From Bradyrhizobium sp. B124 (GTDB lineage: Bacteria > Pseudomonadota > Alphaproteobacteria > Rhizobiales > Xanthobacteraceae), in contig NZ_CP152413.1 in the NCBI RefSeq assembly GCF_038967635.1, positions 8,994,001-9,058,000 on the forward strand: a stretch of 64,000 nt of DNA, written 5' to 3'. Both the position numbers and the translations under genes were made by a program. The stretch's first letter is position 1, and each line of letters begins with the position of its first letter. The notes beneath the pieces are model-generated. The model was not told the DNA's origin, ran no database searches, and saw nothing but the letters and a program-made list of their open reading frames with translations. Of this stretch, positions 1-64,000 are shown piece after piece.

Positions 1-649
1 GCGCGTCCGGTTTCAGGGAGGCGATCTTGGAAAGCTCGGGCTGGAAATCCAGCGTGTTCATCGGCGTGTAGGATTCCTCGACGATCTCGCCCTTGTAGTC
101 GAGCTTGAAGCCGGCGACGGAGTCGCGGCCGGCCTGATAGTTCGGCACCAGCAAATAGACGCGCTTGTAGCCGCGGTCCTGCGCCACCTTGCCGAGGACC
201 TCGTGCACCTGATCGTTCTGGTACGACGTCACGTAGAAGAACGGGTTGCACTCCTTGCCGGCGTAGCTGGAGGGGCCCGCATTCGGGCTGATCAGGAAGG
301 TCTTGCTCTCGGTGACCGGGCGGTGGATCGCCTGCAGGATGTTGGAGAAGATCGGGCCGACCACGAAATCAACCTTGTCGCGCTCGAGCAGGCCGCGGAC
401 CTTGACCACGGCGCTGTCGGGCTTGAGCTCATCGTCGGCGTTGACGATCTCGACCTCGCGGCCGGCCATCTTGCCGCCGAGGTCCTTGACCGCGAGCGCA
501 AAGCCGTCGCGGACCTGCTGGCCAAGCGCTGCGGCTGGTCCCGAGGTCGTCACCAGCACGCCGATCTTGATCTTCTCTTGGGCAGCCGCCGGATTCACCG
601 TGATACCCAGCAGCGCCGCCAGTCCTACGAGCTTCGTCAATTGTTTCAT
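1..649 (-). CDS. ABC transporter substrate-binding protein, branched-chain amino acid type (partial, C-terminus off the window)
   Basis: This is a periplasmic solute receptor of the Leu/Ile/Val-binding (HAAT) family. About 216 residues are visible and the C-terminal part lies beyond base 1. It starts MKQLTKLVGLAALLG, a typical signal peptide ending near PAAAQ, followed by IKIGVLVTTSGPAAALGQQ, the usual first strand of the family. It is transcribed away from the MarR/CoA-ligase genes, and the first 22-bp operator lies 150 bp upstream of its start. By context it probably captures the aromatic acid used by that module. The ligand is inference; the family is clear. Confidence 0.85.
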   Translation of the reverse strand, partial: MKQLTKLVGLAALLGITVNPAAAQEKIKIGVLVTTSGPAAALGQQVRDGFALAVKDLGGKMAGREVEIVNADDELKPDSAVVKVRGLLERDKVDFVVGPIFSNILQAIHRPVTESKTFLISPNAGPSSYAGKECNPFFYVTSYQNDQVHEVLGKVAQDRGYKRVYLLVPNYQAGRDSVAGFKLDYKGEIVEESYTPMNTLDFQPELSKIASLKPDA

Positions 650-801
650 GTCTCTCCCCCAAACCACTGCCTTGATGTTTCGGCTTCGGCCTATTTGACC
701 TCAGCTTAGTCTGACGCGTGCAACCGCTGCAAGCGATGTGGCATCGCGTCAGGGCGACCGTCGCGCTCCATGCAGGTGTTGCACATGCAAGCGTCGCGCC
801 A

Positions 802-823
802 ATTGCTTGAAGTTTAAAGAAAT
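802..823. promoter_or_regulatory. Putative MarR operator, site 1
   Basis: A 22-bp imperfect inverted repeat: left arm ATTGCTT, right arm AAGAAAT, core GAAGTTTA. It lies between the divergent ABC receptor and the MarR gene and lines up base for base with the sites at 883 and 2306 (shared pattern ATT..TT.AAG...AAA...AT). It is probably bound by the adjacent MarR protein; binding is inferred. Confidence 0.6.
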
Positions 824-882
824 TGCAGGATCGGCCGGGCATGTCGGACTGGATTCGCAATTGTCCTTGCGGGACGCCGCGA

Positions 883-904
883 ATTGCTTGAAGCTGAAAG
901 CAAT
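883..904. promoter_or_regulatory. Putative MarR operator, site 2
   Basis: A 22-bp inverted repeat with perfect 7-bp arms ATTGCTT and AAGCAAT, centred about 50 bp before the MarR start codon and 81 bp from site 1. Its place just upstream of the regulator suggests autorepression. Nothing else is evident between the operators and the flanking genes. Confidence 0.65.
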
Positions 905-943
905 CGGTCCGACCGAAACCTGCCGCGGAGGCACGATCGCCGC

Positions 944-1438
944 ATGATCCTCGATTCCGAAACCAAAGCCGTCGAACTGCCCGACGATCACGGCACCGAG
1001 CTAAGGCTGTGGCTGCGGCTCTTGACCTGCACCACGCTGATCGAAGGCGAGGTGCGCAGCCGGCTGCGTGAGAAGTTCGATGTCACGCTGCCGCGCTTCG
1101 ACCTGATGGCCCAGCTCGACAAGGTGTCCGACGGCATGACGCTGTCCGACCTGTCGAAGCGGATGATGGTGTCAAACGGCAACGTCACCGGGCTGGTCGA
1201 GCGCCTGGTCGAGTCCGGCCATCTCGATCGCCGCACCTCGGAGACCGACCGCCGCGTGCAGTTCATCCGGCTGACCAAGCTCGGCCGCGCCGAATTCCGC
1301 AAGATGGCGGCCGAGCACGAGAAATGGATCGCCGATATTTTCGGCGACCTGTCGCCGAAGGATATCCGCGAACTGATGCGGCTGCTCGCCAAGGCCAAGG
1401 GCTCGGCCCAGCGCTCCGCCAAGGCGAGGTCAGCTTGA
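944..1438 (+). CDS. MarR family transcriptional regulator
   Basis: A 164-residue winged-helix repressor. The HTH spans about residues 60-90 (MTLSDLSKRMMVSNGNVTGL) and is followed by the wing with DRRTSETDRRVQF, the DxR signature of MarR proteins. The start at 944 was chosen because a longer reading frame from 884 would run through the operator at 883-904. It is followed after 3 bp by the hydrolase gene and probably shares its transcript. MarR proteins in related bacteria often respond to aromatic acids or their CoA esters. Here the neighbouring CoA ligase suggests an aromatic acyl-CoA inducer, which is inference. Confidence 0.9.
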   Translation: MILDSETKAVELPDDHGTELRLWLRLLTCTTLIEGEVRSRLREKFDVTLPRFDLMAQLDKVSDGMTLSDLSKRMMVSNGNVTGLVERLVESGHLDRRTSETDRRVQFIRLTKLGRAEFRKMAAEHEKWIADIFGDLSPKDIRELMRLLAKAKGSAQRSAKARSA

Positions 1439-1441
1439 GCC

Positions 1442-2257
1442 GTGAGCGAGATCGATTACGAGGTCGAATACAACAACCGGGCCCGGGTGCCGGAAAATCC
1501 GGCGCTGATGGCCGGCTGGGCGAGGGACTCGGCGGCCTATCGTGAGCAGCACCCGCCACGGCGACTGAGTTATGGTCCCGGAAGCCGCAACGTCATCGAT
1601 CTCTTTGAGGGCGATCGCGACGGGCCGCTCGTGGTCTTTATCCACGGCGGCTATTGGCAGGCGCTTGATGGATCGTCATCGAGCCACTGCGCGCGGGGCC
1701 TCAATGGTCACGGCATCAGTGTCGCGGTGCCGAGTTACGACCTCTGCCCCAACGTCACAGTCGCCGACATCATCGGCGAGATGCGCGCGGCGTCACGCGA
1801 ACTGGCGAAGCTCGGCCGGCCGCTGGTCATGTCGGGACACTCCGCAGGCGGGCATCTTGCCGCATGCATGCTTGCGACCGATTGGCCGGCTTACGATGCG
1901 TCGTTGCCGGCGAATCTGGTCAGGGCTGCTTACGCGATCTCCGGCCTGTTCGAGCTCGAGCCGCTGGTCGGCACCTCCATTAACAAAGCGCTTGGTCTCG
2001 ACCGCGACGCAGCAAGGGCGGCGAGCCCGCTGCTCTGGAAAGCGCCCGCAGGCGCGACGCTCGATGCGGTGGTCGGCGGCGAAGAGAGCGCCGAGTATCA
2101 CCGGCAGAGCCGGACCATCGCCGATGTCTGGGGTAGCGCGGGTGTGGCGACGCGGTTCGGCACCGTGCCCAATGCCAATCATTTCACCGCGATCGCACCG
2201 CTCGCCGACCCGGAGTCGGAGATGGTCGCGCGGCTGAAGCAGCTCACACAGATCTGA
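1442..2257 (+). CDS. Alpha/beta hydrolase, kynurenine formamidase-like
   Basis: A 271-residue cytoplasmic hydrolase. HGGYW at residues 68-72 is the oxyanion-hole motif of the arylformamidase/kynurenine formamidase group. GHSAG at 132-136 carries the nucleophile Ser134, and a histidine in NANHF near the C-terminus is the likely third triad member. The start is GTG at 1442, three bases after the MarR stop. Next to a 2-aminobenzoate-type CoA ligase, a role releasing an aromatic amine acid from an amide or formamide is plausible. An esterase of unrelated substrate remains possible. Confidence 0.8.
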   Translation: MSEIDYEVEYNNRARVPENPALMAGWARDSAAYREQHPPRRLSYGPGSRNVIDLFEGDRDGPLVVFIHGGYWQALDGSSSSHCARGLNGHGISVAVPSYDLCPNVTVADIIGEMRAASRELAKLGRPLVMSGHSAGGHLAACMLATDWPAYDASLPANLVRAAYAISGLFELEPLVGTSINKALGLDRDAARAASPLLWKAPAGATLDAVVGGEESAEYHRQSRTIADVWGSAGVATRFGTVPNANHFTAIAPLADPESEMVARLKQLTQI

Positions 2258-2305
2258 GGTTTGCAGGACCGCGCCATTTCCGCGCGATTTCCACCCTTGC
2301 GCCAA

Positions 2306-2327
2306 ATTATTTTAAGTATAAAATGAT
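2306..2327. promoter_or_regulatory. Putative MarR operator, site 3
   Basis: A 22-bp near-palindrome with arms ATTATTTTA and TAAAATGAT (8 of 9 positions pair) around AGTA. It lies 89 bp before the CoA-ligase start and matches sites 1 and 2 in length and in all fixed positions. This suggests the ligase has its own MarR-controlled promoter in addition to any readthrough from the hydrolase gene. Confidence 0.65.
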
Positions 2328-2416
2328 TGGCGATTGGAACGCTGCCGGGCGTCCTCGATACTCGTCTTCTCGATGTTGATCTTGGCCTTTCTGGATGGAA
2401 AGCGAGGGGCAATCGA

Positions 2417-4060
2417 ATGTCAGGTGAATTTCCCGGGCTCGGCCCATCCGGGCATGTCGACGATTTCGCACGGCGCAACCTGCCGCCGTTTCAGCAATGG
2501 CCGCAGCTGCTGCTCGACCGGCCCGAATTCAGCTATCCCGACTATCTCAACGCCGCGGTCGAGCTGACCGACCGCATCGTCGAGCAGGGCATGGGCGATC
2601 GCATCGCGCTGATCGGCAATGGACGCCAGCGCACCTACAAGGAACTGACCGACTGGTCGAACCGCCTGGCGCATGCGCTGGTGGAGAATTACGGCGTCAA
2701 GCCCGGCAATCGCGTGTTGATCCGCTCGGGCAATAACCCGGCGCTGGTCGCGGCCTGGCTCGCGGCGACCAAGGCCGGTGCTGTCGTCGTCAACACGATG
2801 CCGATGCTGCGCGCGGGCGAACTGGCCAAGATCGTCGACAAGGCCGAGATTGCGCTGGCGCTGACCGACAGCCGCATCGCGGATGAGCTGGTGGCTTGCG
2901 CCAAGACCAGCAAATTCCTCAAGCAGGTCGTCAATTTCGACGGCACGCAAAACCACGATGCCGAGCTCGACCGGATCGCGCTGAACAAGCCGGTCAAGTT
3001 CGATGCGGTGAAGACCGGCCGCGACGACGTCGCATTGCTCGGCTTCACGTCGGGCACGACCGGTGAACCCAAGGCGACGATGCACTTCCACCGCGATCTC
3101 CTGATCGTCGCGGACGGCTACGCCAAAGAAGTGCTCAAGGTGACGCCGGACGATGTGTTCGTCGGCTCGCCGCCGCTCGCGTTTACGTTTGGCCTCGGCG
3201 GGCTCGCGATCTTCCCGCTGCGCTATGGCGCCACCGCGACGCTGCTGGAGAACGCGGCGCCGAGCGAGATGATCCGGATCATCGAGACCTACAAGGCGAC
3301 GATCTGCTTCACGGCGCCGACCGCCTATCGGGCGATGATGGCGGCGATGGACAAGGGTGCCGATCTGTCGTCGCTGCGGCTTGCGGTCTCGGCCGGCGAG
3401 ACGCTGCCGGCGCCGGTGTTCGAGAGCTGGACCAGGAAGACCGGCAAGCCGATCCTCGACGGCATCGGCAGCACGGAGCTGCTGCACATCTTCATCACCA
3501 ACCGCGCCGGCAGTGCCGTCGCCGGCACCACGGGCACGCCTGTTACCGGCTACCAGGCGAAGATCGTCGACGAAGACATGAACGAGTTGCCGCCGGGCCA
3601 GGTCGGCAAGCTGGCGGTTCGCGGCCCGACCGGCTGCCGCTATCTCGCCGACTCCAGGCAGACCAAGTACGTCCGCGACGGCTGGAACATCACCGGCGAT
3701 GCCTTCGTCAGCGACGAAAACGGCCGCCTGTCATTCGTGGCGCGCGCCGACGACATGATCATCTCGGCGGGCTACAACATCGCCGGTCCCGAGGTCGAGG
3801 CGGCGCTGCTCGGACATCCCGATGTCGCGGAATGCGCTGTCATCGGCGCACCTGACGAGGAGAGGGGACAGATCGTCTCGGCGTTCATCGTGCTGAAACA
3901 GGGCGCGCGCAGCGACGATGTCGAGGTCAAGCTGCTGCAGGATCACGTCAAGGCGACGATCGCGCCGTACAAATATCCCCGCGCGATCGCTTTTGTCGAG
4001 GCGTTGCCGAAGACCCAGACCGGGAAGATCCAGCGCTTCAAGCTGCGCGAGGCGAGCTAA
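2417..4060 (+). CDS. Benzoate/2-aminobenzoate-CoA ligase family protein
   Basis: A 547-residue acyl-adenylate-forming enzyme. The P-loop-like motif TSGTTGEPK is at about residues 211-219, the hinge and adenylation motifs follow (GWNITGDAF, then ARADDMIISAGYNIAGPEVE), and the C-terminal catalytic lysine sits in TQTGKIQR. The N-terminal pattern HVDDFARRNLPP and the region around WLAATKAGAVVVNTMP are typical of the 2-aminobenzoate/benzoate-CoA ligase branch. ATG at 2417 was chosen because longer frames begin inside the operator at 2306-2327. It likely activates an aromatic acid with ATP and CoA; anthranilate is the best guess from family resemblance and the formamidase-like neighbour. Confidence 0.85.
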   Translation: MSGEFPGLGPSGHVDDFARRNLPPFQQWPQLLLDRPEFSYPDYLNAAVELTDRIVEQGMGDRIALIGNGRQRTYKELTDWSNRLAHALVENYGVKPGNRVLIRSGNNPALVAAWLAATKAGAVVVNTMPMLRAGELAKIVDKAEIALALTDSRIADELVACAKTSKFLKQVVNFDGTQNHDAELDRIALNKPVKFDAVKTGRDDVALLGFTSGTTGEPKATMHFHRDLLIVADGYAKEVLKVTPDDVFVGSPPLAFTFGLGGLAIFPLRYGATATLLENAAPSEMIRIIETYKATICFTAPTAYRAMMAAMDKGADLSSLRLAVSAGETLPAPVFESWTRKTGKPILDGIGSTELLHIFITNRAGSAVAGTTGTPVTGYQAKIVDEDMNELPPGQVGKLAVRGPTGCRYLADSRQTKYVRDGWNITGDAFVSDENGRLSFVARADDMIISAGYNIAGPEVEAALLGHPDVAECAVIGAPDEERGQIVSAFIVLKQGARSDDVEVKLLQDHVKATIAPYKYPRAIAFVEALPKTQTGKIQRFKLREAS

Positions 4061-4062
4061 GA

Positions 4063-4090
4063 GGGGACGACGGCCGCTGGCCGTCGCCCC
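4063..4090. terminator. Bidirectional hairpin between convergent genes
   Basis: Arms GGGGaCGACGGCC and GGCCGTCGCCCC pair over 12 bp with one bulged A and a 3-base loop. It lies directly between the stop of the CoA ligase and the stop of the MFS gene. There is no clear T-run, so it is a structured intergenic terminator candidate rather than a classical one. Confidence 0.55.
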
Positions 4091-4107
4091 AGGGGATCAA
4101 CGAGAGA

Positions 4108-5715
4108 TCAATGCGCCGCGCCGCCGCCGGCGACATTCTTCGGCTTTCCGGTCAGCACGATCGCGATCGCAGCGAGGACCAGCACCACGCCGATCACCGC
4201 GAAGGCGTCACTGAAGCCAAGCACCAGCGCCTGACGCTTCACGATGTTGCCGATCGCCACGATCGCCTGGCTGTGTGCGGTGGCGGGGTCCGAGATGCCG
4301 TGGCTGAGGAAGTAGTTGGTGACCTCGGCGATCCGGGTACGCACCTCCTCGCGGCCCAGATGCACGGACTGGCCGATGATGTTGGAGTGAAACTGCTCAC
4401 GCTTGGTGACGATGGTGCTGAGCAGCGCGGTGCCGATCGCGCCGCCGAGGTTGCGCATCATGTTGGAGATGCCGGAGGCCGCCGGTGCATCTTGCGGCGC
4501 AACGCTGCCGAGGCTGATGGCGGACAACGGCGCCAGCGTAATCGCCTGGCCGACGGCGCGAACGATGTTCGGATAGAAGAACTGGTCGCCGGAGTAATCC
4601 AGCGACATCTGGATGTTCATGAAGGATGAGACCGCGAACAGGATCATGCCGGTGAAGGCGATGAAGCGTGGGTCGAAGCGCTGCATCAGCTTCGGCACCA
4701 GCGGGATCAGGATCAGCTGCGGCAGGCCGGTCCAGGCCAGCACCTGGCCGATTTGCTCGGCATTGTAGCGCTGCACCTGGCCGAGATAGGCGGGCAGCAG
4801 ATAAACCGAGCCGAACAGCGCGAACCCGACGAACACCGCCGAGATCGTGCCGAAGCCGAAGCTGCGCTGGGTCAAGAGCCGCAGCCGGAGCAGCGGCTTC
4901 TCGACCACGAGCTCGATCCAGACGAACAAGGTCAGGCTGACGGCGGCGATCACCGCAAGCTTGACGATGAAGGGCGAGCCGAACCAGTCGTCCTTGTTGC
5001 CTTCCTCGAGCACGGCCTGCAGCGACGCGAGGCCGATTGCCATCGTGATGATGCCGAGCCAGTCGCCCTCGCGCAGCAGATTGAGCTGCATCGGCTGGCG
5101 TTCCAGGGTGAAAGAAAGGGTGATGACCATCACCGCGGTCGGAATCACGTTGACGAAGAAGATGGTCTGCCAGCCGTAATTCTCGGTCAGGTAGCCGCCG
5201 ATGGTCGGGCCGATCGCCGGCGCAAAGGTCACGGCGAGGGCGAACATCGCGAGGCCGATCGGCTGCTGCACCTTCGGCAGCTTGGTGAAGACAAGCGTGA
5301 AGGCCATCGGGATCAGCACGCCGCCGAAGAAGCCCTGCAGGCCGCGCATCGCGATCATCGACGGCAAATCGTGGGTGAAGGCACAGGCGACCGAGAAGAT
5401 CGCAAACAGCGTGGCGAAGCCAATGATGATCTTGCGGAACGAGAACACCCGGCTGAGAAAGTCGGTCAGCGGGATCACCACGATCTCGCCGATCAGATAC
5501 GACGTCGAGATCCAGGAGCCGTTGTCGACGCCGGTTCCGATGCCGCCCTCGATGTTGAGCAGCGAGGCGTTGGTGATCTGGATGTTGAGGATCGCCATGA
5601 AGGCGCCGATCATCGCCGCGACGATGGAAATCCAGACGGCCATGCTGGCGCGGTTGGGGTCAACTGCTGCGGCGCGGGGCGCAGCAGCCGGGGAGGAGAG
5701 CGCGAGGTCGGACAT
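4108..5715 (-). CDS. MFS efflux transporter, DHA2 (EmrB/QacA) family
   Basis: A 535-residue inner-membrane drug/H+ antiporter with about 14 hydrophobic segments, the number expected for DHA2. Family features include WISTSYLIGEIVVIP in the first transmembrane pair and GLQGFFGGVLIPMAF. It starts 8 bp after the stop of the HlyD-family gene, so the two form an EmrA-EmrB-type pair. With an outer-membrane channel they would export hydrophobic toxic compounds across both membranes. Expression is probably controlled by the divergent TetR gene. The substrate is unknown. Confidence 0.93.
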   Translation of the reverse strand: MSDLALSSPAAAPRAAAVDPNRASMAVWISIVAAMIGAFMAILNIQITNASLLNIEGGIGTGVDNGSWISTSYLIGEIVVIPLTDFLSRVFSFRKIIIGFATLFAIFSVACAFTHDLPSMIAMRGLQGFFGGVLIPMAFTLVFTKLPKVQQPIGLAMFALAVTFAPAIGPTIGGYLTENYGWQTIFFVNVIPTAVMVITLSFTLERQPMQLNLLREGDWLGIITMAIGLASLQAVLEEGNKDDWFGSPFIVKLAVIAAVSLTLFVWIELVVEKPLLRLRLLTQRSFGFGTISAVFVGFALFGSVYLLPAYLGQVQRYNAEQIGQVLAWTGLPQLILIPLVPKLMQRFDPRFIAFTGMILFAVSSFMNIQMSLDYSGDQFFYPNIVRAVGQAITLAPLSAISLGSVAPQDAPAASGISNMMRNLGGAIGTALLSTIVTKREQFHSNIIGQSVHLGREEVRTRIAEVTNYFLSHGISDPATAHSQAIVAIGNIVKRQALVLGFSDAFAVIGVVLVLAAIAIVLTGKPKNVAGGGAAH

Positions 5716-5723
5716 GACATCAC

Positions 5724-6911
5724 CTATTTGAAAGAGGCGACAGCGAGCTTGGGTGAGGCGCTGGAGCGCGGCGTTTCCTCGGCAGGATGCGAAAGCGTCG
5801 CGATGGAGGGGATCACCGACATGCCCGGCCGCAGGTCGACATTGGTTGCGTCGAGCACGATCTTCACCGGGATGCGCTGCACCACCTTGGTGAAGTTACC
5901 GGTGGCGTTGTCCGGCGGCAGCAGCGCGAACTCCTGGCCGCTGGCCGGCGCGAGGCTGTCGACATGACCGCGCACGACCTGACCGGGGAACATGTCGACC
6001 TCGATCTCGACCGGCTGGCCCTTGCGGACATTGGTGAGCTGGGTCTCCTTGTAGTTCGCGATCACGTAGGCGCCGGTGGCCGGCACCAGTGACATCAATT
6101 GCGTGCCGGCCTGGACGAACTGGCCGGTGCGCAGGGTGCGGTTGCCGACGACACCGTCGATCGGGGCGATGATGGTGGTGTAGCCGAGGTTCAACTCGGC
6201 CTGATGCTGGAGCGCGGTCGCTCGTGCCTGCGCCGCGACAGCTTGGGCGATGTCAGCCTTGAGCAGTTCCACCTGGCGCTCTGCGGAAGCGAGGTTTGCG
6301 GTGTCGCGGGCGATGGCGGCCTGCGCGCTGGCGTAGCGCGACTGCGCCTGCTGCGCGTTCTGCACACTGCCGTAGCCGGTGCCTGCGAGGTCGGTGTAAC
6401 GCTTGTTCTCCTGCTCGGCGAAGGTCTGGTTCGCGGTATCCACGGCGAGCGTTGCGCGCGCCGCCTCGATCACCGAGTGCTGCACGTCGAGCTGCGCGCG
6501 CTTGCTGGTGATCGCAGCTTCGGCGGCGGCGACGTCGGCCTTGGCCTGGTCCAGCGCGACCTTGAAATCGCGCTCGTCGATCCGCGCCAAGATCTGGCCG
6601 GCGCGCACATGTTCATTGTCGCCCACCAGCACCGCGCTGAGATAGCCTGACACTTTCGGTGCGATCGTGGTGTTGTCGGCCTTCACGTAGGCGTCGTCGG
6701 TCGAGACCTGAAAGCGGCCGACCGTCCAGTAATCCCAGCCAAACCAGGCGCCCCCCGCCAGGATGACCAGTGCTGCGCCGGTCATGAGCAGGCGGCGAAG
6801 CTTGCCCTTGGCGGCGGGGGGCTTGGCCGCCTCCGGATTTGCGATCAACTGCTTGGCGGTCTCGGCCGGAACCTGGCTCTCGGCCTTGAAGGACGTTTCG
6901 TGCTGGCTCAT
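5724..6911 (-). CDS. HlyD/EmrA family membrane-fusion protein
   Basis: A 395-residue periplasmic adaptor. It has a short cytoplasmic N-terminus, one transmembrane anchor at about residues 41-58, the biotinyl-lipoyl half-motif DDAYVKADNTTIAPKVSGY, a long alanine/glutamine-rich coiled-coil hairpin (about 125-245), then TIIAPIDGVVGNRTLRTGQ and the beta-barrel domain. ATG at 6911 gives a protein of normal EmrA length; longer readings into the intergenic region would cross the TetR operator. It is the first gene of the emrAB-like operon and probably bridges the MFS pump to a TolC-type channel not encoded here. Confidence 0.92.
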   Translation of the reverse strand: MSQHETSFKAESQVPAETAKQLIANPEAAKPPAAKGKLRRLLMTGAALVILAGGAWFGWDYWTVGRFQVSTDDAYVKADNTTIAPKVSGYLSAVLVGDNEHVRAGQILARIDERDFKVALDQAKADVAAAEAAITSKRAQLDVQHSVIEAARATLAVDTANQTFAEQENKRYTDLAGTGYGSVQNAQQAQSRYASAQAAIARDTANLASAERQVELLKADIAQAVAAQARATALQHQAELNLGYTTIIAPIDGVVGNRTLRTGQFVQAGTQLMSLVPATGAYVIANYKETQLTNVRKGQPVEIEVDMFPGQVVRGHVDSLAPASGQEFALLPPDNATGNFTKVVQRIPVKIVLDATNVDLRPGMSVIPSIATLSHPAEETPRSSASPKLAVASFK

Positions 6912-7021
6912 GGCAGGCGCTCCTGATCGTTCTATCCTGCTGGGAAACCGTAAGAATTTGGATTTCGGCGGCCCGGGATAATTAGGAAACTTGATGTTTT
7001 CCAAAATAGAGCCCATATTGG

Positions 7022-7043
7022 GACTGTCAATAGAATGACAGTC
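7022..7043. promoter_or_regulatory. TetR-type operator between divergent genes
   Basis: A perfect inverted repeat: GACTGTCA, spacer ATAGAA, TGACAGTC. It sits 25 bp before the TetR start and 110 bp before the HlyD start, so one bound repressor could control both directions. Confidence 0.7.
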
Positions 7044-7067
7044 ATCATCTAAAAGCATGGCTCGCGG

Positions 7068-7778
7068 ATGAACCGGAATGACAAAGACCAGACAGAGCAG
7101 ACGGCGCCGGTGCCGGAACGGCGCGGCCGCGGGCGGCCGCAGCTTCGTTCCGACGACGAGACGCGCGCACTGATCTATGAGGCCGCGCGCCGTGAGTTCT
7201 CGGAGCGCGGCTTCGCCGCGGCCAGCATCGCCGACGTGGCCTGCCGCGCCGGCGTTTCCACCAAGACGCTCTATCGTTTGATCCCGACCAAGCTGGCGCT
7301 GTTCGAAGGCATGGTGACCGACCGGGTGGACCGGTTCGTGTCCATCGTGAATCTCGGCGCCTGCGATGGCCGCAATGTTGCGGCGGCCCTGGAGGCCGCG
7401 CTGCTGGTCTGCGCCGAGCTCATTCTTGATGCCGAGGTCATCGCGCTGCAGCGGATCATCCTGGCCGAGAGCGACAAATTCCCTGACATCGCCGAGACGT
7501 TTTACGAAAAGGCCATGCAGCGCTCGATCGCCGCGCTGACGAATTGGCTGGGCATCCAGCAGCGGCGAGGGCGGATCGTGCTCGATGACACCGAAGCCGC
7601 AGCAGGCATGCTGCTCGGCATGCTCGTCTTCAAGCCGCAGCGCGACGTCATGTTCGGGCACAAGCCCGCGCCAGTGCACAGTGAGATGGCAGCGCGCGCC
7701 AAGGCCTGTGCTGCGCTGTTCCTGACCGGATGCGCCGTGCCGGCCGACCGGACCAACAAGCCGATCGGAGGCGCGTGA
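7068..7778 (+). CDS. TetR/AcrR family repressor of the adjacent efflux genes
   Basis: A 236-residue regulator. After an arginine-rich N-terminus, the HTH occupies about residues 30-75, with FAAASIADVACRAGVSTKTLYR as the core (DNA-reading helix at STKTLYR). The rest is a helical ligand-binding domain of the AcrR C-terminal type. It is divergent from the emrAB-like pair, with a perfect 22-bp palindrome between them. It most likely represses the pump and itself until a pumped compound binds. The ATG of the next gene overlaps its stop codon. Confidence 0.9.
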   Translation: MNRNDKDQTEQTAPVPERRGRGRPQLRSDDETRALIYEAARREFSERGFAAASIADVACRAGVSTKTLYRLIPTKLALFEGMVTDRVDRFVSIVNLGACDGRNVAAALEAALLVCAELILDAEVIALQRIILAESDKFPDIAETFYEKAMQRSIAALTNWLGIQQRRGRIVLDDTEAAAGMLLGMLVFKPQRDVMFGHKPAPVHSEMAARAKACAALFLTGCAVPADRTNKPIGGA

Positions 7779-8200
7779 TGCCGGAGCCGGCCGCGACCTA
7801 TACTGTCGAGGCGCAGATCGCGCGCGACGACCGGGCCAAATGCGAGGATGTCCTGACGCGCTGGATGGCGGCGCTCAATCGCTATGACGCGTCCGCCATG
7901 GACGCACTGATGCACTTCCCGCATGTGCGGATCGCCGGCGGCGTGGTCACGGTCTATCAGCAGCCCGGCAACAATCCGATGGACCTGTTCGAGCGGTTGC
8001 GCAAACAGGATGGCTGGCATCACAGCGTCTGGAACGAGACCAGGCTCGTGCAGTCTTCACCCGCGAAAGCGCATTATGCCGTCCGCTATACGCGCTACCG
8101 CGAGGACGGATCGGTCATCGGGGTCTACGATTCCCTCTATGTGCTGAGCCTGCTCGGCGGCGCCTGGAAAATCCAGAGCCGCTCGAGCTTTGGTCCCTGA
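7778..8200 (+). CDS. SnoaL/NTF2-like domain protein of unknown function
   Basis: A 140-residue protein with an NTF2-like fold pattern: ALNRYDASAMDALMHFPHVRIAGG near the N-terminus and YTRYREDGSVIGVYDSLYVL near the C-terminus, then WKIQSRSSFGP. Its ATG overlaps the TetR stop (TGATG), so the two are translated together. Such proteins range from steroid-isomerase-like enzymes to simple binding proteins. A link to whatever the pump exports is possible but unproven. Start chosen by the overlap. Confidence 0.75.
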   Translation: MPEPAATYTVEAQIARDDRAKCEDVLTRWMAALNRYDASAMDALMHFPHVRIAGGVVTVYQQPGNNPMDLFERLRKQDGWHHSVWNETRLVQSSPAKAHYAVRYTRYREDGSVIGVYDSLYVLSLLGGAWKIQSRSSFGP

Positions 8201-8222
8201 GCAAGCCGCGCTACAAGCCGCG

Positions 8223-10016
8223 TTACTTGGCCGCCACCGCTGATGCGGGAGGCTGGGTCAGCACCTGCCGGATCATCCGGGCGAGATCGGCCTTGCGATA
8301 GGGCTTGGGCAATAGCGTCACGTCCGGGTCGAGACGACCGTGATGGATGATCGCGTCCTCGGTATAGCCCGAGGTGAACAGCACGCGCACCGAGGGTAGC
8401 TTGGCGATCACAGCGTCGGCCACCTGCCGGCCGTTCATGCCGCCTGACATGATGACGTCGGTGAACAGCACGTCGCAGACAAAGCCGTTCTCGACCGCAG
8501 CCAATGCCTCGGGGCCGTTGGCGGTGACCATCGTGTGGTAGCCGAGCTGCTCAAGCTGGGCGGCGACGTAATTGCGGACCAGCGGATCGTCCTCGACGAC
8601 CAGGATGGATTCGTGGCCGCCGCGCGTGTCGGCCGGTGCGGGCGGCTCGACGTCGACCATGTCGCCCATGCTGCGCGGCAGATAGAGCTTGATCGAGGTG
8701 CCGTGGCCTTCTTCGGAATAAATCTTGAGATGCCCGTCAGACTGCTTGATGAAGCCGTACACCATGCTGAGCCCGAGGCCGGTGCCCTTACCGGTGTCCT
8801 TGGTGGTGAAGAATGGTTCGAACACCTTGTCGCGGATTGCCGCGGGAATGCCGCCGCCGGTGTCGCTGACCGCGACCATTACATATTCGCCGGCCCGCAC
8901 ATCGGGGTTGGCCGCGGCATAAACCTCGTCGAGGATGACGTTGCTGGTCTCCAGCATCAGCTTGCCACCATCGGGCATCGCATCGCGGGCATTGACGGCG
9001 AGATTGAGCAGCGCGGTCGCCATGTGGTTGGGGTCGATGAAGGCCGGCCAGGCGTCAGGCTCGAGCGCGGTATCGATTTCGAACTGCTCGCCGAGCGACG
9101 GGCGCAGCAGCCGCGCGGTGTCCTGCACCAGCGTGTTGAGGTTGGCTTCACGCGGCTGCAGCGGCTGCTGCCGCGAGAAGGCCAGCAGATGCTTGGTCAC
9201 CTCGGCTCCGCGAAAGGCGGCGTCGCTGATCATTTTTGTCACCGACGACAGCGCGGCATCGTGCTCGACGGCTTCGGCGAGGATGTCGATCAGGCCGGTG
9301 ATGACGGTCAGGATGTTGTTGAAGTCGTGGGCGATGCCGCCGGTGAGATGCCCGACGGCCTCCATCTTCTGCACCTGACGCAGCTTCTGCTCGGCTTCGA
9401 GTTGCTCCCGCGCGGCCTCGACCTCGCGGGCACGCATGAAGATTTCGGCTTCCATCTGCTCGGTGCGCTCGCGCAGCCGGTCGGTCAGCTTGTCCTGCTC
9501 GGCGCCGCGCTGCTTCAGCTGAATGAAGCCGGTGACGTCTTCCACCCGATGGATGATGTAGCTGAACTGTCCGCTCGGCCCGAACACCGGCGTATTGCGC
9601 GGGCTCCAGTAGCGTTCCTCGAATCCGCCACCCTCTGACTCGGGCTTGCGGATATCGTATTTCTGCACCGACATGGTGTCGGGGCGGCGGAACTGGACCA
9701 CGCGTTCCAGCGAGGCGCGCAGGTTGCGCACCCCGTCGGCGGCCGGATCGTCCGGATTATCCGGAAATACTTCGAACAGCCCGCGCCCAAGGATCGCGGC
9801 GCGCTCGGTTTTGGTGGCGCGCAGATAGGCGTCGCTTACTGCCACGATGCGGAAGTCAGGCTGCGTCAGCACCAGATAGAGGCCGGGCGCCGCCTCGAAT
9901 AACGCCTTGAAGTCAGGCATCGGCGGGGACTGATTTTGCAGTTCATCCTCCCTCGCAGGGATACGGTCCCCCAGTGACCGCAACCAAGATGTGGCACGCG
10001 TTCGCGGGAACTTCAA
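8223..10016 (-). CDS. PAS-domain hybrid sensor histidine kinase with C-terminal receiver
   Basis: A 597-residue soluble sensor with no membrane segments. A PAS domain covers about residues 35-165 and a coiled-coil linker 170-215. The phosphoacceptor His230 lies in GGIAHDFNNIL. The ATPase N-box is NLAVNARDA (338-346), with G-boxes DTGGGI and GTGLGLSMVYGF. A receiver domain from about 470 has Asp520 in DVLFTDVIMSGGMNG. The start may instead be Met33 (base 9920). It follows cbbR by 73 bp on the same strand, so it may be co-transcribed with it. A role in CO2-fixation control is suggested only by this position. Confidence 0.88.
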   Translation of the reverse strand: MKFPRTRATSWLRSLGDRIPAREDELQNQSPPMPDFKALFEAAPGLYLVLTQPDFRIVAVSDAYLRATKTERAAILGRGLFEVFPDNPDDPAADGVRNLRASLERVVQFRRPDTMSVQKYDIRKPESEGGGFEERYWSPRNTPVFGPSGQFSYIIHRVEDVTGFIQLKQRGAEQDKLTDRLRERTEQMEAEIFMRAREVEAAREQLEAEQKLRQVQKMEAVGHLTGGIAHDFNNILTVITGLIDILAEAVEHDAALSSVTKMISDAAFRGAEVTKHLLAFSRQQPLQPREANLNTLVQDTARLLRPSLGEQFEIDTALEPDAWPAFIDPNHMATALLNLAVNARDAMPDGGKLMLETSNVILDEVYAAANPDVRAGEYVMVAVSDTGGGIPAAIRDKVFEPFFTTKDTGKGTGLGLSMVYGFIKQSDGHLKIYSEEGHGTSIKLYLPRSMGDMVDVEPPAPADTRGGHESILVVEDDPLVRNYVAAQLEQLGYHTMVTANGPEALAAVENGFVCDVLFTDVIMSGGMNGRQVADAVIAKLPSVRVLFTSGYTEDAIIHHGRLDPDVTLLPKPYRKADLARMIRQVLTQPPASAVAAK

Positions 10017-10077
10017 TGGTTAACATACGGCGTTAACTCGATTTTTCCGATCGAACGGGTGTCGCAACGTCGTGGTG

Positions 10078-11004
10078 CTAGCGCGAGTTCGGCAGGTAGC
10101 GCCAACCCTCCTTGCCCAGGAAGTCCAGCATGGCCTGCGCGGGCGGCAGCAGGATCTTGTCGGTACGCCTGATGGCGTGCCACTGCCGGACGATCGGCAG
10201 GCCCTTCACCTTGAGCACCACCAGCCGGCCATCCTCCAGCTCATGAAACACGGTGTGCTGGGAAATGAAGGCGATGCCGAGCCCGGCCATGACAGCCTGC
10301 TTGATGGTCTCGTTGCTGTCCATCGCCATGCCGAGCTTCGGCTCCAGCCCGACCCGCTCGAAGTACTGCTGCATCAGCATCCGCGTGCCCGATCCCTGCT
10401 CGCGGGTGATGAAGGTTTCATTGGCGAGCTCCGATGTCGCAACGTGCCGCCGCCGCGCCAGCCGATGATCGGGTGCGGCGATGATGAAGTGCGGATGCCG
10501 GCCGAGTGGCTTCATCTCGACTTCGACATCGGCCGGCGGCCGGCCCATCACCGCGATGTCGAGATCGTAGCCGCGCAGCGCGTCGCGGATTTCTTCGCGG
10601 TTGCCGATCCTGAGCGTGACCTCGATCTTGGGAAAGCGGCGCGAGAACGCCGCGATCGCGAACGGCACGAAGTATTTCGCGGTCGAGACCGCGCCCATCG
10701 CGACGCGGCCGCCACTGCGGCCGGCGATCATGTCGAGCGACTGCTCGCAGTCCTTCAGCGCCGCCTCGATCCGCTCGATGAGCGCCAGCACATGCGCGCC
10801 GGCATCGGTCAGCGCCATGCCGTCGCCGGTGCGCTGGATCAGCGGCAATCCCGCGAGCGCCTGCAGGTTACGGAGCTGCAGCGTCACCGCCGGCTGCGTC
10901 AGGTTGAGCTGGTTGGCCGCCGACGTGATCGAGCGGGCCGCGTGCACGGCGGACAGCGCGCGCAGCTGGCGGATGGTGAGATCCCGCGAGAAGTTGCCGG
11001 CCAT
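10078..11004 (-). CDS. cbbR: LysR-type regulator of CO2 fixation, CbbR
   Basis: A 308-residue LysR regulator. The N-terminal HTH reads LTIRQLRALSAVHAARSITS then AANQLNLTQPAVTLQL; the rest is the periplasmic-binding-like effector domain. It is divergent from cbbF at the head of the Calvin-cycle operon, the canonical cbbR position. CbbR proteins activate cbb operons in response to metabolites such as RuBP or NADPH. ATG at 11004 is preferred because GGAG lies 6 bases upstream on the coding strand; upstream in-frame starts (11016 and a TTG at 11040) have weaker sites. Confidence 0.95.
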   Translation of the reverse strand: MAGNFSRDLTIRQLRALSAVHAARSITSAANQLNLTQPAVTLQLRNLQALAGLPLIQRTGDGMALTDAGAHVLALIERIEAALKDCEQSLDMIAGRSGGRVAMGAVSTAKYFVPFAIAAFSRRFPKIEVTLRIGNREEIRDALRGYDLDIAVMGRPPADVEVEMKPLGRHPHFIIAAPDHRLARRRHVATSELANETFITREQGSGTRMLMQQYFERVGLEPKLGMAMDSNETIKQAVMAGLGIAFISQHTVFHELEDGRLVVLKVKGLPIVRQWHAIRRTDKILLPPAQAMLDFLGKEGWRYLPNSR

Positions 11005-11026
11005 CACAAGCTCCATAAGAAATACT

Positions 11027-11067
11027 TTGCCCAGACCCAAGATAATGAAATTTCCCTAATTGGGCAA
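11027..11067. promoter_or_regulatory. Inverted repeat in the cbbR-cbbF promoter region, possible CbbR site
   Basis: Arms TTGCCCA (11027-11033) and TGGGCAA (11061-11067) are perfect complements separated by 27 bases of AT-rich DNA. They lie in the divergent promoter region where CbbR must bind. The region is unusually AT-rich for this genome. Assignment to CbbR is inference from position. Confidence 0.4.
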
Positions 11068-11153
11068 TTCGCGCGTTGATAGGCCGAAGGCGACTCCCCT
11101 GCGGTCGCCCCTCGACACCTCGGGACAGAGGGCGCGATCAAAGGGAGAGGCCG

Positions 11154-12191
11154 GTGGAAATTCGTCCTGCATTGCATGCCCATCTGGAGTGGCCGACGCA
11201 GCACAACCCGCTGCGCGCCGCGACCGTTGCGGTGGTCGAAGCCCTTGCCGGCGCCGCGATCGAGCTCTCGCGCATCATCGCCGCGGGCCCGCTCGCCGGC
11301 GTCGGCGGCGAGAGCGGCGGGATCAATCCCGACGGCGATCGCCAGAAGACCATCGACATCGTCGCCGACAACCTGATGCGCGACGCGCTGCGTACGGCGC
11401 CCGTCGCTGCGGTGTTGTCGGAAGAGGTCGAGCTGCCGGAGACGCTCGATACCGATGCGCCGCTCTGCGTCGCGATCGATCCGCTCGATGGATCCGCCAA
11501 TCTCGAAAACAACATCTCGATCGGCACGATCTTCTCGATCCGGCCGAAGGGAAACGACATTCTCTCTACCTTCTTCGAGCCCGGTACGGCGCAATGTGCT
11601 GCGGGCTGCTTCATCTACGGTCCGCAGACCGTGCTGGTGCTGGCGCTCGACCAGTGCGTCGACTGCTTCACGCTGGATCCGCGAGCCGGCGAGTTCGTCC
11701 TGACGGCGCGCGACCTCCGGGTGCCGCAGAACGCGACGGAATTCGCCATCAACGCCTCGAACCGGCGGCACTGGAGCGGCCCGGTGCGCAACTACATCGA
11801 CGAGTGCCTTGCCGGCGTGAACGGCGAGCGCGGCCAGGACTTCAACATGCGCTGGATCGGCTCGCTGGTGGCCGAGGCCTATCGCATCCTGATGCGCGGC
11901 GGCGTGTTCCTGTATCCGGCGGATGCGCGCCAGGGCTACCGCGAAGGCCGGCTGCGCCTGCTCTACGAGGCGCATCCCATCGCGCTGATCATGGAGTGGG
12001 CGGGCGGCGCCGCGTCCAGTGGCCGGTCGCGCATTCTCGAACTCTCGGCACGCACGCCGCATCAGCGCGTGCCGCTGATCATGGGATCGGCGCGCGCCGT
12101 GCGCGACGTCGATGCGATCCACCTGACCGTCGAGCCGTTGTTCGAGAGCAGCGATGCCCCGCTGTTCGCGCGGCGCGGCCTGTTCCGCTGA
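11154..12191 (+). CDS. cbbF: Fructose-1,6-bisphosphatase class I
   Basis: A 345-residue cytoplasmic phosphatase converting fructose-1,6-bisphosphate to fructose-6-phosphate (and probably sedoheptulose-1,7-bisphosphate to the monophosphate) in RuBP regeneration. The metal and substrate motif DPLDGS is at residues 109-114, with the upstream ligands LSEEVELP near 90. The start is GTG at 11154 with AAGGGAGAGG just upstream; a longer frame from 11076 has no such site. It is the first gene of the cbb operon, under the divergent cbbR. Confidence 0.95.
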   Translation: MEIRPALHAHLEWPTQHNPLRAATVAVVEALAGAAIELSRIIAAGPLAGVGGESGGINPDGDRQKTIDIVADNLMRDALRTAPVAAVLSEEVELPETLDTDAPLCVAIDPLDGSANLENNISIGTIFSIRPKGNDILSTFFEPGTAQCAAGCFIYGPQTVLVLALDQCVDCFTLDPRAGEFVLTARDLRVPQNATEFAINASNRRHWSGPVRNYIDECLAGVNGERGQDFNMRWIGSLVAEAYRILMRGGVFLYPADARQGYREGRLRLLYEAHPIALIMEWAGGAASSGRSRILELSARTPHQRVPLIMGSARAVRDVDAIHLTVEPLFESSDAPLFARRGLFR

Positions 12192-12201
12192 GGGGGAGCG
12201 C

Positions 12202-13077
12202 ATGTCTCGTCGACATCCCATCATCTCGATCACCGGTTCGTCCGGTGCCGGCACCACCTCGGTGAAGAAGACGTTCGAGAACATCTTCCGCCGCGAGAAT
12301 GTGGTTGCGGCCTATATCGAGGGCGACGCGTTCCACCGCTACGACCGCGCCGAGATGCGCAGCCATATGCTGGAGAAGGCCGAGCGCGGCGACAAGCATT
12401 TCAGCCATTTCAGCCCCGAGACCAATTTGTTCGAGGAGCTGGAGAAGCTGTTCAGCGACTATGCCGAGACCGGCACCGGAACGACGCGGCACTATGTGCA
12501 CGACGAGGAGGAATCGCGGCTCTACGGCGCCAAGCCCGGCACCTTCACCGCGTGGGAAGCGCTGCCGGAGAATTCCGACCTGCTGTTCTACGAGGGCCTG
12601 CACGGCGCTGTGGTCACCGACAAGGTGAATGTCGCGCAACACGCCGACCTCAAGATCGGCGTCGTGCCTGTCATCAACCTCGAATGGATCCAGAAGCTGC
12701 ATCGCGATCGCAGCCATCGCGGCTACTCCACCGAGGCGGTGACCGACACCATCCTGCGCCGCATGCCGGACTATGTGAATTACATCTGCCCGCAATTCAG
12801 CGAGACCGACATCAACTTCCAGCGCGTGCCGACGGTCGATACGTCGAACCCGTTCATCGCGCGCTGGATCCCGACACCGGATGAATCGATGGTCGTGATC
12901 CGGTTGAAGAACCCGCGCGGCATCGATTTTCCCTATCTGCTCTCGATGATCCCGAACAGCTTCATGTCGCGCGCCAATTCGATCGTGATTCACGGCGCCA
13001 AGCTCGACCTCGCGATGCAGCTCATCCTCACCCCGCTGATCCTGCAATTGATCGAACGAAAGAGGCGAACGATATGA
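12202..13077 (+). CDS. cbbP: Phosphoribulokinase
   Basis: A 291-residue kinase that phosphorylates ribulose-5-phosphate to RuBP, the CO2 acceptor. The nucleotide loop GSSGAGTT is at residues 12-19, the catalytic aspartate Asp42 is in [12 protein letters not shown], and the length fits the proteobacterial PRK type. The start follows GGGGGAGCGC at 12191, ten bases after cbbF ends. Its stop overlaps the cbbT start (ATATGACC), so the two are translationally coupled. Confidence 0.96.
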
Positions 13078-15095
13078 CCGCACTTGCGTCCGTTGCCAGC
13101 CGGCCCGAAATCAGCCACGACGAGATGGCCAACGCCATCCGCTTCCTCGCCATCGACGCGGTGGAGCAGGCGAAGTCCGGCCATCCCGGCATGCCGATGG
13201 GCATGGCCGATGTCGCGACCGTCCTGTTCACCGACTTCCTGAAGTTCGATCCGGCCGATCCGGCCTGGCCTGACCGCGACCGCTTCGTGCTGTCGGCCGG
13301 CCACGGCTCGATGCTGCTCTATGCGCTGCTCTATCTGACCGGCTACGAGAGCATGACGCTCGATCAGCTCAAGGCGTTCCGGCAATGGGGATCGCAGACC
13401 CCGGGACATCCTGAGTATGGTCATACGCCCGGTGTCGAGACCACGACCGGGCCGCTCGGGCAGGGGATCGCGACCGCGGTCGGCATGGCGCTCGCGGAGC
13501 GCTTGATGAACGCGCGCTTCGGCGACGATCTCGTCGATCACTACACCTACGTAATCGCTGGCGATGGTTGCCTGATGGAAGGCCTCAGCCATGAGGCGAT
13601 TTCGCTCGCCGGCCATCTGCGGCTGAACCGGCTGATCGTGCTGTTCGACGACAACCAGATCTCGATCGACGGCGCCACCTCGCTGTCCTGCTCGGACGAC
13701 CAGACGGCGCGATTTGCGGCCAGCGGCTGGAACGTGTGCCGCATCGATGGCCACGATCCGCAGGCAATCTCTGCGGCGATCAGGCAGGCACGAGCGAGCG
13801 ATCGTCCGTCGCTGATCGCCTGCCGCACGGTGATCGGATTCGGTGCGCCGAACCGGCAGGGCAGCGAGAAGGTACACGGCGCACCGCTCGGCGGCGATGA
13901 GGCGGCGAAGACCCGCAGCGCGCTGCGCTGGCCGTATCCGGCCTTCGAAATCCCCGACGCCGTGCTGGCCGAGTGGCGCGAGCTCGGTGGCCGCGGCCGC
14001 GACGCACGGCGGGCCTGGATCGAGCGCTCGCGCAGCGCCTGCACGGGCAACAAGGGCGAGCGATCTCCGTTCCACGACGCGCTGAACCGGAAACTGCCCT
14101 GCACCTATGCCGAGGCGATGGCGAAGCTCGTTGAGCGGTTTGCGACCGAGCAGCCAAAACTCGCCACGCGGCAGGCCTCGCAGCAGGTCATCGACGTGAT
14201 CGCCGAAGCATTGCCAAATCTCCTGGGCGGATCGGCCGACCTCACGCACTCCAATCTCACGCTGGCCAAGTCGCAGGTCTCGGTGCGGCCGGAAACGCTC
14301 GACGGCAGCTATATCCACTACGGCATCCGCGAGCACGGCATGGCGGCGGCGATGAACGGCATCGCGCTGCACGGCGGGTTCATTCCCTATGGCGGCACCT
14401 TCCTCAGCTTCGCCGACTACAGCCGGCCGGCGATCCGCCTCGCGGCATTGATGGGCATCCGCGTCATTCATGTGATGACCCACGATTCGATCGGGCTCGG
14501 CGAAGACGGGCCGACGCATCAGCCGGTCGAGCATCTGGCGGCGCTGCGGGCGATCCCGAACCTGCTGGTGTTCCGTCCGGCCGATGCGGTCGAGACCGCG
14601 GAAGCCTGGGACTGCGCGCTGAAGGCAGAGACCTCGCCGTCGATCCTCTGTCTGTCGCGGCAGGCGCTGCCGACGGTCCGTGACGGCAGCAAGGACAACC
14701 AGGTCGCGCTCGGCGCCTACGTTCTCGTCGAGCCGGCCTTCGGGCGTGACGTCACCCTGATTGCAACGGGTTCGGAGGTGTCGATCGCGCTCGAAGCCGC
14801 AAAGCTGCTGGCGGAAGCAGGGGTGAAGGCCGCGGTCGTCTCGGCCCCGTGCTTCGACCTGTTCCGCCAGCAGCCGCGCGACTATCGCGCCCAGGTGCTG
14901 GGCAACGCGCCGCGTGTCGGTGTCGAAGCCGCAGTCGAGGGCGACTGGGCCCGCTGGCTCGGCGACGACGGCGTATTCGTCGGCATGACCGGCTTCGGCG
15001 CCTCGGCGCCGGCCGACGTGCTGTACCGCGAATTCGGCATCACGCCGGCGGCCATCGCCGCGGCGGCAAGACAGCTCATGCAACCAACGAATTGA
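13074..15095 (+). CDS. cbbT: Transketolase
   Basis: A 673-residue thiamine-diphosphate enzyme that exchanges two-carbon units between sugar phosphates in the regeneration phase. Key features are [12 protein letters not shown] (residues 35-46), the cofactor motif [13 protein letters not shown] and the helix [21 protein letters not shown] in the pyrimidine domain. Length is normal. It overlaps cbbP by 4 bases and is followed by cbbA after 15 bases with a strong AAGGAGG ribosome site. Confidence 0.96.
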
Positions 15096-15110
15096 AAGGA
15101 GGACGGCACC

Positions 15111-16193
15111 ATGGCGCGGATAACCCTGAGGCAATTGCTCGATCACGCCGCCGAACGCGGCTACGGCGTGCCGGCCTTCAACATCAACAACATGGAGCAG
15201 GGCCTCGCCATCATGGAGGCGGCGGCGGCCCGCGATGCGCCTGTCATCATCCAGGCCTCGCGCGGCGCGCGGTCCTATGCCAACGACATCATGCTGGCGA
15301 AGATGATCGATGCGCTGGAGGAAATGTATCCGCAGATACCGCTCTGCCTGCACCTCGATCACGGCAACGAGGAGGCGACCTGCGCGACCGCGATCCGCTA
15401 CGGCTTCACCTCCGTCATGATGGACGGCTCGCTCAAGGCCGACGCCAAGACCGCGGCCGACTATGACTACAATGTCGATATCACCCGCCGGGTGGTCGAC
15501 ATGGCGCATTGGGTCGGCGCGTCGGTGGAAGGCGAGCTCGGCGTGCTCGGTTCGCTCGAACACGGTGGCGGCGAGCAGGAGGACGGTCACGGCGTCGAAG
15601 GCAAGGTCAGCCACGATCAGCTGCTCACCGACCCGGACCAGGCGGTCGATTTCGTCCGCGCCACCAAGGTCGATGCGCTCGCGATCGCGATGGGCACCTC
15701 GCACGGCGCCTACAAGTTCACGCGGCGGCCCGATGGCGAGATCCTGGCGATGCGCGTGGTCGAGGAGATCCATACGCGCCTGCCCAACACGCATCTGGTG
15801 ATGCACGGCTCGTCCTCGGTGCCGCAGGCGCTGCAGGACATGTTCAACCAGTTCGGCGGCGAGATGCCGCAGACCTGGGGCGTGCCGGTCGAGGAGATCG
15901 TCCGCGGCATCAAGCACGGCGTGCGCAAGGTCAACATCGACACCGATTGCCGCCTGGCGATGGCCGCCGCCTTCCGCAAGGTCGCCGTGCAGTCGAAGAG
16001 CGAGTTCGATCCGCGCAAATTCCTGAAGCCGGCGATGGATGCGCTGCGCGAACTCTGCCGTGACCGCTTCGAGCAGTTCGGCACGGCCGGCAATGCCGCC
16101 AGGATCAAGGTGGTTGCACTGCCGGAAATGGCCCGTCGCTATCGCGCCGGCGCGCTTGATCCGCAGATTGGAAAGATCACCCAGGCCGCCTGA
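15111..16193 (+). CDS. cbbA: Fructose-bisphosphate aldolase, class II
   Basis: A 360-residue zinc-dependent aldolase joining glyceraldehyde-3-phosphate and dihydroxyacetone phosphate. The metal and active-site motif [10 protein letters not shown] spans residues 81-90, followed by [11 protein letters not shown] and the zinc/phosphate motif VMHGSSSVP. The form is the longer Calvin-cycle type (CbbA) of proteobacteria. AAGGAGGACGGCACC precedes the ATG. A 33-base gap leads to cbbL. Confidence 0.95.
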
Positions 16194-17690
<1,497 letters not shown>

Positions 17691-17702
17691 CAGGAGTTTC
17701 TC

Positions 17703-18128
17703 ATGCGCGTGACCCAAGGCTGCTTCTCTTTCCTGCCCGATCTCACCGATGAGCAGATCGCCGCGCAGGTGCAATACTGCCTCGACAAGGGCTGGGCGGT
17801 GAACATCGAGTTCACCGACGATCCGCATCCCCGCAACACCTATTGGGACATGTGGGGCCTGCCGATGTTCGACCTGCGCGATGCGGCGGGCATCATGAAG
17901 GAGCTCGTCGATTGCCGGCGGGTGTATGGCGACCGATACATCCGGATCTCCGGCTTCGATTCCGGCCACGGTTGGGAGTCGGTGCGGCTGTCCTTCATCG
18001 TCAACCGGCCGCGCGAGGAACCCGGCTTCCGGCTCGATCGTGCGGAAGGCACCGGACGCAACCTGCGTTACGCGACGCATTCCTATGCGGCTGGTCGCCC
18101 CGAGGGCGAGCGCTACGCCGATCAGTGA
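17703..18128 (+). CDS. cbbS: RuBisCO small subunit
   Basis: The 141-residue small subunit that caps the L8S8 holoenzyme. It starts [19 protein letters not shown] and contains [27 protein letters not shown], then a C-terminal extension typical of red-type small subunits ([16 protein letters not shown] onward), which forms the beta-hairpin needed for assembly in that class. CAGGAG precedes the ATG. It is followed by a terminator-like hairpin before cbbX. Confidence 0.96.
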
Positions 18129-18189
18129 CCGCGTCCGGCTTGCAAGCCAGGCGGATTGCTCCCTCGACCGTCCTGGTCCGGATGCACTT

Positions 18190-18224
18190 CTCCGTCGTCG
18201 CCGCCGCGGCGACGGAGCCTTTTT
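18190..18224 (+). terminator. Terminator-like hairpin between cbbS and cbbX
   Basis: Arms CTCCGTCG and CGACGGAG pair perfectly and the stem continues inward to about 12 bp with one G-U pair. A run of five T (18220-18224) follows two bases after the stem. This is the layout of an intrinsic terminator, placed inside the operon, 12 bp before the cbbX ribosome site. It probably lets only part of the transcription pass, giving much cbbLS and little cbbX. Confidence 0.6.
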
Positions 18225-18239
18225 CGAAGCGAGAGGATG

Positions 18240-19169
18240 ATGACCCAAGCGCAAGAACAAATCCGCGAGACGCCGCCCGAGACCATCGACCTCCGGCACG
18301 AGTTTGCCGACCTCGGCATCGGTAACGTGCTCGACCAGCTCGATTCCGAATTGATCGGCCTGAGGCCCGTGAAGACGCGCATCCGGGAGATCGCCTCGCT
18401 GCTGCTGGTCGAACGCATCAGGCAGAAGATGGCGCTGGCGACGACGTTCCCGACCCTGCACATGTCGTTCACCGGCAATCCCGGCACCGGCAAGACGACG
18501 GTCGCGCTGCGGATGGCCGGTATCCTGCACAAGCTCGGCTTCGTGCGCCGCGGCCACGTCATCAGCGTCACGCGCGACGATCTCGTCGGGCAATATATCG
18601 GTCACACCGCGCCGAAGACGAAAGAAATATTGAAGAAGGCGATGGGCGGTGTGCTGTTCATCGACGAGGCCTATTACCTGTACCGCCCCGAGAACGAGCG
18701 CGACTATGGCCAGGAGGCGATCGAGATCCTGCTGCAGATCATGGAACAGCAGCGCGAGGATCTGGTGGTGATCCTGGCCGGCTATGGCGACCGCATGGAG
18801 AAGTTCTTCCAGAGCAATCCGGGGTTCCGCTCCCGCATCGCGCATCACATCGACTTCCCGGACTATTCCGACGGGGAGCTGCTCTGGATCGCCGAGCTGA
18901 TGTTGCAACGGCAGAATTATCGTTTCTCTCCGGAAGCACGCGAGGCCTTCACCCGGTACATCGGCATCCGCAAGGAACAGCCGCTGTTCTCCAATGCGCG
19001 CTCGATCCGCAACGCGCTCGACCGCATCCGGCTGCGCCAGGCCAACCGGATCGTGGCGAAGCTCGACCGCACGCTCACGGCCGACGATGTGATGTCGATC
19101 GAGGCCGGCGACGTGCTTGCGAGCCGCGTGTTCGCGAAAGGGACCGGTGCTGTGGGCGAGGCACGATGA
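18240..19169 (+). CDS. cbbX: Red-type RuBisCO activase CbbX (AAA+ ATPase)
   Basis: A 309-residue AAA+ protein that remodels inhibited red-type RuBisCO by threading the large-subunit C-terminus. Walker A GNPGTGKT is at residues 79-86, the pore loop contains YIGHT (119-123), and Walker B VLFIDE is at 138-143; sensor and arginine-finger regions follow ([17 protein letters not shown]). Two ATGs are adjacent (18237 and 18240); the second is chosen because GAGAGG directly abuts the first. Its stop overlaps the cbbY start. Confidence 0.95.
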
Positions 19170-19882
19170 ACCAGGCGCTCGCCGGCATCAGGAACGCCGG
19201 GATGCGCCACATCATTGCGGGCGCCCGCGCGTTGATCTTCGATGTCGACGGCACGCTCGCCGAAACCGAGGAAGTGCACCGCCGCGCCTTCAATGAGGCG
19301 TTCGCCGAGGCCGGCCTCGATTGGTTCTGGGACCAGGTCACCTACGCGCGGCTGCTTCGGGTCGCCGGAGGCAAGGAGCGCATCCGTGCCTTCGACCAGC
19401 GCAACGCGGTTCCGTCGCTGACATTCTCTGATATCGCCGACTTGCATGGAATCAAGACCAAGCGCTACGCCGCGCTGATTGCAGCGGGTGACTGCCCGTT
19501 GCGGCCGGGCGTGAGGGCCTGGCTCGCCGGCGCGCGCAGCCGCGGCCAGCGCCTCGCGCTCGCCACGACGACCTCGCATGGCAATATCGATGCGCTGCTG
19601 TCGGTCGCGCTGGGGCTGGACTGGGCCGATCTGTTCGAGGCTGTTGTCGCCGGCGACGACGTGCCCCGGAAGAAGCCGGCTCCGGACGTCTATGTCGAGG
19701 TGCTGGCGCGGCTCGGGCTCGGACCGGCGGATTGCATTGCCGTCGAGGATTCCGGCAACGGCCTCATCGCCGCGTCGCGGGCGGGCATCCCCGTGGTCAT
19801 CACCCGCAGCACCTATTTCAGCGACGACGATTTCGCCGGAGCGTTGCTTGTTGTTGACGATCTGTCTGACATCGACGCTTGA
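19166..19882 (+). CDS. cbbY: CbbY phosphatase (xylulose-1,5-bisphosphate type HAD hydrolase)
   Basis: A 238-residue haloacid-dehalogenase phosphatase. The nucleophile and acid/base pair Asp26/Asp28 sit in [10 protein letters not shown], followed by [12 protein letters not shown] and VAGGKERI, which are diagnostic of CbbY rather than of phosphoglycolate phosphatase (CbbZ); KKPAPDVY and VEDSGNGL complete the active site. CbbY removes xylulose-1,5-bisphosphate, a misfire product that inhibits RuBisCO, and so complements CbbX. Its ATG overlaps the cbbX stop. A downstream Met13 could be the true start. Confidence 0.88.
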
Positions 19883-19914
19883 AGGCTGCTGCCGCCGGCC
19901 GGCCGTCAGCTCTG

Positions 19915-20074
19915 ATTAATTTATTCTGGAAGTTAAATAAATGATGCTTGCCTCCGTTGCATTGTAGGGGCACAATCTCACCAAAGGTTGTCGGAAGCAT
20001 CGCCGCACCTAGCGGATGGCGAGGCTTGCTCAATTATTTCGGGAGATAACGCCTCGTGACCCTCCGTGCCTCCG
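19915..20074. repeat. Degenerate direct repeat, unit A, upstream of chvE
   Basis: Unit A of a tandem regulatory duplication of about 160 bp. It shares with unit B (20075-20251), in the same order, AATTTATT...TAAATAAATG, then TAGGGG, then ATCT followed by ACCAAAGGTTG, and finally CGGGAGA..GCGCCTC-like and CTCC..TCCG blocks. No gene is evident in 19883-20500; this duplication and a promoter near chvE are what the gap holds. Confidence 0.65.
19919..19942. promoter_or_regulatory. AT-rich palindrome A (operator-like)
   Basis: A 24-bp site with arms ATTTATT and AATAAAT around a 10-base unpaired core. It is the first element of repeat unit A and matches palindrome B 160 bp downstream. Likely a binding site for a sugar-responsive regulator; the regulator is not identified. 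Confidence 0.5.
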
Positions 20075-20251
20075 ATCAATTTATTTGGATATCTAAATAA
20101 ATGGCCAGTCGGTGCGCTCATTCATATATTAGGGGTGGTATCTACCAAAGGTTGCTCGAGACGGTGACGTACCACCAGAAAGTCTGGCGGGTGGTAGCGT
20201 TTGCCAACAGTTCCGGGAGACCGGCGCCTCATGATCCTCCACGTCATTCCG
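20075..20251. repeat. Degenerate direct repeat, unit B, upstream of chvE
   Basis: The second, about 177-bp copy of the unit described for 19915-20074. ACCAAAGGTTG lies 66 bases from the palindrome start here and 62 in unit A. Between that block and the CGGGAGA block it contains a hairpin with arms TACCAC and GTGGTA. Short reading frames within it are not supported as genes. Confidence 0.65.
20079..20102. promoter_or_regulatory. AT-rich palindrome B (operator-like)
   Basis: A 24-bp near-perfect palindrome: ATTTATTT, core GGATATCT, AAATAAAT, with 11 of 12 base pairs matching. It stands out from the GC-rich surroundings and repeats the element at 19919. Probable operator for the chvE operon. 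Confidence 0.6.
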
Positions 20252-20445
20252 ACACCTCGTTCATCCCACGACATGACTCGCGGGTGAGCTTGGTATTGCA
20301 GGATCGACATGGCTGACTGTGTGGAGTGAGCATTGGCGCTGTTGACGGGTTTAATCGACATTCCGCAATTTCGGTTCGTGACGGCCCCGGCGCCGATCCG
20401 ACATCGCCGTGGATCTGCGGCCGGCCTACGAATGATAGCCGTCGA

Positions 20446-20473
20446 TTGACGCGGTCCACGGCAACGGTACCCT
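20446..20473 (+). promoter_or_regulatory. Possible chvE promoter
   Basis: TTGACG (20446-20451) and TACCCT (20468-20473) spaced by 16 bases, giving a start near 20480 and a 20-base leader before the chvE ATG with AAGGGAG as ribosome site. The -10 match is modest. Confidence 0.4.
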
Positions 20474-20500
20474 CAACTCAAAAAACCAAGGGAGCGAAGC

Positions 20501-21568
20501 ATGTTCAAACTGAAGGTCTCGTTGATCGCACTGGCGTTGGCAGGTCTTACTGCGACCGCACCGGACGCACGCGCCCAGAGCAAGCCGACCATCGGCATCG
20601 CGATGCCGACCAAATCCTCGGCGCGCTGGATCGACGACGGCAACAACATGGTCAAGGTGCTGAAGGAACGCGGCTACGGCACCGATCTGCAATATGCCGA
20701 CGACGACATCCCGAACCAGCTCTCCCAGGTCGAGAACATGGTGACCAAGGGCGCCAAGGTCCTGGTCATCGCGGCGATCGACGGCACCACGCTGTCCGAT
20801 GCGCTGAAGCAGGCCAAGGCCCAGGGCATCACGGTGATCGCCTATGACCGCCTGATCCGCGACACGCCGAACGTCGACTATTACGCGACCTTCGACAATT
20901 TCCAGGTCGGCGTGCTGCAGGCAGGGTCGATCGTGAATGCGCTCGGGCTGAAGGACGGCAAGGGGCCCTTCAACATCGAGCTGTTCGGCGGCTCGCCCGA
21001 CGACAACAACGCCTATTTCTTCTACGACGGCGCGATGTCGGTGCTGAAGCCGTATATCGACAGCGGCAAGCTTGTGGTCGCGAGCGGCCAGACGGGCATG
21101 GGTAAGGTCGCGACCTTGCGCTGGGACGGCGCGACGGCGCAGGCACGGATGGACAATCTGCTCAGCGCCTTCTACGGCAAGAAGCGCGTCGATGCGGTGC
21201 TGTCGCCCTATGACGGCCTGTCGATCGGCATCATCTCCTCCCTGAAGGGCGTCGGCTATGGCAGCAAGGACCAGCCGATGCCGTTCGTCAGCGGCCAGGA
21301 TGCCGAGGTGCCCTCGATCAAGGCGATGCTGCGCGGCGAGCAATACTCGACCATCTTCAAGGACACCCGCGATCTCGCCAAGGTCACGGCCGACATGGTC
21401 GATGCCGTGCTGAGCAAGAAGGAGGTCAGTGTCAACGACACCAAGACCTACAACAACGGGGTCAAGGTGGTTCCGTCCTATCTGCTGAAGCCGGTCGTGG
21501 TGGATAAGACCAATTGGGAGAAAGTCCTGATTGACAGCGGCTACTACAAGCGTTCGCAATTCGACTAG
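20501..21568 (+). CDS. chvE: ChvE-type sugar-binding protein
   Basis: A 355-residue periplasmic receptor for pentoses and hexoses. A signal peptide ends near residue 25 (PDARAQ), and [17 protein letters not shown] then [12 protein letters not shown] are near-identical to what I know of Agrobacterium ChvE, as are [19 protein letters not shown] and [20 protein letters not shown]. In Agrobacterium, ChvE both feeds the GguAB transporter and presents sugars to the VirA sensor. No virA is seen here, so transport is the supported role. It heads the chvE-gguA-gguB operon. Confidence 0.93.
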
Positions 21569-21625
21569 GGCGGGCGAGCGGGGCTGATAGCGCCGAGGCC
21601 TAGTGACGTTGCGGGATGTGATCCG

Positions 21626-23206
21626 ATGACGGCGATGCTTGAGATGCGTAACGTCAGCAAGAGCTTTGCCGGCGTGCAGGCATTGCGCGACGTCAATTTC
21701 ACTGTGGAAGCCGGGCAGATCCATGCGCTGGTCGGCGAGAACGGTGCGGGCAAGTCGACCCTGATGAAGGTGCTGAGCGGGGTCTATCCCGCCGGCAGCT
21801 ACGAAGGGTCGATCCTGTTCGATGGCGAGGAGCGCCGGTTCGGCGACATCAACGACTCCGAGGCGCTGGGGATCATCATCATCCACCAGGAGCTGGCGCT
21901 GATCCCGCTGATGTCGATCGCCGAGAATATCTTTCTGTCGCGCGCGCCGTCGCGGTTCGGAGTGGTAGACCGCAATGCGGTGTACCGGCGGACGGCCGAG
22001 CTGCTGGCGCAGGTCGGCCTGCGCGAATCGCCGGACACTCTCGTCACCGATCTCGGCGTCGGCAAGCAGCAGCTGGTCGAGATCGCCAAGGCGCTGTCGA
22101 AGCAGGTGCGCCTCCTGATCCTGGACGAGCCGACCGCGAGCCTCAACGAGGCCGACAGCGCCGCGCTGCTGGACCGGCTGCTGGTATTCCGCGAGCAGGG
22201 CATCGCCTCGATCCTGATCTCGCACAAGCTGAACGAGGTCGCACGGGTCGCCGACCGGATCACGGTGCTGCGCGACGGCCGCACCGTCGACAGCCTCGAT
22301 TGCAGGACCGAGCAGGTCGACGAGGACCGCATCATCCGCAGCATGGTCAACCGCGATCTCGCGCATCGCTTCCCGGAGCGAAACGTTGAGATCGGTGATC
22401 CCGTGATGACGGTGGAGAACTGGTCGGTGTATCACCCGTTGCATACCGCCCGGCAGGTGATCAAGAACGTCGATTTCAGGGTGCGCCGCGGCGAGGTGGT
22501 CGGCATCGCCGGCCTGATGGGCGCCGGCCGCACCGAGTTCGCCATGAGCCTGTTCGGCAGGGCCTGGGGCTACAATATCTCCGGCAGGATCAGCCTTGAC
22601 GGACGCGAGGCCAACCTTGCCAGCGTGCCGGCTGCGATCCATGCCGGCCTCGCCTATGTCACCGAGGACCGCAAGCAGCTCGGGTTGATCCTCGCCGACG
22701 ACGTCCGCAAGAACGTGACGCTGGCGAGCCTTCGCCAGGTGTCGGATCGCGGCGTGATCGACGATGTCGTCGAGCTGAAGGCCGCGAGCGACTACCGCAG
22801 CCGGATGCGGATCCGCTGTTCCGACGTCTATCAGGAGGCCGGACAGCTCTCGGGCGGCAACCAGCAGAAGGTGGTGCTGTCGAAATGGCTGATGACCGAT
22901 CCGCAGGTGCTGCTGCTGGACGAGCCGACCCGCGGCATCGACGTCGGGGCAAAATACGAGATCTATTGTATCATCAACGAGCTCGCGGAGGCCGGCAAGG
23001 GCGTCGTGGTGATCTCGTCGGAAATGCCGGAATTGCTCGGCATCTGCGACCGGATCTGCGTGATGAATGACGGCGCCTTCGTCGGCGAGTTCGCGAAGGA
23101 CGACGCGACGCAGGAGAAGATCATGCGCGCCATCATGCGCAATGTCAGGCTGTCCGGGAACGGCGCCCACGACAGCGGGGAACGGGCGGGAGACGGAGCA
23201 CAATGA
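21626..23206 (+). CDS. gguA: Sugar ABC transporter ATPase GguA (MmsA/XylG type)
   Basis: A 526-residue ATPase with two fused ABC domains. Domain 1 has Walker A GENGAGKST (residues 37-45), signature LGVGKQQLVEIAKAL and LILDEPTASL. Domain 2 has the degenerate Walker A GLMGAGRTE typical of the CUT2 family, signature LSGGNQQKVVLSKWL and LLLDEPTRGIDVG. It energises uptake of the sugar delivered by ChvE. It starts 57 bp after chvE, and its stop overlaps the permease start. Confidence 0.93.
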   Translation: MTAMLEMRNVSKSFAGVQALRDVNFTVEAGQIHALVGENGAGKSTLMKVLSGVYPAGSYEGSILFDGEERRFGDINDSEALGIIIIHQELALIPLMSIAENIFLSRAPSRFGVVDRNAVYRRTAELLAQVGLRESPDTLVTDLGVGKQQLVEIAKALSKQVRLLILDEPTASLNEADSAALLDRLLVFREQGIASILISHKLNEVARVADRITVLRDGRTVDSLDCRTEQVDEDRIIRSMVNRDLAHRFPERNVEIGDPVMTVENWSVYHPLHTARQVIKNVDFRVRRGEVVGIAGLMGAGRTEFAMSLFGRAWGYNISGRISLDGREANLASVPAAIHAGLAYVTEDRKQLGLILADDVRKNVTLASLRQVSDRGVIDDVVELKAASDYRSRMRIRCSDVYQEAGQLSGGNQQKVVLSKWLMTDPQVLLLDEPTRGIDVGAKYEIYCIINELAEAGKGVVVISSEMPELLGICDRICVMNDGAFVGEFAKDDATQEKIMRAIMRNVRLSGNGAHDSGERAGDGAQ

Positions 23207-24393
23207 CCGACAAGACGGTGTCACTTCCCGAGACCCCCAAGCATTCCGGCTTCATCAAGAACAATCTGCGCAACTACGGCATGCTGCTGTCGCTGCTTGC
23301 GATCATGCTGTTCTTCGAGATCGTGACCGACGGCACGCTGTTGCAGCCGGTCAATCTCACCAATCTCGTGCTGCAGAACAGCTACATCGTGATCATGGCG
23401 CTCGGCATGCTGCTCGTGATCGTCACCGGGCATATCGACCTTTCGGTCGGCTCGGTTGCGGGATTCGTCGGCGCGGTCGCGGCGGTGCTGATGGTGAGCT
23501 ACCATGTCGACTACCCGACTGCCTTCATCGTCTGTCTCTTGATCGGTGCCGCGATCGGCGCTGCGCAGGGCTACTGGGTCGCCTATTTCAAGATTCCGTC
23601 CTTCATCGTGACGCTGGCGGGCATGCTGGTGTTCAAGGGGCTTGCGCTCGCGGTGCTGCAGGGCCGGTCGGTCGGGCCGTTTCCGCCGACCTTCCAGAAG
23701 CTGTCGTCGGGCTTCATCCCCGAGCTGTTTCCGAGCGCCGGCACGCTCTATCCGACCTCGCTCCTAATCGGCGTCGTGCTGGCGTTCGCGCTGGTGCTCG
23801 CGAGCGCCAAGAGCCGGGCGCGCGAGCAGTCGCACGGCATCGAGGTCGAGCCCTACGCGTTCTTCATCGCCAAGAGCATCGCGCTGGCGGGCGCGGTGCT
23901 CTACTTCACCTATCTGATCGCCTCGCATCGCGGCCTGCCGAACGTGCTCGTCATCATGACTGTGCTGATCGCGCTGTACGGCTTCGTCACGCGGCGGACC
24001 GTGATCGGCCGGCAGATCTATGCGGTTGGTGGCAACGCCAAGGCCGCGAAGCTGTCGGGCGTCAAGACCGAGCGGCTAACCTTCTTCACCTTCGTCAACA
24101 TGGGCGTGCTGGCGGCGCTCGCCGGGCTGGTGTTTGCTGCGCGGCTCAACACCGCGACGCCGAAGGCCGGCCTCGGCTTCGAGCTCGACGTGATCGCCGC
24201 CTGCTTCATCGGTGGCGCCTCGGCCTATGGCGGCGTCGGCCGGGTCGGCGGCGCGGTGGTCGGCGCCATGATCATGGGTGTGATGAACAACGGCATGTCG
24301 ATCCTCGGCATCGGCATCGATTATCAGCAAGTGATCAAGGGCCTCGTCCTGCTGGGCGCCGTCTGCATCGATGTCTACAACCAGCGCCGGTGA
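23203..24393 (+). CDS. gguB: Sugar ABC transporter permease GguB
   Basis: A 396-residue inner-membrane permease of the CUT2 (ribose/xylose) family with roughly ten hydrophobic segments. Family hallmarks are MALGMLLVIVTGHIDLSVGSVAGF and IAACFIGGASAYGGVGRVGGAVVGA, where the transporter contacts the ATPase. It overlaps gguA by 4 bases and completes the chvE-gguAB importer. Confidence 0.92.
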   Translation: MTDKTVSLPETPKHSGFIKNNLRNYGMLLSLLAIMLFFEIVTDGTLLQPVNLTNLVLQNSYIVIMALGMLLVIVTGHIDLSVGSVAGFVGAVAAVLMVSYHVDYPTAFIVCLLIGAAIGAAQGYWVAYFKIPSFIVTLAGMLVFKGLALAVLQGRSVGPFPPTFQKLSSGFIPELFPSAGTLYPTSLLIGVVLAFALVLASAKSRAREQSHGIEVEPYAFFIAKSIALAGAVLYFTYLIASHRGLPNVLVIMTVLIALYGFVTRRTVIGRQIYAVGGNAKAAKLSGVKTERLTFFTFVNMGVLAALAGLVFAARLNTATPKAGLGFELDVIAACFIGGASAYGGVGRVGGAVVGAMIMGVMNNGMSILGIGIDYQQVIKGLVLLGAVCIDVYNQRR

Positions 24394-24450
24394 TTGCCGC
24401 GCAGTCATGATCCTGCGATAGGATGGCGGCGCAACGCAGGAGAATGCCGC

Positions 24451-25281
24451 GTGAAACTGTCCCATGCCGATGCGCTGAACATCGGAAACATTCTCGCCGA
24501 GGTCGGCCGCACCGAGATCATGCCGCGGTTCCGCCGCGTCCGGGAGATCGAGGTCCGTACCAAGACGTCGGCATTCGACGTGGTCACCGAGGCCGATGAA
24601 ATTGCCGAGCAGGCGATCTCGGCGGCGCTGCTCCGGGCGTTTCCGAATGCGGTCGTGATCGGCGAGGAGGGCACGGCACGCGATCCGGCCGCGCTCGATC
24701 AGGTCGGAACCGCGGAGCTCGCGTTCATCATCGATCCGATCGACGGCACGAGGAATTTTACCTCGAGTCTGCCGCTGTTCGGCTCCATGGTGGCGGCCAC
24801 GATGCGCGGCGAAATCGTGTTCGGCGCGATCCATGACCCGGTCAGCAACGACACTGCATTCGCGCTGCGCGGCGAGGGGGCGTGGCTCGAAATGCCGGAC
24901 GGCAGGCGGCACGATTTGAAGGTGGCCGCGGCGGTGCCGGTCAAGCAGATGGACGCGGTGGTCGGTGTCAACTTCCTGCCGGAGCCGTTGCGCGCAACTG
25001 TCGCCGGCAATCTGTCCAGGCTTGGCGTCAGCGCGTGGCTTCGATGCGCCGCGCATGAGTATCGCATGGCGGCGTCGGGCCATTGCCATCTCTTATTCTA
25101 CAACAAGCTGATGCCGTGGGATCATGCCGCCGGCTGGCTGTTGCATCGCGAGGCCGGCGGCTACAGCGCACATTTCGACGGATCGCCCAAGCCGGTCAAT
25201 CTGACCGGCGGCTTGCTCTGCGCGCCCGACGAAGCGAGCTGGCATGCGGCGCAACAAGCGATCCTGACGCCGGCCGGGTAG
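24451..25281 (+). CDS. Inositol monophosphatase family protein
   Basis: A 276-residue magnesium-dependent phosphatase. It has the metal ligands GEEG and DPIDGTRNF and the C-terminal WDHAAGWLLHREAGG motif of the IMPase/SuhB/CysQ superfamily. The start is GTG at 24451 with AGGAG 8 bases upstream. It lies 57 bp after gguB on the same strand and may be in the same transcript, suggesting a sugar or polyol phosphate as substrate. Inositol-1-phosphate, histidinol phosphate and PAP remain open possibilities. Confidence 0.85.
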   Translation: MKLSHADALNIGNILAEVGRTEIMPRFRRVREIEVRTKTSAFDVVTEADEIAEQAISAALLRAFPNAVVIGEEGTARDPAALDQVGTAELAFIIDPIDGTRNFTSSLPLFGSMVAATMRGEIVFGAIHDPVSNDTAFALRGEGAWLEMPDGRRHDLKVAAAVPVKQMDAVVGVNFLPEPLRATVAGNLSRLGVSAWLRCAAHEYRMAASGHCHLLFYNKLMPWDHAAGWLLHREAGGYSAHFDGSPKPVNLTGGLLCAPDEASWHAAQQAILTPAG

Positions 25282-25316
25282 AGGGCGGATGTGCGCTGGG
25301 AATAGAGTTTCGAGCT

Positions 25317-25545
25317 CAACTGTCAAGCAACCCGCTCGGTGTCGTCCCTGCGCATGCGTCGCCACTAGCCCCGTCATCCTGAGGAGCGCGTAGCGCGTCT
25401 CGAAGGATGCACGGCCCCACTGTGGCCGATTCATCCTTCGAGGCTCGCCGAAGAGGCTCGGACCTCAGGATGACGGGTCGGATAGGATTCAACTGTCAAA
25501 CAGCTAGTTCGGTGTCGTCCCTGCTTTCGCAGGGACGACACCGAA
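25317..25545. repeat. Composite intergenic palindromic repeat
   Basis: Two 35-bp direct copies (25317-25351 and 25490-25524), both running from CAACTGTCAA to GGTGTCGTCCCTGC, flank a nested palindrome. The palindrome's outer arms are 25370-25384 and 25463-25477 (CCCGTCATCCTGAGG and its complement, 15 bp) and inner arms CTCGAAGGATG (25399) and CATCCTTCGAG (25432). The right end forms a perfect 17-bp hairpin, 25508-25524 with 25529-25545, loop TTTC. Such modules are common between genes in Bradyrhizobium. This accounts for the gap 25282-25649; no gene is seen there. Confidence 0.8.
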
Positions 25546-25649
25546 TGTGTTGTACGGTATGTGAGTCATACTTGCGCGCTCTCGCGATACGAGTTGCCTC
25601 AACTTTGCGTCTCGTCCCACCCTCTCATTGAACAGAGGGCACGGCGGCA

Positions 25650-26876
25650 CTATTCGCTGCCGACCTCGCCGGTGATGATGTTGCCGAACAGCTTCCAGCT
25701 CTCGCCTTCGAACCGCATCAGCTGCGACTGCTCGATCGGGCGGAAGTCCGTCGCGCTGGTGTTGATTCTGATCCCGGGCAGGATCATCTTCGGCGCAAAG
25801 TCCTTCAGGCCGGCGGCCTGCTTCATCACATTCTCGCGTGTGAGATCGTCGCCGCACTGCTTGAGCACCTGCGCGAGCGTTTGCGCGGCGGCGTAGCCAT
25901 AGACGTGATTGCCGTTGGTCTTGTCGCCGTCGGGCATATACTTGTCCATGAACGCGCGCCATTCCCTGGTTTCGGCATCGTCGTTCCAGATCGTGTCGGT
26001 CGGATCCTTGAGGTAGGCGACCGAGATGATGCCCTGGGAATGCTCGATGCCGGCGGCGCGCATGACAGAGGCGACCGACGTCGCGGTCGAGGTCAGGAAG
26101 AAGGTCGGCTTCCAGCCGAGCTCGGCAACCTTCTTGATGGTCTGCGCCGCGCCCTTCGGCGCCGCCCAGGTGAACAGGATGTCGGCGCCGGAGGCGCGCA
26201 GCGCGACGATCTGCGAATCCAGCGTCGGATCGGTCAGCTCGTAGGATTTGTCGGCGACGATCATGCTGCTCGCCTTGTCGCCGAGGCCGTCGCGCAGCCC
26301 CTTGAGCGCATCCTTGCCGGCATCGTCATTCTGCCAGAGCACCGCGATCTTGCCGTTCGGGAATTTGTCGAGGATGTATCTGGCGTAGATCCGCCCTTCG
26401 CTCTGGTAGTTCGGCTGCCAACCCATCGTCCAGGGAAAGCCCTGGGGATCGCCGAAGCGCGTCGCGCCCGATGCGATGAAGAGGTGGGGGACCTTCTTGG
26501 CGTTCAGATATTTCTGGATCGCGACATTGGGCGCGGTGCCGAGCGGCTGGAACACCAGCAGCACCTCGTCGCCCTCAACCAGCTTGCGCGCCTGCTCGAC
26601 CGATTTCGGCGGCGAGAAGCCGTCGTCGTAGCTGATGAAGTTGATCTTGCGTCCGTTGATGCCGCCCTGGTCGTTGATCATCTTGAAATAGGCTGCCTCG
26701 GTCCGGCCGATCGCGCCGTAGGCCGAAGCGGGACCGCTATAGGGCATGATGTTGCCGATCTTGATCTCGGTATCCGAGACCCCTGGGCCGTAGTTCTTCT
26801 GTGCGAGCGCGGGCGACAGCGCGCCGATCGTTACCGCGGCCGCCAGGCACGCACGAAGACAGAATCCGTCCAACAT
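25650..26876 (-). CDS. ABC transporter substrate-binding protein, branched-chain amino acid type
   Basis: A 408-residue periplasmic receptor. The signal peptide ends at SPALAQ (about residue 26), followed by VSDTEIKIGNIMPYSGPASAYG and the type I binding-protein fold of the Leu/Ile/Val family. No permease or ATPase genes are adjacent, so it must work with a transporter encoded elsewhere. It is divergent from the Baeyer-Villiger monooxygenase, and a perfect LacI-type operator lies 110 bp before its start. It probably binds the compound, or a precursor of the compound, oxidised by that enzyme (inference). Confidence 0.88.
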   Translation of the reverse strand: MLDGFCLRACLAAAVTIGALSPALAQKNYGPGVSDTEIKIGNIMPYSGPASAYGAIGRTEAAYFKMINDQGGINGRKINFISYDDGFSPPKSVEQARKLVEGDEVLLVFQPLGTAPNVAIQKYLNAKKVPHLFIASGATRFGDPQGFPWTMGWQPNYQSEGRIYARYILDKFPNGKIAVLWQNDDAGKDALKGLRDGLGDKASSMIVADKSYELTDPTLDSQIVALRASGADILFTWAAPKGAAQTIKKVAELGWKPTFFLTSTATSVASVMRAAGIEHSQGIISVAYLKDPTDTIWNDDAETREWRAFMDKYMPDGDKTNGNHVYGYAAAQTLAQVLKQCGDDLTRENVMKQAAGLKDFAPKMILPGIRINTSATDFRPIEQSQLMRFEGESWKLFGNIITGEVGSE

Positions 26877-26951
26877 CCCTCAGTCACTCCCTGATTGTCC
26901 GCTGATCGCCCTGTGGCGCGCGCGCGGTTCCCCCGGTCGACGGCCGGTGCG

Positions 26952-26980
26952 TTGACGCCAGGCGACAATTATCGTATGCG
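26952..26980 (+). promoter_or_regulatory. Promoter of the monooxygenase gene
   Basis: TTGACG (26952-26957), 17-base spacer, TATGCG (26975-26980). The predicted start at about 26987 falls inside the LacI operator, the usual arrangement for repression. Confidence 0.5.
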
Positions 26981-26985
26981 CTTCC

Positions 26986-27007
26986 AGTCTGGAAACGTTT
27001 CCAGACT
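26986..27007. promoter_or_regulatory. LacI-family operator, site 1
   Basis: A perfect 22-bp palindrome made of AGTCTGGAAAC and its complement GTTTCCAGACT, with the central CG typical of LacI-family sites. It lies between the divergent ABC receptor and monooxygenase genes, across the predicted transcription start of the latter. Confidence 0.8.
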
Positions 27008-27059
27008 AGCGCGCGTTCCTACCGATGGCAATATTCCTGCGGCCGGAGAGATGTGACAA

Positions 27060-28691
27060 ATGAGCAGACTGGAGCAGACGAGCCCGGACCATGGCGCGAG
27101 GCCGCCGCTGGTCGCCGAATGCGATGCGGTGGTGGTCGGTGCCGGCTTCGGCGGGCTCTATGCGATCTATCGGTTGCGCGAGCTCGGGCTGAAGGTGATC
27201 GGCATCGAGGCGGCGTCCGACGTCGGCGGCACCTGGTACTGGAATCGCTATCCCGGCGCGCGCTGCGACATTCCGAGCCTGTTCTATTCCTACAGCTGGT
27301 CGGAGGAGCTGCGGCAGGAATGGCGCTGGAGCGAGAAATACGCCGCCCAGCCGGAGATCCTGCGCTACGCGCAGCATGTCGCCGACCGGTTCGGTCTGCG
27401 CTCCCTGATCCGCTTCGACACTCGCGTGACGAGCGCCGACTGGGACGAAGAAGGCGAGAGCTGGACGTTGCGCACCGATCGCGGCGATTGCATCGTCGCA
27501 TCGACTTGTGTGATGGCGACCGGCAATCTCTCGGTACCCAACAAGCCGAAGCTCGCGGGCCTCGCGCGTTTTCGTGGGCCGGTCTATCACACCGGGCAGT
27601 GGCCGCATCAGGAGATCGACTTTTCCGGCTTGCGCGTTGCCGTGATCGGCACCGGCTCGTCGGGTGTGCAGACGATCCCGATGGTCGCAAAGGCGGCGAG
27701 CCGCCTGACCGTATTCCAGCGCACGCCGAACTACTCGGTGCCTGCACGCAATGCGCCGCTGTCCGAAGCCGACATCGCTGCCGCCGAGCCCGTGATCGCG
27801 AAATATCGCGAGAGCCTCGAGACGCCGGAGTTCGGGCGGGTTCCTGCGAATGCCTTCGACGCGCCGGTGCCCGAGCGGGACGTGCAATGGGCGCGCTATG
27901 AACAGCTTTGGGAGCAAGGCGGCGGCGGCATCCTGACCGCATTCCCGAACATCCTGACCGATGCGGCCGTCAACGACGTCGCCTGCGATTTCGTGCGCGC
28001 CAAGATCCGCGGCATCGTGCACGACGGGGCGACGGCGGAGGCGCTGTCACCGAAGGATTATCCGCTCGGCGTCAAGCGTATCTGCATCGATACCGGCTAT
28101 TTCGCGACCTACAATCTGCCGCATGTCGAGCTGGTCGATTTGCGCGCGGAGCCGCTGACGACAGTCACCGAGACCGGCGTCGAGACCGCGACGCGGTCCT
28201 TTACGCTCGATGCGCTGGTGCTGGCGACGGGCTATGACGCGATGACCGGGGCGCTCGCCGCGATGCAGATCCGCGGGCGGGACGGCGCGACCCTGAAGGA
28301 AGCCTGGGCCGACGGGCCCAGCGCCTATCTCGGCCTGATGGTGTCGGGCTTTCCGAACCTGTTTGTCGTGACCGGGCCGGGCAGCCCCTCCGTCATCGGC
28401 AACGTGATCCACGCCTGCGAGAACCATGTCGAGTGGATCACGGCCTGTCTCGGCAACATGCGCGCCAAGGGATTGACGCGGATCGAGCCGGAGCGCGACG
28501 CCGAGCGGGCCTGGATGGCGCATGTCGCCGACGCCGCCAGTCGCACGCTCTATCCGAAGGCGAATTCCTGGTACCAGGGCGCCAACATCGCGGGCAAGCC
28601 GCGCGTGTTCATGCCCTATGTCGGCCAGGGCTACCGCCACCGCATCGCGCAGATCGCGCAGCGCGGTTATGAAGGGTTTGTGCTCCGCTGA
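27060..28691 (+). CDS. Flavin-containing Baeyer-Villiger monooxygenase
   Basis: A 543-residue FAD/NADPH enzyme. The first Rossmann motif GAGFGG is at residues 27-32, the second (NADPH) GTGSSG at 197-202, and between them the fingerprint FRGPVYHTGQWP (171-182) matches the type I BVMO consensus FxGxxxHTxxWP. The length and DVGGTWYWNRYPGARCD fit the cyclohexanone monooxygenase group. It inserts oxygen next to a ketone to form an ester or lactone; the substrate is unknown. A LacI-type operator sits on its promoter, and a cupin gene with a similar operator follows. Confidence 0.9.
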   Translation: MSRLEQTSPDHGARPPLVAECDAVVVGAGFGGLYAIYRLRELGLKVIGIEAASDVGGTWYWNRYPGARCDIPSLFYSYSWSEELRQEWRWSEKYAAQPEILRYAQHVADRFGLRSLIRFDTRVTSADWDEEGESWTLRTDRGDCIVASTCVMATGNLSVPNKPKLAGLARFRGPVYHTGQWPHQEIDFSGLRVAVIGTGSSGVQTIPMVAKAASRLTVFQRTPNYSVPARNAPLSEADIAAAEPVIAKYRESLETPEFGRVPANAFDAPVPERDVQWARYEQLWEQGGGGILTAFPNILTDAAVNDVACDFVRAKIRGIVHDGATAEALSPKDYPLGVKRICIDTGYFATYNLPHVELVDLRAEPLTTVTETGVETATRSFTLDALVLATGYDAMTGALAAMQIRGRDGATLKEAWADGPSAYLGLMVSGFPNLFVVTGPGSPSVIGNVIHACENHVEWITACLGNMRAKGLTRIEPERDAERAWMAHVADAASRTLYPKANSWYQGANIAGKPRVFMPYVGQGYRHRIAQIAQRGYEGFVLR

Positions 28692-28719
28692 GAGCGGCGC
28701 TATGAGCGCCGTCTATCTC

Positions 28720-28806
28720 CGTCATTGCGAACGCAGCGAAGCAATCCATCGCGCGGCATATGCTGGACGATGGATTGCTTCGTCGCTATCGCTCTTCGCA
28801 ATGACG
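28720..28806. repeat. Intergenic palindromic repeat (RPE type)
   Basis: Nested inverted repeat: outer arms CGTCATTGCGA (28720-28730) and TCGCAATGACG (28796-28806), inner arms GAAGCAATCCATCG (28738-28751) and CGATGGATTGCTTC (28768-28781). This CGTCATTGCGA..GCGAAGCAATCCA form is widely dispersed in Bradyrhizobium genomes. It lies immediately upstream of the cupin operator. Confidence 0.85.
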
Positions 28807-28810
28807 AAGT

Positions 28811-28828
28811 TATGGAATCGTTTCCAGA
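28811..28828. promoter_or_regulatory. LacI-family operator, site 2
   Basis: TATGGAATCGTTTCCAGA matches the inner 18 bases of operator site 1 at 16 positions, including the CGTTTCCAGA half. It lies 24 bp before the cupin start. The same LacI protein probably binds both. Confidence 0.65.
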
Positions 28829-28851
28829 TTGGAAAGATGAGAGGATCACAG

Positions 28852-29262
28852 ATGGACATCAAGCGTGCAGGATCGATCGCAAGCCGGCGCGGCAACGCCG
28901 ATTGGTTCAGCGGCACCGTATGGGCTGATGCGATCGTCAATGCACCCGCACCCGCGCGTGTGCAGGCCGCGCGCGTCACCTTCGAGCCGGGTGCGCGTAC
29001 GGCGTGGCACACCCATCCGCTCGGCCAGACGCTCTACGTCACGGCCGGCGCCGGATATGTGCAGAGCTGGGACGGCCCGATCCGCGTGATCCGGCCGGGT
29101 GACGTGGTATGGATTCCGCCGGGCGAGAAGCATTGGCACGGCGCGGCGCCAACCACGGGCATGAGCCATATCGCGATCCACGAAGCGCTCGACGGCGACT
29201 ACGCGACCTGGATGGAGCACGTCTCCGACGCGCAATACGCAGCGGCGCCGCTGGCCGATTGA
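28852..29262 (+). CDS. Cupin-domain protein (quercetinase/carboxymuconolactone-cyclase-like single cupin)
   Basis: A 136-residue single-domain cupin. Motif 1 has His53, His55 and Gln59 in HTHPLGQTLYV, and motif 2 has PGDVVWIPPGEKHWHGA with His94 and His96, consistent with a bound metal. The start at 28852 has AGAGGA 8 bases upstream. Small cupins of this kind often accompany oxidative catabolic enzymes. It sits between the monooxygenase and the LacI gene and has a LacI operator before it. The precise reaction is unknown. Confidence 0.85.
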   Translation: MDIKRAGSIASRRGNADWFSGTVWADAIVNAPAPARVQAARVTFEPGARTAWHTHPLGQTLYVTAGAGYVQSWDGPIRVIRPGDVVWIPPGEKHWHGAAPTTGMSHIAIHEALDGDYATWMEHVSDAQYAAAPLAD

Positions 29263-29272
29263 TGGCGCGGCG

Positions 29273-30319
29273 CTACTTCCGCCCCCGCGCGGGCGCTGCC
29301 GGTGCGGCGCAGGAATGGCGCAGGATGAGGCGCGTCGGCAGGAACACCGGGGCGCTGCTGCCGGCCTTGTCGCTGTCGCGGATTCGTTCCAGCAACAGCC
29401 GCGCGGCGGTGCGGCCGACCTCGTTCATGTCCCAGCTCAGGGCCGAGATCGCGGGCGTCGCATGGCGGGCGAGGTCGGTGTCGCCGCTGCACACGATCGA
29501 TACGTCCTGCGGATAGCGCAGGCCGTTGCTGGTGATCGCCTCCAGCACTTCGGCAAGCATGCTGGTGCCGAGCGAGATGATCGCGGTCGGCGGCTTTGTC
29601 ATTTGCAGCAGCTGGCACACCGAGCTGAAGGCGGTGTTGGCGCCCTGCATGTGCGGGCGGATCAGGGTCGGGTCGACCTCGATCTTGGCCTCCTGATGCG
29701 CCTGCCGGTAGCCCGCAAGCCGCTCCGAACTCGGCAGCACCGCAGCGCTTCCGGTCAGCAACGCGATCCGGCGATGGCCGAGGCCGATCAGATAGCGCGT
29801 TGCCTCCAGCGCGCCGCCGCGGTGATCGACGCGAACCATCACACTATCAGGTACCTCGCGGTCGACGGTGACGCAGGGCAGGTCGAGCGTCGCCAGCCCC
29901 TTCATGAAATCCTTGTGGGAATTGTCGCCGGCGAACAGCAGCAACCCATCCATCTGGCGCCGCCGCACCGCCGACAGGAACGCCGCCTCGCGCGCCTCCT
30001 CATGCTTGGTCGCCGCCAGCATCAAGAGGAAGCCGGCGCGCTGGAATTCCTCCTCCGCCGCGCTCACCATGCCGGTGTAGTGCGGATTGGAGAAATCGGC
30101 GACCATGCAGCCGATCGTGTTGGAGGCCCGCGAACGCAGCGCCTGCGCGGCCTGGTCGGGCTCGAACCCGAGGCGCTTCACCGCGCGCATGATGCGGGCA
30201 TGCAGCTCGGCGCTGGTGTAGATGCCGCCATTGAGGGTGCGGCTGACGCTTGAGACGGAGACGCCGGCCTCGGCCGCGACGTCACGAATCGTCGGTCGTG
30301 TCCGTCGCGTCCTGGTCAT
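29273..30319 (-). CDS. LacI family transcriptional regulator
   Basis: A 348-residue repressor. The N-terminal HTH reads TIRDVAAEAGVSVSSVSRTLNGG (residues 9-31) with the hinge helix AAQALRSRASNTIG, followed by a type I binding-protein-like effector domain (VADFSNPHYTG onward). It is convergent with the cupin gene, 10 bp away. The perfect palindrome at 26986 and the related site at 28811 have the sequence style of LacI operators, so it very likely controls the monooxygenase, the ABC receptor and the cupin. The inducer is unknown. Confidence 0.92.
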   Translation of the reverse strand: MTRTRRTRPTIRDVAAEAGVSVSSVSRTLNGGIYTSAELHARIMRAVKRLGFEPDQAAQALRSRASNTIGCMVADFSNPHYTGMVSAAEEEFQRAGFLLMLAATKHEEAREAAFLSAVRRRQMDGLLLFAGDNSHKDFMKGLATLDLPCVTVDREVPDSVMVRVDHRGGALEATRYLIGLGHRRIALLTGSAAVLPSSERLAGYRQAHQEAKIEVDPTLIRPHMQGANTAFSSVCQLLQMTKPPTAIISLGTSMLAEVLEAITSNGLRYPQDVSIVCSGDTDLARHATPAISALSWDMNEVGRTAARLLLERIRDSDKAGSSAPVFLPTRLILRHSCAAPAAPARGRK

Positions 30320-30447
30320 CGGTGATCGGGCCCTGTCGGTTCGGCATTGCCGCCGTCAGGCGCGCAGGGTGCGGCGTGCAGCAGACGGCATCGCCGAACC
30401 TAATCAGGCTCCGCCGCGAATCTCAAATGATTCTTGTGAGTCTTGGG

Positions 30448-31377
30448 TTATCGCCGTGATGCGCTCAGGAACAGCGGCCGGAAGATATCCAGAAATCCGG
30501 TCGCGGCCGGCGTCAGTGGGCGGTTCTTCAGCCGCAGGATCCCGATCTTGCGAACCAGCGGCGGCGACACCAGCCGCTTGACGATCACGCCGCGCGGCGC
30601 CCGCGGCGGCACCGCCGAGGCCGGAACGATCGAGATGCCGACATTGGCTGCGACGAAATCGTAGAGCGTGCCGAACTGCTCGACGATGGTGCTGTGATTG
30701 AGCACGATGCCGCTTGCGGTCGCGGCGCTGTCGATCTGCTTGCGCAGGCCCGAGCCGGTCGGAAGCGAGACGAAGGTTTCGTTGCGCAGTTCGCGGAGGC
30801 TCAGCGTGCTGTTGTTTCGCAGCGGATGGCGCGAGGGCAGGATCGCGAAGCAGGACTCCTGCACCGCGTCGTCGCTGACCACCTCCTGGCCGAGTGCGGT
30901 GACGTTGCCGACGCCGAAGTCGGCGAGGCCGCTGCGCACATCTTCATAGACCTCGCTGCCGAGGCCCTCGCGCAGGTGGATTTCGACGCCGGGATGCGCC
31001 TTCCTGTATTTCAGCACGGCCTCCGGCACCACGTGGTGCGTGAGTGACAACAGGCAGGAGATGATCAGGCGTCCCTTGATCTGCTCGCCGAGTGCGCGGG
31101 CGTTGTCGACCTGGGCGCCGAGATCGGCGAGCAGGCGCTGCGTCGATGCCGTGAATTCGCGGCCCGGCGCGGTCAGGATGACGTTGCGCGTCGATCTGAG
31201 GAACAGCGAAACGCCGAGCTGCCGTTCGAGCTGCAGCACCAGACGGCTCACCGCCGACTGCGTCATGCCGAGGTCGGCGGCGGCCGCGGTGAAGCTGCCA
31301 TACACCGCGACCGAGTTGGCGGCGCGAAGATGTTTGAGGCTGACCTCGAACCGGCGTGGGCGTCGCTCGCGCATCAT
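30448..31377 (-). CDS. LysR family transcriptional regulator
   Basis: A 309-residue LysR protein. The HTH is SLKHLRAANSVAVYGSFTAA then AADLGMTQSAVSRLVLQLE (about residues 13-52), followed by the effector-binding domain. It is divergent from the two-CoA-transferase operon at 31488-36685 and is most likely its activator, as is usual for LysR genes in that arrangement. The inducer would be a pathway intermediate, not identified. Confidence 0.9.
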   Translation of the reverse strand: MMRERRPRRFEVSLKHLRAANSVAVYGSFTAAAADLGMTQSAVSRLVLQLERQLGVSLFLRSTRNVILTAPGREFTASTQRLLADLGAQVDNARALGEQIKGRLIISCLLSLTHHVVPEAVLKYRKAHPGVEIHLREGLGSEVYEDVRSGLADFGVGNVTALGQEVVSDDAVQESCFAILPSRHPLRNNSTLSLRELRNETFVSLPTGSGLRKQIDSAATASGIVLNHSTIVEQFGTLYDFVAANVGISIVPASAVPPRAPRGVIVKRLVSPPLVRKIGILRLKNRPLTPAATGFLDIFRPLFLSASRR

Positions 31378-31384
31378 TCATTCC

Positions 31385-31415
31385 ATTTTCGCATCAATAA
31401 TCCGGATCGGAAAAT
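31385..31415. promoter_or_regulatory. Possible LysR binding region
   Basis: ATTTTC (31385-31390) and GAAAAT (31410-31415) form an inverted repeat in an AT-rich stretch between the divergent LysR and CoA-transferase genes. TTGACC follows at 31418 and could be a -35 element for the operon. Weak evidence by itself. Confidence 0.35.
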
Positions 31416-31487
31416 ATTTGACCTATATGCCCGCCGCGTCAACGATGAAGACAGCCACAGAGCAGCAAGCGGGAAGGGAAATTGCGG

Positions 31488-32744
31488 ATGACGGCGAGCC
31501 CGACGATGACGAGGCAAGGCGCGCTGCACGGGGTCCGCGTTCTCGATCTGACACGGTTCTATTCAGGTCCGTTTGCGACCTTGATGCTGGCGGGCTTCGG
31601 CGCAGAGGTCATTCGCATCGACACCCCGGAGCAGGGCGATCCCACCATGACCGGGCCGCCGTTCCTCGGCAAGGACGGCGTCTCGCTCGACCGCAAGCAT
31701 GACAGCGATCTCGGTCTCGCCTATCTGAAGCGCTGCCGCGACAAGAAGTCGATCACGCTGAACATGCGCACGGCGGAGGGCATGGAGCTGTTCCATGCGC
31801 TGCTGCGCAAGTCGGACATCCTGGTCGAGAATCTGCGTCCCGGTGCGGCCGAGCGGCTCGGGATCGACTACGAGGCAAACCGCCAGGTCAACCCCGCGAT
31901 CGTGCATTGCGCGCTGACCGGCTACGGCTCGACCGGCGCGGACCGGCGACTCAAGGCGTACGATTTGATGATCCAGGCAGCATCCGGCCTGATGTCGATC
32001 ACCGGTGCGCCGGATGGCAGCCCCAGCAAGGCCGGCACCGCGCTCGCGGATGGCATCACGGGCGCCTTTGCCGTCTCCGGCATCCTCGCCGCGCTGACCG
32101 AGCAGCGCGTGTCGGGACGAGGCCAGTTCGTCGATGTCGCGATGGCTGACTGCCTGTTGTCGCTGGTGCTCGACGAGCCCTTGGATTGCTACCCGCAGAT
32201 GGGGATGGCGCCACGGCAGGGCAATCGCATCATGCGGTTCTCGCCGTTCAACACCTATGCCACGCGCGACGGTGCGATCGCGCTCGGCGCCGCCACGAAT
32301 GAGGACTGGCTGGCGCTGCTCGGTGTGATGGACCGGCTCGACCTCGCCGCGGACGCGAAGTTCATGAACACCGGCTGGCGCGTCGCCAACAACACGATCG
32401 TCGATGCGATCGTCAGCGAATGGACGCTGGGCCGCACCACGCTCGAGGCGATCGAGGCGCTCAATCGCGGCGATGTCGCCGCGAGCCAGATCCGCGACAT
32501 CGACGACATCCTCGCCTGGGAGCATCTCGGCGCGCGCGACATGCTGCAGCCGGTCGTGCATCCGACCGAGCCGCTGGAGCAGCGCGTCATTGGCGCCGGG
32601 TTTCCGATCAAGATGGGACGGACGCACAAGGGATACACCGCGCCGGCGCCGAAGCCCGGGCAGAACAATCAGGATATCTATGGCGGGCTGCTCGGCCTCT
32701 CCGGGCAGCGGATCGACGATCTGACGTCCAGGCGGATCATCTGA
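31488..32744 (+). CDS. CaiB/BaiF (type III) CoA-transferase, copy 1
   Basis: A 418-residue family III CoA-transferase that moves CoA between carboxylic acids through a covalent aspartyl intermediate. The catalytic aspartate is probably Asp159 in KAYDLMIQAASG; the N-terminal VLDLTRFYSGPFATLMLAGFGAEVIRID and DILVENLRPGAAERLG are family signatures. It is the first gene of a five-gene operon with an ABC receptor, a DsbA-like protein, a GST and a second CoA-transferase. ATG at 31488 is preferred, with AAGGGA upstream. Confidence 0.9.
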   Translation: MTASPTMTRQGALHGVRVLDLTRFYSGPFATLMLAGFGAEVIRIDTPEQGDPTMTGPPFLGKDGVSLDRKHDSDLGLAYLKRCRDKKSITLNMRTAEGMELFHALLRKSDILVENLRPGAAERLGIDYEANRQVNPAIVHCALTGYGSTGADRRLKAYDLMIQAASGLMSITGAPDGSPSKAGTALADGITGAFAVSGILAALTEQRVSGRGQFVDVAMADCLLSLVLDEPLDCYPQMGMAPRQGNRIMRFSPFNTYATRDGAIALGAATNEDWLALLGVMDRLDLAADAKFMNTGWRVANNTIVDAIVSEWTLGRTTLEAIEALNRGDVAASQIRDIDDILAWEHLGARDMLQPVVHPTEPLEQRVIGAGFPIKMGRTHKGYTAPAPKPGQNNQDIYGGLLGLSGQRIDDLTSRRII

Positions 32745-32798
32745 GAGCAAGAAGGCCGGCACATGCATGCCGGCCCAAGCGGGAGCGTCGAGATAGTC

Positions 32799-34022
32799 AT
32801 GGCGAAGAAACGAACACCCACAGCTGCAGCGATCGCGTTGCTGGTCGGCGGCGCGATGCTGACGCCGGTTCGGGCGGCGGATGTGCAGCCGGTCAGGATC
32901 GGCGTGCTTACCGATATGTCGGGGATGTACCGCGACATCATGGGGCCGGGCTCGGTGCTCGCTGCCAGGATGGCGGTCGAGGATTTCGGCGGCAAGGTGC
33001 TGGATCGTCCGATCGAGGTGATCTCCGGCGATCACCAGGCGAAAGCCGATGTCGGGGCGGCGATCGCCCGCAACTGGTTCGACAATGGCGGTGCCGACGT
33101 TGTCGTCGACGTCGCGCAATCCGCCGTGGCGCTCGCCGTTCAGGAGCTGGCGCGGACGCGCAACAAGATCGTCATCCACGGCGTGACCGGCAGTCCCGCA
33201 ATCACCCAGCAGGCCTGCGCGGTGACCGCATTCTCGTGGTCGCTCAACGCCTACGCGATTTCGGCGCCGCTGCCGAAGCCGCTGATCGAGCGCGGGCTCG
33301 ATACGTTCTTCTTTCTCTCGGCGGACTATTCCTTCGGCAAGGCGATGGAGGACGCTGCGGCGGGTGCGATCAAGGCGGCCGGAGGCAAGGTGCTGGGCTC
33401 GGTGCGCTTCCCGCAGAACAATCCCGACTTCAGCTCGTTCCTGCTGCAGGCGGTGGCGTCAAAGGCCAAGGTGATCTGGCTGATCTCGGCGGCGGAGGAC
33501 ACCACCAACGCCCTGAAGCAGGCCAAGGAGTTCGGCCTCGCCGAGGGCGGGCAGCACATCGTGGTGCCCCTGACCTACATCACCAATGTGCACGCGCTCG
33601 GCATTGCCAATGTGCAGGGCCTCACCTTTGCGACCCCGTTCTACTGGGACCGCACCGACAAGACGCGCGCGTGGTCGGAGCGCTTCTTCAGGCAGCACCA
33701 CGCAATGCCGACCATGGACCAGGCCGCGGTCTATTCGGGAACGCTGCACTATCTGCAGGCCGTCGCTGCCGCCAGGACCCTGGACGGCCTGAAGGTCGCC
33801 GACGAGATCCGGAAGCTGCCGGTCAACGACATGTATGTCGAGAACGGTTTTGTGCGCGCCGACGGCTGGCTGATGCATCCGTTCTACATGGCGAGCATCA
33901 AGGCCCCCGGCGAGGTCAAGAAGCCCTGGGACTACTACACCATCGAGAAGGTCATTCCGGCATCCGAGGCGGCGCAGCCGTTGTCGGAGAGCCAATGCCC
34001 GCTCGTCGCTCAATCGCAATGA
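32799..34022 (+). CDS. ABC transporter substrate-binding protein (aromatic/branched-chain type)
   Basis: A 407-residue periplasmic receptor. MAKKRTPTAAAIALLVGGAM then PVRAAD is a clear signal peptide, and VRIGVLTDMSGMYRDIMGPGS starts the binding fold. A longer start at 32763, which has a good AAGAAGG site, would place 12 polar residues before the signal, so 32799 is preferred but not certain. It lies within a catabolic operon without permease genes, so it probably delivers the operon's substrate to a shared transporter. Confidence 0.88.
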   Translation: MAKKRTPTAAAIALLVGGAMLTPVRAADVQPVRIGVLTDMSGMYRDIMGPGSVLAARMAVEDFGGKVLDRPIEVISGDHQAKADVGAAIARNWFDNGGADVVVDVAQSAVALAVQELARTRNKIVIHGVTGSPAITQQACAVTAFSWSLNAYAISAPLPKPLIERGLDTFFFLSADYSFGKAMEDAAAGAIKAAGGKVLGSVRFPQNNPDFSSFLLQAVASKAKVIWLISAAEDTTNALKQAKEFGLAEGGQHIVVPLTYITNVHALGIANVQGLTFATPFYWDRTDKTRAWSERFFRQHHAMPTMDQAAVYSGTLHYLQAVAAARTLDGLKVADEIRKLPVNDMYVENGFVRADGWLMHPFYMASIKAPGEVKKPWDYYTIEKVIPASEAAQPLSESQCPLVAQSQ

Positions 34023-34041
34023 CATCGGCAAAGGAGAGACA

Positions 34042-34659
34042 ATGTCCCGCGAAGTTCTCAAGATGTATTCGGACTACAAGAGCCCCTATGCCTGGCTGGC
34101 ATTCGATCCGGTGTTCGAGCTGGAAAAGAAGTTCGACATCAAGGTGCAGTGGCGGCCGTTCCAGCTCCGGATCAAGGGCTCCGGCCAGCGCAGCGTCTAT
34201 TCGGAATACAAGGTCAAGTATTCCTACATGGATGCCCGGCGGTCCGCGAACGAGCGCGGCGACAAGAAGATCATCCGCGGCCCGCTGAAGATATTCGACA
34301 CCGCCCCGGCGCTGATCGGCGGGCTGTTCGCGGAGAAGCAGGGGCGGCTGATCGAATACAGCCGCCTGGTCTACGAGCTGTTCTTCCGCCGCGAGCTCGC
34401 GGTCGACGAGGTCGATGCGGTGGAGCGCTTCATCGAGTCGCTCGGGATGTCCGGCGCTGAATTCCGCAGCTATTTCGAAGGTGACGGCCGGCGCGAATAT
34501 GAGGAGGCGCAGCAGGAGAGCCAGGGCGATCATATCTTCGGCGTGCCGATCTGCGTCTTTCGCGGCGAGCAGTTCTGGGGCAACGACCGTGTGCCGATGC
34601 TCGAGCGGCGGCTGCAGGAGGCCGGACTGTCGCTGTCGCGCGAAAAGCAGCTGGCCTGA
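34042..34659 (+). CDS. DsbA-family thioredoxin-fold protein, 2-hydroxychromene-2-carboxylate isomerase-like
   Basis: A 205-residue cytoplasmic protein. The N-terminal active-site region YSDYKSPYAWLA has Ser14 in place of the DsbA cysteines, as in kappa-class GST and the 2-hydroxychromene-2-carboxylate isomerase family, and the C-terminal GVPICVFRGEQFWGNDRVPML is the usual cis-proline region (GVP). Such enzymes use glutathione for isomerisation or conjugation. AAAGGAGAGACA precedes the ATG. With the GST gene downstream it implies a glutathione-dependent step in this pathway. Confidence 0.85.
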   Translation: MSREVLKMYSDYKSPYAWLAFDPVFELEKKFDIKVQWRPFQLRIKGSGQRSVYSEYKVKYSYMDARRSANERGDKKIIRGPLKIFDTAPALIGGLFAEKQGRLIEYSRLVYELFFRRELAVDEVDAVERFIESLGMSGAEFRSYFEGDGRREYEEAQQESQGDHIFGVPICVFRGEQFWGNDRVPMLERRLQEAGLSLSREKQLA

Positions 34660-34677
34660 GCTGTGCCGGAGGCTCCG

Positions 34678-35412
34678 ATGATCGATCTTCATTTCGCGCC
34701 GACGCCGAATGGCTGGAAGGTCTCGATCATGCTCGAGGAATGCGAGCTGCCGTACACCGTCGTGCCGGTCAACATCACGCGCGGCGACCAGTTCAAGCCC
34801 GAATTCCGCAAGCTCAATCCCAATGGGCGGATCCCTGTCATCGTCGACAGGGACCCGCCCGGCGGAGGCGAGCCGCTGACGATCTTCGAGTCGGGAGCGA
34901 TCTTGCTTTACCTCGCGGAGAAGACCGGCAGGTTCGCTCCGCGTGATCTGCATGGCCGCACCCGCGTGCAGCAATGGCTGATGTGGCAGATGAGCGCGCT
35001 CGGGCCGATGCTGGGTCAGAACGGGCACTTCTCGCTCTATGCGCCGAGCAGGATTCCCTATGCGGTCGAGCGCTATGGCAACGAGGCGCGCCGTCTCTAC
35101 GGCGTGCTCAACGATCGGCTGGGCAAGAGCAGCCACGTGGCGGGCGACGACTATTCGATCGCCGACATCGGCTGCTTTCCATGGGTGATGACTCACAAGG
35201 CACAGGGCTTCACGCTCGACGATGTCCCGCACGTCAGGCGCTGGTTCGCCGAGCTTCGTGGACGGCCGCTGCTCCAGAAGGGGCTGGCGGTCGGGCGGCG
35301 CGCGGTGCGCAAGACGCTCGACGCGCAGGCCCGCAGCAACCTGTTTGGAACGAGGCCGGCGGGCGGAAACGCGCCCGCCGAAACTCTTCAGTCACAACAA
35401 CTGGACAATTGA
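34678..35412 (+). CDS. Glutathione S-transferase (YfcG/Nu-like)
   Basis: A 244-residue GST. The thioredoxin-like domain starts IDLHFAPTPNGWKVSIMLEE, where Asn in TPNGWK is the catalytic-type residue of the YfcG/YghU (Nu) group, and it contains NPNGRIPVIVD and the glutathione-binding IFESGAILLYLAEK. The C-terminal helical domain has VAGDDYSIADIGCFPWV. ATG at 34678 is preferred over GTG at 34663 because CGGAGG lies 6 bases upstream. It overlaps nothing and ends 1 bp before the next gene. Confidence 0.88.
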   Translation: MIDLHFAPTPNGWKVSIMLEECELPYTVVPVNITRGDQFKPEFRKLNPNGRIPVIVDRDPPGGGEPLTIFESGAILLYLAEKTGRFAPRDLHGRTRVQQWLMWQMSALGPMLGQNGHFSLYAPSRIPYAVERYGNEARRLYGVLNDRLGKSSHVAGDDYSIADIGCFPWVMTHKAQGFTLDDVPHVRRWFAELRGRPLLQKGLAVGRRAVRKTLDAQARSNLFGTRPAGGNAPAETLQSQQLDN

Positions 35413-35413
35413 G

Positions 35414-36685
35414 ATGACCCTGCCTCCGAAAATGCTGACCGGTTATCGCGTGCTCGATATCACCCAGTTCGTCGCAGGCCCGACCTGCACGCGTCTGCTG
35501 GCCGAAGCCGGCGCCGACGTGATCAAGATCGAGCTCGCGCCGTTCGGCGACCGGTCGCGCTTCCAGGGCCTGAAGCCGCGGGATCCCGCGTACAAGAACA
35601 CCTCGCAGAGCACGTATTTCTTCCAGCAGAACCATTCGAAGCGCAGCCTCGCGCTCGATTTCAAGCATGAGAAGAGCCGCCAGATCCTGACCCGGCTCGC
35701 CGCCAAGGCCGACGTTCTGGTGGAGAATTTTACGCCCGGCGTGATGGAGCGCGCCGGACTTGGTTATGAGACGCTCAGGAAAATCAATCCGCGGCTGATC
35801 ATGTGCTCGATCTCTTTCGCGGGGCAGACCGGACCGCTGAGCGATAAGCCCGGCTTCGACTATATCGCCCAGGCCTTCGCTGGCATCACCGGCGTGATCG
35901 GCGATCCCAATGGGAAGCCGGCGCAAGTGCCGGTGGCGATCGGGGACGCCTCGACCGGCGTTGCCGCAGCGATGGCCATAGGCTTTGCGCTGCTGCACCG
36001 CGAGCGGACCGGAGAGGGACAGTTCATCGAATCGACGCTGCTGGACACCTACTTTCACATGCACGAGGCCAACGTGCCGAAGGTCTCGCTGCGCGGGGAT
36101 AGCTTCGTGCCGCAGCGGGAGGGCTCGCTGCATCCGAATGGCGGTCCAGTCGGGGTGTTCGATTGCGGCCGAGGTGAGTTTCTCGTGATCTGCGCGCTGG
36201 CGCATCAATGGCCGCAAATGGTTCGCGCGCTGGGGCGGCCGGAGCTCGAGAAGGATCCGCGGTTCGAGTCCGCGCGCGCCCGTGCCGACAACAGGGTGCT
36301 GGTGGGGGAGATCGTCGAAGCCTGGCTCAAGACGTTTCCGTCGCGCGATGCGGCGATCGCCGCGCTGGAGCAGGAGCGGATACCCTGCGCGCCGGTGCTG
36401 ACACTGAATGACGCCATGGCCCAGCCGCATCTGATCGAGCGCGGTACGGTCCGCCATGTCAGCGATCCCCGGATCGGCCAATTTGCGATCCCGGGCGTGC
36501 CGATGCGCTTCTCGGAATGGCCGCAGCGCACCGAGCTGAGGGCCGACCTGCTCGGTGAACACAATGAGGAGATCCTCGGCGAACTCGGGCTGTCCGGGCA
36601 GGAGATCGACCAGCTCTATGCCGAGAAAGTGCTGGTGCAGGACAGGGAGCTGCGGGCCGGCAAGCCGCTCAGGCAGGCGAGCTGA
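35414..36685 (+). CDS. CaiB/BaiF (type III) CoA-transferase, copy 2
   Basis: A 423-residue CoA-transferase of the same family as the gene at 31488 but clearly diverged from it. VLDITQFVAGPTCTRLLAEAGADVIKIE and DVLVENFTPGVMERAG are the family signatures, and Asp149 in GFDYIAQAFAG is the probable nucleophile. It starts one base after the GST stop and ends the operon, 26 bp from the convergent cbtA. Two different CoA-transferases in one operon suggest CoA entry and CoA recycling steps, or a heteromeric enzyme. Confidence 0.9.
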   Translation: MTLPPKMLTGYRVLDITQFVAGPTCTRLLAEAGADVIKIELAPFGDRSRFQGLKPRDPAYKNTSQSTYFFQQNHSKRSLALDFKHEKSRQILTRLAAKADVLVENFTPGVMERAGLGYETLRKINPRLIMCSISFAGQTGPLSDKPGFDYIAQAFAGITGVIGDPNGKPAQVPVAIGDASTGVAAAMAIGFALLHRERTGEGQFIESTLLDTYFHMHEANVPKVSLRGDSFVPQREGSLHPNGGPVGVFDCGRGEFLVICALAHQWPQMVRALGRPELEKDPRFESARARADNRVLVGEIVEAWLKTFPSRDAAIAALEQERIPCAPVLTLNDAMAQPHLIERGTVRHVSDPRIGQFAIPGVPMRFSEWPQRTELRADLLGEHNEEILGELGLSGQEIDQLYAEKVLVQDRELRAGKPLRQAS

Positions 36686-36710
36686 GCGGCCACGATATCA
36701 GGCAGGGGCG

Positions 36711-37448
36711 TTACGCCGACGCGGGCTGGTCGAAATAGGTGAACGCGGCGCTGGTCAGGCCGCCGAGCAGCGACCAGAACACCAGGCTGGTCAGCGTGAC
36801 CGCGACCACGAACTGATGCGACAATGACGAGGGTACGTTGGTCTCGACATGCTCCAACTCGGGCGCGCCGATCAAATGCGGCAGCATGATCAGGACCACG
36901 CCGGCGATGGCGGCCGGCATCGAGCGCCGGAACACGATCAGCCCAAGGCCGGCGGATGTCGCCAGCACCGCCGTCACCCACCAAATCTGACGCGACAACA
37001 GTGGTGCGGTGGGGACCCCCGGTAGTTCAGGCGGCAGCCCAAGGCCCGGCGCAATCGTGAAGACGGCAAAGCCTGCAAGGCCCCACATCAAGCCTTCGTG
37101 CCACGAGATCGGCTCACCGGTGGCGCCGCTGCGCACCGAAAAGAAGCCGCAAAGCAGCAGCGCAAAGCCGATCGCGGTCAGGATGTTCGCCCCCGCGGTA
37201 TAGAGGTTGCGCTCCAGGCCATCGCGCGGCTCCCACGCCTCGGCGCCGTGATCATGTTCCGCATGATCGTGGACGAGGATGGCCTGCGCTGGCGCGGCGG
37301 CTTCGTGCTTGTGCTCGGCCGCCTTCTCATAGACCTCAGCCTTGAGGATCAGCGGGACGGTGCCGAACTGCTGAACCGCAGTGACGATCAGGCCAACGAT
37401 GAATCCGGCAATGACCGAGGAGAAGACGATCGAGCGAAACGTGCTCAT
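36711..37448 (-). CDS. cbtA: Cobalt transporter subunit CbtA
   Basis: A 245-residue membrane protein with about five hydrophobic segments. A histidine-rich loop at residues 46-68 (HKHEA, then VHDHAEHDHGAE) lies between transmembrane segments 1 and 2 and probably gathers metal. CbtAB is a predicted cobalt uptake system found in cobalamin regulons. ATG at 37448 gives the usual MSTFRSIVFSSVIAGFIVG start. It is the last gene of the cobP-bluB-x-cbtB-cbtA operon, 10 bp after cbtB. Confidence 0.9.
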   Translation of the reverse strand: MSTFRSIVFSSVIAGFIVGLIVTAVQQFGTVPLILKAEVYEKAAEHKHEAAAPAQAILVHDHAEHDHGAEAWEPRDGLERNLYTAGANILTAIGFALLLCGFFSVRSGATGEPISWHEGLMWGLAGFAVFTIAPGLGLPPELPGVPTAPLLSRQIWWVTAVLATSAGLGLIVFRRSMPAAIAGVVLIMLPHLIGAPELEHVETNVPSSLSHQFVVAVTLTSLVFWSLLGGLTSAAFTYFDQPASA

Positions 37449-37458
37449 GCCGACGAGA

Positions 37459-37671
37459 TCAGTGGCAGGGGAAAGCGTTGGAATGGCGCACATCGTGCGC
37501 GGCGTTGTGGATCACGTCGATGTGCGAGAAGCCGACCACGCCGACGATGAACAGGCCGAGCGTCATCGCCATCAGGGACTCGGCAAGCCGTCCGACCTGT
37601 CGGGCGGCGACCGGCAGATGCGTGACCTGGGATTGCATGACCTGGGTTTGCGCGGCCGGGGACTGGCTCAT
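37459..37671 (-). CDS. cbtB: Cobalt transporter subunit CbtB
   Basis: A 70-residue protein with one transmembrane segment (about residues 32-49) and a C-terminal metal-binding tail containing His50, His55, His59, His63, Cys69 and His70 (HDVRHSNAFPCH), the CbtB signature. It works with CbtA in predicted cobalt uptake. Its ATG overlaps the stop of the upstream unknown gene, which shows translational coupling. Confidence 0.92.
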   Translation of the reverse strand: MSQSPAAQTQVMQSQVTHLPVAARQVGRLAESLMAMTLGLFIVGVVGFSHIDVIHNAAHDVRHSNAFPCH

Positions 37672-38012
37672 GGTCGTTCTCCACATTCGATTTGGTCGGC
37701 TTCTAGCAGCTTTCGAGCGATGTCGCGACTGGTAAGATGCAGATTTGTTCCAAGAGGGATGCGCTTGCGCAGGATCTTGGAGCGCGCCGCGGCCCTGAAC
37801 GCGTCTTCAAACCGTGCGAAATAACCGATGCAGCCGTCCGGCGTCGGGTCGGCGCCAAGCAATGTTCGAAACGCGCCCCGATGTACCGCACAGATGGCGC
37901 CGTGCTCCGGGAGCGGAAAAACCAGGGAGGCGATGTCGGCGCGCCAGTGGGCAGCGCTGTTCGAGGCGCCGCTGCCGGTCGGAGATTGGTCAGCGCCGGA
38001 TGGTGAATTCAT
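37668..38012 (-). CDS. Small protein of unknown function coupled to cbtB
   Basis: I do not recognise this 114-residue protein. The start MNSPSGADQSPTGSG is polar and low-complexity; the middle, ASLVFPLPEHGAICAVHRGAFRTLLG, looks like a folded core with one cysteine; the C-terminus NLHLTSRDIARKLLEADQ is helical. No signal peptide or membrane segment is seen. It is supported as a gene by its place between bluB (overlap 23 bases) and cbtB (TGA/ATG overlap). It may be a regulator or metal-handling partner for cobalt uptake, but nothing shows this directly. Confidence 0.6.
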   Translation of the reverse strand: MNSPSGADQSPTGSGASNSAAHWRADIASLVFPLPEHGAICAVHRGAFRTLLGADPTPDGCIGYFARFEDAFRAAARSKILRKRIPLGTNLHLTSRDIARKLLEADQIECGERP

Positions 38013-38658
38013 CCGGACCTCGCCGCGATTCCCACTTGGCCTGCTCGAGCTCTGGACGGTCGCATTCCGCCTGGGGGTAACCGATACAGAGGTAGCCGAT
38101 GAATTTCCACGTATCGGGTATTTCCAGAATCTCGTGAACGCGGCCTGGAGTGAAGATCGAGACCCAGCCGAGCCCGATGCCTTCCGCGCGCGCAGCCAGC
38201 CACATCGAGCAGATCGCAGCCACCACGGAATATTCTGTCGTCTCCGGCATCGTCGCGCGGCCGAGACCGGAGCCGATCTGGTCGCTCTTCTCGGCGAACA
38301 CGGCGAGATGGCCGGGCGCCTCTTCAAGGCCTGAAAGTTTCAATGCGGCATATTTGGCTGCACGCTCACCGGAATAGGAACGCAGCGCGTCGGCGTTGCA
38401 GGTCTTGAAGTCCTCGATGACAGCGCGGCGCCGCGCCGCATCGTCGACAATGACGAACCGCCAGGGCTGGCTCAACCCGACCGAAGGCGAGAGGCAGGCG
38501 ATCTCGATCAGCCGCTCGATCGTACCATCAGGCAGCGGCTCGGACCGGAAGCGGCGCACGTCGCGCCGCCACACAAAAAGTTCGTGCAGTTGCCGGCGAA
38601 ACGCATCGTCGAACGAGACCATCGCGGGGCCGTTGGCGGGATCGGTCGGGTTGCTCAT
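37990..38658 (-). CDS. bluB: 5,6-dimethylbenzimidazole synthase BluB
   Basis: A 222-residue flavin enzyme of the nitroreductase fold that breaks down reduced FMN with oxygen to make 5,6-dimethylbenzimidazole, the lower ligand of cobalamin. VWRRDVRRFRSEPL binds FMN, and ACLSPSVGLSQPWRFV and GIGLGWVSIF are BluB hallmarks. Oxygen dependence fits the aerobic corrin route of the island. It overlaps cobP by 4 bases and is followed by the unknown gene and cbtBA. Confidence 0.94.
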   Translation of the reverse strand: MSNPTDPANGPAMVSFDDAFRRQLHELFVWRRDVRRFRSEPLPDGTIERLIEIACLSPSVGLSQPWRFVIVDDAARRRAVIEDFKTCNADALRSYSGERAAKYAALKLSGLEEAPGHLAVFAEKSDQIGSGLGRATMPETTEYSVVAAICSMWLAARAEGIGLGWVSIFTPGRVHEILEIPDTWKFIGYLCIGYPQAECDRPELEQAKWESRRGPDEFTIRR

Positions 38659-39158
38659 TTCAGCTTCATCGGCAGGCCCGAAACGACGAATTCGACCTCG
38701 TCCGCCGCACCGGCAATGCTCTGGTTCATGAGTCCTGCGGCGTCGCGGAAAGTCCGCGCCAGTGCGTTGTCGGGCACGATGCCGAGGCCAACCTCATTGG
38801 TGACCATGATGACCGGGCTGTGCTGGCGCGCCAGCGCGTCCGCCAGCCGCGCAACTTCCTGCGACCAATCGCGCTCCGCATGCAGCAGGTTGGACAGCCA
38901 CAGCGTCAGGCAATCGACCAGCCTTGCGCCGCCGCCATCGGTCTCGGCCAGCGCCTCCACGAGATCGAGCGGCACCTCGCGCTCGATCCAGTCGCTGCCG
39001 CGGCGCGCACGATGCTTGGCGATGCGCTCATCCATTTCCGCGTCGAGCGCCTCGGCGGTCGCAACATAGACCGGTTGACCTGGAAAGCTGCGCGCGCGCA
39101 GTTCGGCGCGGCGGCTTTTTCCGGACCGGGCTCCACCGGTGATCAGAATGACGGCCAT
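38655..39158 (-). CDS. cobP: Adenosylcobinamide kinase/guanylyltransferase CobP
   Basis: A 167-residue bifunctional enzyme that phosphorylates adenosylcobinamide and then attaches GMP, activating it for lower-ligand addition. The P-loop GGARSGKS is at residues 8-15, and VATAEALDAEMDERIAKHRARR and the LVDCLTLWLSNLL segment are typical. The start at 39158 has AGGAG 5 bases upstream; longer readings run into the divergent cobD. It is the first gene of the minus-strand operon with bluB and cbtBA. Confidence 0.95.
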   Translation of the reverse strand: MAVILITGGARSGKSRRAELRARSFPGQPVYVATAEALDAEMDERIAKHRARRGSDWIEREVPLDLVEALAETDGGGARLVDCLTLWLSNLLHAERDWSQEVARLADALARQHSPVIMVTNEVGLGIVPDNALARTFRDAAGLMNQSIAGAADEVEFVVSGLPMKLK

Positions 39159-39308
39159 ATGGACTCCTGTCGCGAACCGGTATCCGCCTCGCCTCGAAAA
39201 CGCTCTAACCACCAATCGCGGTAAAAGACAAAGCCGAAATCCGCCCCGGAGGGCTTGCACTCGGCCGACGTCTTGCGCATCAGGGGGATCGCGGTTGAGG
39301 AGAGGTGC

Positions 39309-40250
39309 GTGGGTTTTGCGGGAGCGATGGCGGTGGCGATGGCTGTGGACGCCTTGATCGGCTGGCCGGCTTGGCTGTTTGCCCGCATCGGCCATCCCGT
39401 GACCTGGCTCGGCCGGCTGATCCATCTCGTCGATACCGCCTGGAACCGGGCCTCCGATCCGCCGGCGTTTCGGCGCATCGCCGGTGTCGCGGCGGCCATC
39501 CTGGTGATCGCGCTGGCGACGGCGCTGGGTTGGGCGGTTCAGTCCACGCTCGCATCCGGATGGGTCCGCGTCGTCCTCGTCGGTGTGCTGGCGTGGCCGC
39601 TGGTGGCGCTGCGCTCGCTGCATGATCATGTCGCCGCGGTGGCACATCCGCTTGCGTCCGGCGACATCGCGGCCGCGCGTTCGGCGGTCGCGCAGATTGT
39701 CGGTCGTGATCCCGCAACGCTCGACGACGCCGGCATCGCGCGCGCGACCATCGAGAGCCTTGCCGAGAATGCATCCGACGGCATCGTGGCGCCGGTGTTC
39801 TGGGGTGCTCTGTTCGGCCTGCCGGGAATCCTTGGCTACAAGGCAATCAACACGCTGGACTCGATGATCGGCCATCGCACCGAGCGGCACGAGGCGTTCG
39901 GCTGGGCCGCCGCCCGGATCGACGATCTCGCCAATCTGATTCCGGCGCGGCTGACCGGCTTGCTGTTCGTGCTGCTTGCCCCGCGCTTCTCGCGGGCGTG
40001 GTCCTGCATGTTGCGCGATGCGCGCCGCCATCGCTCGCCGAATGCCGGCTGGCCGGAAGCTGCGATGGCCGGCGCGCTCGGTGTGCGGCTCAGCGGGCCC
40101 CGCATCTATCACGGCAGCATCGCGAACGAGCCCTGGCTGAACGAGGGGGCGCGCGATCCGGCTGCCGCTGATGTCCTCACCGGGCTGAAGCTCTATCGTT
40201 ACGCCATGATGCTGCTGGCCGCGGCGTTCGTGGCCCTGGCGCTGGCGTGA
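39309..40250 (+). CDS. cobD: Adenosylcobinamide-phosphate synthase CobD (CbiB)
   Basis: A 313-residue membrane protein with several hydrophobic segments that attaches the aminopropanol arm to adenosylcobyric acid. Family motifs are DALIGWPAWLFARIGHPVTWLG, ATIESLAENASDGIVAPVFW and GYKAINTLDSMIGH. The start is GTG at 39309, with GAGGAGAGG directly upstream; a longer TTG start at 39255 lacks a good site. It is divergent from cobP and is followed by cobC. Confidence 0.93.
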   Translation: MGFAGAMAVAMAVDALIGWPAWLFARIGHPVTWLGRLIHLVDTAWNRASDPPAFRRIAGVAAAILVIALATALGWAVQSTLASGWVRVVLVGVLAWPLVALRSLHDHVAAVAHPLASGDIAAARSAVAQIVGRDPATLDDAGIARATIESLAENASDGIVAPVFWGALFGLPGILGYKAINTLDSMIGHRTERHEAFGWAAARIDDLANLIPARLTGLLFVLLAPRFSRAWSCMLRDARRHRSPNAGWPEAAMAGALGVRLSGPRIYHGSIANEPWLNEGARDPAAADVLTGLKLYRYAMMLLAAAFVALALA

Positions 40251-40261
40251 AGGAGCGGCGC

Positions 40262-41227
40262 ATGCGTGAGCACGGCGGAAATCTCGACGTCGCCCAGCAG
40301 CGCTTCGGCGGCGCCGCGGAAGACTGGATCGACCTGTCGACGGGGATCAATCGGGTGCCGTATCCTGGCGTCGATGTCGAGCCGCGCCAATGGGGCGCGT
40401 TGCCGTCGCGATCCGAAATCGAGTCGCTGCACAACGCCGCGCGGCAGGCCTACGGGACCGACGCGCCGATCGCGGCGATGGGCGGGGCGCAGGCCGCGAT
40501 TCAGTTGCTGCCGCATCTGGCGCCGCGCGGGCGAGCCCGGATTCTTGCGCCGACCTACAATGAGTATGCGGGGATATTGTCGGCCGCCGGTTGGGACGTT
40601 GCCGAGGTGTTCGATCTTGCGGCGCTCGCAGGCGCTGATCTTGCCGTCGTCGTCAATCCGAACAACCCTGATGGACGGCGTCACGATCGGCGCGAACTGC
40701 TTGCGCTGCTGCCGCGCGTTGGCCGGGTCGTGATTGACGAGAGTTTTGCGGACGCGGTACCTGACCTGTCGCTTGCAGGAGCGGCCGGACAGCCGGGGCT
40801 CCTGATCCTGCGCTCATTCGGCAAGTTCTACGGACTTGCGGGTCTGCGGCTCGGCTTCGCGATCGGCAGCGAGCCGGATATCGCTGCGCTTGCGGCGATG
40901 GCGGGGCCATGGCCGGTATCGGGGGCCGCGATCGCAATCGGGCGGCGCGCCTTGCTCGATCGCGACTGGGCAAAGGCGACGATTGCCCGGCTCGCGGATG
41001 ATTGCCGCAGGCTCGATACGGCGGCGCGATCGCAGGGCTGGACGCTGCTCGGCGGCACGCCGCTGTTCCGTCTCTTCGACACCGGCGACGCGTTGGCCGC
41101 GCAGGAGAAGCTTGCCCGCGCGCAGATCTGGTCGCGGGTTTTCCAGCAAAAGCCGGGATGGCTGCGCTTGGGCTTGCCGGGCAGCGAGACCGACTGGTCA
41201 CGCCTTTCTGCCGCACTATCCGCTTAG
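40262..41227 (+). CDS. cobC: CobC, PLP-dependent threonine-phosphate decarboxylase-like enzyme
   Basis: A 321-residue fold-type I PLP enzyme. [14 protein letters not shown] opens the protein, [14 protein letters not shown] and [12 protein letters not shown] are cofactor motifs, and [17 protein letters not shown] holds the Schiff-base lysine (SFGK). It is thought to supply the (R)-1-amino-2-propanol phosphate arm. ATG at 40262 is preferred over GTG at 40247 because AAGGAG lies 7 bases upstream. It is convergent with cobQ, overlapping it by 4 bases. Confidence 0.92.
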
Positions 41228-42672
41228 CGCGCCAGCGCGAGCAGGCCGTCGACATCGAGATGGGTCTCGATGTGCTCGGCAAGCGCGTCGAGCGCGCTCT
41301 CGACCCTGGCGCCGTACGGCTGATCCGCAACGGGGATATCGAGCTGCGCAAGAAACGCCTTGCGAAATCCGTCCGAGGCGAACAGGCCGTGCAGATAGCT
41401 GCCGTGAACGCGCCCATCGCTCGACATGGCACCTTCCGGCGCGCCGTCAAGCGATGCAAATGGCCGTGCGCGATCCGGCCCGTCGGTGCGCCCGATGTGG
41501 ATTTCGTAGGCGCTGATCGGTTGATGGGTCGCAGCGTGCACCGCGTTGACGCGGGTCAGCGTCTTCTGTTCGGTCATGGTCGTCGTGACATCGAGCAGCC
41601 CGAGGCCAGGCGTTTCGCCGGCGAGCCCCTCGATCCCGTCAGGATCGGCGACGCTTTGCCCAAGCATCTGGTATCCGCCGCACAGGCCGAGGATGTGGCC
41701 GCCGCGGCGATGATGCGCCAGCAGGTCGATGTCCCAGCCTTGCGCACGCAGGAAGGCAAGATCGCCGCGGGTCGATTTCGAGCCGGGCAGGATGACGAGC
41801 TTCGCGTCGCCCGGAATGGCTTCACCCGGCCGCACCATCACGAGATCGACGCCGGGTTCGAGCTTCAGCGGATCGAGGTCGTCGAAGTTAGCGATCCGCG
41901 ACAGCGCCAGAAACGCGATCTTGCACTGGCCGGGCTTGCGCGCCTCGCCGAGCCCGAGCGCATCTTCGGCAGGTAACTCACCGGCGCGAGCGAACCAGGG
42001 CAGCACGCCGAAGCCGCGCCACGCGGTCCGGGCTTCGATCAGGCGGTAGCCGTCGTCGAACAGCGTCGGATCGCCGCGGAACTTGTTGATGACAAAGCCC
42101 TGGATCATCGCAGTATCATCAGGATCGATCACAGCCTGGATGCCGACGAGCTGCGCGATCACGCCGCCGCGATCGATGTCGCCGACCAAGACTACGGGCA
42201 CGTCGGCCCTGCGCGCAAAGCCCATATTGGCGATGTCTGACTTGCGCAGATTGACCTCGGCAGGGCTGCCGGCGCCTTCGACCAGCACCAGGTCGGCGCG
42301 CGCCTTCAGGCGCCCAAAGCTCTCCAGCACCGCGCCCATCAGCGATGGCTTCATGGCGGCATATTCGCGCGCGCGTGCGGTCGCGATCCGCTTGCCGTGC
42401 ACGATGACCTGCGCGCCGACGTCGGTCTCCGGCTTCAGCAGCACCGGGTTCATGTCGGTGTGCGGCTCGACGCCGGCGGCAAGCGCCTGCAAGGCTTGCG
42501 CGCGGCCGATCTCGCCGCCGTCGACGGTCACGGCGGCGTTGTTGGACATGTTCTGCGGCTTGAACGGGAGCACGCGCAGGCCGCGCCGTCTTGCGGCACG
42601 CGCAAGGCCGGCGACGATGAGCGACTTGCCCACGTCCGAGCCGGCTCCCTGGATCATCAATGCGCGCGCCAT
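41224..42672 (-). CDS. cobQ: Cobyric acid synthase CobQ
   Basis: A 482-residue glutamine amidotransferase that amidates four side chains of adenosylcobyrinic acid a,c-diamide. The N-terminal ATP-binding domain has [20 protein letters not shown] and [14 protein letters not shown]. The C-terminal class I-type glutaminase domain has the catalytic cysteine in [12 protein letters not shown] and histidine in [11 protein letters not shown]. It is 11 bp after cobO, in the same operon. Confidence 0.96.
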
Positions 42673-42683
42673 GGTGATGTCTG

Positions 42684-43337
42684 TCAGAACTCGACGCCCG
42701 GCTGGGCCTTGATGCCGGACCGGAAGGGGTGCTTGACCAACGTCATCTCGGTGACGAGATCGGCGATCTCGATCAATTCGTCCTTAGCGTTGCGCCCGGT
42801 GAGCACGACATGCGTCATCGGCGGCTTCGACGTGGTCAGGAAATCGACGACATCGGCGATCGCCAGATAGTCATACCGAAGCGCGATGTTGATCTCGTCG
42901 AGCACGACCATCCGCAGGCTCGGATCCGCGATCAGCTGCTTGGCCTTTTCCCAGCCGGCTTGCGCTGCCGCGATGTCGCGGGCGCGATCCTGCGTCTCCC
43001 AGGTAAAACCTTCGCCCATCGCATGGAATTGACAGAGATCGCCGAAATGCCCGGTGAGCAGGCGGCGCTCGCCGGTATCCCAGGCGCCCTTGATGAATTG
43101 CACCACGGCGCAGGGAAAGCCGTGCGCCACGCAGCGCACGATCATGCCGAAGGCGGAGGAGGATTTTCCTTTGCCGGCGCCGGTATGAACGATGATCAAG
43201 CCCTTTTCACCGCTCTTGGTCGCCATGATCTTGTCGCGGGCGACCTTCTTTTTCGCCATTTTGGCCGCGTGGCGCGCATCCAATGAAGGGTCGGTGCCGA
43301 CGTCGCGATCTTCAGCGTCGTTTCCATCAGAAATCAT
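42684..43337 (-). CDS. cobO: Cob(I)yrinic acid a,c-diamide adenosyltransferase CobO
   Basis: A 217-residue CobA/BtuR-type adenosyltransferase that adds the upper adenosyl ligand using ATP. The P-loop is [14 protein letters not shown], with the FIKGAW and [14 protein letters not shown] signatures. ATG at 43337 has AAGGA 6 bases upstream and is preferred to 43358. It is transcribed with cobQ, away from the riboswitch-controlled operon. Confidence 0.95.
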
Positions 43338-43351
43338 CACGTTCCTTCGGC

Positions 43352-43380
43352 TTGACAAGTGCGAGGCTAGGCCGAATGGT
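43352..43380 (+). promoter_or_regulatory. Promoter ahead of the cobalamin riboswitch
   Basis: TTGACA (43352-43357), 17 bases, AATGGT (43375-43380). The -35 is perfect and the -10 weak. The implied transcription start, near 43387, is just before the first conserved bases of the riboswitch. Confidence 0.45.
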
Positions 43381-43391
43381 GACCCCGCGTT

Positions 43392-43577
43392 GGTTCCTGT
43401 CCTACGACAGGCGAAGAGGGAATGCGATAGGGCTCAGACCGCTGGGTTTGCCCAAAGCGCAGCCGCCCCCGCGACCGTGACCGGAGAGATGCCCAAGCCA
43501 CTGATTCCCTGATGGAGTCGGGAAGGTGGGCATCAAGGGAGAAATCCTACTCCGCAAGCCGGGAGACCTGCCGACGC
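43392..43577 (+). promoter_or_regulatory. Cobalamin riboswitch
   Basis: The conserved aptamer elements occur in order: GCCGCCCCCGCGACCGTGA (43462-43480), GCCACTG (43497-43503), GGGAAGG (43520-43526) and the B12 box AGCCGGGAGACCTGCC (43557-43572). Between the aptamer and the DUF1636 start, a GTTCC/GGAAC hairpin (about 43607-43619) may act in the expression platform. It should shut down the DUF1636-cobW-cobNGHIJ operon when cobalamin is plentiful. Confidence 0.93.
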
Positions 43578-43682
43578 GATGTGTTTGAGACCGGCGGACG
43601 GGGTGTTCCGCGACGGGGAACGAGCCTGTTCACGTCAGGTTCGTGTGCCTCATCGCTTCCCGCAGTCAATCCAGGAAGGGCG

Positions 43683-44057
43683 ATGAGCGTTACACTTCAT
43701 GTCTGTATCACGTGCCGCGCCGGCCAGACGCTCGCCGAAGGCGAGCTCGCGCCCGGTGCGCGCCTGCATGCCGCGCTTGTTGAGGCCGGTGTGCCCGATG
43801 ACGTCAATCTGGTTCCGGTCGAATGCCTGTCGGCCTGCAGCCAGGGCTGCTCGGTCGCGCTCAGCGCGCCGGGGCGGTGGTCCTATGTGTACGGCCGCCT
43901 GTCCGCTGATCATGCCAAGGATGTGATCGCCGGCGCCTCTGCCTATGCCGCGGCGCCTGACGGCATCGTGCCGTGGCGCAGCCGTCCCGAAATCTTCCGC
44001 AAGCAATCGCTTGCCCGCATCCCACCCATCGCCATCGTGCCGGAGGCCGCAGAATGA
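43683..44057 (+). CDS. DUF1636 family metal-binding protein
   Basis: A 124-residue protein with cysteines at 8, 11, 48, 52 and 56 (CITC, then CLSACSQGC), a spacing suited to a thioredoxin-like 2Fe-2S cluster or another metal. GRWSYVYGRLS is also typical of the family. It is the first gene after the cobalamin riboswitch, with AGGAAGGG before the ATG, and overlaps cobW by 4 bases. Family members recur next to cobW; a part in cobalt delivery or redox is likely, but its reaction is not established. Confidence 0.85.
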   Translation: MSVTLHVCITCRAGQTLAEGELAPGARLHAALVEAGVPDDVNLVPVECLSACSQGCSVALSAPGRWSYVYGRLSADHAKDVIAGASAYAAAPDGIVPWRSRPEIFRKQSLARIPPIAIVPEAAE

Positions 44058-45088
44058 TGACGCTCGCCAAGGTTCCGGTCACCGTCGTGACCGGCTTTCT
44101 CGGGTCCGGCAAGACGACGCTGATCCAGCATCTGATCCGGAATGCCAACGGCAAGAAGCTCGCGGTGCTGGTGAACGAATTCGGCAGCGAGGGCGTCGAC
44201 GGCGACATCCTGAAGTCGTGTGCGGACGCCAATTGCCCGACCGAGAATATTGTCGAGCTCGCCAATGGTTGCATCTGCTGCACTGTCGCCGACGATTTCA
44301 TCCCGGCGATGGAGCAGTTGCTCGCGCGCCCTGTGAGACCCGATCATATCGTGATCGAGACATCCGGCCTCGCGCTGCCGAAGCCGTTGCTGAAGGCGTT
44401 CGACTGGCCGGAGATCCGCTCGCGGATCACGGTCGACGGCGTGATCGCGCTGGCCGATGCGGAGGCCGTTGCCGCGGGTCGCTTTGCGCCTGACCCGGCC
44501 GCGGTGGATGCGCAGCGCGCGGCAGATGAGAATCTCGACCACGAGACGCCGCTGTCCGAAGTGTTCGAGGACCAGATCGCCTGCGCCGATATCGTATTGC
44601 TGACCAAGGCCGATCTCGCCGGAGCCGAGGGGATCAAAGCGGCCAAGGCGCTGATCTCGGCCGAGATGCCGCGCGAGGTGCCGATGTTGCCCATCGTCGA
44701 CGGCGCGATCGACGCCCGCGTGATCCTGGGCCTCGAGGCGGCGGCAGAGGATGACCTCGCGTCGCGGCCGTCCCACCATGACGGTGAGGACGAGCACGAG
44801 CACAACGACTTCAATTCAGTGGTGATCGATCTTCCGGAGATCGCGGATGTCGATGCGCTCATCGCGTCGATCAAGGGGCTGGCGCGCGAGCAGAACGTGC
44901 TGCGCGCCAAGGGCTACATCGCGGTCGAAGGCAAGCCGATGCGGTTGCTGGTGCAATCGGTTGGCGAGCGGGTCAGGCATCAGTTCGACATGCCCTGGGG
45001 CGTGCGGCCGCGGCAGTCGAAGCTCGTCGTGATCGGCGAACACGGCGATATCGATGAAGCCGCGATCAGGGCGCGACTAGGTGTCTGA
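44054..45088 (+). CDS. cobW: Cobalamin biosynthesis GTPase CobW
   Basis: A 344-residue G3E-family GTPase and metal chaperone thought to deliver cobalt to the cobaltochelatase. Walker A GFLGSGKTT (residues 14-22), the metal site CICC (73-76) inside NGCICCTVADDF, and the guanine motif LTKADL are present. A histidine-rich loop (HHDGEDEHEHND, near 236-247) precedes the C-terminal domain. Two ATGs are adjacent (44054, 44057). The stop overlaps the cobN start. Confidence 0.95.
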   Translation: MMTLAKVPVTVVTGFLGSGKTTLIQHLIRNANGKKLAVLVNEFGSEGVDGDILKSCADANCPTENIVELANGCICCTVADDFIPAMEQLLARPVRPDHIVIETSGLALPKPLLKAFDWPEIRSRITVDGVIALADAEAVAAGRFAPDPAAVDAQRAADENLDHETPLSEVFEDQIACADIVLLTKADLAGAEGIKAAKALISAEMPREVPMLPIVDGAIDARVILGLEAAAEDDLASRPSHHDGEDEHEHNDFNSVVIDLPEIADVDALIASIKGLAREQNVLRAKGYIAVEGKPMRLLVQSVGERVRHQFDMPWGVRPRQSKLVVIGEHGDIDEAAIRARLGV

Positions 45089-48000
45089 TGCACGTCGTCT
45101 TCCGCGAGAGCCGCGGCCTTGAGGAGACCGCGACGCCAAGGGACCTCGGCCAGGATCCGGCCGATCTCGTGGTGTTGTCGTTTTCCGACAGCGATCTCGC
45201 CGCGTTCGCGGCCGGCTGGCGGCGGGGTCGCGCCGCGCTGCCGTCGCTGCGGCTCGCCAATCTCGCGGAGCTGCGCCATCCGCTGTCGGTCGATACCTAT
45301 ATCGAGCGGACGCTGTCGCAGGCGCGCGGCATCCTGGTGCGGCTGATTGGCGGCGAGCCCTATTGGTCATACGGGCTGGCCGCGGTGCATCGCCTGGCGA
45401 AGGAGCGTGGCATCGCCCTGGTGGTGCTGCCGGCGGATGGCCGCGACGATCTGCGGCTGGATGAATTTTCAACGCTGCCGGTCTCGACGCTGCGCCGCCT
45501 GAAGGTGCTGTGCGACAAGGGCGGCCCCGTTGCCGCGCAGGCCGTGATCGCGCAACTGGCGCTGGCGTCGGGCCTTTATGCCGGACCGGTTGTCGGTGAG
45601 ATCGATTTTCCCGAGATCGGGGTCTACGATTCGCGGCGCGGCGCCGTCGCGGCGCTGCCGGCATCGGATGGCCGGCCGCTTGTGCTGGTGACTTTTTATC
45701 GCTCCTATCTGGCGGCGGGCGACACGGCGCCGGTCGATGCGCTGATCGAGGCCTTGCGCGAAAAGGGATTCGATGCCCACGGCGTGTTCGTCACCTCGTT
45801 GAAGGCGGCGGGCGTGGCCGACTGGCTGCGCGCTCAGTTCGCGCAATGCTCGCCGGCCGCCATCGTCAATGTAACCGCGTTCTCTGCGGCGGGTGACGAC
45901 GGCACAACGCCGTTCGATGCCGCATCGTGCCCGGTGTTCCAGGTCGCTCTGTCGACGGCGCGGCGGGAGGATTGGGCCTTGTCGCTGCGCGGTCTGTCGC
46001 CCGGCGATCTCGCGATGCATGTGGTGCTGCCGGAGGTCGACGGTCGCCTGTTCACGGGCGTTGTGAGCTTCAAATCGCCCGGTGAGCGCGATCCCGATCT
46101 GCAATTCGCGCATCTTGCGCATCGGCCGGATGCCGAGCGCGTCGCCGCGGTCGCCGCGCGTGTGGCAGCCTGGCATCGGCTTGCTAGCAAGCCCGCCGGT
46201 GACAAGCAGCTTGCGCTCGTGCTCTCGAATTATCCGGGGCGCCCGCATCAGATCGCGCACGCCGTCGGCCTCGATGCACTTGCCTCGGTGGAGGCGTTGC
46301 TGGCCGATCTTGCGACTGCGGGCTTTGATCTCGAGCCGGTGGAGTCGCTGGGGGGCGTACTGCTGCACCGGAAGCTGACATGGGACGTGGCCGAATATCG
46401 CGCGGCGATCTTGAACTTTCCGCAGCAGCTCCAGGATGATCTTGCGCGCGTATGGGGCGAGCCGGAGGATGACACCGACTGCCGTGACGGCGCATTTCAT
46501 TTCTCGGCGATCCAGAGCGGTAAGTCGATCATCGCGGTTCAGCCGGAACGTGGTGATCTCGGTCAGCGCGATGCCGACTATCACGATCTCTCGCGCACGC
46601 CGCGCCATGCCTATGTCGCGTTCTATCTGTGGCTCAGGCAGCAGGACATCGATGTCGTCGTTCACATGGGCGCGCATGGAACGCTGGAGTGGCTGCCCGG
46701 CAAGTCGGTTGCGCTGTCATCCGCATGCTGGCCGGAAGCGCTGATCGGCGATCTGCCCGTTGTCTATCCCTTCATCGTCAATGACCCCGGCGAGGCGGCG
46801 CAGGCCAAGCGCCGGATCGGTGCCATGACGATCGGCCATCTGCCGCCACCGCTGGCGCAGGCGGCGGTGCCGGAGGGCTTGCGCAGGCTCGAGCGGTTGC
46901 TCGATGAATATTCGACTGCGGACGGCCTCGATCCGGCGCGGCGGCAGCGCCTGATCGCTGCGATCCGCGAAGAAGCGCGCACCGCCGGGCTGGAGGACGA
47001 TCTCGGTCTCGCGGCGTCGGTCTCGGCGGCCGAAGCCATTCCGCAGATCGATCGTTTCGTCTGCGATCTCAAGGAAAGCCAGTTCGGCGACGGCCTGCAT
47101 GTGTTCGGGCAGGGTGCCTGCGGCGAGGCGGAGAGGGCAGCGTTGCGCGATGCGCTCGCGGGCCGGCGTGTTGCGCCGGGACCGTCGGGCTCACCCTATC
47201 GCGGGCGAAGCGACGTGCTGCCGACCGGACGCAATCTGTTTGCAGTCGATCCGCGCGCGGTGCCGACGCCGTCGGCGCATGCGCAGGGCGTGAAGCTCGC
47301 CGAAGAGCTGCTGCGCCGTCACTTGCAGGATCACGGCGACTGGCCGAAAGGGCTGGTCGTCGATCTCTGGGGATCGTCGACGATGCGCACCGCCGGCGAG
47401 GACTTTGCGATGGCGCTGCATCTCGCCGGCATCGCGCCGCGCTGGGATCATGGATCGTGCCGGGTGTCGGGCTACGTCATCATCGCACCGGCAGAGCTTG
47501 GCCGTCCGCGGATCGACGTGACGCTGCGCGTGTCGGGGCTGTTCCGCGACGTCTTCTCGGGGCTTGCGCAGTTGTTCGAAGCTGCGACCGAGGCGTTGTC
47601 CGAACGCAGCGAGGAGAGCGACGAGAATCCTTACCGGCAGCGCGTCTCGCGCGTGTTCGGGCCTCGTCCCGGACACTATGGCGCCGGCATCGCGTCTGTC
47701 CCGGACGTCTTCACGGAGGAGGCGTGCGACGCGGCCGGCGAAGCCTGGCTGTCGGCATCGTCCTGGGCCATCGCATCCGATGGCGAGATACGGCTCGACC
47801 GCGCCGGCATCGAGGCACGGCTCGCCTCTGCCGACAGCTTCGTCCACACCCAGGACTTGCCGGAGACCGATTTGCTGCTGGCGGCGGACTATGCCGCGCA
47901 TGAGGCAGGCATCGCCGCAGCGGCGCGGCGGCTTGGTACAAAAGCCCCGTCGCTCTATCACCTTGATGCGACCCGGCCGGATCAGCCGCATGCGCGGTCG

Positions 48001-48336
48001 TTGACCGAGGAAATCTCGCTTGTGGTGCGGGCGCGCGCCGCCAATCCCGCGTGGATCGCGGGCATGATGCGCCATGGCTTCCGTGGTGCTGCCGAAATTG
48101 CGGCGACGCTGGAGCACATGGCGGCGTTCGCGCACCTCGCCGGCGTAGTGCCGCCGCATCTGTTCGATCTCTATTACGAGGCGACGCTCGGCAATGACGA
48201 CGTCCGCGCCTTCATGGCGCGCGAGAATCTGGCTGCGCTTTCTGCGATCGAAACCTGCTTCACCCGGCTGCACGACGCGTCGCTCTGGCAGACGCGGCGC
48301 AATTCGATCGCGGCGGCGCTGCAGGAGGCCTCATGA
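45088..48336 (+). CDS. cobN: Cobaltochelatase large subunit CobN
   Basis: A 1082-residue subunit of the ATP-dependent aerobic cobaltochelatase that inserts cobalt into hydrogenobyrinic acid a,c-diamide. VVHMGAHGTLEWLPGKSVAL then PVVYPFIVNDPGEAAQAKRR is the family core, followed by YHDLSRTPRHAY-type and SSTMRTAGEDFAMAL segments. It is somewhat shorter than the roughly 1250-residue Pseudomonas protein. The partner subunits CobS and CobT are not in this window. It overlaps cobW by one base and cobG by four. Confidence 0.95.
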   Translation: MHVVFRESRGLEETATPRDLGQDPADLVVLSFSDSDLAAFAAGWRRGRAALPSLRLANLAELRHPLSVDTYIERTLSQARGILVRLIGGEPYWSYGLAAVHRLAKERGIALVVLPADGRDDLRLDEFSTLPVSTLRRLKVLCDKGGPVAAQAVIAQLALASGLYAGPVVGEIDFPEIGVYDSRRGAVAALPASDGRPLVLVTFYRSYLAAGDTAPVDALIEALREKGFDAHGVFVTSLKAAGVADWLRAQFAQCSPAAIVNVTAFSAAGDDGTTPFDAASCPVFQVALSTARREDWALSLRGLSPGDLAMHVVLPEVDGRLFTGVVSFKSPGERDPDLQFAHLAHRPDAERVAAVAARVAAWHRLASKPAGDKQLALVLSNYPGRPHQIAHAVGLDALASVEALLADLATAGFDLEPVESLGGVLLHRKLTWDVAEYRAAILNFPQQLQDDLARVWGEPEDDTDCRDGAFHFSAIQSGKSIIAVQPERGDLGQRDADYHDLSRTPRHAYVAFYLWLRQQDIDVVVHMGAHGTLEWLPGKSVALSSACWPEALIGDLPVVYPFIVNDPGEAAQAKRRIGAMTIGHLPPPLAQAAVPEGLRRLERLLDEYSTADGLDPARRQRLIAAIREEARTAGLEDDLGLAASVSAAEAIPQIDRFVCDLKESQFGDGLHVFGQGACGEAERAALRDALAGRRVAPGPSGSPYRGRSDVLPTGRNLFAVDPRAVPTPSAHAQGVKLAEELLRRHLQDHGDWPKGLVVDLWGSSTMRTAGEDFAMALHLAGIAPRWDHGSCRVSGYVIIAPAELGRPRIDVTLRVSGLFRDVFSGLAQLFEAATEALSERSEESDENPYRQRVSRVFGPRPGHYGAGIASVPDVFTEEACDAAGEAWLSASSWAIASDGEIRLDRAGIEARLASADSFVHTQDLPETDLLLAADYAAHEAGIAAAARRLGTKAPSLYHLDATRPDQPHARSLTEEISLVVRARAANPAWIAGMMRHGFRGAAEIAATLEHMAAFAHLAGVVPPHLFDLYYEATLGNDDVRAFMARENLAALSAIETCFTRLHDASLWQTRRNSIAAALQEAS

Positions 48337-49496
48337 GCGCCGTCGCGATCAAGGGGTGGTGTCCCGGCGCGCTGCGGCCGATGCTATCAGGCGATGGCCT
48401 CGTGGTGCGCATCCGCCCGCGCGGCGGGCGGCTGGACGCGTCGCAGGCGACGGGAATTGCTGAGCTCGCTGCGCGATACGGCAACGGCCTGATCGATCTG
48501 ACCAGCCGCGCCAATCTCCAGATCCGCGGCGTCGGCGATGAGGGTTATCCGGCGTTGATCGACGGACTCGCCGAGCTCGGGTTGCTGGACGCGGATTCAG
48601 ATACCGAGGCGCAGCGCAACGTTCTGGTGACGCCGTTCTGGGCTGCCGATGATGACACGCCTTCGCTCGCGGCCGAGCTTGAGCGGGCGCTCGCCAGCGC
48701 GCAGCTCGATCTTCCGACCAAGTTCGGTTTCGCGATCGATGATGGCAGCGAGCGGGTGCTGGGCGGCGCGTCGGCGGATATCAGGATCGAGCGCGATCGC
48801 AATGGCGGACCGCTGGTGCGTGCCGATGGCGCACGGTACGGTCGCTCTGTCTCGCGCAGAGAGGCGGTGGATATCGCGCTCGCGATGGCCGAATGGTTTG
48901 TCACCTCCGGCGGAGCCAGAGCTGAGAAACGACGGATGGCGTCTCATCTGGCCGGCGGCGCGAGCCTTCCCGAATTGCTTCGCGGCGACGCCGAGCCAGT
49001 GACTCGATCGGCAGCCGCTGTGCCCGGCCTCTATTCGACTGGCGCGATGGTCGGCTTGGCCTTCGGGCAATTGCCGCACCAGATGCTCAGCCATCTCGCC
49101 GGATCCGCACAGGCTCTTCGCATGACGCCGTGGCGGATGGTGCTGGCGGAGGGGATGCATGGGATGCCCCGTGGCGCGGATCTCGTCACTGATCCCAATG
49201 ATCCGGCGCTCCGCGTGATCGCTTGCAGCGGCGCGCCGCGCTGTCGTGAGGCGCATGCCGACACGCGTGCATTGGCATCGGCGCTGGCATCGTTTGTCCC
49301 GGCGGATGCCCGGCTTCACGTGTCCGGCTGCGCCAAGGGCTGTGCCCATTCCGGTTCGGCTGATGTCACCCTGGTTGCGTCACGCGAGGGCTTTGACCTC
49401 ATCCGCGACGGCACCACGCGGGATGCGCCGGTCATGCGAGGTCTGACCCGTTCGGACCTCCTCGCAAATCCCTCCGCGCTGATGGGAGGCCATTGA
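48333..49496 (+). CDS. cobG: Precorrin-3B synthase CobG
   Basis: A 387-residue sulfite/nitrite-reductase-like monooxygenase that hydroxylates precorrin-3A with oxygen and contracts the ring system. It begins KGWCPGALRPMLSGDGLVVR; LIDLTSRANLQIRG is the siroheme/nitrite reductase ferredoxin-like half domain; the C-terminal CSGAPRC and SGCAKGCAHS cysteines bind the 4Fe-4S cluster. Its presence marks the aerobic pathway. It overlaps cobH by one base. Confidence 0.94.
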   Translation: MSAVAIKGWCPGALRPMLSGDGLVVRIRPRGGRLDASQATGIAELAARYGNGLIDLTSRANLQIRGVGDEGYPALIDGLAELGLLDADSDTEAQRNVLVTPFWAADDDTPSLAAELERALASAQLDLPTKFGFAIDDGSERVLGGASADIRIERDRNGGPLVRADGARYGRSVSRREAVDIALAMAEWFVTSGGARAEKRRMASHLAGGASLPELLRGDAEPVTRSAAAVPGLYSTGAMVGLAFGQLPHQMLSHLAGSAQALRMTPWRMVLAEGMHGMPRGADLVTDPNDPALRVIACSGAPRCREAHADTRALASALASFVPADARLHVSGCAKGCAHSGSADVTLVASREGFDLIRDGTTRDAPVMRGLTRSDLLANPSALMGGH

Positions 49497-50125
49497 TGCC
49501 GCACATCTATGAGACCGATGGCGCGGCGATCTATCGGCAGTCATTTGCGACGATCCGGTCGGAGGCCGACCTTGCCCGTTTCACGCCCGACGAGGAGCCG
49601 GTGGTCGTGCGCATGATCCATGCCGCGGGGATGGTAGGCCTGGAAGCGCATGTCCGCTTCACGCCCGGCATGGCTGCGCGCGCACGGATAGCCCTGCAGG
49701 AGGGCGCGCCGATTCTCTGCGATGCGCGGATGGTGTCGGAGGGTATCACGCGCGCACGGCTGCCGGCCGGCAACGCCGTGATCTGCACGCTCGGCGATCC
49801 CAAGGTTCCCGAACTCGCACAGTCGATGCGCAATACGCGCTCGGCGGCGGCGCTCGAGCTGTGGCGGCCGCATCTGGCCGGTGCGATCGTCGCGATCGGC
49901 AACGCGCCGACGGCGCTGTTCCATCTGCTCAACATGCTGGAGGATGCCGAGTGTCCGCGGCCGGCGGCGATCATCGGCTGTCCGGTCGGCTTCGTCGGTG
50001 CGGCCGAGTCGAAGGCGGCATTGATGGCCAAGCCGCCGGTGCCGGCGCTGACGGTCGAGGGGCGTCTCGGTGGCTCGGCGATCACGGTCGCCGCCGTCAA
50101 TGCGCTGGCGAGCCGGAGCGAATAG
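49496..50125 (+). CDS. cobH: Precorrin-8X methylmutase CobH
   Basis: A 209-residue mutase that moves the C11 methyl group to C12, forming hydrogenobyrinic acid. The catalytic histidine is His42 in RMIHAAGM. GAPILCDARMVSEGI and IGCPVGFVGAAESK are further family motifs. ATG at 49496 shares a base with the cobG stop. cobI follows two bases later. Confidence 0.95.
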   Translation: MPHIYETDGAAIYRQSFATIRSEADLARFTPDEEPVVVRMIHAAGMVGLEAHVRFTPGMAARARIALQEGAPILCDARMVSEGITRARLPAGNAVICTLGDPKVPELAQSMRNTRSAAALELWRPHLAGAIVAIGNAPTALFHLLNMLEDAECPRPAAIIGCPVGFVGAAESKAALMAKPPVPALTVEGRLGGSAITVAAVNALASRSE

Positions 50126-50127
50126 CG

Positions 50128-50856
50128 ATGGGACGCATCATTTGTTGCGGGCTCGGCCCTGGCGATCCGGATTTGATGAGCGTGCGTGCCGACCGCATGG
50201 TGCGAGCGGCGAAGCATGTCGCCTATTTTCGCAAGAAGGGGCAACTCGGGCAGGCGCGGCGCATTGTGGAGGGTTTGCTCGCTGCCGGCGTCAGCGAATA
50301 TCCGATGGAATATCCGGTCACCACGGAGATCGCTTTCGACAGTCCGGACTATGCGCGGCTGCTTGCGGGCTTCTACGACGAATGGACCGAGCGCCTGGCG
50401 CGACTTGCGCATGCGGTCGACATCGTCGTGCTGTGCGAAGGCGACCCTTATTTCTACGGCTCGTTCATGCACCTGCATGCACGCCTGCAGGGACGGGTCG
50501 AGATCGAGGTGATTGCCGGCATTCCCGGCATGGTCGGTTGCTGGAATGCGGTCGGCCAGCCGATCGCGCTTGCCGACGATGTCACGACTGTGCTGATGGG
50601 CACGCTGCCGGAGGCTGAGCTCGTGCAGCGGATGCGCAGCTCCGACGCGCTGGTCGTCATGAAGACCGGCCGCAATCTGGCGAAGATCCGCCGCGCGCTC
50701 GCGTCTGCGGGCCGTCTCGACGATGCATGGCTCGTCGAACGCGGCACCATGCCGGATCAGCGCGTCGCCCGGCTCGCCGATCTCGCTGAGGCCGACTGTC
50801 CGTATTTTGCGATCGTGCTGGTGCACGGGCAGGGACGGCGCAAGGGGGCGGCGTAA
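50128..50856 (+). CDS. cobI: Precorrin-2 C20-methyltransferase CobI
   Basis: A 242-residue SAM-dependent tetrapyrrole methylase. The N-terminal GLGPGDPDLMSVRA loop, the CEGDPYFYGSFMHLH motif and GIPGMVGCWNAVG identify the C20 enzyme. It acts right after CobA in the pathway. GGAGCG precedes the ATG; it overlaps cobJ by one base. Confidence 0.94.
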   Translation: MGRIICCGLGPGDPDLMSVRADRMVRAAKHVAYFRKKGQLGQARRIVEGLLAAGVSEYPMEYPVTTEIAFDSPDYARLLAGFYDEWTERLARLAHAVDIVVLCEGDPYFYGSFMHLHARLQGRVEIEVIAGIPGMVGCWNAVGQPIALADDVTTVLMGTLPEAELVQRMRSSDALVVMKTGRNLAKIRRALASAGRLDDAWLVERGTMPDQRVARLADLAEADCPYFAIVLVHGQGRRKGAA

Positions 50857-51590
50857 TGACCGGCACGCTGACCATCGCGGGACTGGGGCCGGGTGACGAG
50901 GCGCTGATCACGCCGGAGGTCTCCGCTGCGCTCGCAGTTGCGACCGACATCGTCGGCTATGCGCCGTACGTGACGCGCGTGCCGCCGCGCGAAGGGCTGA
51001 TGCTGCATCCCTCGGACAATCGCGTCGAGCTACAGCGCGCCGGTGAGGCGTTGCGGCTCGCGTCGGAAGGACGGCATGTCGTGGTGGTGTCCTCAGGCGA
51101 TCCGGGCGTGTTTGCGATGGCATCCGCCGTGTTCGAAGCGCTGGAGGACGCGCCGCAATGGCACGACCTGCCGATTCGCGTTCTGCCTGGCGTGACCGCG
51201 ATGCTGGCGGCCGCCGCAAGTGCCGGCGCGCCGCTCGGTCATGATTTTTGCGCGATCAACCTGTCCGACAATCTCAAGCCATGGCCGCTGATCGAGAAGC
51301 GCCTGCGGCTCGCGGCCGAAGCCGATTTCGCGATCGCGATGTACAATCCGCGCTCGGCAAGCCGGCCTGATGGCTTTGCGCGGTCGCTCGATATTTTGAA
51401 GGAGGCGGGCTGCGGCGAGCGGATCGTGGTGTTCGCGCGCGCCGTCAGCGCACCCGAGCAGCGCATTGAGACGGTCGAATTGCGCGACGCGAAGCCCGAG
51501 ATGGCCGATATGCGGACCCTTGTGATCGTCTGCAATTCGACGACGCGCCGGGTCGGCCGCTGGGTCTATGCGCCGAGGCAGGTCCGATGA
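50856..51590 (+). CDS. cobJ: Precorrin-3B C17-methyltransferase CobJ
   Basis: A 244-residue tetrapyrrole methylase that methylates C17 with ring contraction. GLGPGDEALITPEV, VSSGDPGVFAMASAV and VLPGVTAMLAAAASAGAPLGHDF are the signatures; MYNPRSASRPDG is typical of CobJ/CbiH. Its last 25 bases overlap the end of cobK on the other strand. Confidence 0.94.
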   Translation: MTGTLTIAGLGPGDEALITPEVSAALAVATDIVGYAPYVTRVPPREGLMLHPSDNRVELQRAGEALRLASEGRHVVVVSSGDPGVFAMASAVFEALEDAPQWHDLPIRVLPGVTAMLAAAASAGAPLGHDFCAINLSDNLKPWPLIEKRLRLAAEADFAIAMYNPRSASRPDGFARSLDILKEAGCGERIVVFARAVSAPEQRIETVELRDAKPEMADMRTLVIVCNSTTRRVGRWVYAPRQVR

Positions 51591-52315
51591 CCGAGCCATG
51601 CCATCACCTCGCTCACGCTTTCGACCCGCGGCCGCTCGGGCAGCAGCGGCCGCGTGATCATGATGACGGGAAGGCCAAGCGCGCGGGCGACGTCGATCTT
51701 GGCGCGCGCGCCACCTCCGCCGGAATTGCGGGCGACGATCCACGCGATAGCGCGCGCACGCATCATCTCGAGCTCGCTGTCGAGCGTGAATGGGCCGCGC
51801 GAGACGATGACGTCGGCACCGGGCAATGGCAGCGTCTCGTCGGGCGGGTCGACGAAACGCAACGTATAGGCATGCTGCGGCCGGGCGCCGAAGGGCGCGA
51901 TGTGCTGGCGGCCGATGGCAAGGAACACGTTGGCGCGGCTGTCCGGCAGGGCCGCGACTGCCGATACGATATCCGCAACCTCGATCCAGCGATCGCCGGA
52001 CGTCTTGTTCCAGGGCGCACGTTCGAGCGCGAGCAGCGGCGTTGCGGTTCGCGCGCAGGCGGCGATCGCGTTGCGGCTCATCTCGGCCGCGAAGGGATGC
52101 GTCGCGTCGATCACATGCGTGATGCCTTCGCGACGCAGATAGTCGGCAAGACCGCTGACGCCACCGAAGCCGCCGATCCGGGTCGGCAGAGGTTGTTCGG
52201 CAGGAGCGGCGGTGCGCCCGCTATAGGAATAGACTGCGTCGATCCCTGCGCGGGCGATCGCAACGGCGAGCGAATTGGCGTCGGCCGTTCCGCCCAGGAT
52301 CAGGGCGCGCATCAT
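51566..52315 (-). CDS. cobK: Precorrin-6A reductase CobK
   Basis: A 249-residue NADPH-dependent reductase of precorrin-6A. It starts MMRALILGGTADANSLA and has ITHVIDATHPFAAEMSRNA and SRGPFTLDSELEMMR, the CobK/CbiJ signatures. It is the only gene of the corrin block on the minus strand, lying between cobJ and cobL. Its start codon overlaps that of cobL on the other strand (52313-52316), and its 3' end overlaps cobJ by 25 bases. It cannot be on the same transcript as its neighbours. Confidence 0.93.
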   Translation of the reverse strand: MMRALILGGTADANSLAVAIARAGIDAVYSYSGRTAAPAEQPLPTRIGGFGGVSGLADYLRREGITHVIDATHPFAAEMSRNAIAACARTATPLLALERAPWNKTSGDRWIEVADIVSAVAALPDSRANVFLAIGRQHIAPFGARPQHAYTLRFVDPPDETLPLPGADVIVSRGPFTLDSELEMMRARAIAWIVARNSGGGGARAKIDVARALGLPVIMITRPLLPERPRVESVSEVMAWLGHRTCLGA

Positions 52316-53495
52316 GGGTAGTCCCTGGTTGACCATCATCGGCATCGGCGAGGATGGCCTTGCTGGGCTCTCCGACGCAAGCCGAAAGGTGCTGCGTGAA
52401 GCCGAAACTATTTTCGGCGGTGAACGGCACCTCGCGCTGGCCGGGATCACCGACCGCGGCCACGTCTGGCCGGTGCCATTCGATGCGGAGATCGTGCTCG
52501 AATGCCGGGGGCGACCGACTGTTGTGCTCGCCTCGGGCGATCCGTTCTGGCACGGCGTCGGTGGCAGCCTTGTCGGGAAATTGCAGCCCGGCGAATGGGT
52601 CGCGCATTCCGCTCCGTCGACGTTCTCGCTGGCGGCGGCACGTTTGGGCTGGCGTCTCGAGAATGTCATCTGTCTCGGTCTTCATGCCGCACCGTTCGAA
52701 CGGCTGTTGCCGCATCTGGCGCGTGGTGCACGGATCATTTGCCTGGTGCGCGACGGCAGGGCGGCTTTCGATCTCTCGCAATGGCTCACGGAGCGCGGCT
52801 GGGGCCCGTCGGCGATGTGGACGCTTTCCGCACTTGGCGGGCCGCGTGAGTCCATCGCGCAGCATCGCGCTGACAGCTATGCTGGCGATTCAGGTGACAG
52901 TCTGGTCGCTGTTGCGCTGGAGGCCGCGGGAGCGCGGGGGATCGCGCGCAGTTCGGGTCTACCCGACGCACTCTTCCTGCATGACGGGCAGTTGACAAAG
53001 CGGCCGGTCCGCGCGCTTGCGCTGTCGGCGCTTTCGCCGCGGCCGGGTGAGCGGCTATGGGACGTCGGCGCCGGCTCGGGCTCGATCTCGATCGAATGGG
53101 CGCTCTGTGGCGGAACTGCGATCGCCGTCGAGGCCCGTGGCGAACGCGCAGCCAACGTCCGCAGCAATGTGGCAAGCTTCGGCCTGACGCACCGGATCGC
53201 CATTGTTGAGGGAGACGCCCCCGGCATTCTGTCAGACCTCGCGGCGCCCGACGCGGTGTTTATCGGTGGCGGTCTCGATGCCGGGATGTTCGATGCGATC
53301 TGGTCGCGCATCGCGCCGGGAACGCGGCTGGTCGCGCATGCGGTGACGCTGGAAACCGAGGCGCTGCTTTTCGAGCTGCATCAGCGCCACGGCGGCGAAC
53401 TGATGCGCCTGGAGATCGCGCAGGCCGAGCCGTTGGGCCGGTATCGCTCCTGGAAAGCCGCGCGGCCGATCGTGCAGTGGAGCGCAGTCCGATGA
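52314..53495 (+). CDS. cobL: Precorrin-6Y C5,15-methyltransferase (decarboxylating) CobL
   Basis: A 393-residue fusion of a CbiE-like methylase (IIGIGEDGLAGLSDAS, then ASGDPFWHGVGG) and a CbiT-like Rossmann methyltransferase in the C-terminal half (WDVGAGSGSISIEWALCG). It methylates C5 and C15 and removes the C12 acetate carboxyl. The family start PWLTIIGIGEDG requires a start at or very near 52314, so its start codon overlaps the divergent cobK start. It overlaps cobE by 4 bases. Confidence 0.94.
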   Translation: MGSPWLTIIGIGEDGLAGLSDASRKVLREAETIFGGERHLALAGITDRGHVWPVPFDAEIVLECRGRPTVVLASGDPFWHGVGGSLVGKLQPGEWVAHSAPSTFSLAAARLGWRLENVICLGLHAAPFERLLPHLARGARIICLVRDGRAAFDLSQWLTERGWGPSAMWTLSALGGPRESIAQHRADSYAGDSGDSLVAVALEAAGARGIARSSGLPDALFLHDGQLTKRPVRALALSALSPRPGERLWDVGAGSGSISIEWALCGGTAIAVEARGERAANVRSNVASFGLTHRIAIVEGDAPGILSDLAAPDAVFIGGGLDAGMFDAIWSRIAPGTRLVAHAVTLETEALLFELHQRHGGELMRLEIAQAEPLGRYRSWKAARPIVQWSAVR

Positions 53496-53860
53496 AGGTC
53501 GCGGGCCTGGGATTCAGGAGCAATGCCAGTGTCGCGTCGTTGCGCGACGCGCTCGACGCCGCCGGTGGTTCAGAAGGCCTTGCGGCGGTTGCGACGGTGA
53601 GTAACAAGGCCGGTGCTGTGGCATTGCGGGCACTGGCACAGGAACTGGGGTTGCCGATCCGGGGCATTCCTGCCGAAAAATTGGCTGAGATACAAACCGC
53701 GACGCAATCCGAATTGATCGTGACCAGGTTCGGGACGGGTTCGGTCGCCGAAGCAGCCGCGGTCGCAGCCGCTGGGCGCGGTGCGCGCCTGATTTCGGTC
53801 AGGGCCGCGTCGCAGGATCGGACGGCCACTGCGGCGATCGCGGAAGGAGACGGTGAATGA
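53492..53860 (+). CDS. cobE: CobE (CbiG C-terminal domain family)
   Basis: A 122-residue protein matching the C-terminal domain of Cbi[20 protein letters not shown] is the diagnostic start, and [19 protein letters not shown] follows. CobE is present in aerobic cob operons, but its exact role is unsettled; a part in handling ring-contracted intermediates has been proposed. It is translationally coupled to both cobL and cobM by 4-base overlaps. Confidence 0.88.
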
Positions 53861-54642
53861 CGGTGCATTTCATTGGCGCAGGGCCGGGCGCTGCCGATCT
53901 CTTGACCCTGCGGGGCCGCGACCTCATCGCCTCTTGCCCGGTCTGTCTTTACGCCGGATCGTTGGTTCCTGAGGGCGTGTTGGCGCATTGCCCGAAGGAT
54001 GCGCGCATCGTCAACACGGCGCCGCTCTCGCTCGACGAGATCATCGCCGAGATCGCTGCGGCGCACGCCGAGGGCAAGGACGTGGCGCGGCTGCATTCGG
54101 GTGATCTCTCGATCTGGTCGGCGATGGGCGAGCAGCTGCGCCGGTTGCGCGCGTTGCAAATTCCCTATTCGGTCACGCCAGGCGTGCCGGCGTTCTCGGC
54201 GGCCGCTGCGGCACTGGAGGCCGAACTGACGCTGCCCGGCCTTGCGCAATCGGTGGTGCTGACGCGGACGCCCGGCCGTGCGAGCGCGATGCCTGATGGC
54301 GAGACACTGGCGGCCTTTGCCGCGACCGGCGCGGTGCTCGCGATCCATCTCTCGATCCATCTGCTGGACAAGGTCGTCGCCGAGCTCACGCCGCACTATG
54401 GCGCGGATTGTCCTGTGGCAATCGTCTGGCGCGCGAGCTGGCCGGAGCAGCGCATCGTGCGCGCCACGCTTGCGAGCCTCGATGCCGCGGTCGGCCCCGA
54501 GCTCGAACGCACCGCGCTTATCCTGGTCGGCAAGACGCTCGGCGCCGGCGAATTCGCCGAGAGCCGGCTCTATGCGGCCGATTATGACCGCCGCTATCGC
54601 CCGGTCGGAGCGGAGCCGCGCTTTCCGGGATCATCGCGATGA
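53857..54642 (+). CDS. cobM: Precorrin-4 C11-methyltransferase CobM
   Basis: A 261-residue tetrapyrrole methylase acting at C11. [51 protein letters not shown] and [22 protein letters not shown] are the CobM/CbiF signatures. Overlaps cobE and cobB by 4 bases each. Confidence 0.95.
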
Positions 54643-55949
54643 CCGCGGGGCTCGTGATCTCTGCACCGGCATCTGGTGTCGGCAAGACGACGCTGACCCT
54701 GGCGCTGGCCCGCGCCTATCGCAATCGCGGGCTGACGGTGCAATGCCTCAAGAGCGGGCCGGACTATATCGATCCGGCCTTTCACGCGGTCGCAACCGGA
54801 CGCGCATCCGTCAACATCGACAGCTGGGCGATGGCATCAGACGCGATCGCGCATCTGGCGGGCCGTGGTGCGGACGCCGATCTCGTGCTGGCCGAAGGCT
54901 CGATGGGATTGTTTGACGGCGTCGCAACGCGCGGCGTCTCGGGTACCGGCGCCACCGCCGATATTGCCGAGATGATGGGATGGCCGGTGCTGCTGGTGAT
55001 CGACCCCTCCGGCCAGGCACAGACCGCGGCGGCAGTGGCGGCGGGATTGCGCGATTTTCGCGCCGGCGTGCGGCTCGCGGGTGTCGTTCTTAACCGTGTC
55101 GCCAGTGCGCGGCACGAAGCGCTGGTGCGCAGTGCCATGGCCGGCGCGGGCATTCCGGTATTGGGTGCGCTGCCCCGTCACGCCGAGATCGCCTTGCCCA
55201 AGCGTCATCTCGGTTTGGTGCAGGCCGAAGAGCAGGTTCAGATCGATGGCTTGATCGACGAGGCCGCGCGCTTCGTCGTCGAGCATGTCGATCTCGACGC
55301 CGTGCTGCAATCGGCGCGCCCCTGGTCGCCGCAATCGGCCGCGCGCCGCCTCGACATCACACCGCCCGGCCAACGCATTGCGCTCGCGCGCGACGCCGCG
55401 TTCTCCTTCGTGTACCCGCATACGCTGGAAGCCTGGCGCGCGGCCGGCGCCGAGATCGTAACGTTCTCGCCGCTCGCCGACGAAGGCCCCGACGTGGACG
55501 CCGATGTGTGCTGGCTGCCCGGCGGCTATCCCGAGCTGCATGCCGCGCGGCTTGCTTCCAACACGCGATTTCTTGGGCAATTGCGCGCCTTTGCCGAGGC
55601 GAAGCCGGTGCATGGCGAGTGCGGGGGTTACATGGTGTTGGGCACCGCGTTGACCGATGCAGAAGGCGTGCACCATGAGATGGCGGGATTGCTCGGTCTT
55701 GAGACCAGCTATGCCAAGCGGCGCATGCATCTCGGCTACCGGCTCGCCGAGCTCGCCGCGGCGATGCCCGGGCACGGTCCCGGCGCACGCCTGCGCGGCC
55801 ACGAGTTTCATTACTCGACGATCATCGCGCAGCCGGACGCGCCGCTCGCGGTGGTGCGCGATGCGACCGGCGCGATCGTGGCCGAAACCGGATCGCGGCG
55901 GGACAATGCAACGGGTACATTCTTCCATCTGATTGCGGAGGACCGGTGA
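54639..55949 (+). CDS. cobB: Hydrogenobyrinic acid a,c-diamide synthase CobB
   Basis: A 436-residue glutamine-dependent amidotransferase for the a and c side chains. The N-terminal ATP domain has [20 protein letters not shown] and [12 protein letters not shown]. The glutaminase domain has the nucleophile cysteine in [12 protein letters not shown] and histidine in GHEFHYST. Its product is the substrate for cobalt insertion in the aerobic route. It overlaps cobM and cobA by 4 bases each. Confidence 0.95.
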
Positions 55950-56674
55950 GCGGATTCGTTTCCTTCGTGTCGGCCGGCCCCGGCGATCCCGAATTCCTGA
56001 CCATGAAGGGAGCCGCGCGGCTGCGCGAGGCCGACGTGGTGCTCTATGATGACCTTGCCTCGGGCGCGATCCTCGATCTCGCGCGCTCCGGCGCCAATCT
56101 TGTCGCGGTCGGCAAACGCGCCGGCCGTCTCTCGGCGAAGCAGCATCATGTCAGCCGGCTGCTGGTCGACTACGCGGCGGCGGGCGTGCGCGTGGTGCGC
56201 CTGAAATCCGGTGACGCCGGCATCTTTGGACGGCTCGAGGAGGAGATCGAGGCGTTGCGCGCGGCCGGCATCGGCTACGAGATCATTCCCGGCGTGACCT
56301 CGGCCTCGGTCGCCGCGGCGCAGGCCGGCATTCCGCTGACGCGGCGGCTGACCTCGCGCCGGGTCCAGTTCGTGACCGGCGCCGATGTGACAGGCGAGTT
56401 GCCCGCGGATTTGAATTGGGCGGCGCTGGCCGATCCGGAAGCGACCACTGTCGTCTATATGGGCCGGCGCACCTTTCCGGCCTTGGCCGCAAGGCTGATC
56501 GCACATGGCCTCGCTCCCGAGACGCCTGCGCTGTTGGCGGAGTCGCTCGGCCACGCCGACGAGCGGCTTGTCCGCACCACGATCGCAGAGCTCGCCGAAC
56601 GGCTCACGCATGCAGGCGCTGCCACGGCGGCTGCCGTCATTCTGTTCGGTTCGCTGGCGCCGGAGCAAGGTTGA
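55946..56674 (+). CDS. cobA: Uroporphyrinogen-III C-methyltransferase CobA
   Basis: A 242-residue SAM-dependent enzyme that methylates C2 and C7 to make precorrin-2, the entry to the corrin branch. FVSAGPGDPEFLTMKGAARL, YDDLASGAIL, RLKSGDAGIFGRLEEE and IIPGVTSASVAAAQAGIPLTRR are the SUMT signatures. No siroheme-synthase fusion is present, so it is dedicated to cobalamin. The start is GTG at 55946, overlapping the cobB stop. Confidence 0.94.
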   Translation: MSGFVSFVSAGPGDPEFLTMKGAARLREADVVLYDDLASGAILDLARSGANLVAVGKRAGRLSAKQHHVSRLLVDYAAAGVRVVRLKSGDAGIFGRLEEEIEALRAAGIGYEIIPGVTSASVAAAQAGIPLTRRLTSRRVQFVTGADVTGELPADLNWAALADPEATTVVYMGRRTFPALAARLIAHGLAPETPALLAESLGHADERLVRTTIAELAERLTHAGAATAAAVILFGSLAPEQG

Positions 56675-56681
56675 TACGGCC

Positions 56682-57431
56682 ATGTTGATGCTTTCGCTGA
56701 TCGGTATCGGATGTGGCGATCCGCAGCAGCTCACGCTTGCTGCGATCGCCGCCATCAATGCCGCCGACATGGTCCTGATCCCACGCAAGGGGACCGCGAA
56801 GTCGGACCTCGCCGACTTGCGCCGAACGATCTGCGCGGAGGCGTTGAACAACGACCGCACGCGCATTGCCGAATTCGACCTGCCGATGCGTGACGCCGGC
56901 GAGGCGGACTATCGCAAGGGCGTCGACGATTGGCACGATGCGGTCGCTGCGACCTGGTCACAGGAAATCGCGCGCCATCTCGGCGGCGAGGGCCGCGTCG
57001 CCCTGCTGATCTGGGGCGATCCCTCGCTCTACGATTCGAGCCTGCGGATCGCGCAACGGCTCGATCCGTTGCCATCGATCGAGGTGATCCCGGGCATCAC
57101 GTCGATCCAGGCGCTGTGCGCGGCGCATGCGCTGCCGCTCAACGAGATCGGCGAGCCGTTCCTGGTCACGACCGGCCGGCGGCTCCGCGAGGCCGGTTGG
57201 CCCTCCGGCGTCGACACCATCGTCGTGATGCTCGACGGCGGCGCCGCATTCGAGACGCTGGATCCGGAGGGCTTAAAGATCTGGTGGGGCGCCTATCTCG
57301 GCATGCCCGATCAGATCCTCATGGCGGGGGAGTTGGCCGAGGCGGGCCCTCGCATCGTCGCCGCGCGCCGCGATGCGCGGGAGCGGCACGGCTGGATCAT
57401 GGACAGCTACGTCCTCAAGCGGCGATCGTGA
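56682..57431 (+). CDS. cobF: Precorrin-6A synthase (deacetylating) CobF
   Basis: A 249-residue tetrapyrrole methylase that methylates C1 and releases acetate. LSLIGIGCGDPQQLTLAAI, DMVLIPRKGTAKSDLADLR, LLIWGDPSLYDSSLRIA and VIPGITSIQALCAAHALPLN are CobF features. CobF occurs only in the aerobic pathway. It follows cobA after 7 bases and ends the operon. An alternative ATG lies two codons downstream. Confidence 0.93.
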   Translation: MLMLSLIGIGCGDPQQLTLAAIAAINAADMVLIPRKGTAKSDLADLRRTICAEALNNDRTRIAEFDLPMRDAGEADYRKGVDDWHDAVAATWSQEIARHLGGEGRVALLIWGDPSLYDSSLRIAQRLDPLPSIEVIPGITSIQALCAAHALPLNEIGEPFLVTTGRRLREAGWPSGVDTIVVMLDGGAAFETLDPEGLKIWWGAYLGMPDQILMAGELAEAGPRIVAARRDARERHGWIMDSYVLKRRS

Positions 57432-57468
57432 TCGAGGGATTGCGTCGGCCGTCCACGCAGCGGGGCGG

Positions 57469-57663
57469 TTATCCGGTCTTCAACCCGCGAATCGAGGGTT
57501 GGATCGTCAGGCGGTAGGCCACGAGCGTGTCGCCATCGAACTGCTCGAGGGTTGTGTCGCAGACGGGGCAGCGATACTCGCCCTTGCTTCCCGATCCGGA
57601 TGCCAGCTCAAGGCGCCGGAATCCAGCCCCGCAGCGCGGACACGTGACGTCGTCCTTCTTCAT
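57469..57663 (-). CDS. Small zinc-ribbon protein
   Basis: A 64-residue protein with two CxxC knuckles, Cys8/Cys11 (CPRCG) and Cys32/Cys35 (CPVCD), separated by 20 residues, which is enough for a zinc ribbon. No other domain is visible. ATG at 57663 is preferred; a longer frame to 57729 adds hydrophobic residues of unlikely sense. Function unknown; convergent with cobF. Confidence 0.72.
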   Translation of the reverse strand: MKKDDVTCPRCGAGFRRLELASGSGSKGEYRCPVCDTTLEQFDGDTLVAYRLTIQPSIRGLKTG

Positions 57664-58017
57664 CAACTCACCCCAGAACAACACCGGCGGTATTTTGTAA
57701 CCTAGACCGCACGGCAGAACTATGGTCATGGCCGGGAGAGCGACCGATCATTCCTGCATGGCAACGCCGATGCGATCGAGATCGAACATCCGGGGTCGCC
57801 AGTCCGATCCCGCACAGGAACGGACCGGCAACTGCGACGCATTCCGCAAACTCAGCAACAGCTTATGGCGTGGCGTCGAAGCACGATCCGACTTCGCCCG
57901 CACCGCAACAATGGCTGCGATGTCGCGACGCCCGCGGTCTCCCGGTCCCCGATCAACGCGCGATCGCCGGCGAAACGCAGGGTTCGCCGGCGATCCATCG
58001 CCATCGGCGGACGTCAC
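57664..58017. other. Gene-free stretch
   Basis: About 350 bases between the zinc-ribbon gene and the RclC-like gene. Short open frames exist on both strands but have no recognisable motif, no good ribosome site and arginine/proline-rich composition typical of chance frames in GC-rich DNA. Nothing supported was seen here. Confidence 0.5.
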
Positions 58018-58524
58018 CTATCGCCGCGTCAGGCGAACCACGTCCTGCCTCAGCAGGTAGAGCGACACGGCGAGCAGAACGACGTCCTTCATCAGGAAGG
58101 GCACGTTGCCGGTCATTGCAGGGAAGCCTCCTGCGGCAACGTCCCAACCATCAGGCATGAACGGGATGATGGTGACGGTCGCGATGAAGGTGCCGGTCGA
58201 GCCGAGGGCGCCGAGCACGCCGAGGCGCTTGTCCCAGAAGCCCGCCAGCAGCAGCGAACCGAACGTCCACTCCGAGGCGCCGAGGAAGTAGCTGGCGCCG
58301 GCATGGCCGAAGACTGGATACAGCCACCAGATCAGCGGCCCGTTGCTGATGAACGGGACCAGCCGTTCGAATTCGTACGGAAACCACTTCTGGTAACCGA
58401 AGAACAGGAACATGATCACCATCGCGGCGCGGACGACGTGGTAGTCGAGATCATCCGCGAGCAGGCCCGACCTGTAGAGTGCGCGGACAAGCGGATTCTG
58501 TGTGGTGTTGGTAAGCGTGGTCAT
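58018..58524 (-). CDS. DUF417 (YkgB/RclC-like) inner-membrane protein
   Basis: A 168-residue membrane protein with about four hydrophobic segments. RAAMVIMFLFFGYQKWFPYE then LVPFISNGPLIWWLYPVFG is the DUF417 signature shared with E. coli RclC, part of the response to reactive chlorine. AAGGGATC precedes the ATG at 58524. It follows the AhpD-like gene by 31 bases and is probably in its operon, under the divergent AraC regulator. Confidence 0.87.
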   Translation of the reverse strand: MTTLTNTTQNPLVRALYRSGLLADDLDYHVVRAAMVIMFLFFGYQKWFPYEFERLVPFISNGPLIWWLYPVFGHAGASYFLGASEWTFGSLLLAGFWDKRLGVLGALGSTGTFIATVTIIPFMPDGWDVAAGGFPAMTGNVPFLMKDVVLLAVSLYLLRQDVVRLTRR

Positions 58525-58555
58525 GGTCGTGATCCCTTTGTGTGGCGCGGTCGCA

Positions 58556-59092
58556 CTAGGCGACCGCGGGGAAGTCGATGTCGGTGTCGTTGATGCGGTT
58601 GAAGACGTTGGTGAAGACGATGGTCGCGAACGCCAGGCTGATCTCGACCAGCTGCGCGTCGCTGTAGCCGGCGGCCTTGATCGCGGCGAAATCCGCGTCG
58701 CTGACGGTGCCGCTCGACTGCGCGAGCTTACGGACGAAATGCACCAGCGCATCGCGCTTGGCGTCACCGGTCGGCGCGCCGTCGCGGATCTGCTTGAGGA
58801 CGTCCGCGTTCACGCCGGCGAGCCTGGCGAGATGGGAATGCGCGGCGACACAGTAGTCGCAGCCGCCGGCGGCGCTGATGACGAGCTTGATGATCTCCCG
58901 ATCGCGCTTGGAAAGGCTTCCGCCGGCGAGCACCGCATCGGCGGCGAGCATCGACTTGAGCGCGGCCGGGCCGTGGGCGGCGATCGCCGCGTAGGCGTTC
59001 GGGACGCTGCCGGCCGCCTTCTTGATCTGGGCGTAGATCTGGCCTGACGGGCCGGTATCGGTTTCGAGATTGGGGACTGAGAGACGGGACAT
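58556..59092 (-). CDS. Carboxymuconolactone decarboxylase/AhpD-like protein
   Basis: A 178-residue protein with the AhpD-type active site: Cys78 and Cys81 (CDYC) with His85 in CDYCVAAHSHLARLAG, which works as a peroxidase-type dithiol. LSKRDREIIKLVIS precedes it, as in the uncharacterised peroxidase-related family. AAGGAG lies before the ATG at 59092. It is divergent from the RclR-like regulator and probably detoxifies peroxides or reactive chlorine/electrophiles. Confidence 0.87.
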   Translation of the reverse strand: MSRLSVPNLETDTGPSGQIYAQIKKAAGSVPNAYAAIAAHGPAALKSMLAADAVLAGGSLSKRDREIIKLVISAAGGCDYCVAAHSHLARLAGVNADVLKQIRDGAPTGDAKRDALVHFVRKLAQSSGTVSDADFAAIKAAGYSDAQLVEISLAFATIVFTNVFNRINDTDIDFPAVA

Positions 59093-59151
59093 GGTGGCAC
59101 TCCTTGTTGGGGTTGGTGAACGATTGCGGAGTGACAATAGGATCGAGATGT

Positions 59152-59197
59152 GAGACATTGAATGTCGATTAGGCGCACATATATGCTCAATCGTCTC
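59152..59197. promoter_or_regulatory. Operator-like repeats between the AhpD-like and AraC genes
   Basis: A 13-bp palindrome GACATTGAATGTC (59154-59166) overlaps the left arm of a wider inverted repeat, GAGACATTGA (59152-59161) with TCAATCGTCTC (59187-59197), which pairs apart from one extra C. It lies 26 bp before the AraC start and is the likely control site for both directions. Confidence 0.5.
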
Positions 59198-59222
59198 AAT
59201 CCGGTCGCTTTGGGGGACTGCC

Positions 59223-60209
59223 ATGGATTGGCTCAGCCGGCTGTTCGCGATGATGCCGGTGCGTGGGCGGCTCGATCTGCGTTGCAGCTACAGCGTGCCC
59301 TGGCGCATCGACCAGGGGCCGGGCGCGTCCAACGAGATCCCCTATCATGCGGTGCTTGCCGGCTCGGCGATCCTGGACGATCCCGCAGGCGGTCGGCCGT
59401 TGCTGCTGAAGACCGGCGACATTCTCCTGCTGCCAGGCAACCCGCGACACGTGATGCATGACGGCAGCGGGGCGGCACCGCTGCCGGCGCGCAACCGGGC
59501 GGCACAGAATTTCACGATCAGCGAAAACCTGGGTTCGGACGAACGGCTTGATTTGCTGTGCGGACACTTCGCGATTGCACCCCCGCACGACCGTCTGCTG
59601 CGCACCTATCTTCCGCCGCGTCTTGTCGTGCATGCCGGCCCGCGCACGGGAAAGGGAACGGCCGCACAGCTCGCCGGGCTCGTGTCCCTGATGCGCAGCG
59701 AAACGGCCGACGATCATCTCGGCGGCCGCGCCATGCTGGACGCGTTGTCCACGGCGATGTTTGCGCTTGTGCTGCGGCTTGCGAGTGAGACCGATGACAG
59801 GTCACACGGTCTGCTTGCACTGGTCGGCGATCCCCGCCTTGCGCCGGCGGTGGCGGCCATGTTCAACCAGCCTGCGCGCGCATGGTCGCTGCCGGAGCTG
59901 GCGCGTCTCTGCAACATGTCGCGCGCCACGCTTGCACGGCAGTTCCAGGAGAAGCTTGGGCGATCGGCCAGCGATCTGCTTACCGATATCAGGATGACGC
60001 TTGCGGCGAACGAGTTAAAGAGATCGTCGCGTTCGACCGGCGCCGTTGCGGAGATGGTCGGCTACCAGTCCGAGGCCGCCTTTCAGCGCGCCTTCAAGAG
60101 CCATATGGGCGTGACGCCGGCGCAGTGGCGAAAGGTGCAACCGTCAGAGCCGGATGCTGTGGCGAGTGTCGCCGCACCGGGTGATCCGGAACGCGCCGCA
60201 CAAGCTTGA
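59223..60209 (+). CDS. AraC family regulator, RclR-like
   Basis: A 328-residue regulator. The N-terminal cupin-like sensor domain starts MDWLSRLFAM, contains Cys21 and Cys113 (DLLCGHFA), and includes TGDILLLPGNPRHVMHDGSG. The C-terminal AraC DNA-binding domain has WSLPELARLCNMSRATLARQF and a second HTH ending VGYQSEAAFQRAFKSHMGVTP. E. coli RclR senses hypochlorous acid through Cys21 and Cys89; here the first cysteine has the same position and the second the equivalent context. GGGGGACTGCC precedes the ATG. Confidence 0.88.
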   Translation: MDWLSRLFAMMPVRGRLDLRCSYSVPWRIDQGPGASNEIPYHAVLAGSAILDDPAGGRPLLLKTGDILLLPGNPRHVMHDGSGAAPLPARNRAAQNFTISENLGSDERLDLLCGHFAIAPPHDRLLRTYLPPRLVVHAGPRTGKGTAAQLAGLVSLMRSETADDHLGGRAMLDALSTAMFALVLRLASETDDRSHGLLALVGDPRLAPAVAAMFNQPARAWSLPELARLCNMSRATLARQFQEKLGRSASDLLTDIRMTLAANELKRSSRSTGAVAEMVGYQSEAAFQRAFKSHMGVTPAQWRKVQPSEPDAVASVAAPGDPERAAQA

Positions 60210-60222
60210 CCCACGTCGGGCA

Positions 60223-60251
60223 GCGGCCGATGGGCGATCGCCACCGGCCGC
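60223..60251. terminator. Hairpin between convergent genes
   Basis: GCGGCCG (60223-60229) pairs with CGGCCGC (60245-60251), with an inner palindrome GGCGATCGCC. It sits in the 53 bases between the AraC stop and the peroxiredoxin-like stop. No T-run. Confidence 0.4.
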
Positions 60252-60262
60252 ACTGCGCGCTG

Positions 60263-60937
60263 TCATGCCTTGACGGCGGCGGCTTGCTGGAGAACTGCGA
60301 TCATGTCCTCGGGCTCCGGGCGGCGGGTATAGTCGGGGTTCACCTCCGAGTAGAGGATCACGCCGTCCTGTCCGATGACGTAGCGGGCCGGCATCGGCAA
60401 CGTCCAGCTCGGATCGTCGTTGAAGGTCGGCAGATCGTTCTTCAGCTGCTTGTAGAGCTCGACCAGATAGTCGGGCAGACGGAAGCGCAGTCCGAAGACG
60501 TCGCCGATCTGGCCCTTCGCGTCGGACAGGATCGGGAAGGAGAGCTTGTTCTGGCGCACCGACTTCCGGCTGTTCGGCGCGGTCTGCGGCGAGATCGCGA
60601 CCAGCGACGCGCCGTATTTGTCGAATTCCGGCTTGGCGGCTTCGAGCGCTTGCAGCTCCATGTTGCAATACGGGCACCAGACGCCGCGGTAGAAGCTGAG
60701 CACCAGCGGACCGCGGTTCAGCAGGTCGGCCGAGTTGACGACATTGCCGTCGGGATCCCGGAGCGAGAAAGCAGGGGCGACATCGCCCGCCTTTTTGGCG
60801 CGCTGGGCGGCACCGGATGCGATCAGCTCCGCGGTGGCGCGGTGCATGATCTCGATGACGGCTGGCGGAACGTTGTAGGGCGGCTTTCCGGCTTCGAAAT
60901 CGGCCTTGAAAGCGTCGAGCTTGGCTTGCAGCGACAT
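60263..60937 (-). CDS. Peroxiredoxin-like (AhpC/TSA) family protein
   Basis: A 224-residue thiol peroxidase-like protein. The active-site motif SFYRGVWCPYCNMELQ has Cys88 and Cys91 in a CxxC arrangement, as in the peroxiredoxin-like group, preceded by the A-x-x-F-x-L core (GDVAPAFSLRDPDG). AAAGGAGAACC lies before the ATG. It is close to the RclR-like/AhpD-like pair, making this a small oxidative-stress neighbourhood. It probably reduces organic peroxides with a thiol donor. Confidence 0.9.
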   Translation of the reverse strand: MSLQAKLDAFKADFEAGKPPYNVPPAVIEIMHRATAELIASGAAQRAKKAGDVAPAFSLRDPDGNVVNSADLLNRGPLVLSFYRGVWCPYCNMELQALEAAKPEFDKYGASLVAISPQTAPNSRKSVRQNKLSFPILSDAKGQIGDVFGLRFRLPDYLVELYKQLKNDLPTFNDDPSWTLPMPARYVIGQDGVILYSEVNPDYTRRPEPEDMIAVLQQAAAVKA

Positions 60938-61102
60938 GGCGGTTCTCCTTTGCTTCTGCGTGGTGGACGGCAGCGCCGTCCGTTTGTTGAAATCACACGC
61001 AGGAAGCTAACGGAGATGGCCGCGCAGGGTAGCGCTGCCGCTGGACTAGCGCTTATTCCTGGCCGGAATAGGCGCGAACTGCTTCAACCGGCGGATGACG
61101 CG

Positions 61103-61981
61103 TCATGCATTGAAGCTGCGCTCGAAGAAGTTCACGAATGCGCGGGCCTTGGCAGTCGCGGCGCGCCCGGTCGGAAGCACGGCCCAGAGATCGAGCGCGG
61201 GCAGGCTCCACTCCGGCAGGACCGCACGCACCGTGCCCGCTTTCAGTTCGGGGGTGAACATCCACTCCGAGGCGATCGCGAGCCCGGCATCGGCGAGCAC
61301 CGCAGCCCGGACGCCTTCGGCCGCGGTGACCCGCAACCGGCTCCGCACCGTGACGGCAAGTTCGGTGCTCTCGCGTTGAAAGGACCACACGCTGCCCTCG
61401 CGGAGATAAACGACGGCCTGGTGCCGGCTCAATTCGCTCGGCGCGGCCGGCGTGCCGGCGCGGTCGAAATAGGCCGGCGTGCCCAGTACGAGGCGCTTGC
61501 ATCTGGCGACACGGTGGGCGGTCAGCGCCGAATCCGTCATCTTGCCCATCCGCAGTGCGACGTCGATGCCTTCCTGCACGAGATCGATCTGGCGGTCGTC
61601 GAGCGCGACTTCGAGCTCCAGCTCCGGGTGCTGCGCGAGAAACTTCGGCAACATCGGAATGAGATGGATGCGGGCGAAGGTGACGGCGGCGCAGACCCGC
61701 AATCGGCCCTTGAGGCCGGCTCCGGCGCCGCGCGCCGCGATCTCGGCCTCGGCCGCCTCTTCAAGCGCGCGCCTGGCGCGCTCGAGATAGCCGAGCCCCG
61801 CTTCGGTCGGGGTGAGGCCATGGGTCGAACGCGTGAGCAGCTTGACCCCGAGAAATTCCTCGAGCTGCGCGACCGATTTCGAGACTGCCGGCTGGCCGAC
61901 CCGGAGCTGTCGCGCCGCTCCGGAGAACGAGCCGGTCTCGACCACCCGCACGAACGTCTCCATCGCCGCCAGACGATCCAT
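61103..61981 (-). CDS. LysR family transcriptional regulator
   Basis: A 292-residue LysR protein of the CrgA/DsdC-like group often annotated near quinone and redox genes. The HTH is ETFVRVVETGSFSGAARQL then RVGQPAVSKSVAQLEE (about residues 8-45), followed by LGVKLLTRSTHGLTPTEAG. It lies 165 bp upstream of the peroxiredoxin-like gene on the same strand and could regulate it. The effector is unknown. Confidence 0.88.
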   Translation of the reverse strand: MDRLAAMETFVRVVETGSFSGAARQLRVGQPAVSKSVAQLEEFLGVKLLTRSTHGLTPTEAGLGYLERARRALEEAAEAEIAARGAGAGLKGRLRVCAAVTFARIHLIPMLPKFLAQHPELELEVALDDRQIDLVQEGIDVALRMGKMTDSALTAHRVARCKRLVLGTPAYFDRAGTPAAPSELSRHQAVVYLREGSVWSFQRESTELAVTVRSRLRVTAAEGVRAAVLADAGLAIASEWMFTPELKAGTVRAVLPEWSLPALDLWAVLPTGRAATAKARAFVNFFERSFNA

Positions 61982-62077
61982 GGCTATTCTCCGCAGGAAT
62001 GAGCGATCATGCCCATCCTGTCACGGTCCGAGGCGATTGGCCATTTCCAGACGTGCGCCGGCAGTGGAGCCGGCAGG

Positions 62078-63004
62078 CTACGACTTGCGATGCCTCGCAT
62101 TGACCGCGATCGCGGCGGCGGCGGTGCGGTTCTCGACGCCGAGCTTGGCGTAGATCTGCTCGAGGTGCTTGTCGACGGTGCGCGGGCTTAAGCCCAGGAT
62201 CTGCGCGATGTCGCGGTTGGTCTTGCCCTTGGAGAGCCAGGACAGCACCTCGCCCTCGCGGGTGGTCAGGCCGAGCTCGCTGGAGAACTCGGCCGGCATG
62301 TCGCCACTGGTGTCCTTGGCCAGCCGCAGCAGGAATTCGTTGGGCCCGAGCTTGCCCATGAACTGCAGGCGAAGCTGCTCGCTGCCGGGGAATGGCGCCA
62401 CCGTTGCGGTCTTCCCTCCGGCTTTGCCCTTCTGCGCCTGTTCAAGCCATTGCGGCATCGGCTCCGGCAGCACGAAATTGTCGGCAGCGTCGGCGAGCGT
62501 ATCCGACAGCAGCCGCTGTGCCTGCGGCGTCGCCCACAGCAGCGCGCCTGAGCTGTTGACCGCGAGCAGATAGCGGCCGGAGACGTCCAGCGCGGCGCGG
62601 GCGCTCTGCGTCATCCGCGCATTGGCGAGATGCACCCGGATGCGCGCCAGCATTTCCTCGACCACGATCGGCTTCGTGACATAGTCGACGCCGCCGGCCT
62701 CCAGCCCGCGCACGATGTGCTCGGTTTCGGCCAGCCCCGTCATGAAGATGATCGGGACGCCGTCGAGCCCGGCGTCGCGCTTCAGCCGCCGGCAGGTCTC
62801 AAAACCGTCCATGCCGGGCATCACGGCATCGAGCAGCACGATATCGGGCGTGATCTGGTCGACGATGCGCATCGCGGAGGCGCCGTCGAGTGCGACCATC
62901 ACGGTCATGCCGGCGCCGTCGAGCGCGTCGGTCAGCAGGCGCAACGTCTCGGGCGAGTCGTCGACGACGAGCGCGACGTCGCGCTTTCGCTGTTCAATGG
63001 TCAT
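62078..63004 (-). CDS. Response regulator with LuxR-type DNA-binding domain
   Basis: A 308-residue regulator. The receiver domain (residues 9-125) has Asp15/Asp16, the phosphoacceptor Asp59 in VLLDAVMPGMDG and Lys111. A PAS-like middle region (about 135-230) includes LLAVNSSGALLWATPQAQ. The C-terminal LuxR/GerE HTH reads LTTREGEVLSWLSKGKTNRD then IAQILGLSPRTVDKHLEQIY. It overlaps the kinase gene at 62994 by 11 bases, so the two form a coupled two-component system. Confidence 0.9.
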   Translation of the reverse strand: MTIEQRKRDVALVVDDSPETLRLLTDALDGAGMTVMVALDGASAMRIVDQITPDIVLLDAVMPGMDGFETCRRLKRDAGLDGVPIIFMTGLAETEHIVRGLEAGGVDYVTKPIVVEEMLARIRVHLANARMTQSARAALDVSGRYLLAVNSSGALLWATPQAQRLLSDTLADAADNFVLPEPMPQWLEQAQKGKAGGKTATVAPFPGSEQLRLQFMGKLGPNEFLLRLAKDTSGDMPAEFSSELGLTTREGEVLSWLSKGKTNRDIAQILGLSPRTVDKHLEQIYAKLGVENRTAAAAIAVNARHRKS

Positions 63005-64000
63005 AGCTGTGCAATGTTTTCAACGTCGCCATATATTGATCAAGATCGAACCGGTCGATCAGGGTGCGCATCTGGCCGACGAAATCGGCATGTTCGGGAC
63101 ATTCGTTGCCGATCTCGTCGAGCTTGAGCTGGATCGCCCTGATATAGCCGAGCTGGCCGAGGCTGATCAGCTCTTCGACATATTTCACCGGCGGGCGCGA
63201 ACCAGTGTCGGGCTTCCATTGCGGGGGCGGAATCTGCTCGGCCTCATACTGCCACTCGATCTTGAGCAGCTGGCGGATGCTCTCGAGCAGCCGCGGGATA
63301 TCGATCGGCTTCATGAGGTAGCCGTCGTGGAACGGTTGCGCCAGCGGCGCGCCGTGGGCTTCCAGCGCGCTTGCCGAGATCATCAGAATTCGTGCCTGAT
63401 GATGGCCTTCGGAGCGCAAGGTTTCAGCGACCGTCCAGCCGTCCATGCCCGCCATCGAGATGTCGAGCAGGAACATGTCCGGCCGGCAATGCTGCGCGAG
63501 GGCAAGGCAGCCCGGTCCGTCCGGTGCACTGAGCAGGATGAAGCCGAGTGGCGCCAGGATCTCGCGCAGGAGGTCGCGGTGGGTCGGGTCATCGTCGGTG
63601 ATCAGGATCGTCTTGCGCGGGCCGTGATAGCCGTACACCGGAGCGTCGACCGGCGCATCGCGGCGTGGATTGGTGACCTCGGAGAGCAGCAGCTTGACGC
63701 GGAAGGTGCTGCCGGTGCCGACCGTGCTCAGGACCTTGATGTCGCCGCCCATCACGCCCGCGAGCAGGCGGCTGATGGTGAGGCCGAGCCCGGTGCCGGT
63801 CTGCGGCTGGCTGACGCCAAGCGCGCCGCGCTCGAACGGGGCGAAGATCCGCTCGAGGTCGTCGGGCTGGATGCCCGGCCCGGTATCGATCACCTCGAAC
63901 TCGGCGACCGGGCTGCGATAATGCACCACGAATTGCACCTTGCCGGTCTGCGTGAACTTGATCGCGTTCGAGAGCAGGTTGATCAAGATTTGCCGCAGCC
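62994..64000 (-). CDS. Hybrid sensor histidine kinase (partial, N-terminus off the window)
   Basis: The C-terminal 335 residues of a hybrid kinase; the sensor and His-containing part lie beyond base 64000. Visible are the ATPase N-box NLLSNAIKFT, G-boxes DTGPGI and TGTGLGLTIS, a receiver domain with the aspartate in MFLLDISMAGMDG, and a C-terminal tail (from about PPVKYVEELISLGQLGYIRA) that resembles a helical output or phosphotransfer-like region without an obvious histidine motif. It probably phosphorylates the overlapping LuxR-type regulator. The signal cannot be read here. Confidence 0.88.
   Translation of the reverse strand, partial: LRQILINLLSNAIKFTQTGKVQFVVHYRSPVAEFEVIDTGPGIQPDDLERIFAPFERGALGVSQPQTGTGLGLTISRLLAGVMGGDIKVLSTVGTGSTFRVKLLLSEVTNPRRDAPVDAPVYGYHGPRKTILITDDDPTHRDLLREILAPLGFILLSAPDGPGCLALAQHCRPDMFLLDISMAGMDGWTVAETLRSEGHHQARILMISASALEAHGAPLAQPFHDGYLMKPIDIPRLLESIRQLLKIEWQYEAEQIPPPQWKPDTGSRPPVKYVEELISLGQLGYIRAIQLKLDEIGNECPEHADFVGQMRTLIDRFDLDQYMATLKTLHSYDH

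Follow-up and report, generated by a model that had tools for sequence, protein, structure and literature searches.

The operon described here is a real unit of soil bacteria that recurs in several genera and is not specific to one strain. Its core consists of an HCCA-isomerase-like protein (Kappa) and a class III CoA-transferase (CaiB2); around it, a YfcG/Nu-type GST (Nu GST), a further class III CoA-transferase (CaiB1) and the transporter vary as accessory or exchangeable parts. Our reading, tentative and held at somewhat less than even confidence, is that of a LysR-controlled catabolic operon in which an imported organic acid would be readied for beta-oxidation, with one glutathione-dependent isomerisation.

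Organisation of the locus

The Bradyrhizobium genome carrying the window (the whole stretch of 64,000 nucleotides analysed) is 9.17 Mb in size. Five co-directional genes encode CaiB1, an ABC-type binding protein, Kappa, Nu GST and CaiB2, and a LysR gene is divergent from them (Table 1). The LysR-CaiB1 gap is 110 bases, and the gaps that follow are 54, 19, 18 and 1 bases. The ATG starts at 31488, 32799 and 34678 were chosen by reading the upstream sequence and give genes shorter than the longest open reading frames. Pfam matches and these gaps bear out the original prediction as to gene set, coordinates, families, divergent LysR gene and near-abutting genes. Pairwise dN/dS is well under 1 for all six genes, which are under purifying selection.

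Table 1. Features of the operon and its regulatory region
Feature	Position	Strand	Evidence
LysR-family regulator	30448..31377	-	Pfam HTH_1 and LysR_substrate
Divergent promoter/operator region	31378..31487	.	Alignment of 12 rows, window included
CaiB1, class III CoA-transferase	31488..32744	+	PF02515, E 6.7e-101; Asp188 at catalytic-Asp position
Periplasmic ABC-type substrate-binding protein	32799..34022	+	PF13458, E 5.5e-90
Kappa, HCCA-isomerase-like, DsbA/kappa-GST fold family, predicted glutathione-dependent	34042..34659	+	DSBA, E 1.4e-22
YfcG/Nu (Ure2pB)-type GST, accessory member	34678..35412	+	Pfam GST_N/GST_C; NF010579, E 7.5e-73
CaiB2, class III CoA-transferase, core partner of Kappa	35414..36685	+	PF02515, E 4.1e-110; Asp178 at catalytic-Asp position

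Recurrence in other genomes

All six genes are present in order at 10 of the 11 other Bradyrhizobium loci examined, so the five-gene order, which the original prediction had proposed to search for, is not unique to the strain. The remaining locus (G1191) has only LysR, CaiB1, Kappa and CaiB2, without Nu GST and the binding protein. Outside the genus, 13 loci with a Kappa relative identical at 50% or more of positions were compared, and in 12 of these CaiB2 adjoins Kappa or is separated from it by Nu only. In one (L012) CaiB2 lies upstream of Kappa instead of downstream. The thirteenth locus (L018) has two acyl-CoA dehydrogenases, with Kappa starting about 10 bases after them. Over the whole set of loci, the CaiB2 of L015, frameshifted in a metagenome-assembled genome, was counted as present, and that of L067 is truncated by the contig end. 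Such recurring gene order, within and outside Bradyrhizobium, rules out a chance neighbourhood, and the predicted joining of CoA and glutathione-type enzymes in one unit is thus real.

In some relatives beta-oxidation genes adjoin the operon. In Enterovirga (L009) CaiB2 is followed by two acyl-CoA dehydrogenases, an enoyl-CoA hydratase and TctC, in L017 by an enoyl-CoA hydratase, and in Methylobacterium (L011), where DctPQM-like genes lie within the operon, by the start of an acyl-CoA dehydrogenase. A further genome, G294, holds a LysR-type gene, both CaiB genes (CaiB1 and CaiB2), Nu and TctC, but the slot of Kappa is taken by a DsbA-family protein that is only distantly related (22%). In G1241, PrpF-type and 3-hydroxyisobutyrate-dehydrogenase-type genes lie downstream of the operon.

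The distribution is patchy. Kappa at 86% identity or more was found in 14 of 265 Bradyrhizobium genomes (gene order was read in all of them but G1322, G1237 and G1184). At E 1e-45, matches came from 2 of 397 genomes in the order and from 2 of 385 in the class, the second of the latter having only a 42% relative, and a phylum sample of 398 gave nine matching genomes, eight of them with 37–41% relatives only; the window's own genome is included in each of these counts. Kappa relatives of about 40% are excluded from the ortholog counts, and L020 (24%) was dropped. A plasmid search for Kappa relatives gave none at E 1e-20.

Kappa resembles HCCA isomerases

By both sequence and fold matches, Foldseek included, the solved structures closest to Kappa are HCCA isomerases and not kappa GSTs, which refines the original double label towards its HCCA-isomerase half. 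The protein has a DsbA-type fold with HCCA-isomerase topology. Residues S14, P169, G180, D182 and R183 are invariant in 24 Kappa rows, and the same residues occur in the aligned HCCA isomerase. The active-site Ser, cis-Pro and GxDR motif of the HCCA isomerase/kappa GST family are held to bind glutathione. Moreover, the active-site stretch of Kappa has a Ser and not the CxxC pair that oxidoreductases of DsbA-type fold use. Kappa is probably glutathione-dependent.

NahD, the 2-hydroxychromene-2-carboxylate isomerase, shares with Kappa the fold, the active-site Ser, the cis-Pro and the GxDR motif. However, Kappa is only 22–24% identical to HCCA isomerases, so their reaction cannot be transferred to it; moreover, the operon is without naphthalene genes and Kappa is tied to CoA enzymes. 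According to the available part of one paper (PMC11705938), the naphthalene genes of a Sagittula cluster are accompanied by NahD, a GST and an acyl-CoA transferase. Through the operon described here, a bacterial protein of the kappa/HCCA family could gain a physiological role outside naphthalene degradation. The genome also encodes a 41% Kappa paralog, 9–16 kb from RipC/CitE-, RipB/MaoC-, enoyl-CoA hydratase- and CaiB-type genes.

The two CoA-transferases

CaiB1 and CaiB2 both cover the PF02515 profile from 1 to 366 of 366, and CaiB1 D188 and CaiB2 D178 align with the Asp of PDB relatives. This Asp position is catalytic in class III CoA-transferases. Both proteins thus have the whole-length profile match and the catalytic-Asp position in common with formyl-CoA transferase, SUGCT and mesaconate transferase, but neither reaches an NCBIfam equivalog cut-off (best scores 247 of 750 bits for CaiB1 and 277 of 442 for CaiB2) and hence CoA donor and acceptor cannot be named. 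In the isoprene enzyme IsoG, residue D169 is mentioned in an excerpt of PMC10057887.

CaiB2 relatives beside Kappa are 56–68% identical, and the next relatives in those genomes reach 40% at most. The dN/dS of CaiB2 is 0.037–0.122, the lowest of the six genes in 7 of 11 loci. CaiB1 turned up in 4 of the 13 genomes in which it was sought; several of these 13 are incomplete. A recent duplication of one from the other is ruled out, as CaiB1 and CaiB2 share 28% identity.

Nu GST is an accessory member

Nu GST matches E. coli YfcG and Nu-class (Ure2pB) GSTs over its whole length and shares their TPNG active-site stretch; the match to the YfcG structure (E 9.7e-71) spans residues 1–203 of 244. It differs from E. 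coli YfcG in sitting in a catabolic operon and in scoring 244.5 bits against the YfcG model NF010579, under the cut-off of 332; it is a member of the family whose status as a YfcG equivalog this score does not establish. The two glutathione-type enzymes of the original prediction are both present here but are not equal partners, since Nu is absent from the stretch examined in 8 of the 12 Kappa-CaiB2 loci outside Bradyrhizobium, as well as from one locus within it. Nu dN/dS is 0.168–0.236 in 10 loci, the highest of the six genes in seven of them, and these values rule out a decayed gene. The Nu gene of L049 has a single reported stop near the C-terminal end and is otherwise open in frame. A GST tree bearing on whether Nu is an ortholog of StyJ takes L008 in its right frame (the wrong-frame row of alignment A2 was left out) and an L049 row that extends a few residues past the stop codon; of its 17 inner branches, 8 lack resolution.

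Regulation and transport

All 11 other Bradyrhizobium loci, as well as L009, L011, L013 and L019, carry a LysR relative transcribed away from CaiB1. Across the 12 aligned rows the first half of the promoter region (about 31375–31430) is strongly conserved. A search for ATC-N9-GAT LysR sites gave 34 in the window against 26.3 expected, a number that 5 of 100 shuffles reach and that is not clearly above chance.

The N terminus of the binding protein, read by eye, is signal-peptide-like, and the operon is without a permease gene. The transport component is exchanged between loci: with a limit of E 1e-12, none of the 13 loci outside Bradyrhizobium, nor G294 or G1191, showed a relative of the binding protein, and the transporters near relatives are of the ABC, TRAP and TctC kinds. 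Such transporters are usual for small organic acids. This, together with the absence of a third GST from the operon, leaves ether cleavage of lignin dimers without support; the glutathione-dependent isomerisation suggested originally is possible.

Proposed role and alternatives

In the tentative reading given at the outset, the binding protein (TRAP or TctC receptors elsewhere) would capture the acid, and CaiB2, plus CaiB1 where present, would move CoA onto it or onto a related intermediate. Either ahead of CoA loading or following it, Kappa may act, with glutathione as a catalyst, on an intermediate that is unsaturated or ring-opened and isomerise it; glutathione adducts, when formed, might be cleared by Nu GST as glutathione disulfide. 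The product would enter beta-oxidation via an acyl-CoA dehydrogenase and an enoyl-CoA hydratase, whose genes adjoin the operon in certain relatives and here presumably lie elsewhere. This reading is preferred because of the pairing of Kappa with CaiB2 at 12 of the 13 loci outside the genus, the beta-oxidation neighbours, the arrangement in G294, the HCCA-isomerase matches and the proposals published for IsoG, IsoJ and StyJ.

Those proposals, as given in the available excerpts, are CoA loading and glutathione removal, with IsoJ and StyJ assigned to the Ure2p/YfcG type and deglutathionylation suggested; what exactly IsoG and IsoJ do in breaking down isoprene is called uncertain in the excerpt of PMC10057887. 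A CaiB-type CoA-transferase is likewise combined with a YfcG/Ure2p-type GST in the isoprene genes isoGHIJ of Rhodococcus AD45 and Variovorax WS11 and, for styrene, in the styGHIJ cluster of Gordonia rubripertincta CWB2, with beta-oxidation proposed downstream, and the original statement that the gene set fits no pathway has to be revised in this respect. By analogy, the acid might carry a covalent glutathione adduct, made by Kappa or non-enzymatically, a CaiB protein would form the CoA thioester and Nu GST would remove glutathione as the disulfide. We consider this unlikely. In its favour, in the comparison made with the Gordonia Sty proteins, CaiB2 and CaiB1 are 34% and 27% identical to StyG and Nu is 41% identical to StyJ over 245 columns, and the available part of PMC5892560 names a Nu-class GST as a glutathione lyase acting in the breakdown of lignin dimers. 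However, the likeness is not specific: elsewhere in the genome, unlinked to the operon, one CaiB equals CaiB2 (34% to StyG) and one YfcG-type GST exceeds Nu in identity to StyJ (45%). The operon lacks the monooxygenase, the SDR dehydrogenase (StyH/IsoH) and the conjugating GST (StyI/IsoI) and adds the HCCA-isomerase-like protein, the second CaiB and the binding protein; at E 0.01 its five proteins gave no match to StyI, StyH or the aldehyde dehydrogenase of Gordonia, and Kappa none to any of the Gordonia proteins. At E 1e-25, the sole hit of a plasmid search for StyI relatives was the Gordonia record. Moreover, Nu is a variable member, in most loci the one under least constraint, and StyJ, on a long branch, is unplaced in the tree.

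It is rather improbable that the glutathione-type proteins serve only redox or detoxification purposes (reducing disulfides, trapping reactive enoyl-CoA) alongside a conventional CoA-transferase pathway having no glutathione step of its own. The nearest model of Nu is indeed a glutathione-dependent disulfide oxidoreductase, Nu is optional and the fold of Kappa includes disulfide oxidoreductases, but Kappa lacks their CxxC pair and is the member most tightly tied to CaiB2 across genera. A single heteromeric CoA-transferase of the BbsEF kind, with Kappa acting on its substrate or product, is very unlikely: two CaiB genes share the operon and both proteins match the benzylsuccinate CoA-transferase subunits of 9fn0, but other CaiB structures score higher for both, each keeps the catalytic-Asp position and the sparse occurrence of CaiB1 among the partly incomplete genomes weakens an obligate pair. 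Going beyond our preferred reading of CoA loading and isomerisation, we regard it as doubtful that Kappa might work in CoA-thioester catabolism as a glutathione-dependent enzyme, for example a new kind of enoyl-CoA or acyl-CoA isomerase, and that an acid-degradation route not described before might be built on Kappa-CaiB2 as its core, with Nu GST, the second CaiB and various transporters added in different bacteria.

Itaconate/mesaconate, glutarate, aromatic acids and lignin dimers were weighed as candidate substrates, and nothing decides between these; itaconate/mesaconate was considered because of the surroundings of the Kappa paralog and the genes downstream of the operon in G1241. The operon is a separate case of a CoA-transferase with a glutathione-type enzyme, in named Bradyrhizobium strains, and with the natural G1191 version, whether glutathione acts on CoA thioesters could be put to a direct test. 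A literature search (titles and abstract starts of open-licence papers) gave, among the matches listed, none on this gene set. A plasmid group of Sphingobium sp. TomTYG65, comprising a P450, dehydrogenases, CoA ligases, a YfcG-type GST and an HCCA-isomerase-type protein, likewise places CoA activation with YfcG-type and HCCA-type genes in one run, but it uses ligases, not transferases, and other members of the YfcG- and HCCA-type families.

The operon is intact in the window and recurs within Bradyrhizobium

Every gene listed in the original prediction was present in the window, as judged from open reading frames and domain profiles, with gene starts read from the upstream sequence. The window (8,994,001-9,058,000) belongs to a single-contig genome of 9.17 Mb whose closest named relatives belong to Bradyrhizobium; this genome contains 33 PF02515 match rows and four Kappa-family matches at E 1e-3. 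The divergent LysR and CaiB1 genes are separated by 110 bases, and the gaps that follow are 54, 19, 18 and 1.

Genes of the operon in the window, with pairwise dN/dS (window as reference)
Gene	Position	Strand	Description	dN/dS	Loci
LysR	30448-31377	-	divergent regulator gene	0.018-0.251	11
CaiB1	31488-32744	+	CoA-transferase gene	0.083-0.215	11
binding protein	32799-34022	+	PF13458	0.051-0.206	10
Kappa	34042-34659	+	DSBA family	0-0.197	11
Nu	34678-35412	+	YfcG/Nu-type GST	0.168-0.236	10
CaiB2	35414-36685	+	CoA-transferase gene	0.037-0.122	11

A search for relatives gave 20 loci, from which L020 (24% identity) was left out. The six genes occurred in identical order in all eight loci named Bradyrhizobium from that search, and in order in G1241 and G1309, two genomes fetched additionally. 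In genome G1191, LysR, CaiB1, Kappa and CaiB2 were present, and the binding protein and Nu had no match within 18 kb. The gene order on which the original prediction was built is therefore a recurring one, being complete in 10 of the 11 other Bradyrhizobium loci examined. Kappa at 86% identity or more was found in 14 of 265 Bradyrhizobium genomes, the window's own included, and three of these 14 were left out of the gene-order reading. Any Kappa match at E 1e-35 was found in 132 of the 265, mostly a paralog of 36-42%. At E 1e-45, Kappa was found in 2/397 genomes within the order and 2/385 within the class, the own genome being one each time and the second in the class only a 42% relative; in a phylum sample at E 1e-35 it was found in 9/398, with only 37-41% identity aside from the own genome. 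The operon is real but patchy in its distribution.

Nu had the highest dN/dS of the six genes in 7 of 10 loci (not L008, L048 or L049), whereas in 7 of 11 loci (all but L001-L004) the lowest value belonged to CaiB2. Between the divergent LysR and CaiB1 genes, an alignment of 12 rows including the window contains a strongly conserved block; a search for a specific LysR site demonstrated none.

Kappa and CaiB2 form the heart of the operon

Outside the genus, 13 loci were compared (L009-L019, L042 and L067; Kappa 50-75%). In 12 of these CaiB2 adjoins Kappa or only Nu intervenes, counting L015, where CaiB2 is frameshift-broken, and L067, where a contig end cuts it; in L012 CaiB2 lies upstream of Kappa, not downstream. 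Nu stands between the two in four of the 12 (L009, L011, L014 and L016), and none was seen in the available stretch at the other eight. CaiB1 and LysR accompany the pair in L009, L011, L013 and L019, and a whole-genome search at E 1e-90 found CaiB1 in these four genomes and not in the other nine, several of the 13 being incomplete. The CaiB2 relatives outside the genus share 56-68% identity, and the next-best CaiB in those genomes at most 40%. The exception is L018, a deltaproteobacterial contig, where Kappa (50%) lies approximately 10 bases behind two acyl-CoA dehydrogenases; no CaiB2 relative above 34% was found in that genome. Of six loci inspected from a paralogous Kappa clade (L043-L047 and L051), L045 alone had a recognisable CaiB gene. 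The heart of the operon is the HCCA-isomerase-like Kappa together with one CaiB transferase, CaiB2.

A telling REARRANGEMENT came from genome G294, where CaiB2 (62%) was found and Kappa was not at E 1e-45. Divergent from CaiB2 at this locus (L070) are a Nu GST (49%), another DSBA-family protein (22% to Kappa) and a TctC receptor, and on the opposite side a LysR-type gene (32% to that of the window) and CaiB1 (53%). The same set of functions thus occurs here, but the place of Kappa is taken by a non-orthologous enzyme.

Relation to isoprene and styrene clusters

On the Gordonia plasmid used for comparison, two proteins are putatively named StyG and StyH from their position. Identity to StyG is 34% for the window's CaiB2 and 27% for its CaiB1, Nu is 41% identical to StyJ over 245 columns, and Kappa and the binding protein had no match among the plasmid proteins compared. 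StyI and StyJ were named via protein accessions in PMC8552685, excerpts of which describe StyJ as Ure2p-like, with deglutathionylation plausible. According to excerpts of PMC10057887 and PMC9804861, in the isoprene system IsoG is predicted to form the CoA thioester of the glutathionyl acid and IsoJ to take off glutathione. The operon likewise pairs a CoA-transferase with a Ure2p-type GST, but it fails the other features of these clusters. The StyG and StyJ likeness is not specific, because an unlinked own-genome CaiB likewise reaches 34% to StyG and an unlinked YfcG-type GST (L028) 45% to StyJ. Descent from an isoprene or styrene cluster is unsupported; the operon is classed as a variant of glutathione-CoA catabolic clusters, set apart from membership of those two.

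On a Sphingobium plasmid, a single run of genes contains CoA ligases, a YfcG-type GST (59%), an HCCA-isomerase-type gene, a P450 and dehydrogenases. At L028 (6447-7863; own genome 2.12 Mb), the GST is a second YfcG-type protein, 63% identical to window Nu; beside it lie a further gene of HCCA-isomerase type and one resembling quinone oxidoreductases, so that the Nu-HCCA pairing recurs without CoA-transferases.

Attached genes and predicted pathway

Transport genes differ between loci: an ABC-type binding protein in the Bradyrhizobium operons, DctPQM-like genes in Methylobacterium L011 (DctP assigned by NCBIfam, Q and M from their location and sequence), TctC in L009, L015 and L070 (52% identity between L009 and L070), and a sodium:solute symporter near L042. 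In Enterovirga L009, CaiB2 is followed by a pair of acyl-CoA dehydrogenase genes and by an enoyl-CoA hydratase gene; an enoyl-CoA hydratase is attached in L017, and an acyl-CoA dehydrogenase starts at the contig end of L011. In the own genome, the nearest relative (50%) of the second L009 dehydrogenase is 2.9 Mb away and adjoins a 41% relative of the first. These attached genes, each attachment known from a single locus, point to an organic acid as the predicted substrate, with degradation ending in β-oxidation.

The operon is recurring and uncharacterised, and probably serves acid degradation. The best reading, a tentative one that we place somewhat short of even, is that a predicted glutathione-dependent isomerisation would be joined with CoA transfer and β-oxidation.

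Additional observations

In G1241 (L048, 11384-13591), 3-hydroxyisobutyrate-dehydrogenase-type and PrpF/4-oxalomesaconate-tautomerase-type genes lie between CaiB2 and CbtA; both are absent at the corresponding place in the window. A 41% Kappa paralog, of a type carried by many Bradyrhizobium genomes, lies behind a BVMO-like gene at own-genome 2.640-2.672 Mb (L026, 1-753, and L025), amid CoA-ligase, SDR, ABC-transporter, CaiB, enoyl-CoA hydratase, MaoC (RipB-like) and CitE (RipC-like) genes. Its 67% relative in G255 (L045) is near CaiB and TRAP-like genes.

By eye, an inverted repeat rich in GC, with arms of 8 bases and a loop of 6, was seen between CaiB1 and the binding-protein gene at 32754-32775; it may form an RNA hairpin and could in that way modulate expression. 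Between BVMO-like and cupin genes (approximately 28715-28805), one frame reads RHCERSEAI..., a string presumably characteristic of a palindromic repeat located between genes in alphaproteobacteria. Finally, an 852-residue frame with two CaiB domains occurs twice in the own genome, 9.8 kb apart (7,913,376-7,915,592 and 7,923,191-7,925,407), with equal or nearly equal domain scores, perhaps a recent duplication.
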